Source of the DNA: Porphyrobacter sp. CACIAM 03H1
GTDB taxonomy: Bacteria > Pseudomonadota > Alphaproteobacteria > Sphingomonadales > Sphingomonadaceae
DNA length: 64,000 nucleotides
Direction: 5' to 3'
NCBI RefSeq assembly: GCF_002215495.1
Contig: NZ_CP021378.1
Location: 580,417 to 644,416 of the forward strand
In this document: positions 1 through 64,000 of the stretch, one piece after another
Layout: every line of letters begins with the position of its first letter
How positions within the stretch are numbered: the stretch's first letter is position 1
Program-made: the position numbers and the translations under genes
The notes under the pieces: model-generated
Database searches by the model: none
Told to the model about the DNA's origin: nothing
What the model saw: the letters and a program-made list of their open reading frames with translations, nothing else

Positions 1-327
1 GCCGATCCGGCGGTGGCCGCCGCGGGCATGGCGGGTCCCGGCTTCATGCTCGCTGCCACCGCCTTCGGCTTCGCCATCTCGCTGCTGCTGTGGTTCTTCA
101 TCTCGCGCCGGGCCTCGAACATCGCCAAGTGGATCCTGCTGGTGCTGACCCTGATCGGCACGCTGATGATGCCGCTGGGTCTGGCAGCGGTGCCGCTGGT
201 GCAGGCGGTCATCGCGGTGGCGATCACGGTGATGCAGATCGCCGCCCTCTGGTTCCTGTTCCGGCCCGATGCCAAGGCGTGGTTCGAGCACGGGCCGAAG
301 GGCATGGACCCGGCCGCCTTCGAATAG
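1..327 (+). CDS. Small multi-pass membrane protein (5' end outside window)
   Basis: The frame is open from the first base, so the true start probably lies upstream; the first in-window start codons are GTG at 13 and ATG at 28. About 108 residues are visible, with three to four hydrophobic segments (roughly residues 12-32, 40-60, 62-88) separated by short basic turns such as SRRAS, and an acidic C-terminus. I recognise no family. It ends 12 bases before the RNase gene on the same strand. High GC at third codon positions and the clean hydrophobic pattern support a real gene. Function unknown; integral inner-membrane location is inferred. Confidence 0.6.
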   Translation, partial: ADPAVAAAGMAGPGFMLAATAFGFAISLLLWFFISRRASNIAKWILLVLTLIGTLMMPLGLAAVPLVQAVIAVAITVMQIAALWFLFRPDAKAWFEHGPKGMDPAAFE

Positions 328-339
328 GCGCGCCGCGGC

Positions 340-1044
340 GTGAGGGCGGGGTTCGCGGGAGTGGCGGCGCTGGCCGCGCTGCTGCCCGCCCCTGCGCTCG
401 CGCAGGCCTACCAGTGCCGCGCCCCGCAGGTGGCGAGCGTGCCGCGCATCGTCCCCGACGGCCCGCGCCGGGTTCTGCCGGTGACAGGCTACACCCTCGC
501 GCTGAGCTGGTCGCCCGAGTTCTGCAAGCCGCGCAGCCGAGATCGCTCCCACACCTTCCAGTGCGCGGGCAAGCAGGGCCGCTTCGGCCTCGTCGTCCAC
601 GGACTCAGGCCCGAAGGCGCACGGGACTGGCCGCAATGGTGCGAGGCTCGCACGGCCCTCACCCCCGCCGATATCCGCGGGGCGATGTGCCTGATGCCCT
701 CCGAGCGCCTCGTCGCGCGCCAATGGGCGAAGCACGGCGCCTGCATGGTCAAGCGCCCCGCGAACTACCTCAAGGTGATCCGCATCCTGCGTTCGGGCCT
801 GCGCCTGCCCGATTACGACCGCATCAGCCGCGAGGAGGGGCTGACCGCAGGCCGCATTCGCGCCGCCTTCGCCGATGCCAATCCGGAATGGCCCGAGGCG
901 GCAATCGCAGTGATGCTCTCCCCGCGCGGCTGGCTCGAGGAGATTCGTCTTTGCTATTCCAAGACCTTCCACCCGGTGCGCTGTCCGCCCGCGAGGCGGG
1001 GTGCGAAGGACAACACGCCAGCGCAGATCTGGCGCGGTTTGTGA
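340..1044 (+). CDS. Ribonuclease T2 family protein, secreted
   Basis: This is a predicted exported ribonuclease that cleaves RNA through a 2',3'-cyclic phosphate, probably in the periplasm. The N-terminus is a signal peptide ending near AlaLeuAla-Gln22. Both T2 active-site blocks are visible: HGLRP at residues 87-91 (usually HGLWP, so Trp is replaced by Arg) and WAKHGAC at 129-135. Further cysteines at 26, 62, 75, 101 and 117 fit the disulfide-rich fold. At 234 residues it is normal for bacterial members. The start is GTG. The assignment rests on the two catalytic blocks; the Arg in the first block may alter substrate preference. Confidence 0.85.
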   Translation: MRAGFAGVAALAALLPAPALAQAYQCRAPQVASVPRIVPDGPRRVLPVTGYTLALSWSPEFCKPRSRDRSHTFQCAGKQGRFGLVVHGLRPEGARDWPQWCEARTALTPADIRGAMCLMPSERLVARQWAKHGACMVKRPANYLKVIRILRSGLRLPDYDRISREEGLTAGRIRAAFADANPEWPEAAIAVMLSPRGWLEEIRLCYSKTFHPVRCPPARRGAKDNTPAQIWRGL

Positions 1045-1075
1045 CCGTTCTTTCCCATCAGGAGTTGCAACCCTC

Positions 1076-1504
1076 ATGAATGCCACGAATTCCGTCTGGT
1101 CCCTCGCGCTGGGCATCCTGTTCCTGCTGATCGTCGTCGTCTGAGGCGGGCTCGGGTCCTGCGCAGCCTACAACTCGGTGCGCGTCTGGAACGCGGAGAC
1201 CGCCGGCGAGGCCGAACTCGCCCAGGCGCGCCAGAACCGCCAGATCGCCACCCTCGAGGCCGAGGCCAAGCTGGAAAGCGCCAAGCTGCTTGCGCGGGCC
1301 GAGGTCGAGCGCGCCAAGGGCGTGGCCGAGGCCAACCGCATCGTCGCCGACGGTCTGGGCGGGCCGGAGGGCTATCTGCGCTATCTCTATATCGAGCACC
1401 TCGCGCAGTCGCAGGGGCAGATCATATATGTCCCGACCGAGGGCGGCCTGCCGATCCTCGAGGCCGGGCGGCTGCGACCGAGGCCAGCACCCGCGCAGGA
1501 GTGA
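1076..1504 (+). pseudogene. Band-7/SPFH-tail-like membrane protein interrupted by in-frame TGA
   Basis: An AGGAG ribosome site at 1061-1065 precedes ATG 1076, which opens 22 codons forming a membrane anchor ending LLIVVV. A TGA at 1142-1144 then stops translation. The same frame continues without other damage to 1504, encoding an Ala/Glu-rich helical segment (residues like AETAGEAELAQARQNRQ and EVERAKGVAEANRI) and a conserved-looking end, GGPEGYLRYLYIEHL. This resembles the C-terminal part of SPFH/stomatin proteins but is a stand-alone short protein. The only start after the stop is GTG 1178, which would lose the anchor. A nonsense mutation or sequencing error is most likely; readthrough is possible but unproven. 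Confidence 0.6.
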
Positions 1505-1560
1505 GCAGGTTGTTGTAATAACCGCTACATTCCATATCTTTGCGGGACCCACCAACCTGC
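1505..1560. promoter_or_regulatory. Inverted repeat upstream of VOC gene
   Basis: Arms GCAGGTTG (1505-1512) and CAACCTGC (1553-1560) are perfect 8-base inverted copies separated by 40 A/T-richer bases, just before the ribosome site of the next gene. They could be an operator or a weak transcript structure; no specific regulator is implied. Confidence 0.25.
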
Positions 1561-1576
1561 CCCGAAGGAGCGGCGC

Positions 1577-1963
1577 ATGAGCTACGCGCTCGATCACCTC
1601 ACCATCCTGTCGCGCGATCCGGACCAGGCCGCCGCCTTCTACGGCTTCCTGCTGCCGCGCATAGGTTTCGTGCAGAAGAAGCGCGGCATCTGGGCAAACG
1701 CGGCCGGGCTGCACATCCAGTTCGGCAAGGCGAAGGAGGGGACGGGGGACTATGGCCGCTATGCCCCCGGCCTCAACCATTTCGGCTTTTCCGCCCCGAG
1801 CGCGGCGGCGGTCAAGGCGCTCGCGGCCGAGCTGGAGGCGGCAGGCATTGAGGCGCGGCTCCAGCATTTCGAGCCGGGCATCACTGCCCTGTTCGTGCCC
1901 GATCCGGACGGCCTGAGGGTGGAAATCAGCTACTACCCTCGCGGAGTGCCGCCGGTGGACTGA
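1577..1963 (+). CDS. VOC family (glyoxalase/bleomycin-resistance fold) protein
   Basis: A single-domain VOC protein of 128 residues with two beta-alpha-beta-beta-beta halves. His7 in the opening strand (YALDHLTI) and the Glu of LRVEISYY near the C-terminus are at the usual metal-ligand positions. A GAAGGAG ribosome site lies just upstream of ATG 1577. Such proteins include glyoxalases, dioxygenases and resistance proteins, and the substrate cannot be told from sequence. It stands alone, facing tadA convergently across 10 bases. Confidence 0.8.
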   Translation: MSYALDHLTILSRDPDQAAAFYGFLLPRIGFVQKKRGIWANAAGLHIQFGKAKEGTGDYGRYAPGLNHFGFSAPSAAAVKALAAELEAAGIEARLQHFEPGITALFVPDPDGLRVEISYYPRGVPPVD

Positions 1964-1973
1964 CGCTGGGGGC

Positions 1974-2429
1974 CTAACGCCGCTCCCTGAAGAACGCCCT
2001 GAGCAAATCGGCCGCCTCCTCCTCGCCGATCCCGGTATAGACCTCGGGGCGGTGGAGGCATTGCGGGTGGTCGAACACCCGCGCGCCCTGCTCGATCGCG
2101 CCGCCCTTGGGGTCGCTCGCGGCGTAATAGAGCCGCGCGATCCGCGCATGGGCAATGGCGCCCGCGCACATCGCGCAAGGCTCCAGCGTGACCCACAGCT
2201 CGCAGCCCGTCAGGCGTTCATCGCCGAGCACCTCGGCGGCGCGGCGGATCGCGAGGATCTCGGCATGGGCGGTGGGATCGTGGGAGCCGCGCGGTGCGTT
2301 ATGCGCCTCGGCGATCACTTCGCCGTCCTTCACGACCACCGCGCCGATCGGCACCTCGCCGGCCGCGGCGGCGGCGCGCGCGGCGGCGAGGGCGCGGGGC
2401 ATGAAGCTGCGGAATGTCCGCCCGCTCAT
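1974..2429 (-). CDS. tadA: tRNA-specific adenosine-34 deaminase
   Basis: TadA converts A34 to inosine in the anticodon of tRNA-Arg(ACG), letting one tRNA read several codons; it acts in the cytoplasm as a zinc-dependent homodimer. The cytidine-deaminase signature is complete: His55-Ala-Glu57 supplies a zinc ligand and the proton shuttle, and PCAMC at 84-88 supplies Cys85 and Cys88. Length, 151 residues, is normal. The gene may share a transcript with the small lipoprotein gene upstream, 24 bases away. No anomaly was seen. Confidence 0.93.
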   Translation of the reverse strand: MSGRTFRSFMPRALAAARAAAAAGEVPIGAVVVKDGEVIAEAHNAPRGSHDPTAHAEILAIRRAAEVLGDERLTGCELWVTLEPCAMCAGAIAHARIARLYYAASDPKGGAIEQGARVFDHPQCLHRPEVYTGIGEEEAADLLRAFFRERR

Positions 2430-2453
2430 GCCCCGCGCCCGTGGCCGGCAGGA

Positions 2454-2699
2454 TTACTCCTCGTTGCCGGTTGCCGGCGTGCCTTCGGCATCGGGCATGG
2501 TGATATCGACATCCGGAACCTCGACCGTCTTTTCCTCGGTGCCGACATCGACGTCGGCGGTCTCGACGTCGTATTCCGGCATCTGGCCACCCGTCACCTC
2601 GACTTCGGGCATCTCGCCTTCCTGCGTCTGGTCGACATCGCACGCGGCAAGGCCGATTGCCAAGGGGGCGATGAGGCTGGTGATGATGATGCGCTTCAT
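2454..2699 (-). CDS. Small acidic lipoprotein, unknown function
   Basis: This 81-residue protein has a lipoprotein signal: a basic start, a hydrophobic stretch, and the lipobox LAAC with Cys20 as the predicted lipidated residue. The mature part is strongly acidic, with loosely repeated Val-Asp/Glu units (PEVEV, PEYDV, VPDVDI), and probably disordered. It has no recognisable domain. It lies upstream of tadA on the same strand. Membrane anchoring is inferred from the lipobox; a role cannot be assigned. Confidence 0.75.
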   Translation of the reverse strand: MKRIIITSLIAPLAIGLAACDVDQTQEGEMPEVEVTGGQMPEYDVETADVDVGTEEKTVEVPDVDITMPDAEGTPATGNEE

Positions 2700-2848
2700 G
2701 ATTGTGGTTCTCCTTGAGGCCTGACAATGCGGGCATCGCCCCCGTCAGGTCGGCCGCGAATGCAGAAGACGGTGCGATTGCAGGCCATCACATGGGTTAG
2801 GCTTGGCACCCCGGCAGCCGCCCGGCTGGCCGGGGGAGCGCATCCTGC

Positions 2849-2877
2849 TTGACGATTCGGGTCTGCCCCGTTATGCG
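2849..2877 (+). promoter_or_regulatory. Sigma-70-type promoter for rpmB
   Basis: TTGACG at 2849-2854 and TATGCG at 2872-2877 are separated by 17 bases, close to the housekeeping promoter consensus, and lie 46 bases before the rpmB start codon. Confidence 0.55.
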
Positions 2878-2923
2878 CGCCGCTTTCCCGGCTAGAACCG
2901 ACTTTTACGAGAAGAGACACACC

Positions 2924-3211
2924 ATGTCGCGCATCTGCGAACTGACCGGCAAGGGCCGCCAGGTCGGCCACAACGTGAGCCACGCCAACAACAAGACCAA
3001 GCGCGTCTTCCTGCCCAACCTGCAGAACGTGACGCTGATGAGCGAAAAGCTCGAGCGCAGCTTCAAGTTCCGCGTTTCGACCCACGGCCTGCGCTCGGTC
3101 GAGCACAATGGCGGGCTCGACAACTGGCTGCTCAAGACCAGCGACGAAAAGCTCTCGGCCAACGCGCTGAAGGTGAAGCGCGAACTGATCAAGGCCCAGG
3201 CCGCGGCCTGA
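2924..3211 (+). CDS. rpmB: 50S ribosomal protein L28
   Basis: L28 is a structural protein of the large ribosomal subunit. The start [11 protein letters not shown], followed by [12 protein letters not shown], is the typical L28 opening. At 95 residues it has the long alphaproteobacterial form, which lacks zinc-binding cysteine pairs. ATG 2924 is preferred over the in-frame upstream start at 2849 because the upstream residues do not belong to L28 and because a promoter overlaps that region. The gene is monocistronic: promoter at 2849 and terminator at 3251. Confidence 0.97.
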
Positions 3212-3250
3212 TTTTCCGCCCGCCCGTCCAGGGTGAAGGCGAATCGATCA

Positions 3251-3276
3251 AGCGTCCGGACCTCCGGGCGCTTTTT
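3251..3276 (+). terminator. Rho-independent terminator of rpmB
   Basis: Arms 3251-3260 and 3263-3272 pair over ten bases with one G-U wobble and are followed by a run of five T (3272-3276). It lies between convergent rpmB and the phytase-like gene. Confidence 0.75.
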
Positions 3277-3278
3277 CG

Positions 3279-4310
3279 TTATGGCGCGATCGAACCGTCC
3301 CAGGCGAAGCGCACCAGCAGCGTGCGCTGGAAGATCGAGAAATTGTCGTCCGAGATCAGCCAGACGCTACCCTTGCGCGGGTCGGCGACCGAGGGAACAT
3401 AGGCGATCCCCTCGAAATTCTCCGCAAGGATGCCGTCTTGCATCTGCGCGACGAGGCGCGCCTCCCACGCGGCGCCCGCGCGGATCCTGCGCGGATCGGC
3501 AATCGCGATCGCGGCGCTGAACCTCGCCGGGATCCTGTAATCGACCTGCCTCAAGAGGATCAGCACCCGCCCATCGGGCAGCTGGGTGGCGTCGACCGGA
3601 TTGAAGTTGGCCGGGCCAAGGAAGCGGAAGGCCAGCGGCGGCGTTCCGCTCTCGCCCGGATCGCCCGGATACAGCAGCGCATCGTGCAACCGGCGGTCGC
3701 CGCCGATGTTGCCCTCGGCAATCATCAGAAAGCGCCCGTCGGCGAGCCGCTCCATCGTCTCGGGCCCGCTGTTGGCGCTCCAATCCGCGATGTCCGGCGG
3801 GGCATGGACGCTGCGTCCGCCCTGCCGCGGGAAGCGCATGACGAGATTGTCATGCTCGAAGGCCGCCCACAGCGTGCCGGTCACCGGGTCGCGCGCCAGT
3901 GCCTCGAGATCGACGAATTCCTTGCGACCTCGGGTGCTGATCCCGACGAAGCGGAAGCTGGCAAGGACAGGGCGGGGCGCCTCCCCAGCCAGATCGATGT
4001 CGAGCAGGAAGCCGCGGTCGCTCCCCGCGATCAGCGCCGGACCCTCTCCCGCCACGAGCGCGGAAAAGCCGCCGAAGAAGCCCTGCGGGGACGTCAGTTC
4101 CCAGACGCCGTCGGGTTGGCCCAGCTCGCCCGCCACCTTCCCTTGAGCGATCCGCGGCGTGACGGCGATCTGGGCCGGATCGCTGCGCAGCTGGCCGGGC
4201 GCACGCAGGAAGGTCCCCGGTGCGAGGGCCAGCGCCACCACCGCGATCCCGAACAGGCGCAGCGCCCGCACGTGCCCGGTGCGCCGCGCGCGGGGGGCGT
4301 CGGGGATCAT
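3279..4310 (-). CDS. Esterase-like-activity-of-phytase family protein
   Basis: A 343-residue protein with a hydrophobic N-terminal segment (about residues 17-35) acting as signal or anchor, followed by a beta-propeller-like sequence with repeated loops such as GFFGGFSALV, DLEALARD, GNIGGDRRLHDAL and ENFEGIAYVP. These match the phytase-like esterase family (PF13449 type) known from periplasmic proteins of alphaproteobacteria. Enzyme activity in this family is poorly established, so the name describes the fold only. It starts 14 bases after the end of the DUF2093 gene on the same strand, so these two and xseA may share a transcript. Confidence 0.75.
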   Translation of the reverse strand: MIPDAPRARRTGHVRALRLFGIAVVALALAPGTFLRAPGQLRSDPAQIAVTPRIAQGKVAGELGQPDGVWELTSPQGFFGGFSALVAGEGPALIAGSDRGFLLDIDLAGEAPRPVLASFRFVGISTRGRKEFVDLEALARDPVTGTLWAAFEHDNLVMRFPRQGGRSVHAPPDIADWSANSGPETMERLADGRFLMIAEGNIGGDRRLHDALLYPGDPGESGTPPLAFRFLGPANFNPVDATQLPDGRVLILLRQVDYRIPARFSAAIAIADPRRIRAGAAWEARLVAQMQDGILAENFEGIAYVPSVADPRKGSVWLISDDNFSIFQRTLLVRFAWDGSIAP

Positions 4311-4323
4311 CGATGCGCTGGGA

Positions 4324-4527
4324 TCAGGCGAGGCCGAGCAGGCGGCGCGTGGCGATCTCGGGCGAGGCGTAGGCCTCCTGCCGCTCGGCGCTCCAGTAGC
4401 GCAGTTCGGGCAGCGGGATCGCCTCGCCCGTCACCGCGCAGAGCACGTGGCTCCCCGGGCGCAGCACCCGGAAGCTGGAGGGACCGTAGTAGAGCTTGGC
4501 GACCTTGTCGGAGGGAGTCATCAGCAT
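4324..4527 (-). CDS. DUF2093 family small protein
   Basis: This 67-residue protein fits DUF2093: KLYYGPSSFRVLRPGSHVLCAVTGEAIPL is followed by LRYWSAERQEAY, the pattern conserved across alphaproteobacteria. There is no signal peptide or membrane segment. It sits 24 bases downstream of xseA, a neighbourhood often seen for this family. The function is unknown; one cysteine (CAVTG) is the only obvious reactive residue. Confidence 0.8.
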   Translation of the reverse strand: MLMTPSDKVAKLYYGPSSFRVLRPGSHVLCAVTGEAIPLPELRYWSAERQEAYASPEIATRRLLGLA

Positions 4528-4551
4528 GGGCCCCCTGATAGCACCGAGCAG

Positions 4552-5994
4552 CTAGCCGAACAAATCATCTTGGGCGGGCGGCGGCGCCGATTTCGCGGGC
4601 TTGCGGGGCGGAGGCGCAGGCGGGGGCGGGGCTGCGCCCTCGGGCACGGCGGCGAGCGTCCCGTCGCGCCATTGCAGGAGCAGGCGCGCCTCGCCTGCGG
4701 CCTCGGTGCGGGTGGTGAGCGCCCGGCCCCCGGCGCCGCGGATGATGGCATAGCCGCGCTCCAGCGGCTTTTCGGGATGGAGCTGGCTCATCACCCGGGT
4801 GAGCGCGGCGAGGCGGTGCGCGCCCTCGCGCAGGGGGCGTTCGACGAGGACGGGCGAGAGGCGCGCACGGTCGAGCCGCCGCTGCGCCTCGGCGGCGCTG
4901 CGCAAGAGCAGGCTCGGCGAAAGGCGCGCGGCGACCCCGGCGAGCCGTTCGCGCCCCTTGGCCGAACGGTCGCCGAGCGCGCGGCGCAGGCGCTCCGACA
5001 AATCGTCGAGCCGCTGGGCCTGGGGTGCGAGCAGGTTCTCGGGCCGGGGCAGCAGCCGCACACGGGCGGCGAGCCTCTCACGCCCCAGCTCGACCGGGCG
5101 ATAGACCGCGCGGCGCTGGCGCTGGGCAAGGTCGGCGAGGGTGAAGGCGAGGTCGGCGCGCACCGGCACGGCCATCTCGGCGGCAGCGGTGGGGGTGGGC
5201 GCGCGCCGGTCGGCGGCGAAATCCGCGAGCGTGGTGTCGGTCTCGTGCCCCACGGCGCTGATCACGGGGATGGTGCATTCGGCGATGGCGCGCACCACCG
5301 CTTCCTCGTTGAAGCTCCACAGGTCCTCGATCGAGCCGCCCCCGCGCGCGACGATCACCACGTCGGGTTGCGGAACCGGGCCGCCAGGCTGGAGCGCGGA
5401 GAACCCGCGCACCGCCGCTGCGACCTGCTCGGCCGCGCCCTGCCCCTGCACCAACACCGGCCAGACGAGCACGTGGCTGGGGAAGCGGTCGGCGAGGCGA
5501 TGGAGGATGTCGCGGATCACCGCCCCCGTCGGCGACGTGACGACGCCGATCACCTGCGGCAGGAAGGGCAGCGCCCGCTTGCGCTCCGCCGCGAACAGCC
5601 CCTCGGCGGCGAGCCGCGTCCGGGTCTTTTCGAGCAGCGCCAGCAGCGCGCCCTCTCCGGCCAGTTCGAGACTGTCGATCACGATCTGGTATTTCGACCG
5701 CCCGGGGTAGGTGGTGAGCTTGCCGGTGGCGATCACCTCGAGGCCATCCTCGGCGCGGAAATTGAGGCGGGCGGCGTTGCCCTTCCACATCACCCCGTCG
5801 ATCACCGCGCCCTCGTCCTTGAGGCAGCAGTAGAAGTGCCCCGAGGCGGCGCGCTTCACCCCCGAAAGTTCGCCGCGCAGCCGCACGAAGCCGAAGCGGT
5901 CCTCGACCGTGCGCTTGAGCAGCGCGGATATCTCGCTGATCGTGAGCGGCTGGGCGTTGTCCCCGGGCTTGGGATTGGCGATCAGGTCTGACAT
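4552..5994 (-). CDS. xseA: Exodeoxyribonuclease VII large subunit
   Basis: XseA, with several XseB subunits, degrades single-stranded DNA into oligonucleotides in the cytoplasm. It has the N-terminal OB-fold ([26 protein letters not shown]), then the catalytic region with [28 protein letters not shown] and [11 protein letters not shown], then a helical coiled-coil region, and a Pro-rich tail. ATG 5994 gives 480 residues; an upstream in-frame ATG at 6021 would add nine residues and enter the palindromic repeat region, so 5994 is preferred. Divergent from purD; xseB is not in the window. Confidence 0.95.
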
Positions 5995-6025
5995 TGGTGC
6001 ACGACGCTTAGCTGTGTCCAAAGAA

Positions 6026-6108
6026 GGACGGCCCTTCGACAGGCTCGGGGCGAACGGATATGGGCCGACTCAATACCCGTTCGCGCCGAGCTTGTCGAAG
6101 CGCTGTCC
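6026..6108. repeat. Large imperfect palindrome between xseA and purD
   Basis: Two 32-base arms (6026-6057 and 6077-6108) are inverted copies with four mismatches. Their core, CTTCGACA...GCTC..GCGAACGG, reappears at 17247-17342 in the opposite arm order. This is a dispersed sphingomonad-type repeat. It sits within the divergent promoter region and could act as a transcript structure. Confidence 0.8.
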
Positions 6109-6132
6109 TGTCTTTTGCGCGAGGTTTCGCAG

Positions 6133-7416
6133 ATGAACATCCTTCTCCTCGGTTCCGGAGGTCGCGAGCACGCGCTGGCCTGGCAATTGCGCCAATCGCC
6201 GAGCCTGCGCGGCACCCTCTATGCCGCGCCCGGAAATCCCGGCATCGCCGAGGAGGCCGAGGTAGTGGCGCTGGAGGTGACCGATCATGCCGCGGTGATC
6301 GCCTTCTGCGGCGACAAGGCCATCGACCTCGTCGTGATCGGCCCCGAGGCGCCGCTGGTCGACGGGCTTTCCGACAGCCTGCGCGCCGCCGGCGTGCCGG
6401 TGTTCGGCCCCTCCAAGGCCGCCGCGCAGCTCGAGGGCTCCAAGGGCTTCACCAAGGACCTGTGCGCCCGCGCAGGCATTCCCACCGCCGGTTACGTGCG
6501 CACCGCATCGCTCGAGGAAGCGCGCGTCGCCCTCGCCAAGTTCCAAGCGCCCTATGTGCTCAAGGCCGATGGCTTGGCGGCGGGCAAGGGGGTGGTGATC
6601 GCCGCGAGCCTCGCCGAGGCCGAGGAGACGCTCGCCGACATGTTCGGCGGCGGCTTCGGCGGCGCGGGCGCGCAAGTGGTGATCGAGGAATTTATGGAGG
6701 GCGAGGAGGCGAGCTTCTTCGCCCTCACCGACGGCACCACCATCGTCCCCTTCGGCAGCGCGCAGGATCACAAGCGCGTCGGCGACGGCGACACCGGACC
6801 CAACACTGGCGGGATGGGCGCCTATTCCCCCGCCCCGGTGCTTACGCCCGAATTGCAGGCCCGCGTCATGGCCGAGATCGTCGAGCCGACCGTGCGCACC
6901 ATGCGCGAGGAGGGGAATCCCTATCAAGGCGTGCTCTATGCGGGCCTCATGCTCACCGCAGAGGGGCCGAAGCTGATCGAATACAACGCCCGCTTCGGCG
7001 ATCCCGAATGCCAGGTGCTGATGATGCGGTTGGAGAGCGATCTTGCCGCGATCATGCTCGCCTGTGCGCAAGGCAGCCTCGAAGGGACCCGCGTCGCCTT
7101 CCACGACGAGACCGCGCTCACGGTGGTGATGGCGGCGAGGGGCTATCCCGGCACGCCCGAGATGGGCGGCGCGATCGACCTCGGTGCGGCGGAAGCCGAG
7201 GGCGCCAAGGTCTTCCATGCCGGAACCGCGCTGAAGGAGGGCGCGCTGGTCGCGAACGGCGGGCGGGTGCTCAACGTGACGGCGACCGGCGCAAGCGTGA
7301 CGGAGGCGCAGGCCAAGGCCTATGCCGCCGTCGATGCGATCACCTTCCCCACCGGCTTCTGCCGCCGCGATATCGGCCAAAAGGAAGTGGCCCGCGAGGC
7401 CGCCCGCAACGCCTAG
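6133..7416 (+). CDS. purD: Phosphoribosylamine-glycine ligase
   Basis: PurD joins glycine to 5-phosphoribosylamine using ATP, giving GAR, the second step of purine synthesis. The start [17 protein letters not shown] is the family hallmark and selects ATG 6133 over an in-frame TTG at 6115. The ATP-grasp core follows, with [22 protein letters not shown], the [16 protein letters not shown] block and [12 protein letters not shown]. The length of 427 residues is standard. The stop codon shares the tetranucleotide CTAG (7413-7416) with the convergent gene. Confidence 0.97.
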
Positions 7417-7916
7417 CGCCCCGCGCGTTCCTCGATCGGGTCGCGGGGCGTGCGGTCCGCATAGTCGAACACCGCAGGCTTGCGCCGCAGTGGTGAGACG
7501 CGCACGCCCTCGGCTTCGAGCAGCGCCTGCTGGGCCTCGGTGCCGCCGGGGTATTTGGGGTTGAGGAACCCGCCCTTCTTCAGCACCCGCCACCACGGGG
7601 TCAGCTCCTCCTCGGGCAGGAAAGGGCGCTGTTCCTCTGCGGCGCGGGCGGCCATGTTCAGGAAGATCGCGGTCGAGACCGGACAGGCGACCGCCACCTT
7701 GTGCCGCCGTGCGAGGGCGGCGCGCAGGTCGTCGAGCGTCACGATTTCCCCCTCCGCAAGGGTGCGCACCAGCGCATTCACCTCGGCCGGGCTGGAGACG
7801 ACCATCGCCCCGCCGCCCGCCTCGCGGTAGCCGGGTGCACCGGGCGGGATCATGTGGACGATATGCGGCTCTCGGCCGCTGTTGAGGTGGTCGAGGGCAG
7901 TCTTGCGCTTGGCCAT
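7413..7916 (-). CDS. MGMT/alkyltransferase-like DNA-binding fold protein
   Basis: This 167-residue protein resembles the DNA-binding domain of O6-alkylguanine alkyltransferases: a helical segment [17 protein letters not shown] followed by [20 protein letters not shown] and [10 protein letters not shown], the wing-like layout of MGMT and ATL proteins. The canonical PCHR active site is absent; the only nearby cysteine is Cys78 in ACPVS. A catalytic alkyltransferase is therefore unlikely and a lesion-sensing or other role is possible. Its stop overlaps that of purD by the shared CTAG. Confidence 0.6.
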
Positions 7917-7994
7917 CGGGCACTCCTTCTCCTGATTCGCCCGCGGTTTATCGTGCGCGGGCGGGCGGGAGAATAAGAGCGGTTTGTTCCCGCT

Positions 7995-9608
7995 TTACCC
8001 CGCCGCCGCGTCGGCCAGTGCCTGCGCCGTGCGGTAGTCGGGCTTGCCGTTGTTGAGCCTGAGCGATCGGTCGGTGAGGATGTAGAGCCGCGGGATCTTG
8101 TAGCCCGCCAGCCCCGCGCGGGCATGGGCATCGAGCGCCGTATCGTCGACCGCGCCCTCGGGCTGCACCACGGCGACGACCTTGCGCCCGAAGCGCGGGT
8201 CGGGAAGGCTCACCACCCGCACGTCCTTCACCGCCGGGTGTTCGAGCAGCACCGCCTCGACCTCCTCGGGGAAGACCTTCTCGCCGCCGGTGTTGATGCA
8301 CATGTTGTCGCGGCCGATGAATTCGAGCGTCCCGTCCGCCGCCCAGCGCGCGCGGTCGCCGGTCATGAGCCAGCGTCGGCCGTCGATCACGGGGAAGGTC
8401 TGGGCGTTCTTCTCGTCCTCGCCGAGATAGCCCAGCGGCAGGGGCCCGGTGCGCGCGACGATGCCGATGCCGTCGGTGCCGGGGGGGATCTCGTTCAGAT
8501 GCTCGTCGAACAGCTTCGTGTCGCGACCCGGGAGCGGCTGGAACTTGCCCCCGCCGGTGGAGCCCTGCGCGGTGGTGATGACGATTCCGGTGCCCGAGCT
8601 TTCCGAGGAGCCGAGCGCATCGACGATCATCAGCGCCGGGTGATGCGCGATCAGCCGCTGCTTCAGCGCGGGCGAGAATACCGCCCCAGAGGAGGTGATG
8701 CTTCGCAGCGATGCCAGCACCTCGGCCCCGTCGCCCCGCGCGTCCAGCCGATCGGCGAGCGGAAGCGCGAAGGCGTCGCCGACGATGAAGATGCCGCGCG
8801 CGCCGAGCCGCTTCACCTCGTCCAGCGCCAGATCGGCGTCGAACTTCGCGGCGGGCAGCAGCGCGAGCGTGCCGCCTTTCAGCAGGTGGATCAGCGCAGT
8901 GAATTGCCCCGCGCCGTGCATCAGCGGCGAGAGCAGCAGCAGCGGCGAGGTGCTCGCCGGATGATCCGGGCCGATCCGCTCCGCCTCGGCGACCTGCTCC
9001 GCAAGGCTCCCGGCGACCAGCGGCGGTGTGCCGGGCGGGCGCTGCCACACCCCGATGTTGAAGGCACCCCAGGCCTGATCCATCGGCCACATCACCGCCT
9101 TGGGCATCCCCGTGGTGCCGCCCGTGGCGGTGAGGAACAGCGCCTCCGGGTCATCATGCGGCGCAAAGCCATCGGGCATGGGCGCGTCGCACAGCGCCGC
9201 CCATTCGCCGCTGCCGACATCCACCGTCAGCGTGCCGTTCGGCATGGCCTCGCGCCCGAGGTCTGCGAAATCGCTCTCGGCGAACAGCCCCTTCAGGCCG
9301 AAGCGGTTGAAGATGTCCGCCAGTTCCCGCGCCTTGTAGTGGTAATTGACGTTGACCGGCGTGACTCCTGCCTTTGCGCAGCCGAACCAGGCGAGCAGGT
9401 ATTCGGGCGTGTTGCGCAGCATCTGCCCGGCGATGTCGCCTGGCTTCAACCCGCGGGCGACCAGCCCCGCCGCGATCCGGTCGGTCAGCGCGTCGAGCTC
9501 GCCCCAGGTCACCACCCGCTCGCCGTGGACCAGCGCGGGCCGCTCCGCCGGGATCGCCGCCGCGAGCGCCTTCAGCACAACCCCGAAATTCGCACCTGCA
9601 AACGCCAT
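7995..9608 (-). CDS. Acyl-CoA synthetase (AMP-forming)
   Basis: A 537-residue member of the ANL superfamily that activates a carboxylic acid to an acyl-adenylate and then an acyl-CoA. The P-loop-like motif TATGGTTGMPKAVMW lies near residue 175, the YxxTE-equivalent region is replaced by LGSSESSGTG, and the C-terminal signature GDRARWAADGTLEFIGRDN plus INTGGEKVFPEEVE is complete, followed by a catalytic-lysine region ending NNGKPDYR. The substrate is unknown. It precedes the LuxR regulator divergently, with 134 bases between them, and may belong functionally with the Rieske cluster. Confidence 0.88.
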   Translation of the reverse strand: MAFAGANFGVVLKALAAAIPAERPALVHGERVVTWGELDALTDRIAAGLVARGLKPGDIAGQMLRNTPEYLLAWFGCAKAGVTPVNVNYHYKARELADIFNRFGLKGLFAESDFADLGREAMPNGTLTVDVGSGEWAALCDAPMPDGFAPHDDPEALFLTATGGTTGMPKAVMWPMDQAWGAFNIGVWQRPPGTPPLVAGSLAEQVAEAERIGPDHPASTSPLLLLSPLMHGAGQFTALIHLLKGGTLALLPAAKFDADLALDEVKRLGARGIFIVGDAFALPLADRLDARGDGAEVLASLRSITSSGAVFSPALKQRLIAHHPALMIVDALGSSESSGTGIVITTAQGSTGGGKFQPLPGRDTKLFDEHLNEIPPGTDGIGIVARTGPLPLGYLGEDEKNAQTFPVIDGRRWLMTGDRARWAADGTLEFIGRDNMCINTGGEKVFPEEVEAVLLEHPAVKDVRVVSLPDPRFGRKVVAVVQPEGAVDDTALDAHARAGLAGYKIPRLYILTDRSLRLNNGKPDYRTAQALADAAAG

Positions 9609-9742
9609 ATGCCGCCTCTCTCCTCGTCATTTTCGCTAGCCCCTGCCACGCCGCGCTTCCCCTAGGTAAATGATGAGGACTTTGCCGGATCTTGCGCTAG
9701 ACTGGACCGGCGGGAGAACAATGGAGAGGAGCGAGGCTGACA

Positions 9743-10552
9743 ATGGCCCATAATGTTGTCGAGCTGCGGACACCGCAAGGCCGCGAATCCCTTGAGCAAT
9801 TGCTCGATTCCGTCACCATCACCTGCCCCGAGGACATCCACGATGCCGCCGTCGCGCTGGCGCGAATCGCGCAGGAGCGGGGGATGCAGATCGCGGTTTG
9901 CGACGACATCTCGTCCAAGGAGCCGATGGTCGATGCCGAGGGCACGATCCTCAACGCCGACATCTTCCGCTGGCTCGACGATGGCGCGCGCTGGTGGGAG
10001 GATCACCGGCTGGCGCTCCACTCGCCGCTGCCGCGTGCCTGCCGCTACGAGAGCGAACCCTTCTGGGTGAACCGCCACGGCTTCAACACCCGCTGGCGCA
10101 ACCACTACCTTGCCGAGATCGACCTCAACGATTTCGAGCGTCGCGCGCTGTGCAAGGCGGCGATCGTGATCCCCGTCCACCTGCCCTTCGGCCAGATCAG
10201 CGCGTCGAGCTTCATCAGCCAGGACCGCACCAAGGAGGACCTTTCGGCCGAGTTCGCCGAATACGGCGCGCTCTTCGCGATGGTGACGCGGTGCTTCGTC
10301 GCCGGCTACGTCCAGGCCCACCGCACCAAGCGGCGGATCCCGTCAGACTGCGTTCTTTCGAAGCGCGAGGTCGAATGCCTGCGCTGGGCGGCGATCGGCA
10401 AGACCGACAAGGAGATCAGCATGATCCTCAACCGGTCGCACGCCACGATCCGCTATCACATCCACCGCGCCGGCGAGAAGCTGGACAGCGTCAACCGCGC
10501 GCAGACGATCTTCAAGGCGGGCCAGCTCGGGTATCTGGGGGCGTCTGACTAG
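9743..10552 (+). CDS. LuxR-type transcriptional regulator
   Basis: The 269-residue protein ends in a LuxR/GerE helix-turn-helix at about residues 204-262 (LSKREVECLRWAAIGKTDKEI, then HATIRYHIHRAGEKL). The N-terminal 180 residues resemble the regulator sensing domain in length and secondary structure but I could not place the residues that bind acyl-homoserine lactones, and no luxI-type gene is present. It may be a LuxR solo sensing another ligand. Its position, divergent from an acyl-CoA synthetase and next to the Rieske cluster, makes those genes its likeliest targets, by inference. Confidence 0.8.
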   Translation: MAHNVVELRTPQGRESLEQLLDSVTITCPEDIHDAAVALARIAQERGMQIAVCDDISSKEPMVDAEGTILNADIFRWLDDGARWWEDHRLALHSPLPRACRYESEPFWVNRHGFNTRWRNHYLAEIDLNDFERRALCKAAIVIPVHLPFGQISASSFISQDRTKEDLSAEFAEYGALFAMVTRCFVAGYVQAHRTKRRIPSDCVLSKREVECLRWAAIGKTDKEISMILNRSHATIRYHIHRAGEKLDSVNRAQTIFKAGQLGYLGASD

Positions 10553-10574
10553 CGCGGCCGCCTCCGCGGCCGCG
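10553..10574 (+). terminator. Hairpin directly after the LuxR gene
   Basis: CGCGGCCG (10553-10560) pairs with CGGCCGCG (10567-10574) across a six-base loop immediately after the stop codon. No T-run follows, so termination is only suggested. Confidence 0.35.
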
Positions 10575-10588
10575 TCCTCGGTGAGTCT

Positions 10589-10619
10589 TTGTTGCCCTAC
10601 CGCTTCGCTACTTGAGGGC
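10589..10619. repeat. 31-base dispersed repeat, copy 1
   Basis: This stretch, with GCCCT/AGGGC ends around CTTCGCT, recurs in reverse orientation at 61776-61806 with a single base difference (A to G in the centre). Both copies sit at a gene's end in an intergenic space. Confidence 0.75.
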
Positions 10620-10700
10620 ACGCTTCCTTCGCTTCGCTGCGGGGCACCTGCGGCTCGCGCGTGCGCTCGCGGCCCTGCGGGCCGGATCAGCGCTTTCCTT

Positions 10701-10792
10701 CGTCATTGCGAGGAGCCGCAGGCGACGCGGCAATCCAGAGCGGTTCGCGCTGCACTCTGGATTGCCGCGCGGCTTCGCCGCTCGCAATGACG
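10701..10792. repeat. Long palindromic intergenic repeat
   Basis: Arms 10701-10740 and 10755-10792 form a long imperfect inverted repeat that begins CGTCATTGCGAG and ends CTCGCAATGACG, with CAATCCAGAG/CTCTGGATTG at the centre. This is a familiar dispersed element of alphaproteobacterial genomes. It lies just after the stop codon of the VOC gene on the opposite strand and may fold in its transcript. Confidence 0.85.
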
Positions 10793-10799
10793 AGAGAAG

Positions 10800-11336
10800 C
10801 TAACCCAGCTTCCGCAGCGGCTCCGAGCCGTCCCAGCCGACCCCTGCCGCCTTGATCATCCCGAACAGGTCTGGCCCGTCCTTGGCCTGCTGCAATATTT
10901 CTACCAGCGTCCCCGGCCCGGTGCCCGGATCGACATAGATCACCTGGCTCGTCCCGAAGGTCCCCTCGATCACCACCTCGGCCCCCGCCTCGGCGCACAC
11001 CCGGCGGGCCTCGGCGATGTCGTCGACCAGGATGCACACGTGGTGCAGCCCGTTGCCCGTCGATCCGTACTGGCCGCGATAGATCGAAGGATGCTCGTCG
11101 CGCGGGCGGATCAGCTCGATCTGGATATCGCCCCAATAGGCCAGCGCGAGGTCGAATACGGCATCCGTTGGCTGGCCCCGATACTTCATCCCCTCGAGGT
11201 GGATGCCCTCGATCACGAAGAACGGTCCCACCCCCATCCCTTCCGTCCAGTGCTTCACCGCCGCGTCGAAATCTTCCGGCACGAAGGCGAGCTGCATCAC
11301 CTCGCCCAGCGACGCGATTTTCCCCGCAACAGCCAT
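10800..11336 (-). CDS. VOC family protein (cluster paralogue A)
   Basis: A 178-residue glyoxalase-fold protein with the opening MQLAFVPEDFDAAVKHW, a GVGPF turn, and GNGLHHVCILVDD in the second half, where His residues are the likely metal ligands; VEILQ near the end supplies the acidic ligand position. ATG 11336 is chosen because the frame continues upstream only as antisense of the Rieske gene. It is transcribed divergently from the oxygenase, 126 bases apart. It resembles the VOC protein at 14444 in length and motif order, suggesting duplication. Substrate unknown. Confidence 0.82.
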   Translation of the reverse strand: MAVAGKIASLGEVMQLAFVPEDFDAAVKHWTEGMGVGPFFVIEGIHLEGMKYRGQPTDAVFDLALAYWGDIQIELIRPRDEHPSIYRGQYGSTGNGLHHVCILVDDIAEARRVCAEAGAEVVIEGTFGTSQVIYVDPGTGPGTLVEILQQAKDGPDLFGMIKAAGVGWDGSEPLRKLG

Positions 11337-11462
11337 GTTCCTCTCCAATCCGATAGGGTGACCCCTTGTCCAAGCTGTGTGATATTCCCCGGCGGTGACA
11401 CTGCACAAAGTGCGAGGGACAAGGGACGGGGGCAAACCCCGGCAAGAGGACGCTTCAGGCTC

Positions 11463-12890
11463 ATGAACGAAATCAAGGACATCGCCCGCGCTGACCGCTG
11501 CCCGGGGATCAGCTACACCGACATGCTGAACGGCGACACCCGCCGCCCGCCCGACTATCTTTTCGAGGAATCGCATATCGAGATGGGCGACGATCCGCTC
11601 CCGGTTGCGCCCTACATTTCGGAGGACTTCGCCCGCCTGGAACGCGAGAAGATGTGGCCCAACGTCTGGCTCTTCGCCGCGCGCGAGGACGAGATGCCGG
11701 ACCCGGGCGACACGGTGGTGTTCGACATCGCCGGCAAGAGCTTCCTGCTGATCCGCCAGAAGGACGGCAGCGTGAAGGCTTTCTACAACGCCTGCCTCCA
11801 CCGCGGCCGCAAGCTGCGCACCGAGGGCGGCCAGTCGGTGCAGCTGCGCTGCCCGTTCCACGGGTTCACGTGGAGGAACGACGGGAGCCTCAAGGAAATC
11901 CCCTGTTCGTGGGACTTCAAGCACCTCGAGGGCAAGGACATGGACCTGCCGCAGGCACGCGTCGAGCTGTGGCAGGGCTTCGTCATGCTCACCGAAAACC
12001 ACGCCCTGCCCGATTTCAAGACCTGGCTCGGCCCCGCCGCGTCGCATTACGAACGCTACGACTTCGCCAATCGCTACACCGGGATGTGGGTGCAGAAGAA
12101 GATCCCGGCCAACTGGAAGGCCACCGCCGAGGCCTTCATGGAGGCCTGGCACTCGATCACAACCCACCCGCAACTGCTGGCCTTCCTCGGCGATGCCAAT
12201 ACCCGCTACGATCTGATCGGCGACCACTTCAACCGCGCGATCACGCCCTCGGGGGTGCTCAGCCCGCACGTGAAGGGCAAGAACTCGGACTACGTGCTCG
12301 AGAAGATGAACGAGTTCTCGGGCGGGCAGGACGCGCGCACCAACCGCCGTTTCTCCGCGAGCGAGAGCCCGGCTGAGGGCTACGACGCCGACGATCCGCT
12401 CGGCGCGCGCAAGATCCTCGCCGAGGCGGGCCGCAAGGGGTTCGCGGAGCAGTACGGCTACGATTATTCGGACGCCGCCGACACCGAGATCCTCGACAAC
12501 TTCACCTACAACATCTTCCCCAACTTCGCCCCGTGGATCGGCTTCCTGCCGACGCTGGTCTACCGCTGGCTCCCTGGCGACACGCCGGACTGGTGCATCA
12601 TGGAGATCCGCCTGCTGTTCCCCACCCCCAAGGGGCAGCCGCGGCCGCGCGCGGTGGAAATGACCTATATCCCCGACGACGAGCCCTTCGCCTGGGCCGC
12701 CGACAAGATGGGCCCGCAGCTCGCCAACGTCTTCGATCAGGACATGGCGAACCTGCCCTATGTGCAGGAAGGCATGAAGGCGATGAAGGACGGGCTGATG
12801 GAGCTCGGCCACTACCAGGACAGCCGCGTGCGGCATTTCCAGACGACGCTGATGAAATACGTGAACGGGGAGTTGCCCGCGGTTAAGTAG
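11463..12890 (+). CDS. Rieske non-haem iron oxygenase, alpha subunit
   Basis: A 475-residue ring-hydroxylating-type oxygenase. The Rieske cluster ligands are Cys111-x-His113 and Cys130-x2-His133. The catalytic iron site follows in EAWHSITTHPQ, with two histidines spaced for mononuclear iron. ATG 11463 follows the divergent intergenic region. No ferredoxin, reductase or beta subunit lies nearby, so electrons must come from partners elsewhere. It heads a likely operon with the SDR, TIM-barrel and VOC genes, which have 7-base or overlapping junctions. The substrate is unknown; oxidative attack on an aromatic or polycyclic compound is an inference. Confidence 0.9.
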   Translation: MNEIKDIARADRCPGISYTDMLNGDTRRPPDYLFEESHIEMGDDPLPVAPYISEDFARLEREKMWPNVWLFAAREDEMPDPGDTVVFDIAGKSFLLIRQKDGSVKAFYNACLHRGRKLRTEGGQSVQLRCPFHGFTWRNDGSLKEIPCSWDFKHLEGKDMDLPQARVELWQGFVMLTENHALPDFKTWLGPAASHYERYDFANRYTGMWVQKKIPANWKATAEAFMEAWHSITTHPQLLAFLGDANTRYDLIGDHFNRAITPSGVLSPHVKGKNSDYVLEKMNEFSGGQDARTNRRFSASESPAEGYDADDPLGARKILAEAGRKGFAEQYGYDYSDAADTEILDNFTYNIFPNFAPWIGFLPTLVYRWLPGDTPDWCIMEIRLLFPTPKGQPRPRAVEMTYIPDDEPFAWAADKMGPQLANVFDQDMANLPYVQEGMKAMKDGLMELGHYQDSRVRHFQTTLMKYVNGELPAVK

Positions 12891-12897
12891 CGCCGGC

Positions 12898-13653
12898 ATG
12901 AGCTTCTCCTTCGACCTCACCGGGCGCACGGCGCTCGTCACCGGCGCGTCCTCGGGCCTCGGCACCCGCTTCGGGCGCATCCTTGCGGCAAGCGGCGCGC
13001 GGGTGGCTCTGGGCGCGCGGCGGGCCGACCGGCTGGCGGCACTCGCTGCCGAGATCGGCCCCGCCGCCGCCGCCGTCACGATGGACGTGGCGCGCGAGGC
13101 CGACATCATCGCCGGCTTCGACGCCGCCGAGGCCGCGTTCGGCGGCCCTGTCGATACCGTCATCGCCAATGCCGGGGTCGACGGGGCAGGCATGGCGACC
13201 ACCATTTCCGAGGAGGAGATCGAGGCCACGCTCGCGATCAACCTGAAAGGCGCGATCCTGACGGCGCGCGAGGGCGCGAAGCGGATGATGGCGCAGGGCG
13301 TCACCGGCGGGCGCATCGTGCTGATCGCGTCGATCACCGCCTTCGAGCCTTCCCCCGGCCTCGTCGCCTATGCCGCGTCCAAGGCGGGCGTGGTGCAGGC
13401 GGGCCGCACACTTGCGCGCGAATGGGTGCGGGCGGGGATCAACGTCAACACCGTCTCCCCCGGCTACATCCGCACCGCGATCAACGATGCGTGGTTCGAC
13501 ACCGAGGGCGGCCGGAAGCAGATCGCCCGCTTCCCCAAGCGCCGGCTGATGGGCGAGGAGGGGCTGGATGCGATGATCCTGTTCCTGTGCTCCGATGCGG
13601 CGGAGTTCGTGACCGGCGCGAACTTCGTGCTCGACGATGGCCAGACCTTGTGA
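12898..13653 (+). CDS. Short-chain dehydrogenase/reductase
   Basis: A classical SDR of 251 residues using NAD(P). It shows the cofactor motif TGASSGLG at 15-22, ANAG in the middle, an active-site Ser in IVLIASITAF, and YAASK as the catalytic Tyr-x3-Lys. The end GANFVLDDGQTL is typical. An Arg-rich patch after the second strand (GARRADR) suggests possible NADP preference. It starts 7 bases after the Rieske gene and its stop overlaps the next start (GTGA), so translation is probably coupled. It may oxidise the hydroxylated product of the oxygenase, by inference. Confidence 0.9.
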   Translation: MSFSFDLTGRTALVTGASSGLGTRFGRILAASGARVALGARRADRLAALAAEIGPAAAAVTMDVAREADIIAGFDAAEAAFGGPVDTVIANAGVDGAGMATTISEEEIEATLAINLKGAILTAREGAKRMMAQGVTGGRIVLIASITAFEPSPGLVAYAASKAGVVQAGRTLAREWVRAGINVNTVSPGYIRTAINDAWFDTEGGRKQIARFPKRRLMGEEGLDAMILFLCSDAAEFVTGANFVLDDGQTL

Positions 13654-14447
13654 CGAAGCGGCTCATCTCGCTCGCCGCGGGGATCATGCCCGAGGCGACG
13701 CCTTCGCAGCTGATCGAGTGCGCCGCCGCGAGCGATTTCGATTTCGGCGGAATGTGGGTGGAGCAGGACAGCTGGAGCCCGGCCACCACCCGGGCCATCC
13801 GCCAGCAGGCGCGAGACGCGGGCGTCGATTTGCTCGATGTCGAGGTCGCCTGGATCAAGCCCGGCGCGCCCGATCCGTGGCTCGGCGAGCTGGTCGACAT
13901 CGCGGCAGAGCTGGGCGCAAGGAACCTCCTTTGCGTCTCGAGCGACCCTGACATGGCCGCCACCACCGCCAAGTTCCAGACGCTCGTTACCCGCGCGGCG
14001 GGCACCGGGGTCAGGGTCAATCTCGAATTCGGCATCTTCACCGAGGTCAAGACCATCCACATGGCGCGTGCGGTGCTGGAGGCGGTCGAGGGCGAGGCCA
14101 AGGCGTTGCTGGTCGACACGCTCCACTGGGCGCGCTCCGGCGGGACCGCCGAAGACCTGAAGGCGATCCCGCGCGAATGGTTCAGCTACTGCCAGCCCTG
14201 CGACGCGCCCGCCGAGGGGCCGGACACCAGCGACTTCGACGCGATCATCGACGATGCGATCAACCGCCGCCTGCCTCTGGGGCAGGGCGGGCTTCCGCTT
14301 GCGGCGATGCTGGACGCACTCCCCAATCACCTGCCGCTGGCGATCGAGGAACGCAGCGCCGCGCTGCGCGACGCCTTCCCCGACCTTGCCGAACGCGCCC
14401 GCCAATGCGCGAGGACCTCCCGCGCGTGGCTGGACGCGCGGGCGTGA
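13650..14447 (+). CDS. Sugar phosphate isomerase/epimerase-like TIM-barrel protein
   Basis: A 265-residue protein of the xylose-isomerase-like TIM-barrel superfamily: NLEFGIFTEVK supplies a strand with an acidic metal ligand, and VDTLHWARSGG another conserved strand with Asp and His. GTG 13650 overlaps the SDR stop codon. Family members act as isomerases, epimerases or C-C bond enzymes on small polyols and keto compounds, so the exact reaction is open. It lies inside the Rieske operon and its stop overlaps the next start, again as GTGA, supporting a tight functional unit. Confidence 0.75.
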   Translation: MTKRLISLAAGIMPEATPSQLIECAAASDFDFGGMWVEQDSWSPATTRAIRQQARDAGVDLLDVEVAWIKPGAPDPWLGELVDIAAELGARNLLCVSSDPDMAATTAKFQTLVTRAAGTGVRVNLEFGIFTEVKTIHMARAVLEAVEGEAKALLVDTLHWARSGGTAEDLKAIPREWFSYCQPCDAPAEGPDTSDFDAIIDDAINRRLPLGQGGLPLAAMLDALPNHLPLAIEERSAALRDAFPDLAERARQCARTSRAWLDARA

Positions 14448-14980
14448 GCATCCTGCCCGTCACCCTCGTTCAGATGGCTTTCCTCGTGCGCAGCCTCGAG
14501 GAAGGCTGCGCCGCCTTGAACCACGCCTATGGCTGGGGCCCGTTCTGTGGCGGCACCGAAGGCGTGCTTGCCGACCACACCTATCGGGGCGAGCCTGCAG
14601 GGCCGATCCGCATCCGCGGAGTCTTCGTCCAGACCGGCGAGATCAATGTCGAGGTGATCGAGGTTGCCTCCGACGCCCCTAGCGCCTTCCACGAGATGCT
14701 GCACGCCGATGGCGGGCCGGTGCTCCACCACTGCGCGACGTTCGCCGCCGATTACGAAAGCACGCGCGATCACTTCGTCGCGCAGGGCTTTCCGGTGGTG
14801 AGCGAGTTCGGCTTTGCCGGCCGCCACATCTGCTATGTCGACACGCGGCCGCTGCTCGGCTTCATGACCGAGATCTATCCCGAACTGCCGATCATTCGTG
14901 CGATGTATGCCGAAGCGCGCGATGCCGCCGCCGCCCGCCCCGGCGACCTGGCGATCAGGCCCTTCGTCACCCAGCGCTAA
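14444..14980 (+). CDS. VOC family protein (cluster paralogue B)
   Basis: A 178-residue glyoxalase-fold protein, the same length as the VOC protein at 10800 and with parallel motifs: LVQMAFLVRSLEE, a GWGPF turn, and PVLHHCATFAADY in the second half. GTG 14444 overlapping the previous stop is preferred; an in-frame ATG at 14405 would overlap the upstream gene more deeply. It closes the Rieske operon and faces the RiPP precursor gene across six bases. It may be a ring-cleaving or isomerising enzyme; nothing in the sequence decides the substrate. Confidence 0.78.
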   Translation: MSILPVTLVQMAFLVRSLEEGCAALNHAYGWGPFCGGTEGVLADHTYRGEPAGPIRIRGVFVQTGEINVEVIEVASDAPSAFHEMLHADGGPVLHHCATFAADYESTRDHFVAQGFPVVSEFGFAGRHICYVDTRPLLGFMTEIYPELPIIRAMYAEARDAAAARPGDLAIRPFVTQR

Positions 14981-14986
14981 TGGCGG

Positions 14987-15145
14987 TCAGGACAGGCCGT
15001 CCTCGAGTCCGCAGGTGAGGTCGCCGATCGGAGTGCCGGCGGGGAAAGTCGCATCCAGCGCGTCGGGGCAGCCGGCGCCCTGGGTAAGGCGTTCGAAGGT
15101 ACCGAGCTCTTGGAGCTGCGGAGCGTGGTAGGTGCGGCGGGTCAT
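14987..15145 (-). CDS. Candidate lasso-type RiPP precursor peptide (orphan)
   Basis: A 52-residue peptide. The leader YHAPQLQELGTFERLTQG fits the lasso leader layout: Tyr-x2-Pro-x-Leu-x2-Leu-Gly, then Leu-Thr with Thr at the -2 position. Cutting after Gln gives a 30-residue core starting GAGCPDALD, with Gly1 and an Asp at position 9 that could close a nine-residue macrolactam, plus two cysteines (core positions 4 and 23). ATG 15145 is chosen because AAAGGAG lies six bases upstream. No peptidase, recognition protein or asparagine-synthetase-like cyclase lies in the window, so maturation would need enzymes elsewhere. Core length is above the usual range. Confidence 0.65.
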   Translation of the reverse strand: MTRRTYHAPQLQELGTFERLTQGAGCPDALDATFPAGTPIGDLTCGLEDGLS

Positions 15146-15313
15146 CTGCATCTCCTTTGATGCTGTGGTCAGCACCTCCAGAATTATGTGCGACTGCGTG
15201 CCGCCACCCTGATCCTGAGCAGGAAATGACGCTGGCCCGGCGCGCCTCGTCGAAACTTCGGCACGGGCGGTCCGGTTAGGTGTATCGTTTGCGGTATCCG
15301 CCCGCGGGCGGAT

Positions 15314-16213
15314 CTACTGCCCCCTCGCGTGCCCCGCGATCTCGCTGGCGAGGCGCGGGACCAGCTTCAGCGGCAGGTCGTGCCCCCAGCCGGGGATCGT
15401 CACCAGCCGGCTGCCGGAAATGTGCCGCGCAGTGTCCTCGCCGGCGGCGAGCCTGACCAGCGGATCGGCCTCGCCGTGCAGCACCAGCGTCGGGGTGCGC
15501 ACCTGCGCGAGGCGGGTGCGGCGGCAGCCGTCGTCGATGATCGCGGCGAGCTGGCGCGGCAGTCCCGGCGGATAGACCGAGCGCCGCACGCCCCGCACCA
15601 CCCGTTCGCGCTGGTGCGCCTCGTCGAAGGGGAATTCGGGGCTGTCGGGCGTGCCGATGTTGCGGATGATGTTGAGGCCGTGGGCGACCAGCGTGTCCTC
15701 GTCCATGCCCTTGAGGGGCGCGGTCAAGGCATTGATCGCGGCAGGTTCGGCCTGAGGGAGCTTGCCGTTGCCGGTGGTCGACATGATCGAGGTCAGGGTC
15801 ATCAGCCGGTCGGGGTGATGCACCGCCATCAGCTGCGCGATCATCCCGCCCATCGAGGCGCCGACCACGTGCGCCCTGGCGATCCCCAGTGCGTCGAGCA
15901 GGCCGATCCCGTCGTCGGCCATGTCCTTCAGGGTGTAGGGGACCTTCGCGGGGAAGCCGATCTTCTTGCGCAGGACCTGGACGGCGGGGGAGGGCGCGCG
16001 GGCGCCTTCCATCTTCTGGCTGAGGCCGATGTCGCGGTTGTCGTAGCGGATGACGCGGAAGCCCTCGCCGACCAGCGCCTCGACCAGCTCGTCGGGCCAC
16101 AGGGTCATCTGCGCGCCGAGGCCCATGACCAGCAGGATCACCTCGGCCTGGCGATCGCCCTGCTCCTCGTAGAAGAGTTCGATGCCGGTGTTGGGGGTGG
16201 TGACGGTGGGCAT
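15314..16213 (-). CDS. Alpha/beta hydrolase
   Basis: A 299-residue alpha/beta-hydrolase-fold enzyme. The oxyanion strand is LLVMGLGAQMTLWPDEL, the nucleophile elbow GASMGG, an acidic residue lies in HGEADPLV, and the catalytic His is probably in PGWGHDLPL near the end. ATG 16213 begins MPTVTTPNTGIELFYEEQG; the frame continues upstream but without hydrolase-like residues. The family includes esterases, lactonases and haloperoxidase-like enzymes. It is 35 bases from the TraB/GumN gene end, on the same strand. Confidence 0.85.
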   Translation of the reverse strand: MPTVTTPNTGIELFYEEQGDRQAEVILLVMGLGAQMTLWPDELVEALVGEGFRVIRYDNRDIGLSQKMEGARAPSPAVQVLRKKIGFPAKVPYTLKDMADDGIGLLDALGIARAHVVGASMGGMIAQLMAVHHPDRLMTLTSIMSTTGNGKLPQAEPAAINALTAPLKGMDEDTLVAHGLNIIRNIGTPDSPEFPFDEAHQRERVVRGVRRSVYPPGLPRQLAAIIDDGCRRTRLAQVRTPTLVLHGEADPLVRLAAGEDTARHISGSRLVTIPGWGHDLPLKLVPRLASEIAGHARGQ

Positions 16214-16247
16214 GGGGCGGTGTGATCCTCTCGCGCGGCCCCGGCGG

Positions 16248-17171
16248 TCACTTCCACGGGGGTCCGGCGATATCGAAGCCGCGCGCGTCCAATTGGTCAA
16301 GCACCCCGCCGCCTTCCGCCAACACCCTGAGCGGCACGACTGCCAGCGTGGTGCCCTTGGCGGCGCTCGCCTCGGCGATGCGGTCGACCCAGATGGTCCT
16401 GAGTTCGCTGCCGAGCGTCTCGTCCGCCCAGGGCCAGCACTGGCCGAGCGCGCTTTCGAGCGGGTTGTCCATCACGGCGGGAATCCTGAAGCGCCGCCAG
16501 TTCGCGGCGCGCTCCTCGACGATCTGCGGCCCCGCCTCCACGGCATCCATCGCCGCGACGAGGCAGGGGATGTGCGCTTGCGGGAGCGCCTCGAACAGGT
16601 TGTCGATCACGTCCTCGCCCCTGAGGGTCGCCGCGCGGGTGATCGCGACATCGGCCTTCTCGGCGGCGTCCTTGACCACGTCCGATGCGTCGCGCGCGGT
16701 GTCCTTGTTGAAGCGCAGCTCCTCGCGCAGCATCCGGAAGGAGGTGAGGAGGAAGGACTGGCGCGCATAGTCCTTCTTGTGCGCGGCGGCGAGGGTATCA
16801 AGGCGCTGGAGCTGGGCTGCATCGAGGTAATCGGAAGCCACGGTCTTGTCGGGCAGCTTGGTGAGCTTGCCGCCCGAGAACATCAGCCGGAAGACGTCGC
16901 CCGGCGAAATCCTGGGCCGCGCGCCGAGGATCACGCGGTCGGCGACCTTGGTGGCCTCCTCGAGCCGCGCGGGCTCCCACGGGGTGGTCTTCGGGATCGC
17001 CCGGATCTCGCCGACGAGAATCACGGTGCCGGAGGGCGTCTCGACAACCCACATCGGCGCGCCCGAGCGCTGGGCGGTGACGACGATGGCGTTTTCCTCG
17101 GAAGGCTGCTGCGCGGCGAGCGGCGCGGTAGCGAGAGCCGCAAGGGACAGGAAAATCAGCAACTTCTTCAT
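16248..17171 (-). CDS. TraB/GumN family protein, exported
   Basis: A 307-residue protein with a signal peptide (MKKLLIFLSLAALATAPLAAQ) and the TraB/GumN pattern: PMWVVETPSGTVILVGEI near the N-terminus and a GTTLAVVPLRVLAEGGGVLDQL motif near the end. The usual TraB GHxxxxH-type metal site is not obvious (LVGEI in place of the histidine-rich strand), so peptidase activity is doubtful. ATG 17171 is chosen for the signal peptide. Periplasmic location is inferred. Confidence 0.75.
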   Translation of the reverse strand: MKKLLIFLSLAALATAPLAAQQPSEENAIVVTAQRSGAPMWVVETPSGTVILVGEIRAIPKTTPWEPARLEEATKVADRVILGARPRISPGDVFRLMFSGGKLTKLPDKTVASDYLDAAQLQRLDTLAAAHKKDYARQSFLLTSFRMLREELRFNKDTARDASDVVKDAAEKADVAITRAATLRGEDVIDNLFEALPQAHIPCLVAAMDAVEAGPQIVEERAANWRRFRIPAVMDNPLESALGQCWPWADETLGSELRTIWVDRIAEASAAKGTTLAVVPLRVLAEGGGVLDQLDARGFDIAGPPWK

Positions 17172-17246
17172 CGTGCGCCCCTTCGATGCAACATTTGGCA
17201 CATCGCTAGAGCGCCGAGCCTGAATGCTGGCCGAACTTGCCTCCCC

Positions 17247-17342
17247 CCGTTCGTGCTGAGCCTGTCGAAGCACTGCCTTTTTCTCCAGTGGTCGCTGAAG
17301 CCAAAGTGGAGGACGGCCCTTCGACTAGCTCAGCGCGAACGG
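17247..17342. repeat. Inverted repeat of the xseA/purD palindrome family
   Basis: Arms 17247-17278 and 17311-17342 have CCGTTCG/CGAACGG at the outer ends and share the core of the 6026-6108 element, but with arm order reversed. The 32-base centre is unrelated. The element lies between the TraB/GumN start and the nadB stop. Confidence 0.75.
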
Positions 17343-17353
17343 AAACAGGTCGC

Positions 17354-18970
17354 CTAAGGAACCAGCACCGTATCTTTCGCCTCGTCCGCAAGCTCGGGAT
17401 AATCGAGCGTGTAATGCAGCCCGCGGCTCTCCTTGCGGCGGAGCGCCGATTGCACGATCAGCTCGGCGGACTGGAGCAGGTTGCGCAGTTCGATCAGGTC
17501 GGTCGTCACGCGGAAGGCGCCGTAGTAGTCCTCGACCTCGCGCTTCAGCAACTCGATGCGGCTCGCGGCGCGCTCCAGCCGCTTGGTGGTGCGCACGATG
17601 CCGACATAGTTCCACATGAAGCGGCGGATTTCGGTCCAGTTCTGCTTGATGACGACTTCCTCGTCGGAGTCCGTCACGCGGCTTTCGTCCCACGGGAGGA
17701 TCGCGGGGGGCGCCTCCAATGTTTCCCACCTTGCAAGAATGTCCTGCGCGGCGGCCTCGCCGAAGACGAAGCATTCGAGCAGGCTGTTGGACGCCAGCCG
17801 GTTCGCGCCGTGGAGGCCGCTTTCGGTGCATTCGCCCGCCGCCCAAAGGCCTGGCACGTCGGTGCGTGCCGCCAGATCCACCACCACCCCGCCGCAGGTG
17901 TAGTGCTGCGCGGGGACAACCGGGATCGGCTGCTTCGTCATGTCGATGCCGAGGCCCATCAGCTTGTCGTGGATCGTCGGGAAGTGCCCGCGCACGAAGT
18001 CCGGGTCTTCATGGCTGATGTCCAGATGGACGTAGTCGAGCCCGAACCGCTTGATCTCGGCATCGATCGCCCTTGCCACCACATCACGCGGCGCAAGCTC
18101 CATCCGCTCGGGATCGTAGAAGGTCATGAACCGCTTGCCGGTGCGCGGGTTGATCAGCCGCCCGCCCTCGCCGCGCACCGCCTCGGTGATGAGGAAATTC
18201 TTGGTTTCGAGGTGGTAGAGGCAGGTCGGGTGGAACTGCATCATCTCCATGTTGGAGACCCGCGCGCCCGCTCGCCACGCCATCGCGATGCCGTCGCCGG
18301 TCGCGCCGCGCGGGGCGGTGGAGAACTGGTAGACGCGCCCTGCCCCGCCGCTGGCGAGGATTGTCGCGCGCGCCACGTGCCGCTCGACATGGCCGGTCGC
18401 CTCGTCGAGCGCATAGACACCCCACACACGGCCCGCGGCCGAGAAGTGCTCGCGGTGGCGGTCGGTGATGAAGTCGATGCAGGTCCGGCCGGGCAGCAGG
18501 GTGATGTTCGGGTTGGCCTCCGCCGCGCGCAGCAGTGCCGCCTGCACCGCCCAGCCGGTGGCGTCATCGACATGGACGATCCGGCGGTGCGAATGGCCGC
18601 CCTCGCGGGTGAGGTGCAGGGCATCGGCGTCGCGGTTGAAGGGCACGCCCAGCTCGCACAGCCGGTCGATCGAGCGCGGCGCGCGTTCGATCACGAATTC
18701 CACCGTGGCAAGGTCGTTGAGACCCGCGCCGGCGACCATCGTGTCGCGGATGTGATCCTCGAAGGTGTCGCCCGCATCGAGCACCGCGGCGATGCCGCCC
18801 TGTGCCCAGGCGGTCGAGCCGCCGGTGAGCGAGCCCTTGGCCAGCACCAGCACCCGGCACTTCTCGGCCAGCGCCAGCGCCGCCGTCAGCCCCGCCGCTC
18901 CCGAACCGATCACCAGCACGTCGTGCGCGGGGGTGTCGCCGGGTGATCGCAATGCCTTGTCCATCGCCAT
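17354..18970 (-). CDS. nadB: L-aspartate oxidase
   Basis: NadB oxidises L-aspartate to iminoaspartate, the first step of de novo NAD synthesis; it is a cytoplasmic FAD enzyme. The FAD-binding start is VLVIGSGAAGLTAALALA. Further landmarks are GGSTAWAQGGIAAVL, HTREGGHSHRRIVH-like HLTREGGHSHRRI, and HYTCGGVVVD with GLHGANRLASNSLLE, all typical of succinate dehydrogenase/NadB flavoproteins. ATG 18970 gives 538 residues; ATG 18964 is equally possible. nadA and nadC are not in the window. The L-aspartate oxidase call over succinate dehydrogenase rests on length and HSHRRIVH. Confidence 0.93.
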   Translation of the reverse strand: MAMDKALRSPGDTPAHDVLVIGSGAAGLTAALALAEKCRVLVLAKGSLTGGSTAWAQGGIAAVLDAGDTFEDHIRDTMVAGAGLNDLATVEFVIERAPRSIDRLCELGVPFNRDADALHLTREGGHSHRRIVHVDDATGWAVQAALLRAAEANPNITLLPGRTCIDFITDRHREHFSAAGRVWGVYALDEATGHVERHVARATILASGGAGRVYQFSTAPRGATGDGIAMAWRAGARVSNMEMMQFHPTCLYHLETKNFLITEAVRGEGGRLINPRTGKRFMTFYDPERMELAPRDVVARAIDAEIKRFGLDYVHLDISHEDPDFVRGHFPTIHDKLMGLGIDMTKQPIPVVPAQHYTCGGVVVDLAARTDVPGLWAAGECTESGLHGANRLASNSLLECFVFGEAAAQDILARWETLEAPPAILPWDESRVTDSDEEVVIKQNWTEIRRFMWNYVGIVRTTKRLERAASRIELLKREVEDYYGAFRVTTDLIELRNLLQSAELIVQSALRRKESRGLHYTLDYPELADEAKDTVLVP

Positions 18971-19179
18971 GACCGCGCCATGGCGCGGAAGCGGGAAAGG
19001 GGCAAGGGTGATCAAAAATGCCGTTTGATTTACTTCAAAACGAGATAAGTATTTCCACGGGTCGCCGGGCTCCCGCCCGACCGTGTGGCGCACCTGTATC
19101 CAGAGTGTCCAAAGGACGCATGGACGCGGGCGTGCATGATGTCTTCAGGTGCAAACCGGCATTACAGGCGACCTCTCCC

Positions 19180-19359
19180 ATGGCCTACCTCTGGTTCTTC
19201 GGCTGCTTCATCAATCAGCACGAGCCCCGCCGCCGCGATATCACGTGGGACGGGCTCACATTCGTCGGCAACTGCCGTCATTGCGGCAGGCCGATCGAAC
19301 GCAACAGCCATCGCGACTGGCGGCGGCGCAAGACGGATGTCGGGATCGACGGCGCCTGA
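19180..19359 (+). CDS. Small CxxC zinc-ribbon-like protein
   Basis: A 59-residue protein: MAYLWFFGCFINQHEPRRR opens it, then GNCRHCGRPIERNSHRDWRRR. One Cys-x2-Cys pair (in NCRHCG) plus Cys9 and the His residues (HEP, SHRDW) could bind one zinc. The N-terminal FFGCFINQHEP matches a style seen in small sphingomonad proteins, but I know no function. ATG 19180 is chosen because residues upstream look non-coding. It ends two bases before the stop of the convergent ABC ATPase gene. Confidence 0.6.
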   Translation: MAYLWFFGCFINQHEPRRRDITWDGLTFVGNCRHCGRPIERNSHRDWRRRKTDVGIDGA

Positions 19360-19361
19360 GG

Positions 19362-20315
19362 TCAGGCAGTTCCTGCGGTCAGCTGGACGAACACGTCCTC
19401 CAGATCGGCTTCGCGGGTGGTCACATCCTCGATGGTGAGGCCCTGTGCCTGCAGGATGGCGAGCACCTGCCCGGCGTTGAGGCGGTCTTTGTCATAGGCC
19501 ACCTCGACTGCCCGCGCGCCGTCCCATTCGACCCGTGCGAAGGCCTCGTGCGAAGGAGCGGCGGCGAGATCGGCGGCAGCGGTGACGACGACGATCTTCT
19601 CGCGCGCCATCTCGACCAGTTCGCGGGTCGGCTTGTTGGCGATCAGCCTGCCGTGGTTGATGATCGCGATGCGGTCGCACAGCTCCTCGGCTTCCTCGAG
19701 GTAGTGGGTGGTCAGCACCACCGTCACGCCCTCGCGGTTGAGCTCGCCGACCAGATCCCACAGCTGGCGCCTCAGGTCGACATCGACCCCGGCGGTGGGC
19801 TCGTCGAGCACGAGGATCGGCGGCGAATGCACCATCGCCTTGGCGACGAGCAGCCGCCGCTTCATCCCGCCCGACAAGGTGCGCGCATAGGCATCGCGCT
19901 TGTCGGAGAGGCGAACGGCCTCGAGCAGCGCCTCGCTGCGGCGCAGGGCGGCGGGGATACCGTAGAAGCCGGCCTGGTTCTCCAGCACCTCGAAGGGGGT
20001 GAAGAAGGGATCGAAGACGATCTCCTGCGGCACGATCCCGATCGAGCGGCTGGCATTGCGGCGATGGGCGTCGATGTCGAAACCCCAGATGTCGACGTGG
20101 CCTGCGGTCTTGTTGACCAGCCCGGCGAGGATGTTGATCAGCGTCGACTTGCCCGCGCCGTTCGGGCCGAGCAGGCCGAAGATCGCACCCTGCGGCACGT
20201 CGAAGCTGACCCCGCCGAGCGCGAGCTTGCCTTCGCTCACCGTGCCCTTGGCACTTTTTGCCGGGGCATAACGCTTGACGAGGTTGTCGATGCGGATGGC
20301 GGGTTCGGCTGACAT
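19362..20315 (-). CDS. ABC transporter ATP-binding protein (ABC-2 type)
   Basis: A 317-residue ATPase of the DrrA/multidrug and ABC-2 exporter type. Walker A is GPNGAGKST, the signature is LSGGMKRRLLVAKAM, Walker B is ILVLDEPTAGVDV and the switch His lies in TTHYLEEAEEL. A C-terminal extension of about 90 residues matches this exporter class. The cognate membrane permease is not adjacent, as the next gene on this strand is nadB, which is unrelated. The substrate is unknown. ATG 20315 gives MSAEPAIRIDNLVKRY. Confidence 0.9.
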   Translation of the reverse strand: MSAEPAIRIDNLVKRYAPAKSAKGTVSEGKLALGGVSFDVPQGAIFGLLGPNGAGKSTLINILAGLVNKTAGHVDIWGFDIDAHRRNASRSIGIVPQEIVFDPFFTPFEVLENQAGFYGIPAALRRSEALLEAVRLSDKRDAYARTLSGGMKRRLLVAKAMVHSPPILVLDEPTAGVDVDLRRQLWDLVGELNREGVTVVLTTHYLEEAEELCDRIAIINHGRLIANKPTRELVEMAREKIVVVTAAADLAAAPSHEAFARVEWDGARAVEVAYDKDRLNAGQVLAILQAQGLTIEDVTTREADLEDVFVQLTAGTA

Positions 20316-20387
20316 GCGGGAAGCCCTAGGGCGCGGGCGCGGCAAAGGCAATTGCGCGGCGCGGCGCGGGGCTGTATCGGCAGCGCC

Positions 20388-20648
20388 ATGAGCATTCCTC
20401 CTCCCGAAGTGCTGGTGGTCGACACGCATCGCGTGGCGTGCGACGGGGCCAGCGGCATCCGCGGCGGCGCGGGCTATCGTCCCGCCGCACTCGGTCACCC
20501 GCGCGTTTTCCTCGAGATCGACGAGCGCGGCTATGTCGACTGCGGCTATTGCGACCGGCGCTTCGTGCTGCGTGGCGGCCCGGCGGACGGCGCGAACCAG
20601 GCCGCCTTGCCCGATGTGTCCTCGGGTGCGAGCCCGGCGCACCGGTGA
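20388..20648 (+). CDS. zf-CHCC (NDUFS6-like) zinc-finger protein
   Basis: An 86-residue protein with the zf-CHCC layout: RVACDG with the first Cys, a His in GHPRVFLEI, then CGYC and FVLRGG. The zinc ligands Cys, His, Cys, Cys fit the domain seen in the NDUFS6 complex I subunit and in small bacterial proteins. The start at ATG 20388 follows a short promoter region divergent from the ABC ATPase. A complex I link is possible but not shown by neighbours. Confidence 0.8.
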   Translation: MSIPPPEVLVVDTHRVACDGASGIRGGAGYRPAALGHPRVFLEIDERGYVDCGYCDRRFVLRGGPADGANQAALPDVSSGASPAHR

Positions 20649-20724
20649 TCCGGGCCGGGCGCTCAGCGCGGGTTAAGGCGCTGTGTGCAACGAGGCGCGC
20701 ATGACGATTCGAAAGGATCCCGCG

Positions 20725-21195
20725 ATGACCCGTTTCCGCTCCGCCCTGCTCGCCGCGCTTCCGCTGGTGCTGGCCGGCGGCTTGCTCGCCGTTCCCGCGA
20801 ATGCCGATACGGCGCCCGAAACCCCTATCGCCACCGACGTTCCCGTGCCCCCGACCAAGGGTGAATTGCGCCTCGCCAAGCTGCTCGAGGGCCGCGTGGC
20901 GGGCGAGCCGCAGGCCTGCATCCGCTCGTTCGGCAACCAGCGCGTGCAGACCATCCCCGGCACCGCCTTCGTCTACGGCGCGGGCGACACGATCTGGGTG
21001 CAGCGCACCGCCAATCCCGAACAGATTGACGACACCGATACGCTCGTCACAAACCGCTTCAACGCCTCGCAGCTGTGCCGGTTCGACGTGATGACGACGA
21101 TCGACCGGTTCAACGGCTTCTTCACCGGCGCGGTGTTCTTCGAGGACTTCGTTCCCTATACCCGCAAGGGGTCGAAGGACGCGGCCGAAGGCTGA
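20725..21195 (+). CDS. Exported protein of unknown function
   Basis: A 156-residue protein with a signal peptide (MTRFRSALLAALPLVLAGGLLAVPANA). An AAGGAT ribosome site seven bases upstream selects ATG 20725 over in-frame ATG 20701 and GTG 20683. The mature part has CIRSFGNQRVQTIPGTAFVYGAG and a second Cys in QLCRFD, so a disulfide is possible. I recognise no named domain. Its end overlaps the convergent gene at 21156-21662 by 40 bases. Confidence 0.75.
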   Translation: MTRFRSALLAALPLVLAGGLLAVPANADTAPETPIATDVPVPPTKGELRLAKLLEGRVAGEPQACIRSFGNQRVQTIPGTAFVYGAGDTIWVQRTANPEQIDDTDTLVTNRFNASQLCRFDVMTTIDRFNGFFTGAVFFEDFVPYTRKGSKDAAEG

Positions 21196-21662
21196 CTCTC
21201 GCACGCGCTGCCCGCCCGGGCGGCGGGAGCCGCCGTAGCGCAAGCGCGCCGTGCGTTACGCGAAAGATCGCAGATGGGCTCTCCGGTGAGGCCGACATGG
21301 CGGCACGCACGGCCCGTCTCGGCGCAGCGGTGCCGCATCACGAGTTCGCTCGGCTCCGCATCCGCCAGCACTTGCTCGGCGCGCCGATAGGCGCTGATCT
21401 CGGCGTGGAGTTCGCCGAGCGAATCCGCCACGGCCAGCACCGCGCGGCGTGCGGCGAGCGCGTCCTGCTGGCACGGCGCGGTCGGGTGCTCGGTCGCGGC
21501 GGTGCGCAGAGCCGGCGCGGCGTCCCCGGCATCGCACGGCGCCCGCCCGGCGCCGTCCTCGGGCACGGCAAGACCGCCCTGCCACCGGCCCAGCGTCCAG
21601 GCGCCGAGCGCCACGCACATCATGATCCCGCCCAGCGCCGCCGGGCCATCCCATAGATCCAT
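21156..21662 (-). CDS. Hypothetical protein with N-terminal membrane segment
   Basis: A 168-residue frame starting MDLWDGPAALGGIMMCVALGAWTLGRWQGG, so a single N-terminal transmembrane anchor followed by a soluble, Ala-rich part with several cysteines (APCDAG, TAPCQQ, HRCAETGRACRHVG). GGGAGG stands five bases before ATG 21662. It overlaps the convergent upstream gene by 40 bases. The signal anchor and ribosome site support it, but coding potential is moderate and no family is recognised. Confidence 0.5.
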   Translation of the reverse strand: MDLWDGPAALGGIMMCVALGAWTLGRWQGGLAVPEDGAGRAPCDAGDAAPALRTAATEHPTAPCQQDALAARRAVLAVADSLGELHAEISAYRRAEQVLADAEPSELVMRHRCAETGRACRHVGLTGEPICDLSRNARRACATAAPAARAGSACESQPSAASFDPLRV

Positions 21663-21773
21663 CGCTACCTCCCCGTCCGACCCTCCGCACGGCCTCCCGA
21701 AGCCGGACAGAGGCACACAGCCTCGCGCGCGGCGCCGATCCCCTCCAGAATCGGTGCCGCACGCGCAGCATGG

Positions 21774-21788
21774 TGCCGCAGTGCGGCA
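21774..21788. promoter_or_regulatory. Perfect palindrome upstream of gene 21156-21662
   Basis: TGCCGCA, G, TGCGGCA at 21774-21788 is a perfect 7-base inverted repeat in the 163-base intergenic space between two genes on the minus strand. It may be an operator or terminator stem for the upstream gene. Confidence 0.3.
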
Positions 21789-21825
21789 GTGCAGAGAATG
21801 CGGGGAGTTACCTAGGGATCAGCCC

Positions 21826-22800
21826 TTAGGCGCGGGCCATCGCCTGCATCCGGGCGATGATCTCCTCCGCCTGGAGCATGATCCGGTCGATCAGCTCCTT
21901 GCAGGTCGGAATGTCGTGGATCAGCCCTGCGACCATGCCGCAGCTCCACGCTCCCTTGTCCATCTCGCCTTCCATCATGATCGAGGGATAGACGCCCGCG
22001 ACCTCCTCCATGATGTCCTGGAAGGTGACGGCATCGCCGAGTTCCTTCTCCTTCTGGATCAGGCGTTCGACGGCGGCATTGTTGAGCACGCGTTCGGTGT
22101 TGCGGAGCGGGCGCATCACGAGACGGGTGTCGAGTTCGCTCGCGGCGAGGATCGCCTGCTTCACGTTCTCGTGCACCGGGGCTTCCTTGGTGGCGATGAA
22201 GCGGGTGCCCATATTCATCCCCTGCGCGCCCATCGCGAGGCTGGCGACAAGGCTGCGCCCGTCGGCCATCCCGCCGCTCGAGACGAAGGGGATTTCCAGT
22301 TCATCGGCGGCGCGCGGCAGCAGGATGAAGTTGGGCACATCGTCCTCGCCCGGGTGGCCGCCGCATTCGAAGCCGTCGACGCTCACCGCGTCGCAGCCGA
22401 TCTCCTGCGCCTTGAGCGAGTGGCGCACCGAGGTGCACTTGTGGATCACCTTGATCCCCGCGTCCTTCAGCGGCGGGAGCAGTTCGACCGGGTTGCGACC
22501 CGCGGTCTCGACCACCTTCACGCCGCCCTCGATCACTGCCTTCACGAGGCCCGGATAGTCGGGCGGGGTCAGGGTCGGCAGGATGGTGAGGTTCACGCCG
22601 AAGGGCTTGTCGGTCATGTCCTTGCAGCGCGCGATCTCGTTGGCGAGCTTTTCGGGCGTGCCCTGCGTCAGGCCGGTGATGATGCCGAGGCCGCCCGCGT
22701 TGGAGACGGCTGCCGCCATCTCGGCGAACCCGACATAGTGCATCCCCCCCTGGATGATCGGGTGCTCGATGCCGAACATTTCGGTGATGGCGGTCTTCAT
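21826..22800 (-). CDS. Nitronate monooxygenase-like flavoprotein
   Basis: A 324-residue FMN TIM-barrel enzyme of the 2-nitropropane dioxygenase/NMO family. It opens FGIEHPIIQGGMHYVG, then SNAGGLGIITG, a phosphate-binding strand near GGMADGRSL, and FECGGHPGEDD where His probably serves catalysis. In this family many members act on unknown substrates, including enoyl-CoA-type compounds, and the name nitronate monooxygenase is often applied loosely. ATG 22800 begins MKTAITEMFG. Solitary gene. Confidence 0.85.
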   Translation of the reverse strand: MKTAITEMFGIEHPIIQGGMHYVGFAEMAAAVSNAGGLGIITGLTQGTPEKLANEIARCKDMTDKPFGVNLTILPTLTPPDYPGLVKAVIEGGVKVVETAGRNPVELLPPLKDAGIKVIHKCTSVRHSLKAQEIGCDAVSVDGFECGGHPGEDDVPNFILLPRAADELEIPFVSSGGMADGRSLVASLAMGAQGMNMGTRFIATKEAPVHENVKQAILAASELDTRLVMRPLRNTERVLNNAAVERLIQKEKELGDAVTFQDIMEEVAGVYPSIMMEGEMDKGAWSCGMVAGLIHDIPTCKELIDRIMLQAEEIIARMQAMARA

Positions 22801-23045
22801 GGCCTGTGTTCTCCCGTGCAAAGCCGTGTTTGCGCGGGAGACAAGCCGAGTTGAGCGCGGCTTTCAAGCCTGCTTTTGAGAGGCCCGCCCGCCGCGCTAG
22901 CGCGCCGTAGCGTCAGGCGCTCTCGGGAAATCGGCGGGGGATGCCGGGCGGCTGGGACGCGGTGGGATCGGTTCGCGTGCCGCCGCCCGGCTACGCCTCG
23001 TTGCCCGTGTCCGCCCGCCAGGGCATTGATTTACCGCAAGGTCTG

Positions 23046-23684
23046 TCAGCCCCGCTTGAAGGCGAGCGCAAAGGTGACCGGCACCGCGGGCGTGATCGAG
23101 GGCAGCTGCGCCAGAGCGCGCAGCTCGCCAAGCTCGTCGGTCAGGCCGAACATGTCGGTCGAGACGATCACCGGCGCGGTCGGCACCACGGTCACGCGGT
23201 CGGCGCTGACGCGGGTGACGAGCACCTCGGTCTCGACATCGGCCGAGGCGCCCTTGATCGTGACGCTGGCGGTCAGCGGACGGGTGAGCGACTGCCCCAC
23301 CGCCAGCCCTGCGAAGGCTGCGGGATCGAGCTTGGCCGTCACCGTCGCCTTGGGATTCTCGGCCACCCCGAAGAAGATCTCGCGCATCCGTTCGTTGCGG
23401 ATGTCGACCCCGGTGTTGACCGAGGCGAGGTCGATGTCGAGGCTCGCGGTGCCATCGGCCGCGACGCTGCCTGCAAGCGTGTCGAAGCGGTTGGCCTCGG
23501 CCACCTCGCCGGCTTTGATGCTGACATAGGCGAGGCGCGAGCCTGCCGGATCGAGCGTCCATGCGCCCTCGGTCACCGGCGCGGTGGCGGCGGCGTCGTC
23601 GCCGGGCGCGGCGGCGGGCTGGGCGCAGGCGGACAGGCCGGCTGCAAGGGCGGCGGCAAAGGCAAGCGGGCGAAGCAGCGGCAT
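23046..23684 (-). CDS. YceI-family lipoprotein
   Basis: A 212-residue protein. The N-terminal lipobox LSAC implies lipidation at about residue 20. After a Pro/Ala linker, the YceI beta-barrel features appear: WTLDPAGSRLAYVSIK, then DIDLASVNTGVDIRNERMREIFF, typical of the isoprenoid-binding lipocalin-like family. ATG 23684 is preferred to the GTG one codon upstream. Isoprenoid or lipid binding in the periplasm is known for relatives; the ligand here is unknown. Not part of an operon. Confidence 0.8.
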   Translation of the reverse strand: MPLLRPLAFAAALAAGLSACAQPAAAPGDDAAATAPVTEGAWTLDPAGSRLAYVSIKAGEVAEANRFDTLAGSVAADGTASLDIDLASVNTGVDIRNERMREIFFGVAENPKATVTAKLDPAAFAGLAVGQSLTRPLTASVTIKGASADVETEVLVTRVSADRVTVVPTAPVIVSTDMFGLTDELGELRALAQLPSITPAVPVTFALAFKRG

Positions 23685-23857
23685 CACGATTGACGACCTC
23701 TTGTGGTATCCATTCGGGCGGCAGCGATATGCGATTTGGCGGACGGCGGGAAGGGGCGGACCAACTTATTCGCGCAGCTTAGAGACGTTCCAAAGTACGC
23801 TTGCGCGGCGCGCCCTATGCGTCAAACTTCGCCGACGGGTCTAAGGCGGGGGATGTC

Positions 23858-24859
23858 ATGCGCGAAACCAGGCGATCGATGGTGGCGAGGGCCGGGACCC
23901 TTGCGGGGTTCCTGCGCAAGCAGGTCGGCAGCGCCCGGGCGATTGCGGCCGGGCTCACTCTGCCCGATCCGGCCGCCCCCGTCCGGCTCGACGGCTCGGA
24001 AAGCGGCTGGACCGCCAGCGGCCATGTCCTTGCCGCCGGGGAGCGGTTCCGAGTGGTCGCCACCGGTCACCAGTGGCTGGCAAAGCCGATCGGCCTCGTG
24101 ATCGAGCCGCGCGCGACGGTGTTCATGCGGATCGGTGGCGGGGCGATACGCAAGCTCGTCGCCGATGATGCGGTCTACGAGGCGTGGGAGGAGGGCGAGC
24201 TGGCTTTCCTTACCAAGACGCTTTCCGAATTCGCCGACGAGCGGGGCATTCTGCTGCCGGGCAAGCGGCGCGCACAGGGACCGGGGATCGCGCTCAGGGT
24301 GGAACGCGCGGACGCCCCGCCGGACACCACCGGTCAGCCCGATGGCTGGCACTATCTCTGGCGGCTCGGCGACGGGCGCATCTACACTGGGGACCCCGAT
24401 GACATCGCGGTCTCCACCCACGGCGATGTCGGCATCCTCCAGCGCCCGCTCGATCTGCCGCTGACTCGCGAGACCGTGCTTTCGTGGGACTGGCTGATCG
24501 AGCGGCTGCCCTCGGACCTGCCCGAGGATCTCGCCTTCACCCACGACTATCTCAGCATCGCGGTGGAGTTCGATAATGGCCGGGACCTTACCTACATGTG
24601 GAGCGCAGGGCTCCCCGAGGGCCACGTGTTCCGCTGCCCGCTCGAATGGTGGTGCGAGCGCGAGACGCACTGGGTGCTGCGCAGCGGCAGTGCCGGGCTC
24701 GGGCAATGGCATTCGGAACGCCGGATGATCGCCGCCGACTATGCCGAGGCGCTGGGCGAGCCGTTGCCGGAGCGGATCGTGAGGGTGTGGCTGATCGCCA
24801 ACAGCATTTTCCAGCGCGGCCACGGCGAAGGCCGCTTTGCGCGGATTGCAGTCGGCTAG
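23858..24859 (+). CDS. DUF3047-like protein
   Basis: A 333-residue protein. The C-terminal third resembles DUF3047: LSWDWLIERLPSDLPED, DYLSIAVEFDNGRDLTYMWSAG, LRSGSAGLGQWHSERRMIAADY, and RIVRVWLIANSIFQRG, with an N-terminal half that is not recognised. ATG 23858 is preferred to an upstream in-frame start because it follows the GGCGGGGG purine run. Beta-sandwich folds of this group may bind carbohydrate or lipid. Function unknown. Confidence 0.55.
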   Translation: MRETRRSMVARAGTLAGFLRKQVGSARAIAAGLTLPDPAAPVRLDGSESGWTASGHVLAAGERFRVVATGHQWLAKPIGLVIEPRATVFMRIGGGAIRKLVADDAVYEAWEEGELAFLTKTLSEFADERGILLPGKRRAQGPGIALRVERADAPPDTTGQPDGWHYLWRLGDGRIYTGDPDDIAVSTHGDVGILQRPLDLPLTRETVLSWDWLIERLPSDLPEDLAFTHDYLSIAVEFDNGRDLTYMWSAGLPEGHVFRCPLEWWCERETHWVLRSGSAGLGQWHSERRMIAADYAEALGEPLPERIVRVWLIANSIFQRGHGEGRFARIAVG

Positions 24860-24893
24860 GCCTGTGGCCCGAGGCACCTTCCGGTGTCGCGGA

Positions 24894-26486
24894 TCACTCC
24901 CATTCGATGGTCCCGGGCGGCTTGCTGGTATAGTCGTAGACCACCCGGTTGATGCCCTTGACCTCGTTGACGATGCGCGTCGCGACGCGGGTGAGGAACC
25001 CGGCGTCGTAGGGGTAGACGTCCGCCGTCATTCCGTCGGTCGAGGTCACAGCGCGCAGGGCGCAGACGGAATCGTAGGTCCGCCCGTCACCCATCACGCC
25101 CACGGTCTTGACCGGCAGCAGCACCGCGAAGGCCTGCCAGATCGCGTCGTAGAGGCCCGCGTTGCGGATCTCCTCGAGATAAATCGCGTCGGCCTTCCTG
25201 AGGATGTCGCAGCGCTCCTTGGTGACCTCGCCAGGAATGCGGATCGCGAGGCCAGGGCCGGGGAAGGGGTGGCGGCCGACGAAGGCGTCGGGCAGGCCCA
25301 GTTCGCGGCCGAGATCGCGGACCTCGTCCTTGAACAGCTCGCGCAGCGGCTCGACCAGCGCCATGTTCATGCGTTCCGGCAGGCCGCCGACATTGTGGTG
25401 GCTCTTGATCGTCACCGAGGGCCCGCCGGTGAAGGACACCGATTCGATCACGTCGGGATAGAGCGTGCCCTGCGCGAGGAAATCCGCGCCGCCGATCTTC
25501 TTGGCCTCGGCCTCGAACACGTCGATGAAGGTCTTGCCGATGAACTTGCGCTTGGCCTCGGGGTCGGTGAGGCCCTTGAGGCCCCCGAGGAACAGCTCCT
25601 CGGCCTCCACGTGAACGAGCGGGATGTTGTAGTGGTTCTTGAACAGGCTGACGACCTGCTCGGCCTCGCCCAGCCGCATCAGTCCGTGGTCGACGAAGAC
25701 GCAGGTCAGCTGGTCGCCGATCGCCTCGTGGATCAGCACCGCGGCGACGGCGGAATCGACGCCGCCCGAAAGGCCGCAGATCACCCGCTTGTCGCCCACC
25801 TGCTGGCGGATCTCGGCGATCTTGGTCTGGCGGAACTCGGCCATCGTCCAGTCGCCCGCAAGGCCGCAGACATGGCGCACGAAGTTGGCGATCAGACGCG
25901 CGCCGTCGGGGGTGTGGACCACCTCGGGGTGGAACTGCGTGCCGTAGAACCTGCGCGCCTCGTCGGCGATCACCGCGAAGGGCGCGCCGTCGGAGGTGGC
26001 GACGATCTCGAAACCCTCGGCGAACTGCGTCACCTTGTCGCCGTGGCTCATCCACACCTGGTGCCGCTCGCCGACTTCCCAGAGGCCGTTGAACAGGGTG
26101 CATTCGGCGGTGACGGTCAGGAAGGCGCGTCCGAACTCGCCGCCCTCTCCGGTCTCGTGCCCGGGGCGGACCTCGCCGCCCAGCTGGTGGGTCATCACCT
26201 GCTGGCCGTAGCAGATGCCGAGGATCGGCACCCCGGCCTCGAACAGCATCTGCGGCGCGCGCGGGGAGCCCTCCTCAGGCACGCTGGCGGGCGAGCCGGA
26301 AAGGATGATGCCCTTGGGCTTCAGGCGGGCGAAGGCGGCCTCGGCCTGGGTGAAGGGCGCGATCTCGGAATAGACCCCCGCCTCGCGCACGCGGCGCGCG
26401 ATCAGCTGGGTCACCTGCGACCCGAAGTCGACGATCAGGATGGAATCGGGGACAGCGGACTCGCCGCTCGATCGGTGCGCGCTCAT
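24894..26486 (-). CDS. guaA: GMP synthase (glutamine-hydrolysing)
   Basis: GuaA converts XMP to GMP with glutamine and ATP, last step of guanine nucleotide synthesis. The N-terminal glutamine amidotransferase has the nucleophile Cys92 in GICYGQQ, with His and Glu in the later FHPE region. The synthetase P-loop is [10 protein letters not shown], and the dimerisation domain ends GTIEWE, as usual. 530 residues is standard. Start [12 protein letters not shown] is only about ten residues longer than typical. guaB is not in the window. Confidence 0.97.
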
Positions 26487-26546
26487 GGCGGCGGATTAAG
26501 GAGCGCGCCCCCGCCTGTCCAGCATCGCCGCACCGCCAGCGCGTGA

Positions 26547-26566
26547 TTTTGCGGTGCAGCGCAAAA
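26547..26566. promoter_or_regulatory. Inverted repeat between guaA and UrcA gene
   Basis: TTTTGCG (26547-26553) and CGCAAAA (26560-26566) are perfect inverted copies with a six-base spacer. The site lies 61 bases from the guaA start and about 190 from the UrcA gene; it looks like an operator, but no regulator is suggested by sequence. Confidence 0.35.
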
Positions 26567-26651
26567 CAGCCGCAGGAATTTCATGGGGTTCCCGGAAATC
26601 CGCCGCAAAAACGTTGCATTCTTTGGAACCATCCTGCCGCATTTCGCATTT

Positions 26652-26668
26652 GCACAAGTCTCTTGTGC
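26652..26668. promoter_or_regulatory. Perfect inverted repeat upstream of UrcA gene
   Basis: GCACAAG (26652-26658), TCT, CTTGTGC (26662-26668). The 17-base site sits 89 bases upstream of the UrcA start. It resembles a dyad operator for a dimeric regulator. Confidence 0.4.
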
Positions 26669-26757
26669 GCTGCACCAGAGTTTCAAACAGCAACCGAATG
26701 CCGGTCAACGGCATCGCTTCTCCCGAAACCCTCTCTCAACCTTTCGGAGTATCCACC

Positions 26758-27078
26758 ATGCGTTTCACTCTCCCGCTGATTGCCCTCGCCGCTCTCGCCG
26801 CCCCCGCGCTGGCTGCGCCCGCCGAGGAAGTCGTGACCGTCCGCATCGCCTATGGCGACGTCGACGTGACCACCGCCGAAGGCCGCGCCGCGCTCGAGAC
26901 CCGCATCGCCGCCCAGCTGCGCAAGGCCTGCACCGTCGAAGCCGCTTCGCGCTACAGCTACGGCCGCCCCGCGGTTGACGCCAAGTGCGTCGCCGAAGCC
27001 CGCACCGCGGCGCTCGCCGAAGTCGACCGGGTCGTGGCCATGCAGGGCCGCAGCAGCGGGACCGTCGCCGCCAACTGA
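26758..27078 (+). CDS. UrcA family exported protein
   Basis: A 106-residue secreted protein. The signal peptide is MRFTLPLIALAALAAPALA. The mature part has VRIAYGDVDVTTAEGRAALETRI and two cysteines (LRKACTVEA and DAKCVAEAR), the conserved pair of the UrcA family, common in sphingomonads and caulobacters. ATG 26758 is the start of the signal peptide; the frame upstream is not coding-like. Function of the family is unknown. A terminator follows at 27099. Confidence 0.85.
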   Translation: MRFTLPLIALAALAAPALAAPAEEVVTVRIAYGDVDVTTAEGRAALETRIAAQLRKACTVEAASRYSYGRPAVDAKCVAEARTAALAEVDRVVAMQGRSSGTVAAN

Positions 27079-27098
27079 GCGCAAGCTCTTGTAATTGA

Positions 27099-27128
27099 AG
27101 CGGCCGCCGGAGCGATCCGGCGGCCGCT
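27099..27128 (+). terminator. Hairpin terminator after UrcA gene
   Basis: Arms 27099-27111 and 27116-27128 are perfect 13-base inverted copies (AGCGGCCGCCGGA and its complement) around the loop GCGA, followed by TTGCG. The short T-run makes strict rho-independence uncertain. Confidence 0.65.
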
Positions 27129-27151
27129 TTGCGTCCGACACATGATTAATT

Positions 27152-27192
27152 GTTGCATTTTAAGCAACTCAAATTGGTGTTTTCGCATTTGA
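27152..27192. promoter_or_regulatory. AT-rich segment with small inverted repeats
   Basis: In an AT-rich stretch unlike the rest of the window, GTTGC (27152-27156) pairs with GCAAC (27164-27168), and TCAAAT (27169-27174) with ATTTGA (27187-27192). It lies before the C-loop hairpins and may contain their promoter. Confidence 0.3.
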
Positions 27193-27337
27193 ATTGTGCG
27201 CTTGCGAACACCACTTGCCGCCCAAGCGATGCAGCGCGGGGCCTCCTCTCCAACCCCGCCGTCAGTCCGCAAGGATGCATTGCCCGGTAATCGAGGCCGA
27301 ATGCGGCCCCATTGCCCGCCTGCCGGACGGCAGGACC

Positions 27338-27363
27338 GCCTGGCTCTCCCCCCCTCGCCAGGT
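27338..27363 (+). ncRNA. C-loop hairpin 1 (candidate small RNA element)
   Basis: GCCTGGC (27338-27344) pairs with GCCAGGT (27357-27363), using one G-U pair, around the 12-base loop TCTCCCCCCCTC. First of three hairpins that expose a C-tract in this 569-base space. Strand and transcription are inferred only from the C-rich loop. Confidence 0.35.
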
Positions 27364-27411
27364 CGTCGTGATCCGTCATTGCCCGGCGCTTGCGCCAGGC
27401 CCGCAGCGAAA

Positions 27412-27458
27412 GAGACGCGGCCGCCAACCTCCCCCCCCTGAACAGGCGGCCGCGTCTC
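27412..27458 (+). ncRNA. C-loop hairpin 2 (candidate small RNA element)
   Basis: Perfect 14-base arms (27412-27425 and 27445-27458) enclose the 19-base loop AACCTCCCCCCCCTGAACA. The CCTCC in the loop is complementary to a Shine-Dalgarno core. Strongest of the three hairpins. Confidence 0.45.
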
Positions 27459-27517
27459 GAGCCGCAGCCTGCTGGGATGCCTCCCGATATCGCCTTTTTC
27501 GATTGCGCTGATGAATT

Positions 27518-27545
27518 ATTTTCAATCGAAACAGAGATTGAAAAT
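27518..27545. promoter_or_regulatory. AT-rich palindrome before C-loop hairpin 3
   Basis: ATTTTCAATC (27518-27527) and GATTGAAAAT (27536-27545) are perfect 10-base inverted copies around an eight-base spacer. The low GC and symmetry suggest an operator or promoter site for the small peptide transcript at 27648. Confidence 0.4.
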
Positions 27546-27573
27546 TGCGCGCACCTGAATATATGCTGCTCTG

Positions 27574-27615
27574 GCCCGGGCAATCCCCTCTCTCCCCCCC
27601 TTGGGTTGCCCGGGC
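27574..27615 (+). ncRNA. C-loop hairpin 3, in leader of the 27-residue peptide
   Basis: GCCCGGGCAA (27574-27583) pairs perfectly with TTGCCCGGGC (27606-27615). The 22-base loop contains CCCCTCTCTCCCCCCC, another exposed C-tract. It lies 32 bases upstream of the start codon at 27648, so it probably forms part of that gene's leader. Confidence 0.45.
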
Positions 27616-27647
27616 TCCCAACCACAACAAAACAGGGAACCAGAACC

Positions 27648-27731
27648 ATGCGCATGATCAGCGAAAAGGCCGTCGCCTTCCTGCTCGCCGTTGTCGTCAG
27701 CGGCACCGCGTTCAACACCTTCATCGTGTAA
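27648..27731 (+). CDS. 27-residue hydrophobic peptide
   Basis: Translation gives MRMISEKAVAFLLAVVVSG followed by TAFNTFIV: a short basic/polar start and one hydrophobic helix, fitting a single-pass membrane peptide. CAGGGAA lies 11 bases before ATG 27648. Peptides with the same opening, M-x-x-ISEKA-x-AF, are to my knowledge found in other sphingomonads, often unannotated; I cannot verify this here. A strong hairpin follows at 27762. Function unknown; it might act as leader peptide or a membrane regulator. Confidence 0.55.
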   Translation: MRMISEKAVAFLLAVVVSGTAFNTFIV

Positions 27732-27761
27732 CGATCGCCCGAGCGGAGCGACAGCTTCCGG

Positions 27762-27793
27762 CGGCCCGGTTCCTCGCCAGAGGAGCCGGGCCG
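27762..27793 (+). terminator. Hairpin after the 27-residue peptide gene
   Basis: Fourteen-base arms (27762-27775 and 27780-27793), with one G-U pair, enclose the loop GCCA. No T-run follows. It lies between the peptide gene and a convergent acyl-CoA ligase gene and could terminate both. Confidence 0.55.
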
Positions 27794-27812
27794 TGCCGTA
27801 TCCGGGGACCTG

Positions 27813-29363
27813 TCAGTCGATCCCGCCGAGCCGCTCCGCCTCGGCGCGCAGATCGGTCTTGAGCAGCTTGCCGATGTGGCTGCGCGGCATTTCGGCAATC
27901 GGATGAAGCGCAGCGAGGCGCTGGGTCTTGCCGAGCCGGGCGTTGACGGCCGCGAGGATGGCCGCGGTGTCCCCGCCCTCGCGCAGCACCACGAAGCCCA
28001 CTGGTGTTTCGCCCCAGGCGCGCGAGGGCACGCCGACGACCGCGGCCTCGACCACGCCCGGCTCCTTCGCCAGTTCGGCCTCTAGATCGCTGGGGTAGAT
28101 GTTGAACCCGCCCGAAATGATCATGTCCTTGGCGCGGCCGACCAGTTCGACGAAGCCTTCCGCGTCCACCCGCCCGATGTCGCCCATCCGCATCCACACC
28201 TCGCCGGTCGCGGGGTCGGTCCACTGGGCCTCGGCGGTCTTTTCGGGGCGGTTCTTGTAGCCGCTCATCATGGTGAGGCTGCGGCCCACGAGATTGCCCG
28301 GGGTGCCGGGCGGCACCTCGCGGTCCTCGTCGTCGAGCACCTTGAGCTCGCTCCCCGGCGCGGGGCGGCCCACCGTGTGGAGCTTGTCGGGGAATTCGTG
28401 GCACGCCAGCAGGCACACGACGCCGCCTTCGGTCATCGAATAGATCTCGATCAGCCCGCCGGGCATCCGCCGCAGCACCTCGCGCTTGAGGTCTGCCGAG
28501 AAGGGCGCGGAGGTGCAGTATTTGAGCTTCAGGCTGGACAGATCGAACTCGTCGAAGCCGGCAAAGTCCATCAGCCGCTGGTATTGCACCGGAACGAGCA
28601 TGGTGATGGTGGTGCGGTCCGCCTCGGCGTGCGCCAGCCACTTCGCGCAATCGAACTTGCCCATCACCCGCACGCAGCCCCCCGCCAGCAGAACGGGCAG
28701 GAAGGCGACCATCGTGGTGTTCGAATAGAGCGGCGTCGAGGCGAGCGAGCGCACCTCCAGCCCCGCGCCGAGGTAACTCAGGGCGGTCGCCGCGAATTGC
28801 CGCCAGCGCATCTGGTGCGAGTGGACGATGCCCTTGGGAATGCCCGTGGTGCCGCTGGAATAGATGATGTTGAAGGGGTCTTTCGGCTCCGGCGCGAACT
28901 CCGGCGCGCGGCTGCCCGGAGGGGCCATCCACTGGTCGATGCTCCCGAGCGGCACCCGGATCAGGTGGGCCATGAAGTCTGGCCCCAGCTCCGCCGCCTT
29001 GGCCGCGTCGATGAACAGGTGGATCGCGCCCGAATCCCTCGCCATGCCTTCGAGCTGCTCGGGCGAGGCGCTGGTGGTGAGCGGCGCGGCGACGCCGCCC
29101 GCGCGCACGGCGGCAAGGAACACCAGCGCGTATTCCACGGTGGAGGTGCCGAGGATCGCCACCGATTGCCCACGCTGGAGCCCCGTCTCCACCAGCCGCG
29201 CCGCCAGCCGCTCGACCAGCCCGACCAGCTCGGCCCAGTAGACCTCGCGCCTGTCGTCCCTCAGGGCGAGATCGTCGCCCTTGATGCGCGACCATTCCAT
29301 CAGGATCTCGGGGAAGCTGCCGAAAGGTTCGGCAAGGCGGGCCATCATCGCATCGTTGCTCAT
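27813..29363 (-). CDS. AMP-dependent acyl-CoA ligase
   Basis: A 516-residue ANL-superfamily ligase that forms acyl-CoA through an adenylate. Its P-loop motif is IIYSSGTTGIPKG, followed by the GDIGRVDAEGFVELVGRAKDMI region and ISGGFNIYPSDLE, with a C-terminal HIGKLLKTDLR lysine motif. ATG 29363 (MSNDAMMARLAEP) is preferred; ATG 29372 is possible. Substrate unknown; sequence style resembles fatty- or aromatic-acid ligases. It lies divergent from the PIG-L gene. Confidence 0.88.
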   Translation of the reverse strand: MSNDAMMARLAEPFGSFPEILMEWSRIKGDDLALRDDRREVYWAELVGLVERLAARLVETGLQRGQSVAILGTSTVEYALVFLAAVRAGGVAAPLTTSASPEQLEGMARDSGAIHLFIDAAKAAELGPDFMAHLIRVPLGSIDQWMAPPGSRAPEFAPEPKDPFNIIYSSGTTGIPKGIVHSHQMRWRQFAATALSYLGAGLEVRSLASTPLYSNTTMVAFLPVLLAGGCVRVMGKFDCAKWLAHAEADRTTITMLVPVQYQRLMDFAGFDEFDLSSLKLKYCTSAPFSADLKREVLRRMPGGLIEIYSMTEGGVVCLLACHEFPDKLHTVGRPAPGSELKVLDDEDREVPPGTPGNLVGRSLTMMSGYKNRPEKTAEAQWTDPATGEVWMRMGDIGRVDAEGFVELVGRAKDMIISGGFNIYPSDLEAELAKEPGVVEAAVVGVPSRAWGETPVGFVVLREGGDTAAILAAVNARLGKTQRLAALHPIAEMPRSHIGKLLKTDLRAEAERLGGID

Positions 29364-29455
29364 GGCGGCCATGCATAATCGGCATGGGGGCGCGTGCAAG
29401 CCATTGCAAGGCGGCTGGCACAAGTGGCAGGAGGGCGACAAGGGAGAGGGAACCG

Positions 29456-30205
29456 ATGATCCGCGCCATCGCCGCAGCAGTCTCCGTCACGCTGGCACTT
29501 GCCCCTGCCGCCGCGCAGGACGAAGCCGATCTCGAGCCGCCGCTGGTGGTGGCCGTGGTCGCCCATCCCGACGACGAGCTGTTCATGGCCCCCGCGCTGG
29601 CGGCGCTGGCGCGCGAGGGGCATTTCGTGCGGATCGTCCATGCGACGCCGGGCGATGCGGGGCCGGGGGTCTCGAACCTGCCCAAGGGCGCGGCCCTGGC
29701 CGAGACGCGCCGCGCCGAGGCGGACTGTTCCGGCAAGGCGCTGGGCGTGTCCGAGGTGGTGAACCTCGGCCTTCCCGACGGCAAGCTGGCCGATCACGTG
29801 CGCGACGGCTCGCTGGCGAAGACGCTGCACGATCATCTCGCCTGGGCCGACGTGGTCCTGACCTGGGGTCCGGACGGGGGATATGGTCACGCCGACCACC
29901 GTCTCGTCAGCGCGATCGCCACACAGATGGTGCAGGCCCAGCCCGAAGGCGACCGCGCGGCGCTGTTCTATGTCGCCATTCCCGCAGGCCGGCTCCCGCC
30001 GGTTGCCGAGATGCAGGACTGGGCCATGACCGACCCGAAGCTGCTGGCGGAGGGCATCGCCTACACGCCCGCCGATCTCGCTGCCGCCAGGGCCGCCGCC
30101 ATGTGCCACGTCACCCAGTTTCCGGAGGCCTCGCGCGAGGGCATGATGGGCCTGTTCGACGCGACCATGTGGCGCGGGCGCGTGCATTTCCGCAAGGCCT
30201 TCTGA
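29456..30205 (+). CDS. PIG-L family deacetylase, exported
   Basis: A 249-residue zinc deacetylase of the GlcNAc-PI de-N-acetylase (LmbE) family. A signal peptide (MIRAIAAAVSVTLALAPAAA) is followed by AHPDDEL, where His37, Asp39 and Asp40 are metal and base residues, and GYGHADHRLV supplies a third metal ligand. Periplasmic location is unusual for the family, which is often cytoplasmic. ATG 29456 has AGGGAGAGGG upstream. Substrate might be an N-acetyl sugar or thiol cofactor; not determinable. Confidence 0.85.
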   Translation: MIRAIAAAVSVTLALAPAAAQDEADLEPPLVVAVVAHPDDELFMAPALAALAREGHFVRIVHATPGDAGPGVSNLPKGAALAETRRAEADCSGKALGVSEVVNLGLPDGKLADHVRDGSLAKTLHDHLAWADVVLTWGPDGGYGHADHRLVSAIATQMVQAQPEGDRAALFYVAIPAGRLPPVAEMQDWAMTDPKLLAEGIAYTPADLAAARAAAMCHVTQFPEASREGMMGLFDATMWRGRVHFRKAF

Positions 30206-30295
30206 GCCGCCCGTCGAACGCCTCTGCACACTCGTGGAAAAGCGCCTCTTGCGGCCGTCCCGCAGTTGGGTTTCCGCGCCTTAGCCCCTATATGA

Positions 30296-32863
<2,568 letters not shown>

Positions 32864-32878
32864 CCACCGAAGGACTGC

Positions 32879-34021
32879 ATGGCCGCCCACCCCCACCGCA
32901 CCGAGGACCTGCAACAGGCAAGCTTCCTGATCATCCTCGCGGTGGTCAGCCTGCTGATGGCGGTGATCGTCTATCCCTTCGCCCAGCCGCTGCTGTGGGC
33001 GGCGTTGGCGGCGATCATGTTCCAGCCGCTCTACCGCACCATCCTGCGGCGCCTGCGCGGTCGTCGCAATCCGGCCGCTGGTCTTTCGCTGCTGGTGATC
33101 TTCATCCTCGTGCTGGTGCCCTTCGGCTGGATCGCGACGATGGTGATCGAGCAGGCGATCATGCTGGTGGCGACACTGCAGAAGCAGCCGCTCGATCTCG
33201 CCGCGTGGTTCGACACCTTCTACACCGCGCTCCCCGAAATCGCGCGCGATGCGGTCGACCGCAGCGGGTGGGCGGACATCACCATGATCCAGACCCGCCT
33301 TCAGGAATTCCTCACCCAGAGCGCCGGGATGATCGCCACCCAGGCAGTGACGATCGGCAGCGAGGCCCTGGGCTTCATCCTGTCCTTCGGCGTCGCGCTC
33401 TATGTGATGTTCTTCCTGCTGCGCGACGGCGAGCGGATTGGCCGCACGGTACTCTGCGCCGTCCCGGTCGAACGCAGCATTGCCGACCGTCTGGCCGAGC
33501 GTTTCCTCGGCATCGTGCGCGCGACGATCAAGGGCACGGGCGTGGTTGCGCTGGTGCAGGGCACGCTCGGTTGGATCACGCTGATGATCGCGGGCGTCCC
33601 CTCCGCGCTGCTGTTCGGGGTGGTGATGGCGATCTTCGCGCTGGTGCCGGTGATCGGATCGGGCGCGGTGTGGGTGCCGGCGGGGATCTGGCTGCTGATC
33701 TCGGGCGCGACGTGGCAGGGTCTGTTCGTGCTGCTGACCGGCTTCTTCATCATCTCCTCGGCGGACAATGTCCTGCGCCCCATCCTCGTCGGGCGCGACA
33801 CCGGAATTCCCGACTGGATCATCCTCATCACTACGCTGGGCGGCATCAGCCTCGTCGGCTTTTCGGGCATCGTGCTGGGGCCGCTGGTGGCGGGGCTGTT
33901 CCTCGCCAGCTGGTCGATCCTGCGCGAACAGCGCGAGGAGGACGAGGAGGCGTCGCGCCAGGATGATATCCGGGTCGACGCCTCGGGACACACCCCCGAT
34001 GCCGTGACCACCGTGGGCTGA
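32879..34021 (+). CDS. AI-2E/PerM-type membrane transporter
   Basis: A 380-residue protein of the PerM/AI-2E exporter family, with about eight transmembrane segments: two near the N-terminus, then AMIATQAVTIGSEALGFILSFGVAL, and a cluster of four near the end including FIISSADNVLRPILVGRDTG, the family motif. These proteins have been linked to export of small molecules or ions and the name AI-2 is only from one member. The C-terminal tail is charged and cytoplasmic. It begins 15 bases after gyrB, so partial co-transcription is likely, and the next gene starts four bases after it. Confidence 0.85.
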   Translation: MAAHPHRTEDLQQASFLIILAVVSLLMAVIVYPFAQPLLWAALAAIMFQPLYRTILRRLRGRRNPAAGLSLLVIFILVLVPFGWIATMVIEQAIMLVATLQKQPLDLAAWFDTFYTALPEIARDAVDRSGWADITMIQTRLQEFLTQSAGMIATQAVTIGSEALGFILSFGVALYVMFFLLRDGERIGRTVLCAVPVERSIADRLAERFLGIVRATIKGTGVVALVQGTLGWITLMIAGVPSALLFGVVMAIFALVPVIGSGAVWVPAGIWLLISGATWQGLFVLLTGFFIISSADNVLRPILVGRDTGIPDWIILITTLGGISLVGFSGIVLGPLVAGLFLASWSILREQREEDEEASRQDDIRVDASGHTPDAVTTVG

Positions 34022-34025
34022 GCCG

Positions 34026-34811
34026 ATGCAGCCGCTCGTGACTCCGGGCTCGCAGGGCGAGGCGATCGGGCGGCTGGTGGTCGCCGGGCTGGTGGTGACG
34101 ATGCTCCCCGCCCTGCCTTTCGGCGCCTACCTGATCTATCCTTTCGCGATCCTGACCACGTGGTTCCACGAGATGGGCCACGGCCTCACTGCGCTCGCGC
34201 TCCACCAGCATTTCGAGCAGCTGCTGATCTTCGCCAACGGCTCGGGCGTGGCCGAGAGCCGGGTCGACGGCGAGGCCTCGCGCTTCGTCCATGCCGCGAT
34301 CGCCGCGGGCGGCCCGCTGGCGCCGAGCGCGGCGGGCGCGGGCCTGATCGTCGCCAGCGCCCACCCGCGCGCATGGCGGCCGGTGCTGTGGCTGGTGGCG
34401 GCGGCGATCCTTGCCAGCACCGGCATCTGGGTTCGTTCGGCGACGGGGTGGTGGGCCCTGCCGCTGGTGGCGGGGATCATCGGTCTCGTCGCCTTGCGCG
34501 GCTCGCCGGCCTGGACGCGTTTCAGCCTCCAGTTCCTTGGCGTGCTCGGCGCGATGAGCGCCCTGCGCGACTGGGGCTACCTGTTCACCGAACAGGTCGA
34601 GATCGGCGGGCAGGCGATGCTGTCGGATACCGGCTCGATCGCCGCCGTGCTGGGTCTGCCGCACTGGTTCTGGGCGGGGGTGATCCTCGTCGTCTCGGGC
34701 ACGATGACCGGCGCGGCGCTCAAGTACGCGCTGGCGGAAAAGCGCCTGCGCCCGCCGCCGCGCAAGCTCCCCGCCAACGTGCTGCAGTTCAAGCGCGATC
34801 CGCGCCGCTGA
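34026..34811 (+). CDS. M50-like integral membrane metallopeptidase
   Basis: A 261-residue membrane protein with six predicted transmembrane segments. HEMGHG at residues 48-53 gives the zinc-binding His48, catalytic Glu49 and His52 of site-2-type or M50 peptidases; a later Asp, DTGSIAAVLG, might complete the site. Substrate unknown. It starts four bases after the PerM-type gene and is probably co-transcribed with it. Such peptidases often release regulators from membranes. Confidence 0.75.
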   Translation: MQPLVTPGSQGEAIGRLVVAGLVVTMLPALPFGAYLIYPFAILTTWFHEMGHGLTALALHQHFEQLLIFANGSGVAESRVDGEASRFVHAAIAAGGPLAPSAAGAGLIVASAHPRAWRPVLWLVAAAILASTGIWVRSATGWWALPLVAGIIGLVALRGSPAWTRFSLQFLGVLGAMSALRDWGYLFTEQVEIGGQAMLSDTGSIAAVLGLPHWFWAGVILVVSGTMTGAALKYALAEKRLRPPPRKLPANVLQFKRDPRR

Positions 34812-34859
34812 CGCTTTCGGCAGTCCCCCGCCGCGCCGCCGCGCGGTAATCTGCGGCGC

Positions 34860-35369
34860 ATGGACACGACCGAAATCGCCGACCGGCTGGCGATCGCCGA
34901 GACCCTCGCGCTCTATTGCCGCGGGATCGACCGCTGCGACCCCGAACAGCTCGCCGCCGCCTTCACCCCCGATGCGATGATCGATTACGGGGACGGGGCA
35001 AGGCTGGTTGCCGAGGTGATTCCGGGCCTGATGGCCGGCCTCGGCGCGATGCGGCTGACCCAGCACAACATCGGCAATACCGTGATGCGGGTGGATGGCG
35101 ACACCGCCCGCGCCGAGACCAATTGCGTCGCGCTCCACATCATCCCCGGGCCGGAGGGCGAGGTCGAACTGGCCGTCGGCGGACGCTATCTCGACCGGCT
35201 CGCAAAGCGCGAGGGCCGCTGGCGCATTGCCGAACGGCTCTATGTCATGGACTGGAACAGCACCCGCGCCGCGACGATGCAGCTCGAAGGCGGGCTGTTC
35301 GATAACCTCCTCCGCCGCGGCGCGCGGGGCGGAGATGACCCGGCAAGCGCGTGGTGGGGCGAGGGCTAG
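34860..35369 (+). CDS. Nuclear transport factor 2-like (SnoaL) protein
   Basis: A 169-residue cone-fold protein of the NTF2/SnoaL superfamily: helical start IADRLAIAETLALYCRGIDRCD, then AFTPDAMIDYGDGARL and QHNIGNTVMRVDGDTARAET, as in ring-hydroxylating-dioxygenase beta-subunit and dehydratase-like relatives. It might be a hydratase, an isomerase, or a binding protein. Its stop shares the tetranucleotide CTAG with the convergent TetR gene. Confidence 0.8.
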   Translation: MDTTEIADRLAIAETLALYCRGIDRCDPEQLAAAFTPDAMIDYGDGARLVAEVIPGLMAGLGAMRLTQHNIGNTVMRVDGDTARAETNCVALHIIPGPEGEVELAVGGRYLDRLAKREGRWRIAERLYVMDWNSTRAATMQLEGGLFDNLLRRGARGGDDPASAWWGEG

Positions 35370-36004
35370 GATGCAACCTTCAGCGTGTTCACACCTGAAG
35401 CGTCGGCGCCCGCCTCGCCCGACAGGCCGATGAACATCGTGTCGACGATCCGCGCCAGCTTCTGCTCGGACAGCTTGTCGCCGAGATAGATCAGCGCATC
35501 TGGCAGGGTGTAGTTGCTGATCATCTGGTTGATCAGCGACAGCGCCTCGTCGATCTCGAGCCCGGCGAAGAAGCCTTCGGCCTGAGCCTCGGCGATCAGT
35601 TCGCACAGGTAGTGGTCGGCAAGATCAACGTAGGAGCGCACGCGCTCGAAGTTGGCGGCGCCCATCTCGCACAGGATCGTGAAGAAGTGCGGGTCGGCGC
35701 GGAACCGTTCCTGCGAGATCACGAAGCGGCGGCGAAAGAACTCGTACATCTTGCGCTGGGGCGGGAGGTTGCTCGACAGCACTTCCTCCATCACGGTCAT
35801 GTGCGGGGCTAGCCAGGTCTGGGCGACGGCATCGAACAGATCGTCGTAATCGGCGAAAAGCGCCTCGAACCGCGCGCGGGTGAGGCCGCTTTCGGCCATC
35901 GCGACGGTCCAGGGCACCTCCGCGCCGCGCTCCTTCACGATGTCGAGCACATGGCGCGCGATGCGCTCGCGCTCGGCTTCACGGGCGGTGTCGGTCAGTG
36001 GCAT
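35366..36004 (-). CDS. TetR-family transcriptional regulator
   Basis: A 212-residue regulator with an N-terminal helical DNA-binding domain (ARHVLDIVKERGAEVPWTVAMAESGLTRARFEALFADYDDLFDAVA) and a ligand-binding region full of helices. The helix-turn-helix is somewhat diverged from the canonical TetR. ATG 36004 is preferred, with GAGGAGG 11 bases upstream; ATG 36037 is possible. It lies downstream of a lipid-type gene pair on the same strand and may control them or the NTF2-like gene. Confidence 0.78.
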   Translation of the reverse strand: MPLTDTAREAERERIARHVLDIVKERGAEVPWTVAMAESGLTRARFEALFADYDDLFDAVAQTWLAPHMTVMEEVLSSNLPPQRKMYEFFRRRFVISQERFRADPHFFTILCEMGAANFERVRSYVDLADHYLCELIAEAQAEGFFAGLEIDEALSLINQMISNYTLPDALIYLGDKLSEQKLARIVDTMFIGLSGEAGADASGVNTLKVAS

Positions 36005-36120
36005 CTCGCTCGCGCCTCCTCGCGCGAGCGTCAACATAGGCCAACCGCGGTCGGGATTGAAGGGCCGCTCGTCGATTTTTGTGCGACGCAGCAAGGGAAA
36101 GGCCATTGGCGCCCTGTGGG

Positions 36121-36918
36121 TCAGTAGCGAGGCGGGAGCGGGAAGAAGGCCGAAGTCTTGCGCTCGTAGACCGCATATTTGTTGCCCTTGGTCTTGTGGA
36201 GGTTCTTCTCCAGCAGCGGCACGCCCGACCAGCGGGTGAGCGTAAAGCTGAGGAACAGCGGCCCGATCACCGTCGCAGCGGCATACTCCCAACCCGCCGC
36301 GGCGCAGGTCAGCCAGATGCCCCACCACGCGCAGAAATCGCCGAAATAGTTCGGATGGCGGGTGTAGCGCCACAGCCCGGTGTCGAGCACGCGGCCGTGG
36401 TTCGCGGGATCGGCCTTGAAACGGGCGAGCTGCCAGTCGCCCACCCATTCGAAGAACACGCCCACGCACCACAGGGCGAAGCCTGCCCAGGCGAGCAGGG
36501 TGATCGGCGCGGGCGCGGGGCTGGCGAGGATGCCGACTTGCGCGGGGCTCGAGACCATGAACAGCAGCACCGCCTGCATCAGCCACACGCGGGTCAGCGC
36601 GGCGCGGGCGAACTGGCCCTTCTCGCGCGCGTCCTTCAGGATGCGCTTGTAACGCCGATCCTCGCCTTCCTTGCGCCAGCGCAGGAACAGGTAGATCCCG
36701 AGGCGAAAGCCCCAGGCGGCGGTCATCGCCATGATCAGCGTGGCCAGATCGCCCGGCCCGCCCGGCACGTGGAGCCAACTCGCCACGGCAAGGATGCCCA
36801 TGCCCGCGCCCCAGAAGGCGTCGATGAAGGACACGTCGTCGATCTTCACGCTGATCGCCCACTGGACCAGCACCAGCACGAGAAGGACCGCGGCATTGAG
36901 CGCGAGAAGTTCAAACAT
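36121..36918 (-). CDS. DUF1295 membrane protein (steroid 5-alpha-reductase-like)
   Basis: A 265-residue integral membrane protein with five to six transmembrane segments and the C-terminal motif RYTRHPNYFGDFCAWWG, which is diagnostic for DUF1295 and related isoprenylcysteine methyltransferase and 5-alpha-reductase proteins that bind NADPH or SAM. The reaction is unknown. Its start overlaps the acyltransferase gene end by eight bases, so the pair is translated together, pointing to lipid chemistry. Confidence 0.85.
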   Translation of the reverse strand: MFELLALNAAVLLVLVLVQWAISVKIDDVSFIDAFWGAGMGILAVASWLHVPGGPGDLATLIMAMTAAWGFRLGIYLFLRWRKEGEDRRYKRILKDAREKGQFARAALTRVWLMQAVLLFMVSSPAQVGILASPAPAPITLLAWAGFALWCVGVFFEWVGDWQLARFKADPANHGRVLDTGLWRYTRHPNYFGDFCAWWGIWLTCAAAGWEYAAATVIGPLFLSFTLTRWSGVPLLEKNLHKTKGNKYAVYERKTSAFFPLPPRY

Positions 36919-37552
36919 CGTTGCGACCTGCGATTATATCTCTCGCCTGCTGCTCCAGCACCTTGAACCGTTCGTAATCGGGCAGCTTGGAGCGGAACCA
37001 TTCGGCGATTCTGAGGAGGTCCTCGCCATAATTGCCGCTGGGGATCAAGGGCTCGCCGAAGCTGATCACCAGATTGGCATTGTCGGCGAAGGCCGGGATG
37101 ATGGGAACATTGGCTGCACGTGCGATGTGGTAGAAACCGGATTTCCACTTGCCGTCCGTCTTGCGCGTTCCTTCGCAGGCGATCACCAGCGCCAGCTCGT
37201 CGCGGCGGGCGAATTCGGCGGCGACCTGCTCGGTGGCGTTGAGGCGGCTGCGGCGGTCGACGGGGATGCCGCCCATGTCGAGCATGAAGTTCCTCATCAC
37301 GCCCTTGAACAGCGTGTGCTTGCCCATGAAGTTCGGCCTGATGCCCTCCTCGTGGGTGGCACCGGTGAAGAAAACGAAGTCCCAGTTCGAGGTGTGCGGC
37401 GCCCCCGCGATCACGCACTTGCGAACGCCTTTCGGGAAGGCACCCTCGATCTTCCAGCCCTTGATGTACCAGATCGCGAGGATGATCCGGCGCACGATGC
37501 GCGAGAGCAGCGTCGGCGCGCGCTCCGGCACGGGGGTGATCGGTGTATGCAA
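36911..37552 (-). CDS. Lysophospholipid acyltransferase family protein
   Basis: A 213-residue acyltransferase of the PlsC type. The HX4D motif is His53-TSNW-Asp58, and EGTRKTDGKWKSGF forms the second acceptor motif. A membrane segment is likely at residues 18-34. It probably acylates a lysophospholipid or related alcohol at the inner membrane. It overlaps the DUF1295 gene by eight bases. This is a short, single-domain form, similar to sphingolipid- or ornithine-lipid-type acyltransferases. Confidence 0.85.
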   Translation of the reverse strand: MHTPITPVPERAPTLLSRIVRRIILAIWYIKGWKIEGAFPKGVRKCVIAGAPHTSNWDFVFFTGATHEEGIRPNFMGKHTLFKGVMRNFMLDMGGIPVDRRSRLNATEQVAAEFARRDELALVIACEGTRKTDGKWKSGFYHIARAANVPIIPAFADNANLVISFGEPLIPSGNYGEDLLRIAEWFRSKLPDYERFKVLEQQARDIIAGRNDV

Positions 37553-37641
37553 GATGCGCCCCTCCCAAAGGCAGGCCCTTGTGGCCTAACTTGGGTTAGC
37601 TACGCAAGTGGGTGGGGGAGGGTTTCAGACCGCTGACGTTC

Positions 37642-39291
37642 CTACATCCTGAACACGCCGAAGGCGGGGCGCTCGGCGATCGGGGCCTCGAGACAGGCGG
37701 CGAAAGCGAGGCCGAGGACGTCGCGGGTTTGCACCGGGTCCACGACCCCGTCGTCCCACAGGCGGGCGGTGGCGTAGTAGGGGTTGCCCTCGTCCTCGTA
37801 TTTCTGGCGGATCGGCGCCTTGAAGGCCTCGGCCTCGTCCGGCGTCCAGCTGTCGGCGTCGCGGTGGACGGTGGCTAGGACGCTCGCCGCCTGCTCGCCG
37901 CCCATCACCGAGATGCGCGCATTGGGCCAGGTGAACAGGAAGCGCGGGCTATAGGCGCGTCCGCACATCCCGTAGTTCCCCGCCCCGAAGCTGCCGCCGA
38001 TCACCACGGTGACCTTGGGGACGGTCGCGGTTGCGACCGCGGTGACGAGCTTCGCGCCATGCTTGGCGATGCCTTCCGCCTCGTATTTTCCGCCGACCAT
38101 GAAGCCCGAAATGTTCTGGAGGAACAGCAGCGGGATGCGCCGCTGGCAGGCGAGCTCGATGAAATGCGCGCCCTTCTGCGCGCTCTCGGAGAACAGCACC
38201 CCGTTGTTGGCGAGGATCGCCACGGGCATCCCCCAGATATGGGCAAAGCCGCAGACGAGGGTGGCGCCGTAATGCGCCTTGAACTCGTGGAACTCGGATG
38301 CGTCGACGAGGCGCGCGATCACTTCCTTCACGTCATAGGGCGCGCGCACATCCTCGGGAATGAGGGCGTAGAGGTCCTCCGCGTCGAACTTCGGCGGCCT
38401 TGGCTCCCGCAAGCCGTTCGTGTCGAGCGAAGTCGAGACACACCCCAGACCCCGGTTCTCGACTGCGCTCGAACCGAACGGGGAATTGAGGTGCGAGACG
38501 ATATCGCGCACGATGGTGAGCGCGTGCTCGTCGTTCTCGGCGAGGTGGTCGACCACGCCCGATTTCTTCGCGTGCAGGTCGCCGCCGCCGAGGTCCTCCG
38601 CGCTGATCTCCTCGCCCGTCGCGGCCTTCACTAGCGGCGGGCCGGCGAGGAAGATCGTGCCCTGGTTGCGGACGATCACCGTCTCGTCGGACATGGCGGG
38701 GACATAGGCGCCCCCGGCAGTGCAGGAGCCCATCACGCAGGCGATCTGCGGGATGCCGAGCGCGCTCATGTTGGCCTGGTTGAAGAAGATCCGCCCGAAG
38801 TGGTCGCGGTCGGGGAAGACCTCCGCCTGGTGCGGCAGGTTCGCACCGCCGGAGTCCACCAGATAGATGCACGGCAGGCGGTTCTCCTGCGCGATCTCCT
38901 GCGCGCGCAGGTGCTTCTTGACCGTCATCGGGTAGTAGGTGCCGCCCTTCACGGTTGCATCGTTGCACACGATCATGCACTGGCGGCCCGAGACACGCCC
39001 GACCCCGCAGATGATCGAGGCGCCGTTGACGTCGCCCTCGTACATGCCGTTCGCGGCCAGTTGCCCGATCTCGAGGAAGGGCGAGCCCGGATCGAGCAGC
39101 CGCTCCACCCGCTCGCGGGGGAGCAGCTTGCCGCGGCTGACGTGCCGCTCGCGATGCTTCTCCGGCCCGCCCAATGCGGCCTCGGCCACCCGTGCGCGGA
39201 GTTCCTGCGCGAGGGTGCGGTTGTGCGCAAAGCGAGCCTTGGCCTCGGGGCTCTCGCGGTCGAGTTTTGTCGAAAGGGTGGGGGCGGTCAT
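37642..39291 (-). CDS. liuB: Methylcrotonoyl-CoA carboxylase, carboxyltransferase subunit
   Basis: LiuB transfers CO2 from biotin to 3-methylcrotonyl-CoA in leucine degradation. The opening region [37 protein letters not shown] and [16 protein letters not shown], and the late [20 protein letters not shown] with [11 protein letters not shown] are typical of acyl-CoA carboxylase carboxyltransferases. At 549 residues it is about 15 longer than usual, because residues about 271-293 are encoded by a palindromic repeat. The start overlaps the stop of the 69-residue gene (ATGA). The biotin-carrying alpha subunit is not in the window. Confidence 0.92.
38414..38481. repeat. Palindromic repeat inside liuB
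   Basis: Two 25-base arms (38414-38438 and 38457-38481) are inverted copies with three mismatches, starting CCGTTCGTGTCGAGCG and ending CGAACGG. The same outer bases occur in the 17247 element. The repeat is read through in frame in liuB. Confidence 0.9.
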
Positions 39292-39497
39292 GGCCTTGCG
39301 ACCCGATCCATGTAATGCATGATGCCTGTCGTGAAGCCCTCCTGTCCGCGTTCCGTGTAGGGAACTGCCGTCAGAAGGGACCAGCCCTGCACATAGAACT
39401 GATTGAGCTTGGCCCGCAGAAAATCGGGGTTGGGGATAGAGTGCCCTTCCGACGCGAGGTGGTAATCCCAGGCCAGAAATTCCTTGTTCGTGCTCAT
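39288..39497 (-). CDS. 69-residue DUF4177-like protein of the liu operon
   Basis: Translated [20 protein letters not shown]; the middle [21 protein letters not shown] and IMHYMDR resemble DUF4177, a small beta-alpha domain. Both junctions are ATGA overlaps: its ATG overlaps the liuA stop, and its stop overlaps the liuB start. This places it firmly within the leucine operon. Function unknown; it may modulate or scaffold one of the flanking enzymes. Confidence 0.75.
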
Positions 39498-40660
39498 GCT
39501 TGCGCCCCGATCAATTCCCGTCCGATCAGCATCCGCCTGATCTCGTTCGTCCCCGCGCCGATGTCGAGCAGCTTGGCGTCGCGCATATAGCGCTCCACCG
39601 GCCAATCGGTCGTGTAGCCCGCGCCGCCCAGCGCCTGGACGCTCTCGGCCGCGACGCGGAAGGCGTTTTCGGACGCCAGCAGGATCACCCCTGCCGCATC
39701 GAAGCGCGTCGTCTGCCCAGCATCGCAGGCCTTCGCCACCGCATAGGTGTAGGCGCGGGCCGATTGCAGGGCGACATACATGTCGGCGACCTTGGCCTGC
39801 ATCAGCTGGAAGCTGCCGATGGGCTTCCCGAACTGCCTCCTCTCGCGCAGGTAGGGGATCACCGTGTCGAGGCACGCCTGCATGATGCCAAGCTGAAGGC
39901 CCGCAAGCACCACGCGCTCGTAATCGAGTCCGCTCATCAGCACACCGACACCGCCGTTGACCGGGCCCATGACGCGCTCCTCGGCGATGAAGCAATCGCT
40001 GAACACCAGCTCGGCGGTGGGCGAGCCCTTCATGCCCACCTTGCTGATCTTCTGGCCGATGGAAAAACCCTCGTCGCCCTTCTCGATCAGGAAGGCGGTG
40101 ATGCCGCGGCTGCCCGCGTGGCCGTCGGTCTTGGCATAGACCACCAGCGTGTCGGCCTCGGGGGCGTTGGTGATCCAGAACTTGGTGCCGTTCAGCACAT
40201 AGCCGCCCTGTACCGCGTCGGCCTTGAGCTTCATCGAGACCACGTCCGACCCCGCGCCCGCTTCGGACATGGCAAGGCTGCCCACGTGTTCGCCCGAGAT
40301 CAGCTTGGGCAGATATTTCGCCTTCTGCTCGTCATTCCCCCAGCGGCGGATCTGGTTGAGGCAGAGGTTCGAGTGGGCGCCATAGGACAGGCCGACGCTG
40401 GCGCTCGCCCGCGACACTTCCTCGACTGCGATCACGTGTTCCAGATAGCCGAGGCCGAGCCCGCCCCATTCCTCTTCCACCGTGATGCCGTGCAAGCCCA
40501 GCGCGCCCATCGGCTCCCACAGCTCGCGGGGAAAGCGGTCCTCGCGGTCGGTGCGCTCGGCGAGCGGGGCGATCTGCTCGTCGGCGAAGCGGGCGGCGCT
40601 GTCGCGGATCATCTCGGCGGCCTCGCCGAGCTGGAAGTCGAAATCAGGGGTGGCGCGCAT
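39494..40660 (-). CDS. liuA: Isovaleryl-CoA dehydrogenase
   Basis: A 388-residue FAD acyl-CoA dehydrogenase converting isovaleryl-CoA to 3-methylcrotonyl-CoA. It carries the isovaleryl type active-site Glu in [14 protein letters not shown] rather than the Glu position of medium-chain enzymes, plus [14 protein letters not shown] and [16 protein letters not shown]. The end [14 protein letters not shown] is typical. ATG 40660 has GAGGAA eight bases upstream; in-frame ATG further upstream gives non-homologous residues. First gene of the liu operon. Confidence 0.92.
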
Positions 40661-40775
40661 GAATCGTTCCTCGCCGGGCAATGATTGTTCTGCGGCCTCG
40701 CATAGCAAGGGTGAGCGCAAAGGCCAATCGGGGACGCTGGCGCGCAGGGTCGAACCTCGCTAATCCTCACTGCGA

Positions 40776-41558
40776 ATGACGACCGCCTCGCCCCTGCTCC
40801 GCTTCGACGGGGTGATCTGCCGCTTCGGCGAGGTCACGGCGGTTCGCGGCGTCACCTGCGACATCGCCCAAGGCAGCTTCGTCGCACTGGTGGGCGCCTC
40901 GGGATCGGGCAAGTCGACGCTGCTCAAGACCGTGAACACGCTCGTCACCCCGAGCGAGGGCCGCGTGCTGTTCGGTGGCGACGACGTGACCACGCTGCCG
41001 CCCGCCCGCCTGCGCCGCCGCGTGGGGTACGTCTTCCAGGGCATTGGCCTGTTCCCGCATTTCTCGGTCGGCGAGAACATCGCCATCGGCCCGCGCCTTG
41101 CCGGCGAGAAGCTGCCGCCCGAGCGTATCGCCGAACTGCTGCGGCTGGTGGAGCTCGACCCCGCCTTCGCCGCGCGGATGCCAGACGAACTCTCCGGCGG
41201 GCAGCGCCAGCGGGTGGGCGTGGCGCGCGCGCTGGCGGGCGGGCCGGAGCTGCTCATCATGGACGAGCCCTTCGGCGCGCTCGATCCGCTCACGCGCGAC
41301 GCGCTTGGCCGCAAGGTCCGCGAACTGCACGAGACATTGGGCCTCACCACGGTGATGGTGACGCACGACATGGCCGAGGCGCTTCTGCTCGCCGACCGGG
41401 TGCTGGTGATGGACGCAGGCGCGCTGGTCGCCGACGAGACCCCGCGCGCGCTGCTGGCAGGGGAAGGCGGAGCGGTCGCGCAGCGTCTCGCCAGCGTCCC
41501 GCGCGAACAGGCCGAGCGGCTGGCGGCGATGGAAGCGCCCGAGGGGCAAGGGGCCTGA
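40776..41558 (+). CDS. OpuCA/ProV-type ABC ATPase
   Basis: A 260-residue ATPase. Walker A is GASGSGKST (40-48), the signature LSGGQRQRVGVARAL, Walker B ELLIMDEPFGALD, and the switch His lies in VTHDMAEALLL. Compared with ProV and OpuCA it lacks the C-terminal CBS pair, so osmotic gating would differ. Its stop overlaps the start of the next gene by one base (TGATG), giving a two-gene importer unit for an osmolyte or amine-type substrate. Confidence 0.9.
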   Translation: MTTASPLLRFDGVICRFGEVTAVRGVTCDIAQGSFVALVGASGSGKSTLLKTVNTLVTPSEGRVLFGGDDVTTLPPARLRRRVGYVFQGIGLFPHFSVGENIAIGPRLAGEKLPPERIAELLRLVELDPAFAARMPDELSGGQRQRVGVARALAGGPELLIMDEPFGALDPLTRDALGRKVRELHETLGLTTVMVTHDMAEALLLADRVLVMDAGALVADETPRALLAGEGGAVAQRLASVPREQAERLAAMEAPEGQGA

Positions 41559-43096
41559 TGCAGGGCATCTGGGACATCCTTCCCGGCCTCGGCGACAAGC
41601 TGGCGGCACACGTCGTGCTCTCGGCCAGCGCGATCGGGCTCGCTATGGTGATCGCCCTGCCGCTGGCGGTGTGGGCGGGGCGCTCGCCGATGGTCTCGCG
41701 GCTTGCCCTAAGCTTTGCGAGCCTCGTCCAGACCATCCCCGCGCTCGCGCTGCTGGCGCTGTTCTTCCCGCTTCTGCTGTCGCTTCGGGCCGTGTTCGGC
41801 GAGGGGCTGCCGACCCTCGGCTTCCTCCCGGCGCTGATGGCGCTGACGCTTTACGCGCTGCTGCCGATCCTCAGGAACGCGGTGACGGCGCAGGCCAATC
41901 TCGATCCCGGCGTGCTTGAGGCTGCGGACGGCGTCGGCATGACCAAGTGGCAGAAGCTGGTGCTGGTCGAAGCGCCCCTTTCGGCCCCCTTCATTATGGC
42001 CGGCATCCGCACCGCGAGCGTGTGGACGATCGGCGCGGCGACGCTCGCCACCACCATCGGGCAGCCGAGCCTCGGCGATCCGATTTTCGCCGGCCTCCAG
42101 ACCCAGAACTGGGCGCTGGTGGTCGCGGGGTGCCTGGTGAGCGCAGGGCTGGCGCTGGTGGCGGACTGGCTCCTTTGGTGGATCGAACGCGGCATCGACG
42201 AGCGGCGGCGCTGGAAATGGGCGGGTGCCCTGATGGCGGTGGTGGCGGGGGTCACCGCCGCACTCGCATCCCAGGCGGACGGCGAGGACAGGGACACCAT
42301 CGTCATCGCCGCCAAGTCCTTCTCCGAGCAGTATATCCTTGCGCAATTGATCGGCCAGCGGCTCGAGGCGGCGGGCTATGCAGTCGAATATCGCGACGGG
42401 CTGGGGAGCGCCGTGGTGCACTCGGCGGTGGCGAATTCGAGCGTCGACATCTCGGTCGACTACACCGGCACGATCTGGACCAATTACCTCAAGCGCACCG
42501 ACAACCCGGGGCGCGAGGCGATGTACACGACCATCCGCGACTGGGAGATGCGCGAGAACAAGGTCAGGGTGCTGGGCCGCCTCGGCTTCGAGAACGCCTA
42601 TGCCTTCGCCATGCGGCAGGACCGCGCCTCCGCGCTCGGCGTTGCCAGCCTCGCCGATCTCGTCGCGGTCGGACCGCGGCTGACCGTCGGCGGCGACCCC
42701 GAGTTCTTCGAGCGGCCCGAATGGATCGCGGTGCGCGATGCCTATGGGCTGCGGTTCGGCGAGACGCGCAATTTCGCACCGACCTTCATGTACAACGCGC
42801 TGGCCTCGGGCGAGGCGGACGTGATCAGCGCCTACACCTCGGACGGGCGGATCGCGGCTGACAAGCTGGTGGTGCTTGCCGACCCCGAAGGTGCGCTGCC
42901 AAGCTACGATGCGCTGCTCATGCTCAGCCCGCGCATCTCCGGGGACGAAGGCGTGCTGGCCGCGCTCCGCCCGCTGATCGGCGCGATCAGCGTCGAGGCG
43001 ATGCGTGAGGCGAACTTCGCCGTCGACCGCGAGGATGCGGGCAAGCTGACCCCGAAACAGGCGGCGGCGGAACTGGCGAAAAAGGCGGGGCTCTAG
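41558..43096 (+). CDS. Fused permease and substrate-binding protein (OpuCB-OpuCC type)
   Basis: A 512-residue fusion. Residues 1-220 form a permease with about six transmembrane segments, including the EAA loop DPGVLEAADGVGMTKWQKLVLVEAPL. Residues 245-512 form a periplasmic binding domain of the glycine betaine/choline type: DTIVIAAKSFSEQYILAQLIGQ, VDISVDYTGTIWTNYLKR, and DPEFFERPEWIAVRDAYG. This layout matches both choline/betaine importers and the EgtU ergothioneine importers. Fusions imply binding domain tethered to the membrane. Substrate undecided. Confidence 0.88.
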   Translation: MQGIWDILPGLGDKLAAHVVLSASAIGLAMVIALPLAVWAGRSPMVSRLALSFASLVQTIPALALLALFFPLLLSLRAVFGEGLPTLGFLPALMALTLYALLPILRNAVTAQANLDPGVLEAADGVGMTKWQKLVLVEAPLSAPFIMAGIRTASVWTIGAATLATTIGQPSLGDPIFAGLQTQNWALVVAGCLVSAGLALVADWLLWWIERGIDERRRWKWAGALMAVVAGVTAALASQADGEDRDTIVIAAKSFSEQYILAQLIGQRLEAAGYAVEYRDGLGSAVVHSAVANSSVDISVDYTGTIWTNYLKRTDNPGREAMYTTIRDWEMRENKVRVLGRLGFENAYAFAMRQDRASALGVASLADLVAVGPRLTVGGDPEFFERPEWIAVRDAYGLRFGETRNFAPTFMYNALASGEADVISAYTSDGRIAADKLVVLADPEGALPSYDALLMLSPRISGDEGVLAALRPLIGAISVEAMREANFAVDREDAGKLTPKQAAAELAKKAGL

Positions 43097-43193
43097 TCTC
43101 CGCCACCGAGTCCCGATCCGGTCGCGCCGCGACCGCAAGGCCAACCGGCCGCCAGCAGCGATGCGATCGTCAGATCGCGTGAGCGAGGAAATC

Positions 43194-43211
43194 GCGGGCC
43201 GGATGGCCCGC
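43194..43211 (-). terminator. Hairpin after the DUF2147 gene
   Basis: GCGGGCC (43194-43200) and GGCCCGC (43205-43211) are perfect inverted copies around a four-base loop, five bases beyond the DUF2147 stop at 43217. No T-run. It lies between convergent genes. Confidence 0.4.
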
Positions 43212-43216
43212 GCCAA

Positions 43217-43660
43217 TCACGACGCCTTCTTCCACACCTGCGTCTGGCACAGCGGGCCGAAGCAGCCCTTCACCTCCAGCGTGCCGCCGTCCTTGCGGCG
43301 CACTTCGGAGGTGTAGGTGCGCCCGCTCTTGGGATCGTAGACCTGCCCGCGCCACACCCCGGCATCTTCGGTGAGACCGTAGAGGATCGGGGTGCCGATG
43401 AGCTTGCGGCTGCGCTTGTCCGGATCGGCGTTGTTGACGTCGCGCTGGTCGGCGCCGCCGGCGGGCATCACCAGAAAGCGTTCGATCCGTCCGCACAGCG
43501 ACTTGCCGCACTTGGCGATCGCCACCACCGCGTCCTTCTCGCCCGTCACCCAGCGCCCGGTGATCGGCCCGCTCGCCAGTGCGGGCGAAGCCATCGCGGC
43601 AAGGCCAGCCGCCAGCGCCAACACGCGTCCCTTCGTCATCGTCATCCTCGTCATCCTCAT
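43217..43660 (-). CDS. DUF2147 exported protein
   Basis: A 147-residue secreted protein: a signal peptide around [20 protein letters not shown], then [52 protein letters not shown] and a Cys pair in [12 protein letters not shown]. These fit DUF2147. ATG 43660 overlaps the MidA stop (ATGA), suggesting coupling, but ATG at 43645 or 43639 starts nearer the signal peptide, so the start is uncertain. Function unknown. Confidence 0.8.
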
Positions 43661-44715
43661 GCGAACCCCACCCCGAACGGCCAGCGCCGCCCGCAGATCC
43701 CGAGCACCTTGAAAAGCGTGCCCATCTGGTTGTCCTCCACCAGCCGGTCGCGCTGGCGCTGGATCTTCTGGCCTTCCTTGGGATTGCGACGCTGGAGCGC
43801 CTCCATGCGCGTGTCGATGCCCATCTGGCGCAGCCATTCGCCCTGGTAGGTGAGACCCATCACGTCGGCGCCGTGATCCTCGGCGACCTGTTTCAGCAGT
43901 TCGAAATCGACGTGGGCGGTAATGTCGGCCTCGCCCGGGTGGGCGAATACATCGACCTTCTGGTGCGCCTTCAGTGCCTGAAGGGTGGAACCCGAGCGCA
44001 GCTCGAGGTGGCCGTAATCGATCACCAGCGCCGCGCCGCCCTGCTCCTTCAGGCGGCGGGCGATCTCGGCCATCAGCGCGACCGCGGCGGGGCTGGTCTC
44101 GATCATCGCGCCCTGCGCGGCGCTGGTCCAGCTGGGCGGGACGATGTGGTCCATCCGCTCCTTGCCGGCGACGAAGGTGAAGTTGTCGCCATCAAGCCCG
44201 ACCATCCTGTCGAACCAGCCGTCGGCGGAGCGCACCAGCTGGTGGATCGGCAGCGCGTCGAAGAATTCGTTGGCGACGATCAGCAGCGGGGCATCTTCGG
44301 GCAGGGTCGAAAGATCGTGGTGGTGGTGACAATCGGGGAAGGCCTCGCGCTGGATTTTCCGGAGGCTCGCCGAGGTCTCGACGAAGTGGACTTCCGGCGC
44401 GAATTCATAGCGCGCCGCCGCCCCGATCGCGTCCTTCGCCAGCGTGCCGCGCCCGGGGCCGAGCTCGACATAGTGGATGCGCTTGCGGCTGCCCATGCGC
44501 ACCCAAAGGTCGGCCAGCCACAACCCGATCAGTTCGCCGAACATCTGGCTGATCTCGGGCGCGGTGATGAAATCGCCCTGTTCGCCGAGCGGATCGCGGC
44601 TGGCGTAGTAGCGCGCGTTGCTCTCGCCCATGAACTGCGCGAGGCTGACGGGGCCGGTCTCGCGGATCAGGCGCTTCATCGTGGCGGGCACATCGACCTG
44701 CGCGCGGGCGAGCAT
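43657..44715 (-). CDS. SAM-dependent methyltransferase, MidA/NDUFAF7 family
   Basis: From ATG 44715 the product has 352 residues, normal for the MidA family. The SAM site and family marks are visible: [41 protein letters not shown] and VIDYGH. Mitochondrial relatives methylate an Arg of the complex I subunit NDUFS2; the bacterial role is presumed similar. The same frame is open upstream to ATG 45726, encoding a long Ala/Glu-rich segment, described separately. Start choice is therefore uncertain. Confidence 0.8.
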
Positions 44716-45726
44716 TTCCGCCTCGAGCCGCGCCTGTTCGGCCGCGGCCGCCTCGGCGGCGGCACGTTCGGCGGCAGCGGCAGCCTCGGCCTCGGCGGCG
44801 ATCCGGGCAGCTTCGGCGGCGGCGGCTTCCTCGGCCTCGCGGCGGGCCTGTTCCTCGGCGGCAAGGCGGGCCGCTTCTTCGGCTTCCTTGCGGGCCTTCT
44901 CCTCGGCCTCGGCCTTCGCTTTCGCTTCTGCTTCGCGGCGGGCCTTCTCCTCGGCGGCGCGACGCGCCTTTTCCTCGGCCGCGGCCTTCGCGCGCGCTTC
45001 GGCTTCCGCCTTGGCCTTCGCCTTGGCTTCGGCCCTTGCGCGGGCTTCGGCTTCCTTCTTCAGCCGGGCTTCCTCGGCAGCCCGGGCCTTGGCTTCGGCC
45101 TCGGCTTTCGCGCGGGCCTCGGCGATGCGGCGCGCCTCCTCCTCGGCGCGGGCGCGCTCGGCGGCTTCGGCCGCCTCGGCCTCGCGGCGCGCGCGTTCCT
45201 CGACCTCGCGGCGGGCCTTTTCCTCGGCTTCCGCGCGCGCCTTGGCTTCCTTTCGCGCCTGAGCCTCGGCAGCAGCCTTCGCGCGCGCTTCCGCTTCGGC
45301 GCGGGCGCGTGCCTCGGCCTCTGCCTGCTTCCTTGCGCGGGCCTCGGCGGCGGCTTTCTCGCGTGCCTCGCGCTCGGCGCGGGCGCGTGCTTCGGCCTCG
45401 GCCTTCTCCCGGGCGCGGGCTTCCCTCAGGGCGCGCGAGCGTTCCTCGGCCTCGGCCTTGGCACGGGCGAGGCTCTCGGCCTTCTCGCGCGCGGCGGCCT
45501 CGGCGCGGGCCTTGGCGGCGGCGCGGGCGGCATCGCGCGGGTTGACCGCCGGCGCGCCGGCATCGGGCTCGGGGTCGATCAGCCGGAGCGCGCTTTTCCA
45601 GACGCGCGCCGACCCGCCCGCTCCGGCCTTCAGGCCGGTGCCGCCGTCCCCGCGCCCAGCGGCTTCTTCCGCAGCGCGTAGATCACGACAATCAATCCAG
45701 TCAGGATAAGCGGTATGGTCAGCCAT
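44716..45726 (-). other. Open Ala/Glu/Lys/Arg-rich extension upstream of MidA
   Basis: For 337 codons the MidA frame stays open. About 300 of these encode [14 protein letters not shown] repeats with Lys and Arg spaced as in TolA domain II or a single alpha-helix. No ATG, GTG or TTG occurs in this frame between the lgt stop (45630) and 44715; the only upstream start, ATG 45726, lies 97 bases inside lgt. So the segment is either an extension with a deeply overlapping start, an untranslated repeat expansion, or uses a non-standard start. Confidence 0.5.
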
Positions 45727-46535
45727 TGGCCCATCGATAGCCCTGTCCGGGCGGCAAAGTCAGCCAGTTGTTGATCCGGCTCGCGGAAAAATTCGTTGAC
45801 GAAGCGGGCAATTCCCATGCCGAGCGTGAACACGCCCGCCAGCAGGCCCGGGCGATAGCGGGCGCGGGTGAACCAGAACAGAACCATCATGATGACCAGC
45901 ATCGCAAGCCCCTCGAGCCCGGCCTGGTAGAGCTGGCTGGGATGGCGCGGCAGTTCTGCGGGATCGCTCGGGAAGATCATCGCCCACGGCACGTCGGTCG
46001 GCCCGCGGCCGTAGAGCTCGCCGTTGATGAAGTTCGCCAGCCGCCCGAGCAGCATCCCCATCGGCACCCCGACGCTCACGTAATCGACCACGCGGATGAA
46101 GTTGAGCCTGCCCTGCCACGACACCCACGCCATCGCCACGGTCACGCCGATCAGGCCGCCGTGGAAGCTCATCCCCCCGTCCCACAGGCGCAGCAGCTTC
46201 CACGAGATGAATCCGTCGCCCGAGAAATCGGTGAAGGCCGAGGGGATTCCGGTGTCGCCCCCGGTGTAGAACAGCGCATAGCCCAGGCGCCCGCCGAGGA
46301 TCACGCCGAGCGTGCAGTAGAAGAACAGGTCGTCGGCATGGCGCTGCGCCATCGGTGCGCCGGGGGCCTTGAGCATCTTCGAGGTGTGCCAATAGGCGAA
46401 GATCACCCCGAAGAGATAGGCGAGCGAGTAGAACCGCAGGGTGAAGAACCCCAGCTCGATGCCGGGCTTCAGACCCAGATCGGTCCAGTAGATCGGATCG
46501 GCAGCGGCGCCGCTTGCGGCAAGTAGTGACAGCAC
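45630..46535 (-). CDS. lgt: Prolipoprotein diacylglyceryl transferase
   Basis: Lgt attaches diacylglycerol to the lipobox cysteine of prolipoproteins at the inner membrane. The 301-residue protein has seven transmembrane segments. The signature [21 protein letters not shown] [18 protein letters not shown] is present, as are [12 protein letters not shown] and [16 protein letters not shown] 46535 gives the usual length. It lies upstream of the MidA gene, as in many alphaproteobacteria, with the two probably co-transcribed. Confidence 0.96.
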
Positions 46536-46729
46536 GGGGCGAACCTCTTATTGCAATGATATGCCGTAACGGTGGTCCCGAAACGGCCCCGGTCGCGCTG
46601 GCGCTTCTGGCACAGCATCCGGGGCAGGGGAAGGGGCACGGGATCGCCAGAACGGAATGGGACAGGCATTCGGGACGGGTCGCACCCCGGTCCCGGACGC
46701 CGCAACAACGAGAGAGAGGAAACACCGCA

Positions 46730-48445
<1,716 letters not shown>

Positions 48446-48466
48446 GCGTGACGTGAGCCCGTCGTC

Positions 48467-51226
48467 ATGAGTCCCCGCCGCGTCCCCGGCCAGCGCGCGA
48501 TCATCGACCGGCGCGCGCTGGCCGAGGAAATCGCCTCGCTCCACGAGGCAGGCGGGGACCGCGCGCGCGGCGCGATCGTCGCCGCGCTGCGCATGGCTCT
48601 GGACGAGGGCCGCGCGGAGCTGGCACGGCGGCTCGAGGAAACGCCCTCGGCGGGGCACGATGTCACCGCCGGCTTCAGCTTCCTGATGGACCAGCTGCTG
48701 CGGGTGATTCACGATCACGTCACCGCGCATCTCTACCCCGTCCCCAATCGCACCCAGGCCGAACGCCTCGCGATCCTCGCGGTGGGGGGCTACGGGCGCG
48801 CCGAGATGGCGCCCCATTCCGATGTCGACATCGCCTTCATCACCCCGATGCGCCGCGCCCCGTGGTGCGAGCAGGTGATCGAGGCGATGCTCTACCTGCT
48901 GTGGGATCTCGGCCTGAAGGTCGGCCATTCGAGCCGGACCGTCTCCGACACGATCCGCATGGCGCGGGAGGACCTGACGATCCGCACCGCGCTGCTCGAA
49001 AGCCGGTTGGTGTGGGGCGAACAGGCGCTCTACGACGAGCTGCGCGCGCGCTTCTGGAACGAGGTCGCCAAGGGCTCCGAGCGCCAGTTCCTGACCCTCA
49101 AGCTCGCCGAGCGCGATGCGCGCCACAAGCGCATGGGCGACAGCCGCTATGTCGTCGAGCCCAACGTCAAGGAGGGCAAGGGCGGCCTGCGCGATCTCCA
49201 GACGCTCTACTGGATCGGCAAGTATGTCCACCGCGTCGACAATGCCGCCGAGCTGGTCGATGTCGGCGTGCTGACGCAGAGCGAATATCGCAGCTTCCGC
49301 CGGGCCGAGGCCTTCCTGCTCGCGGCGCGCTGCCACATGCACCTGATCACCGATCGCGCCGAGGACCGGCTGACCTTCGACCTCCAGCGGCAGGTGGCCG
49401 AGCGGATGCTGTTCGCCGACCGCCCCGGCAAGAGCGCGGTCGAGCGGTTCATGCAGTACTACTTCCTCCAGGTGAAACGCGTCGGCAGCCTGACGGGCGT
49501 GTTCCTCGCCCACCTCGACGAGGAATTCGCGCGCAAGCGCCCGCGCACCGGCTTTTTCGCCGGCTGGACCCAGCGCCCCCGCCAGTTCAAGGGCTACACG
49601 GTCGAGGGCGGGCGTCTGCGTGCGCCCGGCGACGAGTGGTTCCGGCAGGATCCGGTGCGGTTGATCGAGGTGTTCCAGCTGGCCGAGGCCGAGGGGCTGG
49701 AAATCCACCCCGAAACCATGCGCCAGGCGGGGCGCGACGCCAAGCTGATCGACGGCAAGCTGCGCCGCGACAAGCGCGCCAACGCGCTGTTCCTCGACCT
49801 GCTGGCCGGCCGCAAGGACCCCGAAACGGCGCTCCGCTGGATGAACGAGGCGGGCGTGTTCGGCCGCTTCGTGCCCGACTTCGGCCGGGTCAACGCGCAG
49901 ATGCAGTTCGACATGTACCACCACTACACCGTCGACGAGCACACCATCCGCGCCATCGGGCTACTCTCGCAGATCGAGCGCGGGCTGCTGGTCGCCGACC
50001 ACCCGCGCGCTACCCGCGAATTTCCCAAGCTCGCCTCGCGCCGCGCGCTCTATGTCGCGGTGCTGCTGCACGATATCGCCAAGGGGCGCGGGGGCGACCA
50101 TTCGGTGCTCGGCGCCGACGTCGCGCACCGGCTGTGCCCGCGCTTCGGGCTCGACGAGAAGGAGACCGATCTCGTCGCCTGGCTGGTGCTCCACCACCTG
50201 CTGATGAGCCGCACCGCGCAGAAGCGCGATCTCACCGACCCCAAGACCATCGAGGATTTCGTCGCCGAGGTGCAGAGCCTCGAGCGCCTGAGGAATCTCG
50301 CGATCCTCACCGCGGTCGATATCCGCGCGGTGGGGCCGGGGACGTGGAACAGCTGGAAGGGCCAGCTTCTGGGCGAGCTCTACGATGCCGCACAGGAACG
50401 CCTGCGCCTCGGCCACAAGGGCACCGGGCGCAAGCAGCGGGTCGCGGCCAAGAAGGATGCGGTGGCGCGGCTGCTGGAGGATCAGGACCACCTCGTCGAT
50501 TCCGTCGGCGCGCTGCTCGGCGATGCCTACTGGATCGCCGAGCCCGAGGACATCATCGCCAGCAACCTCGTGCAATACGACGCCGCCGTGGCGAGCGAGG
50601 ATCACCTCTCGATCCATTGCGAGGTCGACGAGACGCGCGGTGCGACCCGCGTCAGCGTCATCGCCGCCGACCACCCCGGGCTGTTCTACCGCATGGCAGG
50701 CGGCATCCACCTCGCCGGCGCCAACATCATCGACGCGCGCATCCACACCGCGCGCAGCGGCTATGCGGTCGACAACTTCCTGGTGCAGGATCACAACGCG
50801 CGCCCCTTCCGCGAGGCGGGCCAGATGGCGCGCATCGAAAAGGGCATCCGCGACGCGCTGCTCGCCAAGGTCGAACTGGTGCCCAAGCTGGCGGCAAGGC
50901 CGCTTGCGCACTCGCGCGCCAAGGCTTTCGACGTCGCCCCGCGGGTCGGGTTCGACAACGATGCCTCGAACCACTTCACCGTTATCGAGGTGACCGCGCG
51001 CGACCGTCCGGCGCTGCTCAACCGGCTGGCCCACGCGCTCTACAAGGCCAACCTCATCGTCCATTCGGCGCACATCACCGCCTATGGCGAGGCGGCGGCG
51101 GACACCTTCTACGTGACCGATCTCACCGCTGCGAAGGTGAAGGCACCCGATCGCCTCGCCGAGATCGAGGCGGCGCTGCTCGCCGCCGCGAGCGACCAGC
51201 GCCAGGAGCAGCTCGAACAGGCCTGA
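48467..51226 (+). CDS. glnD: Bifunctional uridylyltransferase/uridylyl-removing enzyme
   Basis: GlnD modifies and demodifies PII protein according to glutamine level, the primary nitrogen sensor. The nucleotidyltransferase domain has GGYGRAEMAPHSDVDIAF; the HD domain follows with VLLHDIAKGRGGDHS; the end has two ACT repeats, TRVSVIAADHPGLFYRMAGG and FTVIEVTARDRPALLNRLAHAL. At 919 residues it is normal for alphaproteobacteria. It follows the acyl-CoA synthetase after 21 bases. Confidence 0.96.
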   Translation: MSPRRVPGQRAIIDRRALAEEIASLHEAGGDRARGAIVAALRMALDEGRAELARRLEETPSAGHDVTAGFSFLMDQLLRVIHDHVTAHLYPVPNRTQAERLAILAVGGYGRAEMAPHSDVDIAFITPMRRAPWCEQVIEAMLYLLWDLGLKVGHSSRTVSDTIRMAREDLTIRTALLESRLVWGEQALYDELRARFWNEVAKGSERQFLTLKLAERDARHKRMGDSRYVVEPNVKEGKGGLRDLQTLYWIGKYVHRVDNAAELVDVGVLTQSEYRSFRRAEAFLLAARCHMHLITDRAEDRLTFDLQRQVAERMLFADRPGKSAVERFMQYYFLQVKRVGSLTGVFLAHLDEEFARKRPRTGFFAGWTQRPRQFKGYTVEGGRLRAPGDEWFRQDPVRLIEVFQLAEAEGLEIHPETMRQAGRDAKLIDGKLRRDKRANALFLDLLAGRKDPETALRWMNEAGVFGRFVPDFGRVNAQMQFDMYHHYTVDEHTIRAIGLLSQIERGLLVADHPRATREFPKLASRRALYVAVLLHDIAKGRGGDHSVLGADVAHRLCPRFGLDEKETDLVAWLVLHHLLMSRTAQKRDLTDPKTIEDFVAEVQSLERLRNLAILTAVDIRAVGPGTWNSWKGQLLGELYDAAQERLRLGHKGTGRKQRVAAKKDAVARLLEDQDHLVDSVGALLGDAYWIAEPEDIIASNLVQYDAAVASEDHLSIHCEVDETRGATRVSVIAADHPGLFYRMAGGIHLAGANIIDARIHTARSGYAVDNFLVQDHNARPFREAGQMARIEKGIRDALLAKVELVPKLAARPLAHSRAKAFDVAPRVGFDNDASNHFTVIEVTARDRPALLNRLAHALYKANLIVHSAHITAYGEAAADTFYVTDLTAAKVKAPDRLAEIEAALLAAASDQRQEQLEQA

Positions 51227-51338
51227 GCGGGCGCCGTCATCGGGGCGGGATGGCTCTCCGTCGAAGGAGTGCCGAGATAGGTTGCAATTGCGTGACTCTT
51301 TGTTATTCGGCGCGCCTCAACTCAGGGAGAGTTATAAC

Positions 51339-53672
51339 ATGACTACCGCTACCCCCATGCGGAGCCCCCTCCGGCTCGGCAAGCTGGCACTCATGCTCGG
51401 CACCGCGACGCTGGCCCCCTTCGCCGCCGCGGCGCAGGATGCCGAGGAACCCGCTGCCCAAGAGCGCACCAACTCGCTCGACGCGATCAACGAGATCCTC
51501 GTCACCGGTACCAAGACCAAGGATGCCGAGAACGTGCAGGACGTGCCGCTGGCCGTGACCGCGTTCAACGCCGGCACGCTCGAGGCCTTCAAGATCCGTG
51601 ACATTTCGGGCCTCTCGTTCCAGGCTCCGACCGTCAGCCTCGACCAGGTCGGCACCAGCCGCGGCACCGCGAACTTCACGGTCCGCGGCCTCGGCATCAA
51701 CTCCTCGATCCCCTCGATCGACCCGACCGTCGGCGTGTTCGTCGACGGCGTGTACCTCGGCATCAACGGCGGCGTCGTGTTCGACCTGTTCGACCTCGAC
51801 AGCGTTGAAATCCTGCGCGGTCCGCAGGGCGTGCTGTTCGGCCGCAACGTGACCGGCGGTGCGGTGGTGATCAACACCGGCAACCCGACCGAGGACTTCC
51901 GCGGCAAGTTCCGTGCGGCGGTCGACGGCCCGGTCGATGGCGGCCGCGGCGGCGCCAACTACACGGTCAGCGGCGTGCTCAGCGGCCCGATCGTCGAAGA
52001 CGTGCTGCTGTTCAAGGTCGGCGCCTACTACAACAAGGACGAAGGCTATTTCCGCAACCTGTTCGACAATTCGAACCACGGCGCGGCGGAAACCAAGATC
52101 CTGCGCGGCGCGCTCGAAGCGCGTCTGGGCGGCCTTACCCTGCTCGGCAAGCTCGACTACTTCGAGAGCGACGGCGACGGCCCCTCGGGCCAGAACCGCG
52201 CCTTCTTCGACCGCAACTCGTTCGATTTCTCGATCGACGAGCCGGGCGCCTATGCCAACGAGATCTGGACCGGCTCGCTCACCGCGACCGTCGACATCGG
52301 CCCCGGCACGCTCACCAACGTGTTCGGCTGGCGCAAGTATGACGCCACCACCAACGGCGACATCGACGCGACCCCGCGCTTCCTGTTCCACTCGAACACC
52401 GAAACCGCGCAGGAGCAGTATTCGAACGAAATCCGCTACGCGATGTCGTTCGACAGCCTCGACCTGACGCTGGGCGGCTTCTGGTTCGAACAGGATCTCG
52501 CCTACACCGAAGTGCGCACCCTGCGCCGCGATCTTCCGCCCGCGCTGCAGCCCCCCCGCTTCTTCGGCGGCGGCCGCCAGAACCACGAGGTGATCGGCCT
52601 GTTCGCGAACGCCCAGTGGGAATTCGTCGACAACCTGTCGCTGATCGCGGGCATCCGCTGGAACCAGGAAACCAAGGACGCCGGAGTGACCTATATCACG
52701 CCGCGCGCGCCCTGTTCCTTCATCACCGCGCCGCTCTGCCCGACCGGCACCCGGCCGTTCAACCCGGCGACCGAGACCAACGGCTTCACCGACCGCGTTC
52801 GGTTCCGCAACGTCTCGCCCAAGCTCGGCCTGCAGTATGAATTCGACGCCGGCCAGGTCTACGGGCACTGGAGCCGCGGCTTCCGTTCGGGCGGCTACAA
52901 CTTCCGCATCACCAACGTCCCGGTGTTCAACCGCGCCTTCCTCGCGACCGGCTCGCTCGGCTTCGACGAAGAGCAGGTCGACAATTACGAACTGGGCGGC
53001 AAGTTCCAGACCGCGGACGGCAGCTTCACGATCAACGTCGCGGGCTATGTCACCAAGGTCGGCAACATGCAGCGCGAGGTGAACCTCGCCGATCCGGGCG
53101 CGGGCGTGGTGCAGAACATCCTCAACACCGCCGATGCCACCATCACCGGCTTCGAGGCCGAGGCGCGCATGCGCGTGTCGGATTCGCTCGCCTTCACCGC
53201 CAACATCGGGATCATCGATGCGGGCTATGACCGCGTGCTGTTCGACATCTCGGGCGACGGCGTCATCAGCGATGCCGACCTCGACCTGAGCCTGCCGCGC
53301 GTTCCCCCGATCACGGTGGGTGCGGGCCTGATCCACGACTGGGATCTGGGCAGCAGCAACATCCTGACCCGCGTGAACTACCAGTATCGCGACAAGGCGG
53401 CCTACACCGACGACAACCTCGGCTGGCTGAACGACCTCAGCAACCTGGAAGCCAACATCACCTGGAACACCCCGATCGACGGCCTGTCGCTGTCGCTCTA
53501 CGGGCGCAACCTGCTCGACCAGGTCCAGGAAGGCGGCGACACCCAGGTGCCCTTCGGCGGCCCGAACTCGAGCGGCCAGCGCATCCCGTTCGGCGCGCGC
53601 CCGCAGGCCGGCACCTTCTCGCCGCTGATGCGCGGCCGGAACGTCGGCATCGAGGCGATGTTCGAGTTCTAA
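51339..53672 (+). CDS. TonB-dependent outer-membrane receptor
   Basis: A 777-residue TonB-dependent receptor. A signal peptide ends around AAAAQ; a TonB-box-like ILVTGTK follows; the plug has VRGLGINSSIPSIDPTVGVFVDGVYLG and VEILRGPQGVLFGRNVTGG. The barrel ends IEAMFEF with the C-terminal Phe used in outer-membrane assembly. ATG 51339 has AGGGAGAG upstream; in-frame upstream codons do not look like a leader. A possible promoter TTGCAA-16-TATTCG starts at 51282. Substrate unknown; no operon partner. Confidence 0.93.
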   Translation: MTTATPMRSPLRLGKLALMLGTATLAPFAAAAQDAEEPAAQERTNSLDAINEILVTGTKTKDAENVQDVPLAVTAFNAGTLEAFKIRDISGLSFQAPTVSLDQVGTSRGTANFTVRGLGINSSIPSIDPTVGVFVDGVYLGINGGVVFDLFDLDSVEILRGPQGVLFGRNVTGGAVVINTGNPTEDFRGKFRAAVDGPVDGGRGGANYTVSGVLSGPIVEDVLLFKVGAYYNKDEGYFRNLFDNSNHGAAETKILRGALEARLGGLTLLGKLDYFESDGDGPSGQNRAFFDRNSFDFSIDEPGAYANEIWTGSLTATVDIGPGTLTNVFGWRKYDATTNGDIDATPRFLFHSNTETAQEQYSNEIRYAMSFDSLDLTLGGFWFEQDLAYTEVRTLRRDLPPALQPPRFFGGGRQNHEVIGLFANAQWEFVDNLSLIAGIRWNQETKDAGVTYITPRAPCSFITAPLCPTGTRPFNPATETNGFTDRVRFRNVSPKLGLQYEFDAGQVYGHWSRGFRSGGYNFRITNVPVFNRAFLATGSLGFDEEQVDNYELGGKFQTADGSFTINVAGYVTKVGNMQREVNLADPGAGVVQNILNTADATITGFEAEARMRVSDSLAFTANIGIIDAGYDRVLFDISGDGVISDADLDLSLPRVPPITVGAGLIHDWDLGSSNILTRVNYQYRDKAAYTDDNLGWLNDLSNLEANITWNTPIDGLSLSLYGRNLLDQVQEGGDTQVPFGGPNSSGQRIPFGARPQAGTFSPLMRGRNVGIEAMFEF

Positions 53673-53698
53673 GGCTTAGCCTTGGACAAGGAAAAGAG

Positions 53699-53727
53699 GG
53701 CGCTCCGGCAACGGGGCGCCTTTTTTT
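53699..53727 (+). terminator. Rho-independent terminator of TonB receptor gene
   Basis: GGCGCTCCG (53699-53707) pairs with CGGGGCGCC (53712-53720), with one G-U pair, around loop GCAA. Seven T follow (53721-53727). Clear stem and T-run. Confidence 0.85.
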
Positions 53728-53735
53728 GTGCTGGT

Positions 53736-54401
53736 CTAGCCGCGCGGCCCGAACAGCGCCGTGCCGACCCGAACGTGGGTCGCACCCAGCATCACCGCAG
53801 TCTCGTAATCCCCGCTCATGCCCATGCTGAGACCGGTCACGCCATTGTCGGCGGCCAGCTTGGCCAGCAGCGCGAAGAAGGGCGCGGCCTCGGTGTCGGC
53901 GGGGGGAATGCACATCAGCCCGGCAAGCGGGATGCCCGTCGCACGCACCTGCGCGAGAAAGCCGGGCAGCTCCGCAATCGGGCAGCCGCCCTTCTGCGGC
54001 TCGTCGCCGATATTGACCTGCACGAAGCACGGCACGTGCCGCCCGGCCTTGTCCATCGCCTTCGCGAGCGCCGCCAGCAAGCTCGGGCGGTCGAGCGAGT
54101 GAATATAGTCGAACAGGGCCACGGCTTCTTCCGCCTTGTTCGATTGCAGCTGGCCGATGAGGTGCAGCTCGATGTCGGGATGGGCCGCTTTCAATGCGGG
54201 CCATTTGCCCTCAGCCTCCTGCACCCGGTTCTCGCCGAACACGCGCTGGCCGGCGTCGATCAGCGGCTGGATCGCCTTGGCCTGATGGGTCTTGCTCACC
54301 GCGATGAGCGTGACCGAGGAGGCCTCGCGGCGGGCGGGCTTGCACATCCGCGCAATGTTGGCGCGGACTTCGGCGAGGCGGGAGGCTGCTGCGTTTTCCA
54401 T
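53736..54401 (-). CDS. yggS: YggS-family PLP homeostasis protein
   Basis: A 221-residue PLP-binding protein of the YggS/PROSC family, which keeps pyridoxal phosphate at safe levels. Lys37 in AVSKTH is the PLP lysine; FGENRVQEAEGKW, LHLIGQLQSNKA and SMGMSGDYETAVMLGATHVRVGTALFG are the family hallmarks. Divergent from the thiE-like gene, 22 bases apart, so the promoter region is very short. Confidence 0.93.
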   Translation of the reverse strand: MENAAASRLAEVRANIARMCKPARREASSVTLIAVSKTHQAKAIQPLIDAGQRVFGENRVQEAEGKWPALKAAHPDIELHLIGQLQSNKAEEAVALFDYIHSLDRPSLLAALAKAMDKAGRHVPCFVQVNIGDEPQKGGCPIAELPGFLAQVRATGIPLAGLMCIPPADTEAAPFFALLAKLAADNGVTGLSMGMSGDYETAVMLGATHVRVGTALFGPRG

Positions 54402-54423
54402 CGGGGCGCTCTATAGCGGGTGC

Positions 54424-54960
54424 GTGCCCCGCGCAAAGACCCTCCCCGCCCTGTGGCTGATCTCCGACGCGAGGAACGATGCGTTGCTGGAGCGGGCCCT
54501 CGCCGCGCTGCCGCGCGGCTCGGGGTTGATCTACCGGCACTATCATCTGGACGGGCCGGAGCGCCTCGCGCGATTCCGCGCGCTGCGGCGGGCGGCGCGG
54601 GCGCGGGGGCACCGGATCGTGCTCGCGGATTCGGCCCTCACCGCGCGCGAGTGGGGGGCGGACGGGATCTATGGCGCGCCCCGAGCGCTGTCGCCGCGCC
54701 GTCGCGGCCTGATTCACCTCGCCACCGCGCACGACATGGCCGAACTGGGACTCGCAGCGCGGCTGGGTGCCGATGCTGCGCTGCTCTCGCCGGTCTTCCC
54801 GACCCGATCGCACCCGGGCGGCGGGGTGCTCGGCGCGGTGCGCTTCCGCCTGCTGGCGAAGGCGGCGGGGCTGCCGGTGATCGCGCTCGGCGGCATGACC
54901 CGGCACCGCGCCCGCGCCTTGCGCTGGACGCGCTGGGCGGCGATCGACGGGTTGAGCTGA
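54424..54960 (+). CDS. ThiE/TenI-like thiamine phosphate synthase family protein
   Basis: A 178-residue TIM-barrel protein. It has GADGIYGAP and LLSPVFPTRSHPGGGVLG, reminiscent of ThiE, and ends VIALGGMTRHRARAL. Key residues of ThiE that hold the pyrophosphate and the pyrimidine are only partly recognisable, and the N-terminal LRDK-like motif is absent. A degenerate or TenI-like function is possible. GTG 54424 is the likely start since no in-frame ATG occurs near. It precedes ftsK, 98 bases away. Confidence 0.65.
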   Translation: MPRAKTLPALWLISDARNDALLERALAALPRGSGLIYRHYHLDGPERLARFRALRRAARARGHRIVLADSALTAREWGADGIYGAPRALSPRRRGLIHLATAHDMAELGLAARLGADAALLSPVFPTRSHPGGGVLGAVRFRLLAKAAGLPVIALGGMTRHRARALRWTRWAAIDGLS

Positions 54961-55058
54961 CCTCCCGCGGGGCACGCGCGACCACGCGGTTCATCGCTCT
55001 TTCCTTGACCGGAGTCCGCGCAGGATTCATGATGTGTTCCGCACAGGAGACTCCCCCC

Positions 55059-57485
55059 ATGGCCAGCCGCGCGGTCGCACCCGTCAAACCCGGTCGCCAG
55101 ACCCCCGCTCGCCAGACCGACGCCGAATGGCGCGCCGGCCTGCGCCGCTCGCTGCGCCGCATCGCGCAGATGACGGGCGCGGGGCTGCTGCTCGGGGCGG
55201 CGGTGTTCCTCGCGCTTGCGCTCGCCAGCTACACCCAGACCGACCCTAGCCCCTCCACCGCCGCCGACCCGGCCGAGGTCGCCAACTGGATGGGCCGCCC
55301 CGGGGCCTGGGTGGCCGACCGCGTGCTGCTGATCTTCGGCCTGCCCGGGGTGCTGCTGCTCCCGCTGCTCTATGTCTCCGCGCGCAAGTTGTGGCGCGAT
55401 GTCGAGAACGGCGAGGCGCCGGAGACCACCGCCTGGTGGACGCCGACCGCGCTGCTGCTGATCGCCATGACTCTCATCGCCACGGTGCTGAGCCTCGTGT
55501 TCCAGGGCCCCGGCGGCACCCTGCCCGCGCAGGCGGGGGGGCTGGCCGGGCTGCTTGGCGCGGGCGCGATCGAGGCAGTGGCGGCGCGTTTCGGCGAAGG
55601 CATCGAGGGCTGGGTGATTCTTGGCCTCGCGCTCACCTGCCTTGCGACGGGGGTCGCCCTGCTCACCCGCATCTTCGCGATCGACTGGCGCGTGCTGATG
55701 AGCCTGCCCGAATTCCTCGGCGGCGGATCGCTGGCGGGCCTCATGCGGCGCCTGCCCCTGCCGGGCCGCGCGCGGCAGGAGGCGCTGGCCTTCGCCGGCG
55801 ATCTGGACGACGACGAGGACGAGGCACCCGCCCGCCCGCGCCCCCGGCCGAAGGGCGAGGCCCTGCCCGACCGTGACGACAAGCCGCGCCGTCCGCCGGA
55901 AATCTCCGATCCCTCCGCCCCGCCCAAGCGCGCGCCCTCGGGCAAGACCGCGCAGCGCGACATGTTCGCTCCCTACAACCTGCCGAGCCTCGACCTCCTG
56001 GCCGAGCCGCCGGCGGACAAGGGCCCCAAGCTCGACAAGGTGGCGCTGGAGCGCAACGCCCGCCTGCTCGAGAACGTGCTCGATGATTTCAACGTCAAGG
56101 GCGAGATCACCGCGGTGCGGACCGGCCCGGTGGTCACCATGTACGAGCTCGAGCCCGCCCCCGGCATCAAGGCGAGCCGCGTGGTCGGCCTCGCCGAGGA
56201 CATCGCCCGCAACATGAGCGCGATCTCCGCGCGCGTCTCGCCGATCCCGGGCCGCACGGTGATGGGCATCGAACTGCCCAACCAGGACCGCCAGACGGTG
56301 ATGCTGAAGGAGCTCGCCGCCGCGGCCGCCTTCGCCGATGCCAAGGGCAACCTGCCGATCATCCTCGGCAAGGACATCGCGGGCGAGCCGGTGATCGCCG
56401 ATCTTGCCGCCATGCCGCACCTGCTGGTCGCGGGGACGACCGGTTCGGGCAAGTCGGTCGGGCTCAACGTGATCCTGCTCTCGCTGCTCTACCGCTTCAC
56501 GCCGGCCGAGCTTCGGATGATCCTGATCGATCCCAAGGTGCTCGAACTCAGCGTCTACGACGATATTCCGCACCTGCTCTCGCCGGTAGTGACCGAGGCG
56601 TCGAAGTCGGTGCGCGCCCTGAAGTGGGCGGTCGAGGAGATGGAGCGGCGCTACCGGATGATGAGCGCCATCTCCTCGCGCAACATCAACTCCTTCAACG
56701 AGAAGGTCTCCGCCGCGATCGCCAAGGGCAAGCCGCTCGGGCGCCGGGTGCAGACCGGCTTCGACCCGGAGACCGGCGAGCAATTGTTCGAGGAGGAACA
56801 GCTCGATTACCAGCCGCTCCCGCAGATCGTGCTGATCGTCGACGAGCTTGCCGACCTGATGGTGACGGTCGGCAAGGAGATCGAGGTGCTGATCCAGCGC
56901 CTCTCCCAGAAGAGCCGCGCGGCGGGCATCCACCTCATCATGGCGACCCAGCGTCCCTCGGTCGATGTCATCACCGGCGTGATCAAGGCGAACCTCCCCA
57001 CCCGCATCAGCTTCAAGGTGACGAGCCGGATCGACAGCCGCACGATCCTCGGCGAACAGGGCGCCGAGCAGCTGCTGGGCCGGGGCGACATGCTCTACAA
57101 GCCCAACACCGGCGCGATGGTGCGCGTCCACGGGCCCTTCGTCTCGGACGAGGAGGTCGAGGCGGTCGCCAAGCACTGGCGCGCGCAGGGCGCCCCCGAA
57201 TATGTCGACGCGGTCACCGAGGAGCCGGAAGAGGGCTTCGGGTTCGGCTTCGATGACGATCTCACCGCCTCGGACAACCCCGAGGAGCGCAAGTACCGCC
57301 AGGCGTGCCAGATCGTGTTCGAGAACCAGAAGGCATCCGGCAGCTGGCTCCAGCGCCAGATGGGGGTGGGCTACAACACGGCGGCCAAGTGGATCGAGCG
57401 CATGGAGGAGGACGGCTTCGTCGGCCCCGCCAACCACGTAGGCCGCCGCGAGATCTTCCGCGACAAGGACGGGAATCCGATCTAG
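55059..57485 (+). CDS. ftsK: DNA translocase FtsK
   Basis: An 808-residue division-septum DNA translocase. The N-terminal part has four to five transmembrane segments (about residues 45-225). A Pro/acidic linker then leads to the motor, with Walker A GTTGSGKSV, Walker B VLIVDELADLM, and SRTILGEQGAEQLLGRGDMLY. The C-terminal gamma winged helix reads the DNA orientation (WLQRQMGVGYNTAAKWIERME). ATG 55059 has AGGAGA 8 bases upstream; upstream in-frame ATGs lack that. Standard arrangement. Confidence 0.97.
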   Translation: MASRAVAPVKPGRQTPARQTDAEWRAGLRRSLRRIAQMTGAGLLLGAAVFLALALASYTQTDPSPSTAADPAEVANWMGRPGAWVADRVLLIFGLPGVLLLPLLYVSARKLWRDVENGEAPETTAWWTPTALLLIAMTLIATVLSLVFQGPGGTLPAQAGGLAGLLGAGAIEAVAARFGEGIEGWVILGLALTCLATGVALLTRIFAIDWRVLMSLPEFLGGGSLAGLMRRLPLPGRARQEALAFAGDLDDDEDEAPARPRPRPKGEALPDRDDKPRRPPEISDPSAPPKRAPSGKTAQRDMFAPYNLPSLDLLAEPPADKGPKLDKVALERNARLLENVLDDFNVKGEITAVRTGPVVTMYELEPAPGIKASRVVGLAEDIARNMSAISARVSPIPGRTVMGIELPNQDRQTVMLKELAAAAAFADAKGNLPIILGKDIAGEPVIADLAAMPHLLVAGTTGSGKSVGLNVILLSLLYRFTPAELRMILIDPKVLELSVYDDIPHLLSPVVTEASKSVRALKWAVEEMERRYRMMSAISSRNINSFNEKVSAAIAKGKPLGRRVQTGFDPETGEQLFEEEQLDYQPLPQIVLIVDELADLMVTVGKEIEVLIQRLSQKSRAAGIHLIMATQRPSVDVITGVIKANLPTRISFKVTSRIDSRTILGEQGAEQLLGRGDMLYKPNTGAMVRVHGPFVSDEEVEAVAKHWRAQGAPEYVDAVTEEPEEGFGFGFDDDLTASDNPEERKYRQACQIVFENQKASGSWLQRQMGVGYNTAAKWIERMEEDGFVGPANHVGRREIFRDKDGNPI

Positions 57486-57496
57486 CTTTCCGTCGC

Positions 57497-57535
57497 GCTG
57501 GCGGGCGGTCTGCGCCACCGAAGGTGGCCGCCAGC
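57497..57535 (+). terminator. Two-tier hairpin after ftsK
   Basis: GCTGGCGG (57497-57504) pairs with CCGCCAGC (57528-57535); within it CCACC (57515-57519) pairs with GGTGG (57523-57527). It lies 12 bases after the ftsK stop. Followed by AAAGATG, not a T-run, so termination is uncertain. Confidence 0.45.
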
Positions 57536-57664
57536 AAAGATGCATTTCGGCAACGTCCCGGAATTGTAAACGCGCCGTAATCCGCGCTTCATCGCGCGGT
57601 CGCGCAGCCGTCACCATCGGGTGCCACGGGCAGGGCCTCTCTCACGCAACAGGGAAGCCATGAC

Positions 57665-60013
57665 ATGACCCGCACCCTCTCCCCCCGCGCGTCGCTGATC
57701 GCGCTCGCCGCCATTCTCGCCGCCGCGCCGCAGATCGCCTTCGCGCAGGACAGCGACACCGCCGCCGCCCAGGACCAGAAGAACTCGGGCAACGAGATCA
57801 TCGTCACCACCCAGAAGATCGAACAGCGCGCATTGGACGTGCCGATCACCATCTCGGCGCTGGGCGGAGAGCGAATCCGCGAACTGGGCGTCACCGATCT
57901 CGACGAGCTGTCCTACTACACCCCCGGCCTCCTCATCCAGGAGCAGAGCGCCAACAACCCCGGCGTCGTGATCCGCGGCATCACCTCGGACTCGGGCTCG
58001 GCGCAGGAAGGTCCGCGCGTCACGCTCTACTACAACGGCATCGACATCTCGCGCTCGCGCGGGTCGTACCAGGCGATCTACGATCTCGAGCGCGTCGAGG
58101 TGATCAAGGGCCCGCAGGCGACCCTGTTCGGCACGGCCAGCGCGGTCGGCGCGATCAGCCTCGTCTCGGCCCGCCCGCGCGAGGGCTTCTCGGCGGAAGT
58201 CCGCGGCGGCTACGGCAACTTCAACCAGACCCTGCTCGGCGGCTTCGTGAATGTCGGCTCGGACACCATCGCCTTCCGCCTCGCGGGCGAGTGGCGCACG
58301 CGGGACGGCTATGTCGAGAACCTCAGCCCGAACCAGGAGAAGGATCTCTACGCGCAGGACCAGCTCGGTCTGCGCGCCTCGCTGCGCTGGACGCCGACGA
58401 CCGACCTGACCATCGACCTGATTGGCACCTACGACCAGCAGCGGAACGGCGGCACGCCCTTCATCTCGGCGCGCTTCCCCGGCTCGAGCGCCTCGCCCGG
58501 CGGCCCGGCCAACGCCTTCGTCCCCGCCAATCTCGGCGGCAACCCGGCGGGGGCTGCGGCGCTGGGCGACGACCAGCTCGGCCTCAACCGCGAGGTCTAT
58601 GACCTCAACCTGACGCTCGACTACCAGTTCGAGGACGACTGGTCCTTCACCACGGTCAACGGCTACCGCGAGTTCGACAGCCGCGAGGTGTTCGACGCCG
58701 ACGGCACCGCCGCGCCCTTCCTCGAATTCTCGGAAATCGCCGATGGCTGGCAGTTCAGCCACGAAGGCCGCTTCACCTATTCGGGCGACACGCTGCGCGC
58801 GAGCTTCGGCTGGAACGCCTTCATCGAAGACGGCCGCCAGAACGTGCCCTTCGCCAGCGAGGAAGGCCTGTTCCTCCAGTGCCTGACTACACTGTTCGGT
58901 GTGCCCCCCGCAGGCCGCCCGTTCGGCGCCACCCCCTGCGTCGCGGCCAATGGCAGCGTGCCCGCGCAGGGCATCACCAACTTCCAGTACAGTTCGGTGT
59001 TCGAGAACCAGGGCCGCAACGAGGCCTATTCGGTCTTCGCCGACGCCACCTGGATCCCCTTCGACGCGCTCGAGCTGACCGCGGGCGTGCGCTTCCTCGA
59101 CGAATACCGCCGCTCGGGCTTCTTCGCGCGGGTGCCCAACGCGCGGCTGACCGGCGGTCCGCTGATCCCCGGGCAGATCGACACCCGCGGCCAGACCTTC
59201 GTCGCCGACGACCGCTTCGGCGCGGTGCTGCCGCGCTTCAACGCGCTCTACCGCGTGAGCGACGACGTGAACGTCTTCGCCACCGTCTCCAAGGGCCGCC
59301 GCTCGCCGGTGGTGCAGGTCAACGCACGGCGCCAGGGCACCGACGTGCTCGCCAACCGCACCGACGTGCTGGAAGAGATCGTGTGGAACTACGAGGGCGG
59401 GATCAAGCTCGCCACCGGCCGCGTATCGGGCTCGCTCGGGGTCTATTACCAGGTCTACGACAACTTCCAGGTCTCGGTCCCGGTGCTCGATGCCAACGGC
59501 AACCCGACCGGCGCCTTCCAGACCCGCAGCGCCGGTTCGGCGAGCAACCTCGGGGTCGAGGGCGAACTGGCGGTCGACGTGACGAGCTGGCTCAACGTCT
59601 TCGGCAACTTCGGCTATATCGACGGCGGGATCGACGATGATCCGGCCAACGGCACCTTCGCCGGATCGCGCTTCCGCCTCCAGCCGGAATGGCAGGCCTC
59701 GGGCGGCTTCACGGTCGATTACGACTTCGGCGGGGCGCGGTTCTTCGCCACGCCCAGCATCACCCACCGCAGCACGATCTTCTTCCAGGTGCCCAACACC
59801 GCGCTGATCTCTCAAGGCCCGGTGACGCTGGTCAACGCCCGTGCGGGCCTGAGCTTCGCCGATGCGCGCTACGAGATCGCAGGTTTCATCAGGAACGCCT
59901 TCAACGAGGACTTCCTGCTCGATGCTGGCAACACCGGCGGGGCCTTCACGATCCCGACCTTCATCCCGGGCGAGCCGCGCTTCTACGGGGTGGAAGTCAC
60001 CGCGCGGTTCTGA
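57665..60013 (+). CDS. TonB-dependent outer-membrane receptor
   Basis: A 782-residue receptor. Signal peptide to around AFAQ; TonB box-like EIIVTTQKIEQRALDVPITI; plug with VVIRGITSDSGSAQEGPRVTLYYNGIDISRS and VEVIKGPQATLFGTASAVGAI; barrel closing YGVEVTARF with C-terminal Phe. It is only distantly similar to the receptor at 51339. Start ATG 57665, preceded by an AGGGAAG site. Substrate unknown; no transporter partner nearby. Confidence 0.93.
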   Translation: MTRTLSPRASLIALAAILAAAPQIAFAQDSDTAAAQDQKNSGNEIIVTTQKIEQRALDVPITISALGGERIRELGVTDLDELSYYTPGLLIQEQSANNPGVVIRGITSDSGSAQEGPRVTLYYNGIDISRSRGSYQAIYDLERVEVIKGPQATLFGTASAVGAISLVSARPREGFSAEVRGGYGNFNQTLLGGFVNVGSDTIAFRLAGEWRTRDGYVENLSPNQEKDLYAQDQLGLRASLRWTPTTDLTIDLIGTYDQQRNGGTPFISARFPGSSASPGGPANAFVPANLGGNPAGAAALGDDQLGLNREVYDLNLTLDYQFEDDWSFTTVNGYREFDSREVFDADGTAAPFLEFSEIADGWQFSHEGRFTYSGDTLRASFGWNAFIEDGRQNVPFASEEGLFLQCLTTLFGVPPAGRPFGATPCVAANGSVPAQGITNFQYSSVFENQGRNEAYSVFADATWIPFDALELTAGVRFLDEYRRSGFFARVPNARLTGGPLIPGQIDTRGQTFVADDRFGAVLPRFNALYRVSDDVNVFATVSKGRRSPVVQVNARRQGTDVLANRTDVLEEIVWNYEGGIKLATGRVSGSLGVYYQVYDNFQVSVPVLDANGNPTGAFQTRSAGSASNLGVEGELAVDVTSWLNVFGNFGYIDGGIDDDPANGTFAGSRFRLQPEWQASGGFTVDYDFGGARFFATPSITHRSTIFFQVPNTALISQGPVTLVNARAGLSFADARYEIAGFIRNAFNEDFLLDAGNTGGAFTIPTFIPGEPRFYGVEVTARF

Positions 60014-60022
60014 TCGCGCGCG

Positions 60023-60595
60023 CTACTGCGACATGATGGCGGGCGGGGGACGCGTGTCCTCCGCCCGTTCGCTTTGCGCGTCGCGCTCTGCGATCTCGGC
60101 GGGGGTGAGCGGGCGGAAGCGGATCGCGACGGGCGTGAAGCTGCCGTCCTCGCGCTGGCGGATCGTCACGATTCCGCGCTGGTCGCGGTTCTGGAGCTGC
60201 TCCTGAAGCTGCGCGGCGCGCTCCTGCCCGATGTAGAGGCGGCCGCGGGTCAGGGCCTCCCAGCCGTAGACGCCGCTGCCGTCGGCCCGGACCCGCGCGC
60301 CGCGGCAAGGTGCATCGGCAGAAATGGGCCCGACCCGCGCCAGCGAGGGTGCCGCGCCTTCGAGGCACAGGGCCTCGAGCGGCAGGTTGCTGAACTCGTC
60401 GATCCCCGGCCAGTCGTAGCCGAACTCGACATAGTGCCCGCGCAGGAAATCGCGCGGGTCGTATCCCTGGATCGGCACTTCCCATTCGGTGCCCGCGTTG
60501 TAGGCCCTGTCGCTCGTCGCCCAGAGACCCGCGAGGCCCGCGACGGGGAGGATCGCGGCGAGGAGGCGCGCGCCTGCGTGCTTCGGGCGGCTCAT
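60023..60595 (-). CDS. GDYXXLXY-domain protein
   Basis: A 190-residue protein with an N-terminal membrane anchor (about residues 9-27) and a motif GYDPRDFLRGHYVEFGYDW, the family's conserved loop; the usual Leu-containing GDYxxLxY appears as RGHYVEFGY. Cys in ALCLEG and APCRGA could form a disulfide. ATG 60595 overlaps the DUF2157 stop (ATGA), a pairing seen in many bacteria. Function unknown. Confidence 0.8.
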   Translation of the reverse strand: MSRPKHAGARLLAAILPVAGLAGLWATSDRAYNAGTEWEVPIQGYDPRDFLRGHYVEFGYDWPGIDEFSNLPLEALCLEGAAPSLARVGPISADAPCRGARVRADGSGVYGWEALTRGRLYIGQERAAQLQEQLQNRDQRGIVTIRQREDGSFTPVAIRFRPLTPAEIAERDAQSERAEDTRPPPAIMSQ

Positions 60596-61728
60596 GCGGC
60601 GCTTCCCTTGCGGGGGGCGAAGCGCCTCGAGACCCGCACCGCGCTCCACGCAACCACGAGGATCATCACCCCGGCTAGGATCAGCCCGAAGCCGCTCATC
60701 AGCAGGTCCGCGGCGAGTTCGAAGCTGAGGATGATCAGCCGCACCGCGATCAGCCCGACGGCGATCTGGAACAGCACCCGCCACGATGCTGCCAGCGCCG
60801 CAGCGGCAATCCCGGTCCATAGCGCGAAGAACGCGAGCGCGGCCGGGACGGTCTGTCCGCTCAGCAGGTAGGCAAGGGGCACGGTCGCTCCCGCACCGAT
60901 GATCACGATCCCCGTCATCCGTCCCGAGATCCCGGAGCGCGCCGCGATCACCCCCGTCCCGGCCAGCGCGCCGAGCGCGCCGGCGAGGAGCACGCTCGCC
61001 CATTCGCCGGCGACGTTCCGGTCGCCGAAGCCGTCCCACGCCGCGATGGCGGTCGCGAGGGAGGCAGAGCCGACGGCATAGGTGAAGGCGAGCTCCTCGA
61101 GGTCGCACCAGAAATCCTCGCGCGCGCTGCGGCTCTGCAGCCATGCGCCGAGCGGAGCGAAGAACACCGGCGCGGTCAGCACCGTGGCGAGCCATAGCTG
61201 GCGCGCAAGGTCGGGGTCGCCGTTACGCGAGGTCGCATAGTCCCACGCGCACCACACCGCCCCGCCCATCAGCGCCGCAGCCGTAGGCCAGCTCCGCCCC
61301 GTCAGCACCAGCATGGGCGCGAAGAGCGCCAGCCACAGGCCAAGCGGCTGCCACAGGGGCGAGGAGGTCTGGTAGACCTGCCCGAGATGCCCGAAGAAGG
61401 TGAGCCCGAGCGCCGCGGCAATGAACGCAAGAGCCTCGACGGCCCACGGCGATTGCGCCGCCAGCCGGTCCTCGCGCGCGAACAGCAGGCCCAGCAAGCC
61501 GGCGATCAGCGCCAGATGCACCGACAGGCGCACAAGCCCCGGGATGTCCTCCCAGTTGGCCGCCACCACCGAGATGAGGCCGAGCCCGATGGCGAGCGCG
61601 CCGATGCCCCACACCGCCCACAGCAGCAGCGGGCGGGCGTGGTCGGCCTCGTACGCAGTGAGGCGATCGCGCGTCGCGGCGTCGATCAGGCCGGCGTCAT
61701 GCCACTGGGCGATCTTGCGCGCGCTCAT
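60592..61728 (-). CDS. DUF2157 membrane protein
   Basis: A 378-residue polytopic membrane protein with about ten transmembrane segments and a soluble start, KIAQWHDAGLIDAATRDRLTAYEADH, the DUF2157 signature. It overlaps the GDYXXLXY gene and the two probably form one unit in the inner membrane with a periplasmic domain. Function unknown. Confidence 0.85.
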   Translation of the reverse strand: MSARKIAQWHDAGLIDAATRDRLTAYEADHARPLLLWAVWGIGALAIGLGLISVVAANWEDIPGLVRLSVHLALIAGLLGLLFAREDRLAAQSPWAVEALAFIAAALGLTFFGHLGQVYQTSSPLWQPLGLWLALFAPMLVLTGRSWPTAAALMGGAVWCAWDYATSRNGDPDLARQLWLATVLTAPVFFAPLGAWLQSRSAREDFWCDLEELAFTYAVGSASLATAIAAWDGFGDRNVAGEWASVLLAGALGALAGTGVIAARSGISGRMTGIVIIGAGATVPLAYLLSGQTVPAALAFFALWTGIAAAALAASWRVLFQIAVGLIAVRLIILSFELAADLLMSGFGLILAGVMILVVAWSAVRVSRRFAPRKGSAA

Positions 61729-61775
61729 GCGAGGAGCCTAGCGCCCCGCCATCAGCGGCGCAATCATGGCAGGAC

Positions 61776-61806
61776 GCCCTCAAGCAGCGAAGCGGTAGGG
61801 CAACAA
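61776..61806. repeat. 31-base dispersed repeat, copy 2
   Basis: Reverse-orientation copy of the 10589-10619 repeat, one base different, between pstS and the DUF2157 gene. It lies next to the pstS stop codon. Confidence 0.75.
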
Positions 61807-61814
61807 GAACCCGC

Positions 61815-62873
61815 TTACTCGGATTCGAGCTCCGCCTTGGTCAGCACGGTCATGCCCTGCACCTTGGCGGCGTTGGCCTGCATCGTCTCGGGCGGCATGG
61901 CGACCATCCCGATGCGTGCCAGCGGGCCTTCCCGGCCCCAGCTCTTGACCCATTCCTTCATGAAGTCCTCGAGCCCGGGGATCGCGCGCATGTGCGATTT
62001 CTTGACGTAGACGAACAGCGGCCGTGCGCCGGGATAGGCGAAGCTGGCGATGTTCTCGTAGGTCGGGGGCACGCTGTTCATCGGCAAGCCCTGCACCCGG
62101 TCGGCGTTTTCCTCCATGTAGGAGAAGCCGAAGACGCCGACCGCGCGCGGGTTGCCGACGATTTTCTGGACGATCAGGTTGTCCTGCTCGCCCTGGTCGA
62201 CATAGCCGCCGTCGTCGCGCACCTCGGTGCAGATCTGGTTGAACTTGTCCTCGTCGCTCTCCTTGAGCGCCTTCATCTCGGGATTGGACTTGCAACCCGC
62301 CAGCAGCACCAGCTCCTTGAGCGCGTCGCGCGTGCCCGAGGTGCTCGGCGGGCCATAGACGAGGATCGGATCGGCGGGCAGCGCCGGATCGACGTCCTTC
62401 CAGGTCTTCGCCGTCTGCGGACGGCCATAGGGCTGCGCGGCGAGCGCCTCGTAGACCGTCTTGGGCGAGAGGTTGAGCATGATCCCGCCCTTGGCCGAGG
62501 CGAACACGATGCCGTCCAGCCCGACCTGCAGCTCGATCACCTCGTCGACCTTGTTCGACACGCAGCTATCGAATTCCGAGGGCTTCATCCGCCGCGAGGC
62601 GTTGACCATGTCGGGGGTGTTGGGACCGAGCCCCGAACAGAACAGCTGAATGCCGTTGCCGGTGCCGGTGGATTCGATCAGCGGCGAGCGCATGTCGGGG
62701 TAGGTGCGCGAGAAGTTCTCGGCCACCAGCTTGGCGAAGGGATAGACCGTCGAGGAGCCGACGGCGTGGACCGATTGCGCCCCTGTCCCGCCGCTGTCGC
62801 AGGCGGCAAGGGTGGTGGCGGCAAGCGCCAGAGCGGCGCCGGTCTTGAGAAACGCAGAGGTTCGATGTGCCAT
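61815..62873 (-). CDS. pstS: Phosphate-binding PstS lipoprotein
   Basis: A 352-residue phosphate ABC-importer binding protein. Lipobox LAAC implies Cys25 is lipidated and anchored. The phosphate site has AVGSSTVYPF and ESTGTGNGI, and GPPSTSGTRDALKELV near the middle, typical of PstS. The pstCAB transport genes and phoU do not follow; the next gene on this strand is a DUF2157 gene. A Pho-box-like site lies upstream. Confidence 0.92.
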   Translation of the reverse strand: MAHRTSAFLKTGAALALAATTLAACDSGGTGAQSVHAVGSSTVYPFAKLVAENFSRTYPDMRSPLIESTGTGNGIQLFCSGLGPNTPDMVNASRRMKPSEFDSCVSNKVDEVIELQVGLDGIVFASAKGGIMLNLSPKTVYEALAAQPYGRPQTAKTWKDVDPALPADPILVYGPPSTSGTRDALKELVLLAGCKSNPEMKALKESDEDKFNQICTEVRDDGGYVDQGEQDNLIVQKIVGNPRAVGVFGFSYMEENADRVQGLPMNSVPPTYENIASFAYPGARPLFVYVKKSHMRAIPGLEDFMKEWVKSWGREGPLARIGMVAMPPETMQANAAKVQGMTVLTKAELESE

Positions 62874-62921
62874 GAATGATCCTGATCGGCGATAGGCAGA
62901 TGCCGTCGCGCGGGGCGCTCT

Positions 62922-62939
62922 ACGACGCTTTCATGACAA
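62922..62939 (-). promoter_or_regulatory. Possible Pho box upstream of pstS
   Basis: On the minus strand this reads TTGTCATGAAAGCGTCGT, two GTC-containing half-sites one helical turn apart, resembling PhoB boxes. It lies 49 bases upstream of the pstS start. The second half-site is weak. Confidence 0.35.
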
Positions 62940-63099
62940 CGCGGTTACGCCTGCGGAGACATCGCCGTCAGGCGCTCCGGCACGCGCGCGACCGATACTT
63001 GCGCCAAATGCAATTAGTTGAATTCGGATGAAAAAGCCGCCGAAGTGGAACTACGCAGCTTAACAGCATCGTAAGGGCTTTCATGCTACGCGCCCGGAC

Positions 63100-64000
63100 A
63101 TGGCATTTGTCCGCCTCCTTTTCCGGCTCGGCTTGGTCGCTGTTGTGCTGGCGCTCGGCGTTGCGCGCCCGGCAGCGGCGGACGATCATGTGGTGCCGAC
63201 TTTCGCTCCGGCCTGCCATGCGGCGCCCGGAGCCGATGCCGGCGTGGCGGCGCTGCGTGCGCGCGAGGCATGGATCTGCGACAACACCCGCTGGCGGTCC
63301 GACGTGCCGGCGGCGTGGCTCCGGTTCGAGGCGGAAAGCTGGCAGGGCCAGAAGACCCCGCGCTATTTCTTCACCCGCATCGCGCGCTTCGACGCGATCA
63401 CCTTCCACGCCGTGGATGCCGATGGCACGATCCGGTCGCGCCGCCTGACCGAGGCCGAGGGCACGCCCTTTGCCGCCGGCCCGGTGTTCCAGCTGCCCTT
63501 GCCGGAGGTCACTGCCGATACCGAACTGCTTTTCGCGCAGGTGGAGGGACCGCATTCGATCCCGCTGCTCACCGAGGCGCGCATCACCCATGACCCGGGC
63601 AAGGCGGAATGGTCGCAGATCGACATGATGCTGCTCGCCTTCGTGACGGGGATGCTGGTGCTGCCGCTGCTGTTCGACATCAGCTTCTTCGTGGTGCTGC
63701 GCGAACGTTTCGTGGTGCTGCACGCCGCGATGGTGAGCGCGATGATGGTCTATGTCCTGACTGCCGGCGGGCTGGCCTCGGCCTTTGTCACCCTGCCGGT
63801 GACGCTGATGGCGGTGCTGGCGCCGCTGTCATGGGCTGTCGGGGCGGGGATTTCGGCGCTGTTCCTCGTCGCCTTCCTCGAACGCGGGGCGCAGTCGCGC
63901 CTGATGCGCCGGGTGACGGTCGCGACCGGCTGGTTCACGATGTTCGTGCCGGGCTTCTTCGCGCTCCAGCTCGATGCCACCCAGCCCTTCGACGATGTCG
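63100..64000 (+). CDS. 7TMR-DISM-type signalling protein, 3' end beyond window
   Basis: The frame from ATG 63100 is open to the window end, giving 300 residues. A signal peptide (around VVLALGVARPAAA) is followed by a periplasmic domain (about residues 30-180, 7TMR-DISMED2-like, with WLRFEAESWQG and FDAITFHAVDADG) and then transmembrane segments from about residue 185 on, matching the 7TMR-DISM layout. Such proteins usually end in a GGDEF or kinase domain, which would lie outside. No clear ribosome site was seen. Confidence 0.75.
   Translation, partial: MAFVRLLFRLGLVAVVLALGVARPAAADDHVVPTFAPACHAAPGADAGVAALRAREAWICDNTRWRSDVPAAWLRFEAESWQGQKTPRYFFTRIARFDAITFHAVDADGTIRSRRLTEAEGTPFAAGPVFQLPLPEVTADTELLFAQVEGPHSIPLLTEARITHDPGKAEWSQIDMMLLAFVTGMLVLPLLFDISFFVVLRERFVVLHAAMVSAMMVYVLTAGGLASAFVTLPVTLMAVLAPLSWAVGAGISALFLVAFLERGAQSRLMRRVTVATGWFTMFVPGFFALQLDATQPFDDV

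Follow-up and report, generated by a model that had tools for sequence, protein, structure and literature searches.

An array of hairpins with C/U-rich loops, located in the window (the whole 64,000-nucleotide stretch of DNA analysed here), probably represents a new anti-Shine-Dalgarno-type regulatory RNA family of the Erythrobacteraceae, which would share a small regulon with the suhB/MmgR RNA and urcA and would be followed by a separate downstream peptide unit. In the most likely reading it is a small RNA (sRNA) with several anti-Shine-Dalgarno loops, analogous to CcsR and not of the CcsR-DUF1127 locus type. By analogy with characterized RNAs it probably controls the translation of other genes. 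An earlier sequence-only reading had proposed an RNA array next to a membrane peptide, and the comparative data bear it out in part, supporting a conserved array with C/U loops beside a conserved small membrane peptide.

The gene order around the locus is guaA (minus strand), an urcA-family gene (plus strand), the hairpins and peptide, an AMP-binding CoA ligase gene (minus strand) and a gene for a PIG-L domain protein (plus strand), beyond which a further ORF was read by eye as gyrB. The urcA-family gene (26758..27078, plus strand; TIGR04433, 53.6 bits against a cut-off of 25) is the neighbour of the array and its probable co-regulated partner. Three hairpins in series with C runs of 7, 8 and 7 had been described, and sequence and folds agree: the runs start at 27348, 27431 and 27594, in hairpin 1 (27338..27363; -18 kcal/mol, z -3.1), hairpin 2 (27412..27458; 14 perfect pairs around a 19-nt loop; -35 kcal/mol, z -5.7) and hairpin 3 (27573..27616; -27.5 kcal/mol, z -3.8), all on the plus strand. 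The proposed stem lengths of 7, 14 and 10 hold for the 14 pairs of hairpin 2, while hairpin 3 has 14 pairs and not 10. The series is real, and its description had missed a fourth C/U-loop hairpin upstream of the others, hairpin 0 (27236..27259, plus strand), a predicted fold with the CU loop CCTCCTCTCCAA (loop sequence CCTCCTCTCC). When 27131-27650 was folded as one RNA, hairpins 0-3 were all kept with their loops open. Half of the six plus-strand runs of at least seven C in the window lie within 253 bases. A first-order model predicts 7.6 runs of this kind per strand, so it is their clustering that is unusual and not their total number.

Outside the hairpins, an AT-rich block that separates hairpin 2 from the peptide promoter (27480-27545; GATTGCCTTTTTCGATTGCGGTGATGAATTATTTTCAGTC in many relatives) is strongly conserved and may be either a 3' end or another operator. 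The AT-rich sequence at 27145-27225, which surrounds the promoter box and also contains the promoter signature described below, can form a stem of GGTGTTTTCGC with GCGAACACC, similar to stems seen by eye in many relatives. A very GC-rich palindrome 3' of urcA (27098-27130) has matches elsewhere in this and related genomes and may be a member of a repeat family. A scan of 26400-28000 gave no canonical intrinsic terminator, and hairpin 2 has no U-run.

At E<=0.001, 71 of 100 same-genus genomes gave a match to 27100-27800; this is an upper figure, as some of them match only the GC-rich palindrome after urcA. From these matches 67 loci were taken, and 64 hold hairpin 2 with a pyrimidine loop; two of the others stop at contig ends (L028, L067) and the third (L015) has a hairpin with a run of 21 C. 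In a closer alignment of 34 loci, scored automatically for stems of at least 6 bp, hairpin 0 was present in 27, hairpin 1 in 22, hairpin 3 in 29 and hairpin 2, by which the loci had been chosen, in all 34. Hairpin 1 is the least conserved stem, hairpin 0 keeps its CU loop on a variable stem, and hairpin 2 forms the core of the RNA family.

Covariation was computed formally for hairpins 2 and 3. The sequence-only reading had set the lack of compensatory base changes in related genomes as grounds for refutation, and such changes were found in both hairpins. Standard pairs account for 99.2% of the 14-pair stem cells of hairpin 2 in 64 rows, and 83.5% of the cells of hairpin 3 are paired in 34 rows. 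Changes on both sides occur in four pairs of hairpin 2 (12 such cells, 2.8 in shuffles) and in 11 of the 14 pairs of hairpin 3 (51 cells, 19.6 in shuffles), excesses to be read with the caveat that kinship alone can beat shuffles without structure. Sliding the partner strand by one to three columns lowered pairing from 99.2% to at most 58% for hairpin 2 and from 83.5% to at most 49% for hairpin 3. The stem of hairpin 2 also reports the strand: where its cells depart from Watson-Crick pairing, 18 are G.U in the plus sense and 4 are A.C, indicating that the strand with the C loops is the RNA and ruling out an RNA from the minus strand.

A covariance search of sphingomonad genomes, suggested at the outset, delimited the family. 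The hairpin 2 model (R1) matched 85 of 396 genomes of the order, in 11 of 84 genera, and three of 289 genomes in a search of the class (the genome of the window, one of the same genus and one of another family). Thirty hits from both searches were inspected and five weak ones were judged false by eye (G449, G217, G385, G259, G508), including the only hit from outside the family; the promoter box described below was absent from all five. What is left after inspection is eight genera of one family. The five were dropped before later counts (93 to 88 loci), and counts out of 87 omit one locus with short upstream sequence. Among same-genus genomes in the order search, 37 matched, the window's own included, and four did not; in one of these four (G027) the peptide is still present, along with degenerate C-loop hairpins. 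Scanning named genomes with a pattern yielded 44 records, including Erythrobacter, Porphyrobacter, Altererythrobacter, Pelagerythrobacter and Qipengyuania, together with several bins whose names stop at family, order or class level. Hairpin 2 occurs, for instance, in E. longus DSM 6997. A bin labelled Rubrivivax (L154) carries an Erythrobacter-type hairpin, probably on a misbinned stray contig. Many members of the Erythrobacter group are aerobic anoxygenic phototrophs.

The loops are conserved as C tracts. The sequence-only reading would also have been refuted by C tracts not kept in the loops, but the loop of hairpin 2 contains at least five consecutive C in 86 of 88 loci, with variable tract length. 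The exceptions are two same-genus loci (L122, L123), which have lost the tract and kept the promoter box and the upstream C-rich hairpins. C-rich pyrimidine tracts, defined as at least 8 nt with at least 6 C and counted in 63 loci, reach 6.7 per kb on the plus strand around hairpin 2, compared with 0.86 per kb for the rest of the plus strand and 0.42 per kb on the minus strand. Stems enclose 153 of the 207 tracts of the locus, against 182 of 1035 with shuffled flanks, 12 of 105 elsewhere and 9 of 65 on the minus strand. As loci had been picked by hairpin 2, the count was repeated without its own tract, giving 93 of 146 against 114 of 730 with shuffled flanks. On the enrichment and enclosure counts, chance or decay was rejected as the origin of the C runs.

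The motif CCTCTCCC occurs in 46 of 88 loci, at 1.30 per kb against 0.04 per kb elsewhere, and in the suhB/MmgR copies of these genomes it is placed between two stems; it is the more telling motif. The array loops of the window contain CTCTCCC (27344 and 27590) and CCTCTCC (27245) and lack the full CCTCTCCC. CCTCC is found somewhere in 80 of 87 loci.

The array is preceded by a rigid promoter/operator signature, TTGC-N7-GCAA-N12-TTTTCGCATTTG (27153..27191, plus strand, no mismatches). The box, loosely written TTTTCKCATTTG, stands upstream of hairpin 0 in 75 of 87 loci. In 69 of the 87 a 15-bp TTGC-N7-GCAA palindrome lies exactly 12 bases before it, other lengths and gaps having been permitted and none having occurred; the exact signature is missing in 18. 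Within the window's own genome the full signature at up to three mismatches has three matches: the array, urcA and a third site 328 kb away (three mismatches); a reversed control gave none. The copy before urcA, TTGC-N7-GGAA-N12-ATTTCGCATTTG (26614..26652, plus strand), has two mismatches and the same spacing. This common signature makes co-regulation of urcA and the array probable. In L108 and L129, both sister-genus loci, a gene for an UrcA-like protein instead seems, by eye, to sit downstream of the array.

Across 41 genomes of the genus, 38 have matches to the signature at up to two mismatches, with a single reversed-control match in all. A subset of these matches, 24 sites of the third type, was examined: the Rfam model RF00519 (suhB/MmgR) passed its gathering score in four of four and in 17 of 20, and the remaining three have the same sequence by eye. 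These sites lead into a short RNA with a terminator, whose first stem begins 32 to 34 nt behind the box (13 measurable among 22 displayed). In the window's own genome (C1:279738 onward; L199, 1501-1640) the suhB/MmgR sRNA under the signature lies upstream of a gene named by eye as a Cdc48/VCP-type AAA ATPase. There the Rfam match starts 26 nt past the end of the signature (1565 against 1539 in L199), and the same offset applied to the array puts the predicted start of its RNA at approximately 27217 on the plus strand. The array and suhB RNAs both carry a CCUCUCCC core in many genomes. MmgR and SisA are described as established Hfq-dependent sRNAs with an anti-Shine-Dalgarno core (PMC7143759, PMC12559287), and the common signature means that the array shares its promoter signature with this class.

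In our own reading of the sequence, the -10 element of the array promoter in the window's group does not appear sigma-70-like. Sites of the form GGAAC-N15-18-CGTT, modelled on GGAAC-N-CGTT, which we take to be the general stress (EcfG) consensus, occur in none of the 87 loci, and a general stress promoter was rejected for the array. The TTGC-N7-GCAA palindrome was considered as a possible Fur, Mur or PhaR site. The Caulobacter UzcR site, given as CATTAC-N6-TTAA (PMC8963506), was also considered as the urcA regulator site and is, by eye, unlike the signature found here.

Downstream of hairpin 3 an ORF encodes the membrane peptide MRMISEKAVAFLLAVVVSGTAFNTFIV (27648..27731, plus strand; 27 residues, ATG at 27648, stop codon ending at 27731). 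A sequence scan placed a sigma-70-like promoter, TTGAAA-N18-TATGCT, at 27538..27567 on the plus strand, and from its TTGA to where hairpin 3 begins the relatives align with no gap. As this promoter-like sequence stands directly 5' of hairpin 3, co-transcription of the peptide with hairpins 0-2 is not required. The peptide mRNA probably begins with hairpin 3 as its 5'-terminal stem-loop. The peptide had also been credited with its own hairpin terminator: a strong hairpin is indeed present 3' of it (27759..27798, plus strand; z -6.0) and is a possible 3' end, but it has no U-run and is not a canonical terminator.

Of the 34 closely aligned loci, 33 encode the peptide or a near relative, the remaining one (L013) stopping at a contig end. 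The peptide's substitutions show purifying selection, with a pN/pS of 0.35 in its own frame and of 0.93 and 3.18 in the other two (33 sequences of 27 residues, a slightly different set from the 33 above). In a 23-row alignment of the family M1 and S18 are invariant and A10, A14 and I26 nearly so. Pfam and NCBIfam gave no match to the peptide, and a search for solved structures gave nothing. The window's own genome holds one clear copy and one weak second match (E 0.5); a peptide profile matched eight of 147 genomes of the order, one of these matches, weak and in another family, appearing false. Related peptides lie between hairpin 0 and hairpin 2, behind AGGAG, in six sister-genus loci (L101-L103, L111, L116 and L119; hairpin 0 of L101-L103 assigned by eye) and in one same-genus locus (L036). 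Two loci of another genus (L193, L194) have a related peptide near a CoA ligase gene or guaA without C-loop hairpins, suggesting that the peptide may predate the array; in L193 a TTGC-GCAA palindrome was seen by eye 5' of the peptide. Homology of such short peptides across genera is probable from position, length and pattern.

We propose that a regulator, as yet without a name, would act at the rigid signature at 27153-27191 and that RNA polymerase would initiate near 27217. The array RNA would fold into hairpins 0, 1 and 2, leaving the pyrimidine tracts CCUCCUCUCC, CUCUCCCCCCC and CCUCCCCCCCC open in the loops, and these may base-pair with other mRNAs at G-rich ribosome-binding sites or leaders, mostly reducing their translation. 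Pairing of C-loop or anti-Shine-Dalgarno motifs with ribosome sites or leaders is described for NfeR1, SisA and GsrN (PMC7143759, PMC12559287, PMC5869019). By the same analogy, exposed C/U loops would point to repression of other mRNAs, and the effect could instead be activation, as for GsrN on katG. The array would form one small regulon with the suhB/MmgR (alpha-r8) sRNA and urcA. The downstream unit would be transcribed from its own promoter into an mRNA that begins with the fourth C-loop hairpin and encodes the conserved 27-residue membrane peptide, and at some sister-genus loci the array RNA itself may carry the related peptide ORF.

The window's genome encodes Hfq, which we count in favour of an sRNA and which may assist the array RNA. 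At C1:2245857-2246282 two Hfq domain matches fall in one open frame, a tandem Hfq. Predicted pairing of the loops was computed for 43 ORFs of the window: for all four loops it was on average stronger with ribosome-binding sites than with coding DNA. Shuffled versions of these sites paired at least as well, and better in the case of loop 2, and the picking of starts was biased towards purine-rich sites, so that this crude test lends no specific support to such targets.

We consider it unlikely, though deserving of weight, that the hairpins act in cis, as 5' stem-loops or leaders that stabilize or tune the peptide mRNA, with the C/U loops pairing with the peptide ribosome site (CAGGAG/CAGGG) or binding a protein. 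Several sister-genus loci are ordered promoter, hairpin 0, AGGAG, peptide, hairpin 2, so that hairpin 0 directly precedes the peptide ribosome site, an arrangement that fits a cis-acting leader and that we count against a trans-acting RNA. In the window, the predicted start of the peptide mRNA coincides with that of hairpin 3, and loop 2 is predicted to form a 5-pair duplex with the CAGGG of the peptide site (-9.3 kcal/mol). However, hairpins 0-2 of the window's group contain no conserved ORF visible by eye and stand ahead of a separate promoter, the best conserved element is hairpin 2 although it does not lie at a ribosome site, and L193 and L194 keep a related peptide without any C-loop hairpins.

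It is distinctly improbable that the C-tract loops bind a protein, Rho (as rut-like sites) or another pyrimidine-binding protein, with a role in termination or as a protein sponge. The tracts do keep their C-richness while varying in length and order, as a loose binding site would, but Rho sites displayed in covarying stems are unusual, and the array shares the enriched core CCTCTCCC, along with the promoter signature, with suhB/MmgR, a known sRNA that acts by base pairing. Very little speaks for a type I toxin-antitoxin system, in which the peptide would be a small membrane toxin and the array its antitoxin RNA: the size and hydrophobicity of the peptide and the adjoining C-tract RNA would suit it, but a scan of the peptide ribosome site found no long complementarity (best duplex 5 pairs), the genome has one clear copy, and the peptide is conserved at residue level across the genus.

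Returning to the multi-loop sRNA that we prefer, a broader proposal can be made more tentatively: a one-core alpha-r8 sRNA, a multi-loop array and UrcA may be under one regulator reading TTGC-N7-GCAA-N12-TTTTCKCAYTTG, and the array and the new peptide family may constitute a dual-function RNA-peptide unit with an origin independent of CcsR/CcaF1, the peptide ORF lying inside the array RNA in some lineages and split off with its own promoter and C-loop hairpin in others.

Tandem anti-Shine-Dalgarno loops are a known kind of RNA element; the array has no Rfam 15 match and lacks two defining features of CcsR/CIN1. Rfam 15 gave no match at gathering score in the window and nine related loci. RF00519 had no window match at gathering score and was absent from matches up to E 5 in 26500-27850, and RF02345 (alpha-r15, AbcR) had no match in the window's own genome in a search that matched no control genome either. 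The best literature matches included no counterpart of CcsR or GsrN described for the Erythrobacter group, and among the best matches in open-licence papers none concerned such an RNA in Erythrobacteraceae.

One of the closest known parallels is CcsR1-4 with CcaF1 (CIN1 locus, cuckoo family, Rhodobacter; features as described in PMC10253847 and PMC3927594), which likewise combines tandem C/U-rich anti-Shine-Dalgarno-like loops with a small protein gene in the locus. The suggestion of a CcsR analogue survives as similar loop logic and not as membership: the loop motif of the array is variable and usually not CCUCCUCCC, the peptide is a membrane peptide of a different kind and the promoter signature differs. 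The CcsR/cuckoo type is also characterized by an RpoHI/RpoHII promoter and RNase E processing; the array loci have another conserved promoter signature. A DUF1127 partner gene was rejected on a search with PF06568, which found none in 61 genomes of the genus, the window's included, and matched one of 14 control genomes (E. coli). True membership of the CcsR/cuckoo (CIN1) family is hardly credible: tandem hairpins, anti-Shine-Dalgarno-like loops and a nearby small protein gene are shared, but the DUF1127 gene and a gathering-score Rfam match are lacking, the promoter signature is another, and exact CCTCCTCCC occurs in only five of 87 loci and is absent from the window's array.

Three further systems share features with the array. 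Alpha-r14 (NfeR1) of Rhizobiales is reported to have three hairpins with variable stems and an anti-Shine-Dalgarno motif unpaired in all loops (PMC7143759); the array resembles it in its three hairpins with the motif in the loops and differs in the strongly conserved stem of hairpin 2, loops that are C tracts, the associated peptide and another order. GsrN of Caulobacter pairs a C-rich loop with G-rich mRNA and activates katG (PMC5869019), and Erythrobacter litoralis has no apparent gsrN-like gene according to a figure legend in that paper. The array shares a C-rich loop with GsrN; unlike GsrN, which is under the general stress sigma factor, its loci are without GGAAC-N15-18-CGTT. With suhB/MmgR/SisA (alpha-r8, RF00519) the array has in common the promoter signature in these genomes and the pyrimidine core CCUCUCCC, but alpha-r8 copies are about 77 nt long, have a single unpaired core and end in a U-run terminator, whereas the array has three loops, no such terminator and no RF00519 match. 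UrcA, the remaining member of the putative regulon, belongs to a family with a metal response in Caulobacter (PMC8963506). For the Erythrobacter group the locus supplies a candidate C-loop RNA that may act globally, together with its predicted start, its promoter signature and a few putatively co-regulated genes. If the common promoter holds true, it would tie the UrcA family and a new RNA-peptide unit to MmgR/SisA, an sRNA family of carbon/nitrogen status, and would provide a direct handle on the regulator behind the sRNA, UrcA and the array.
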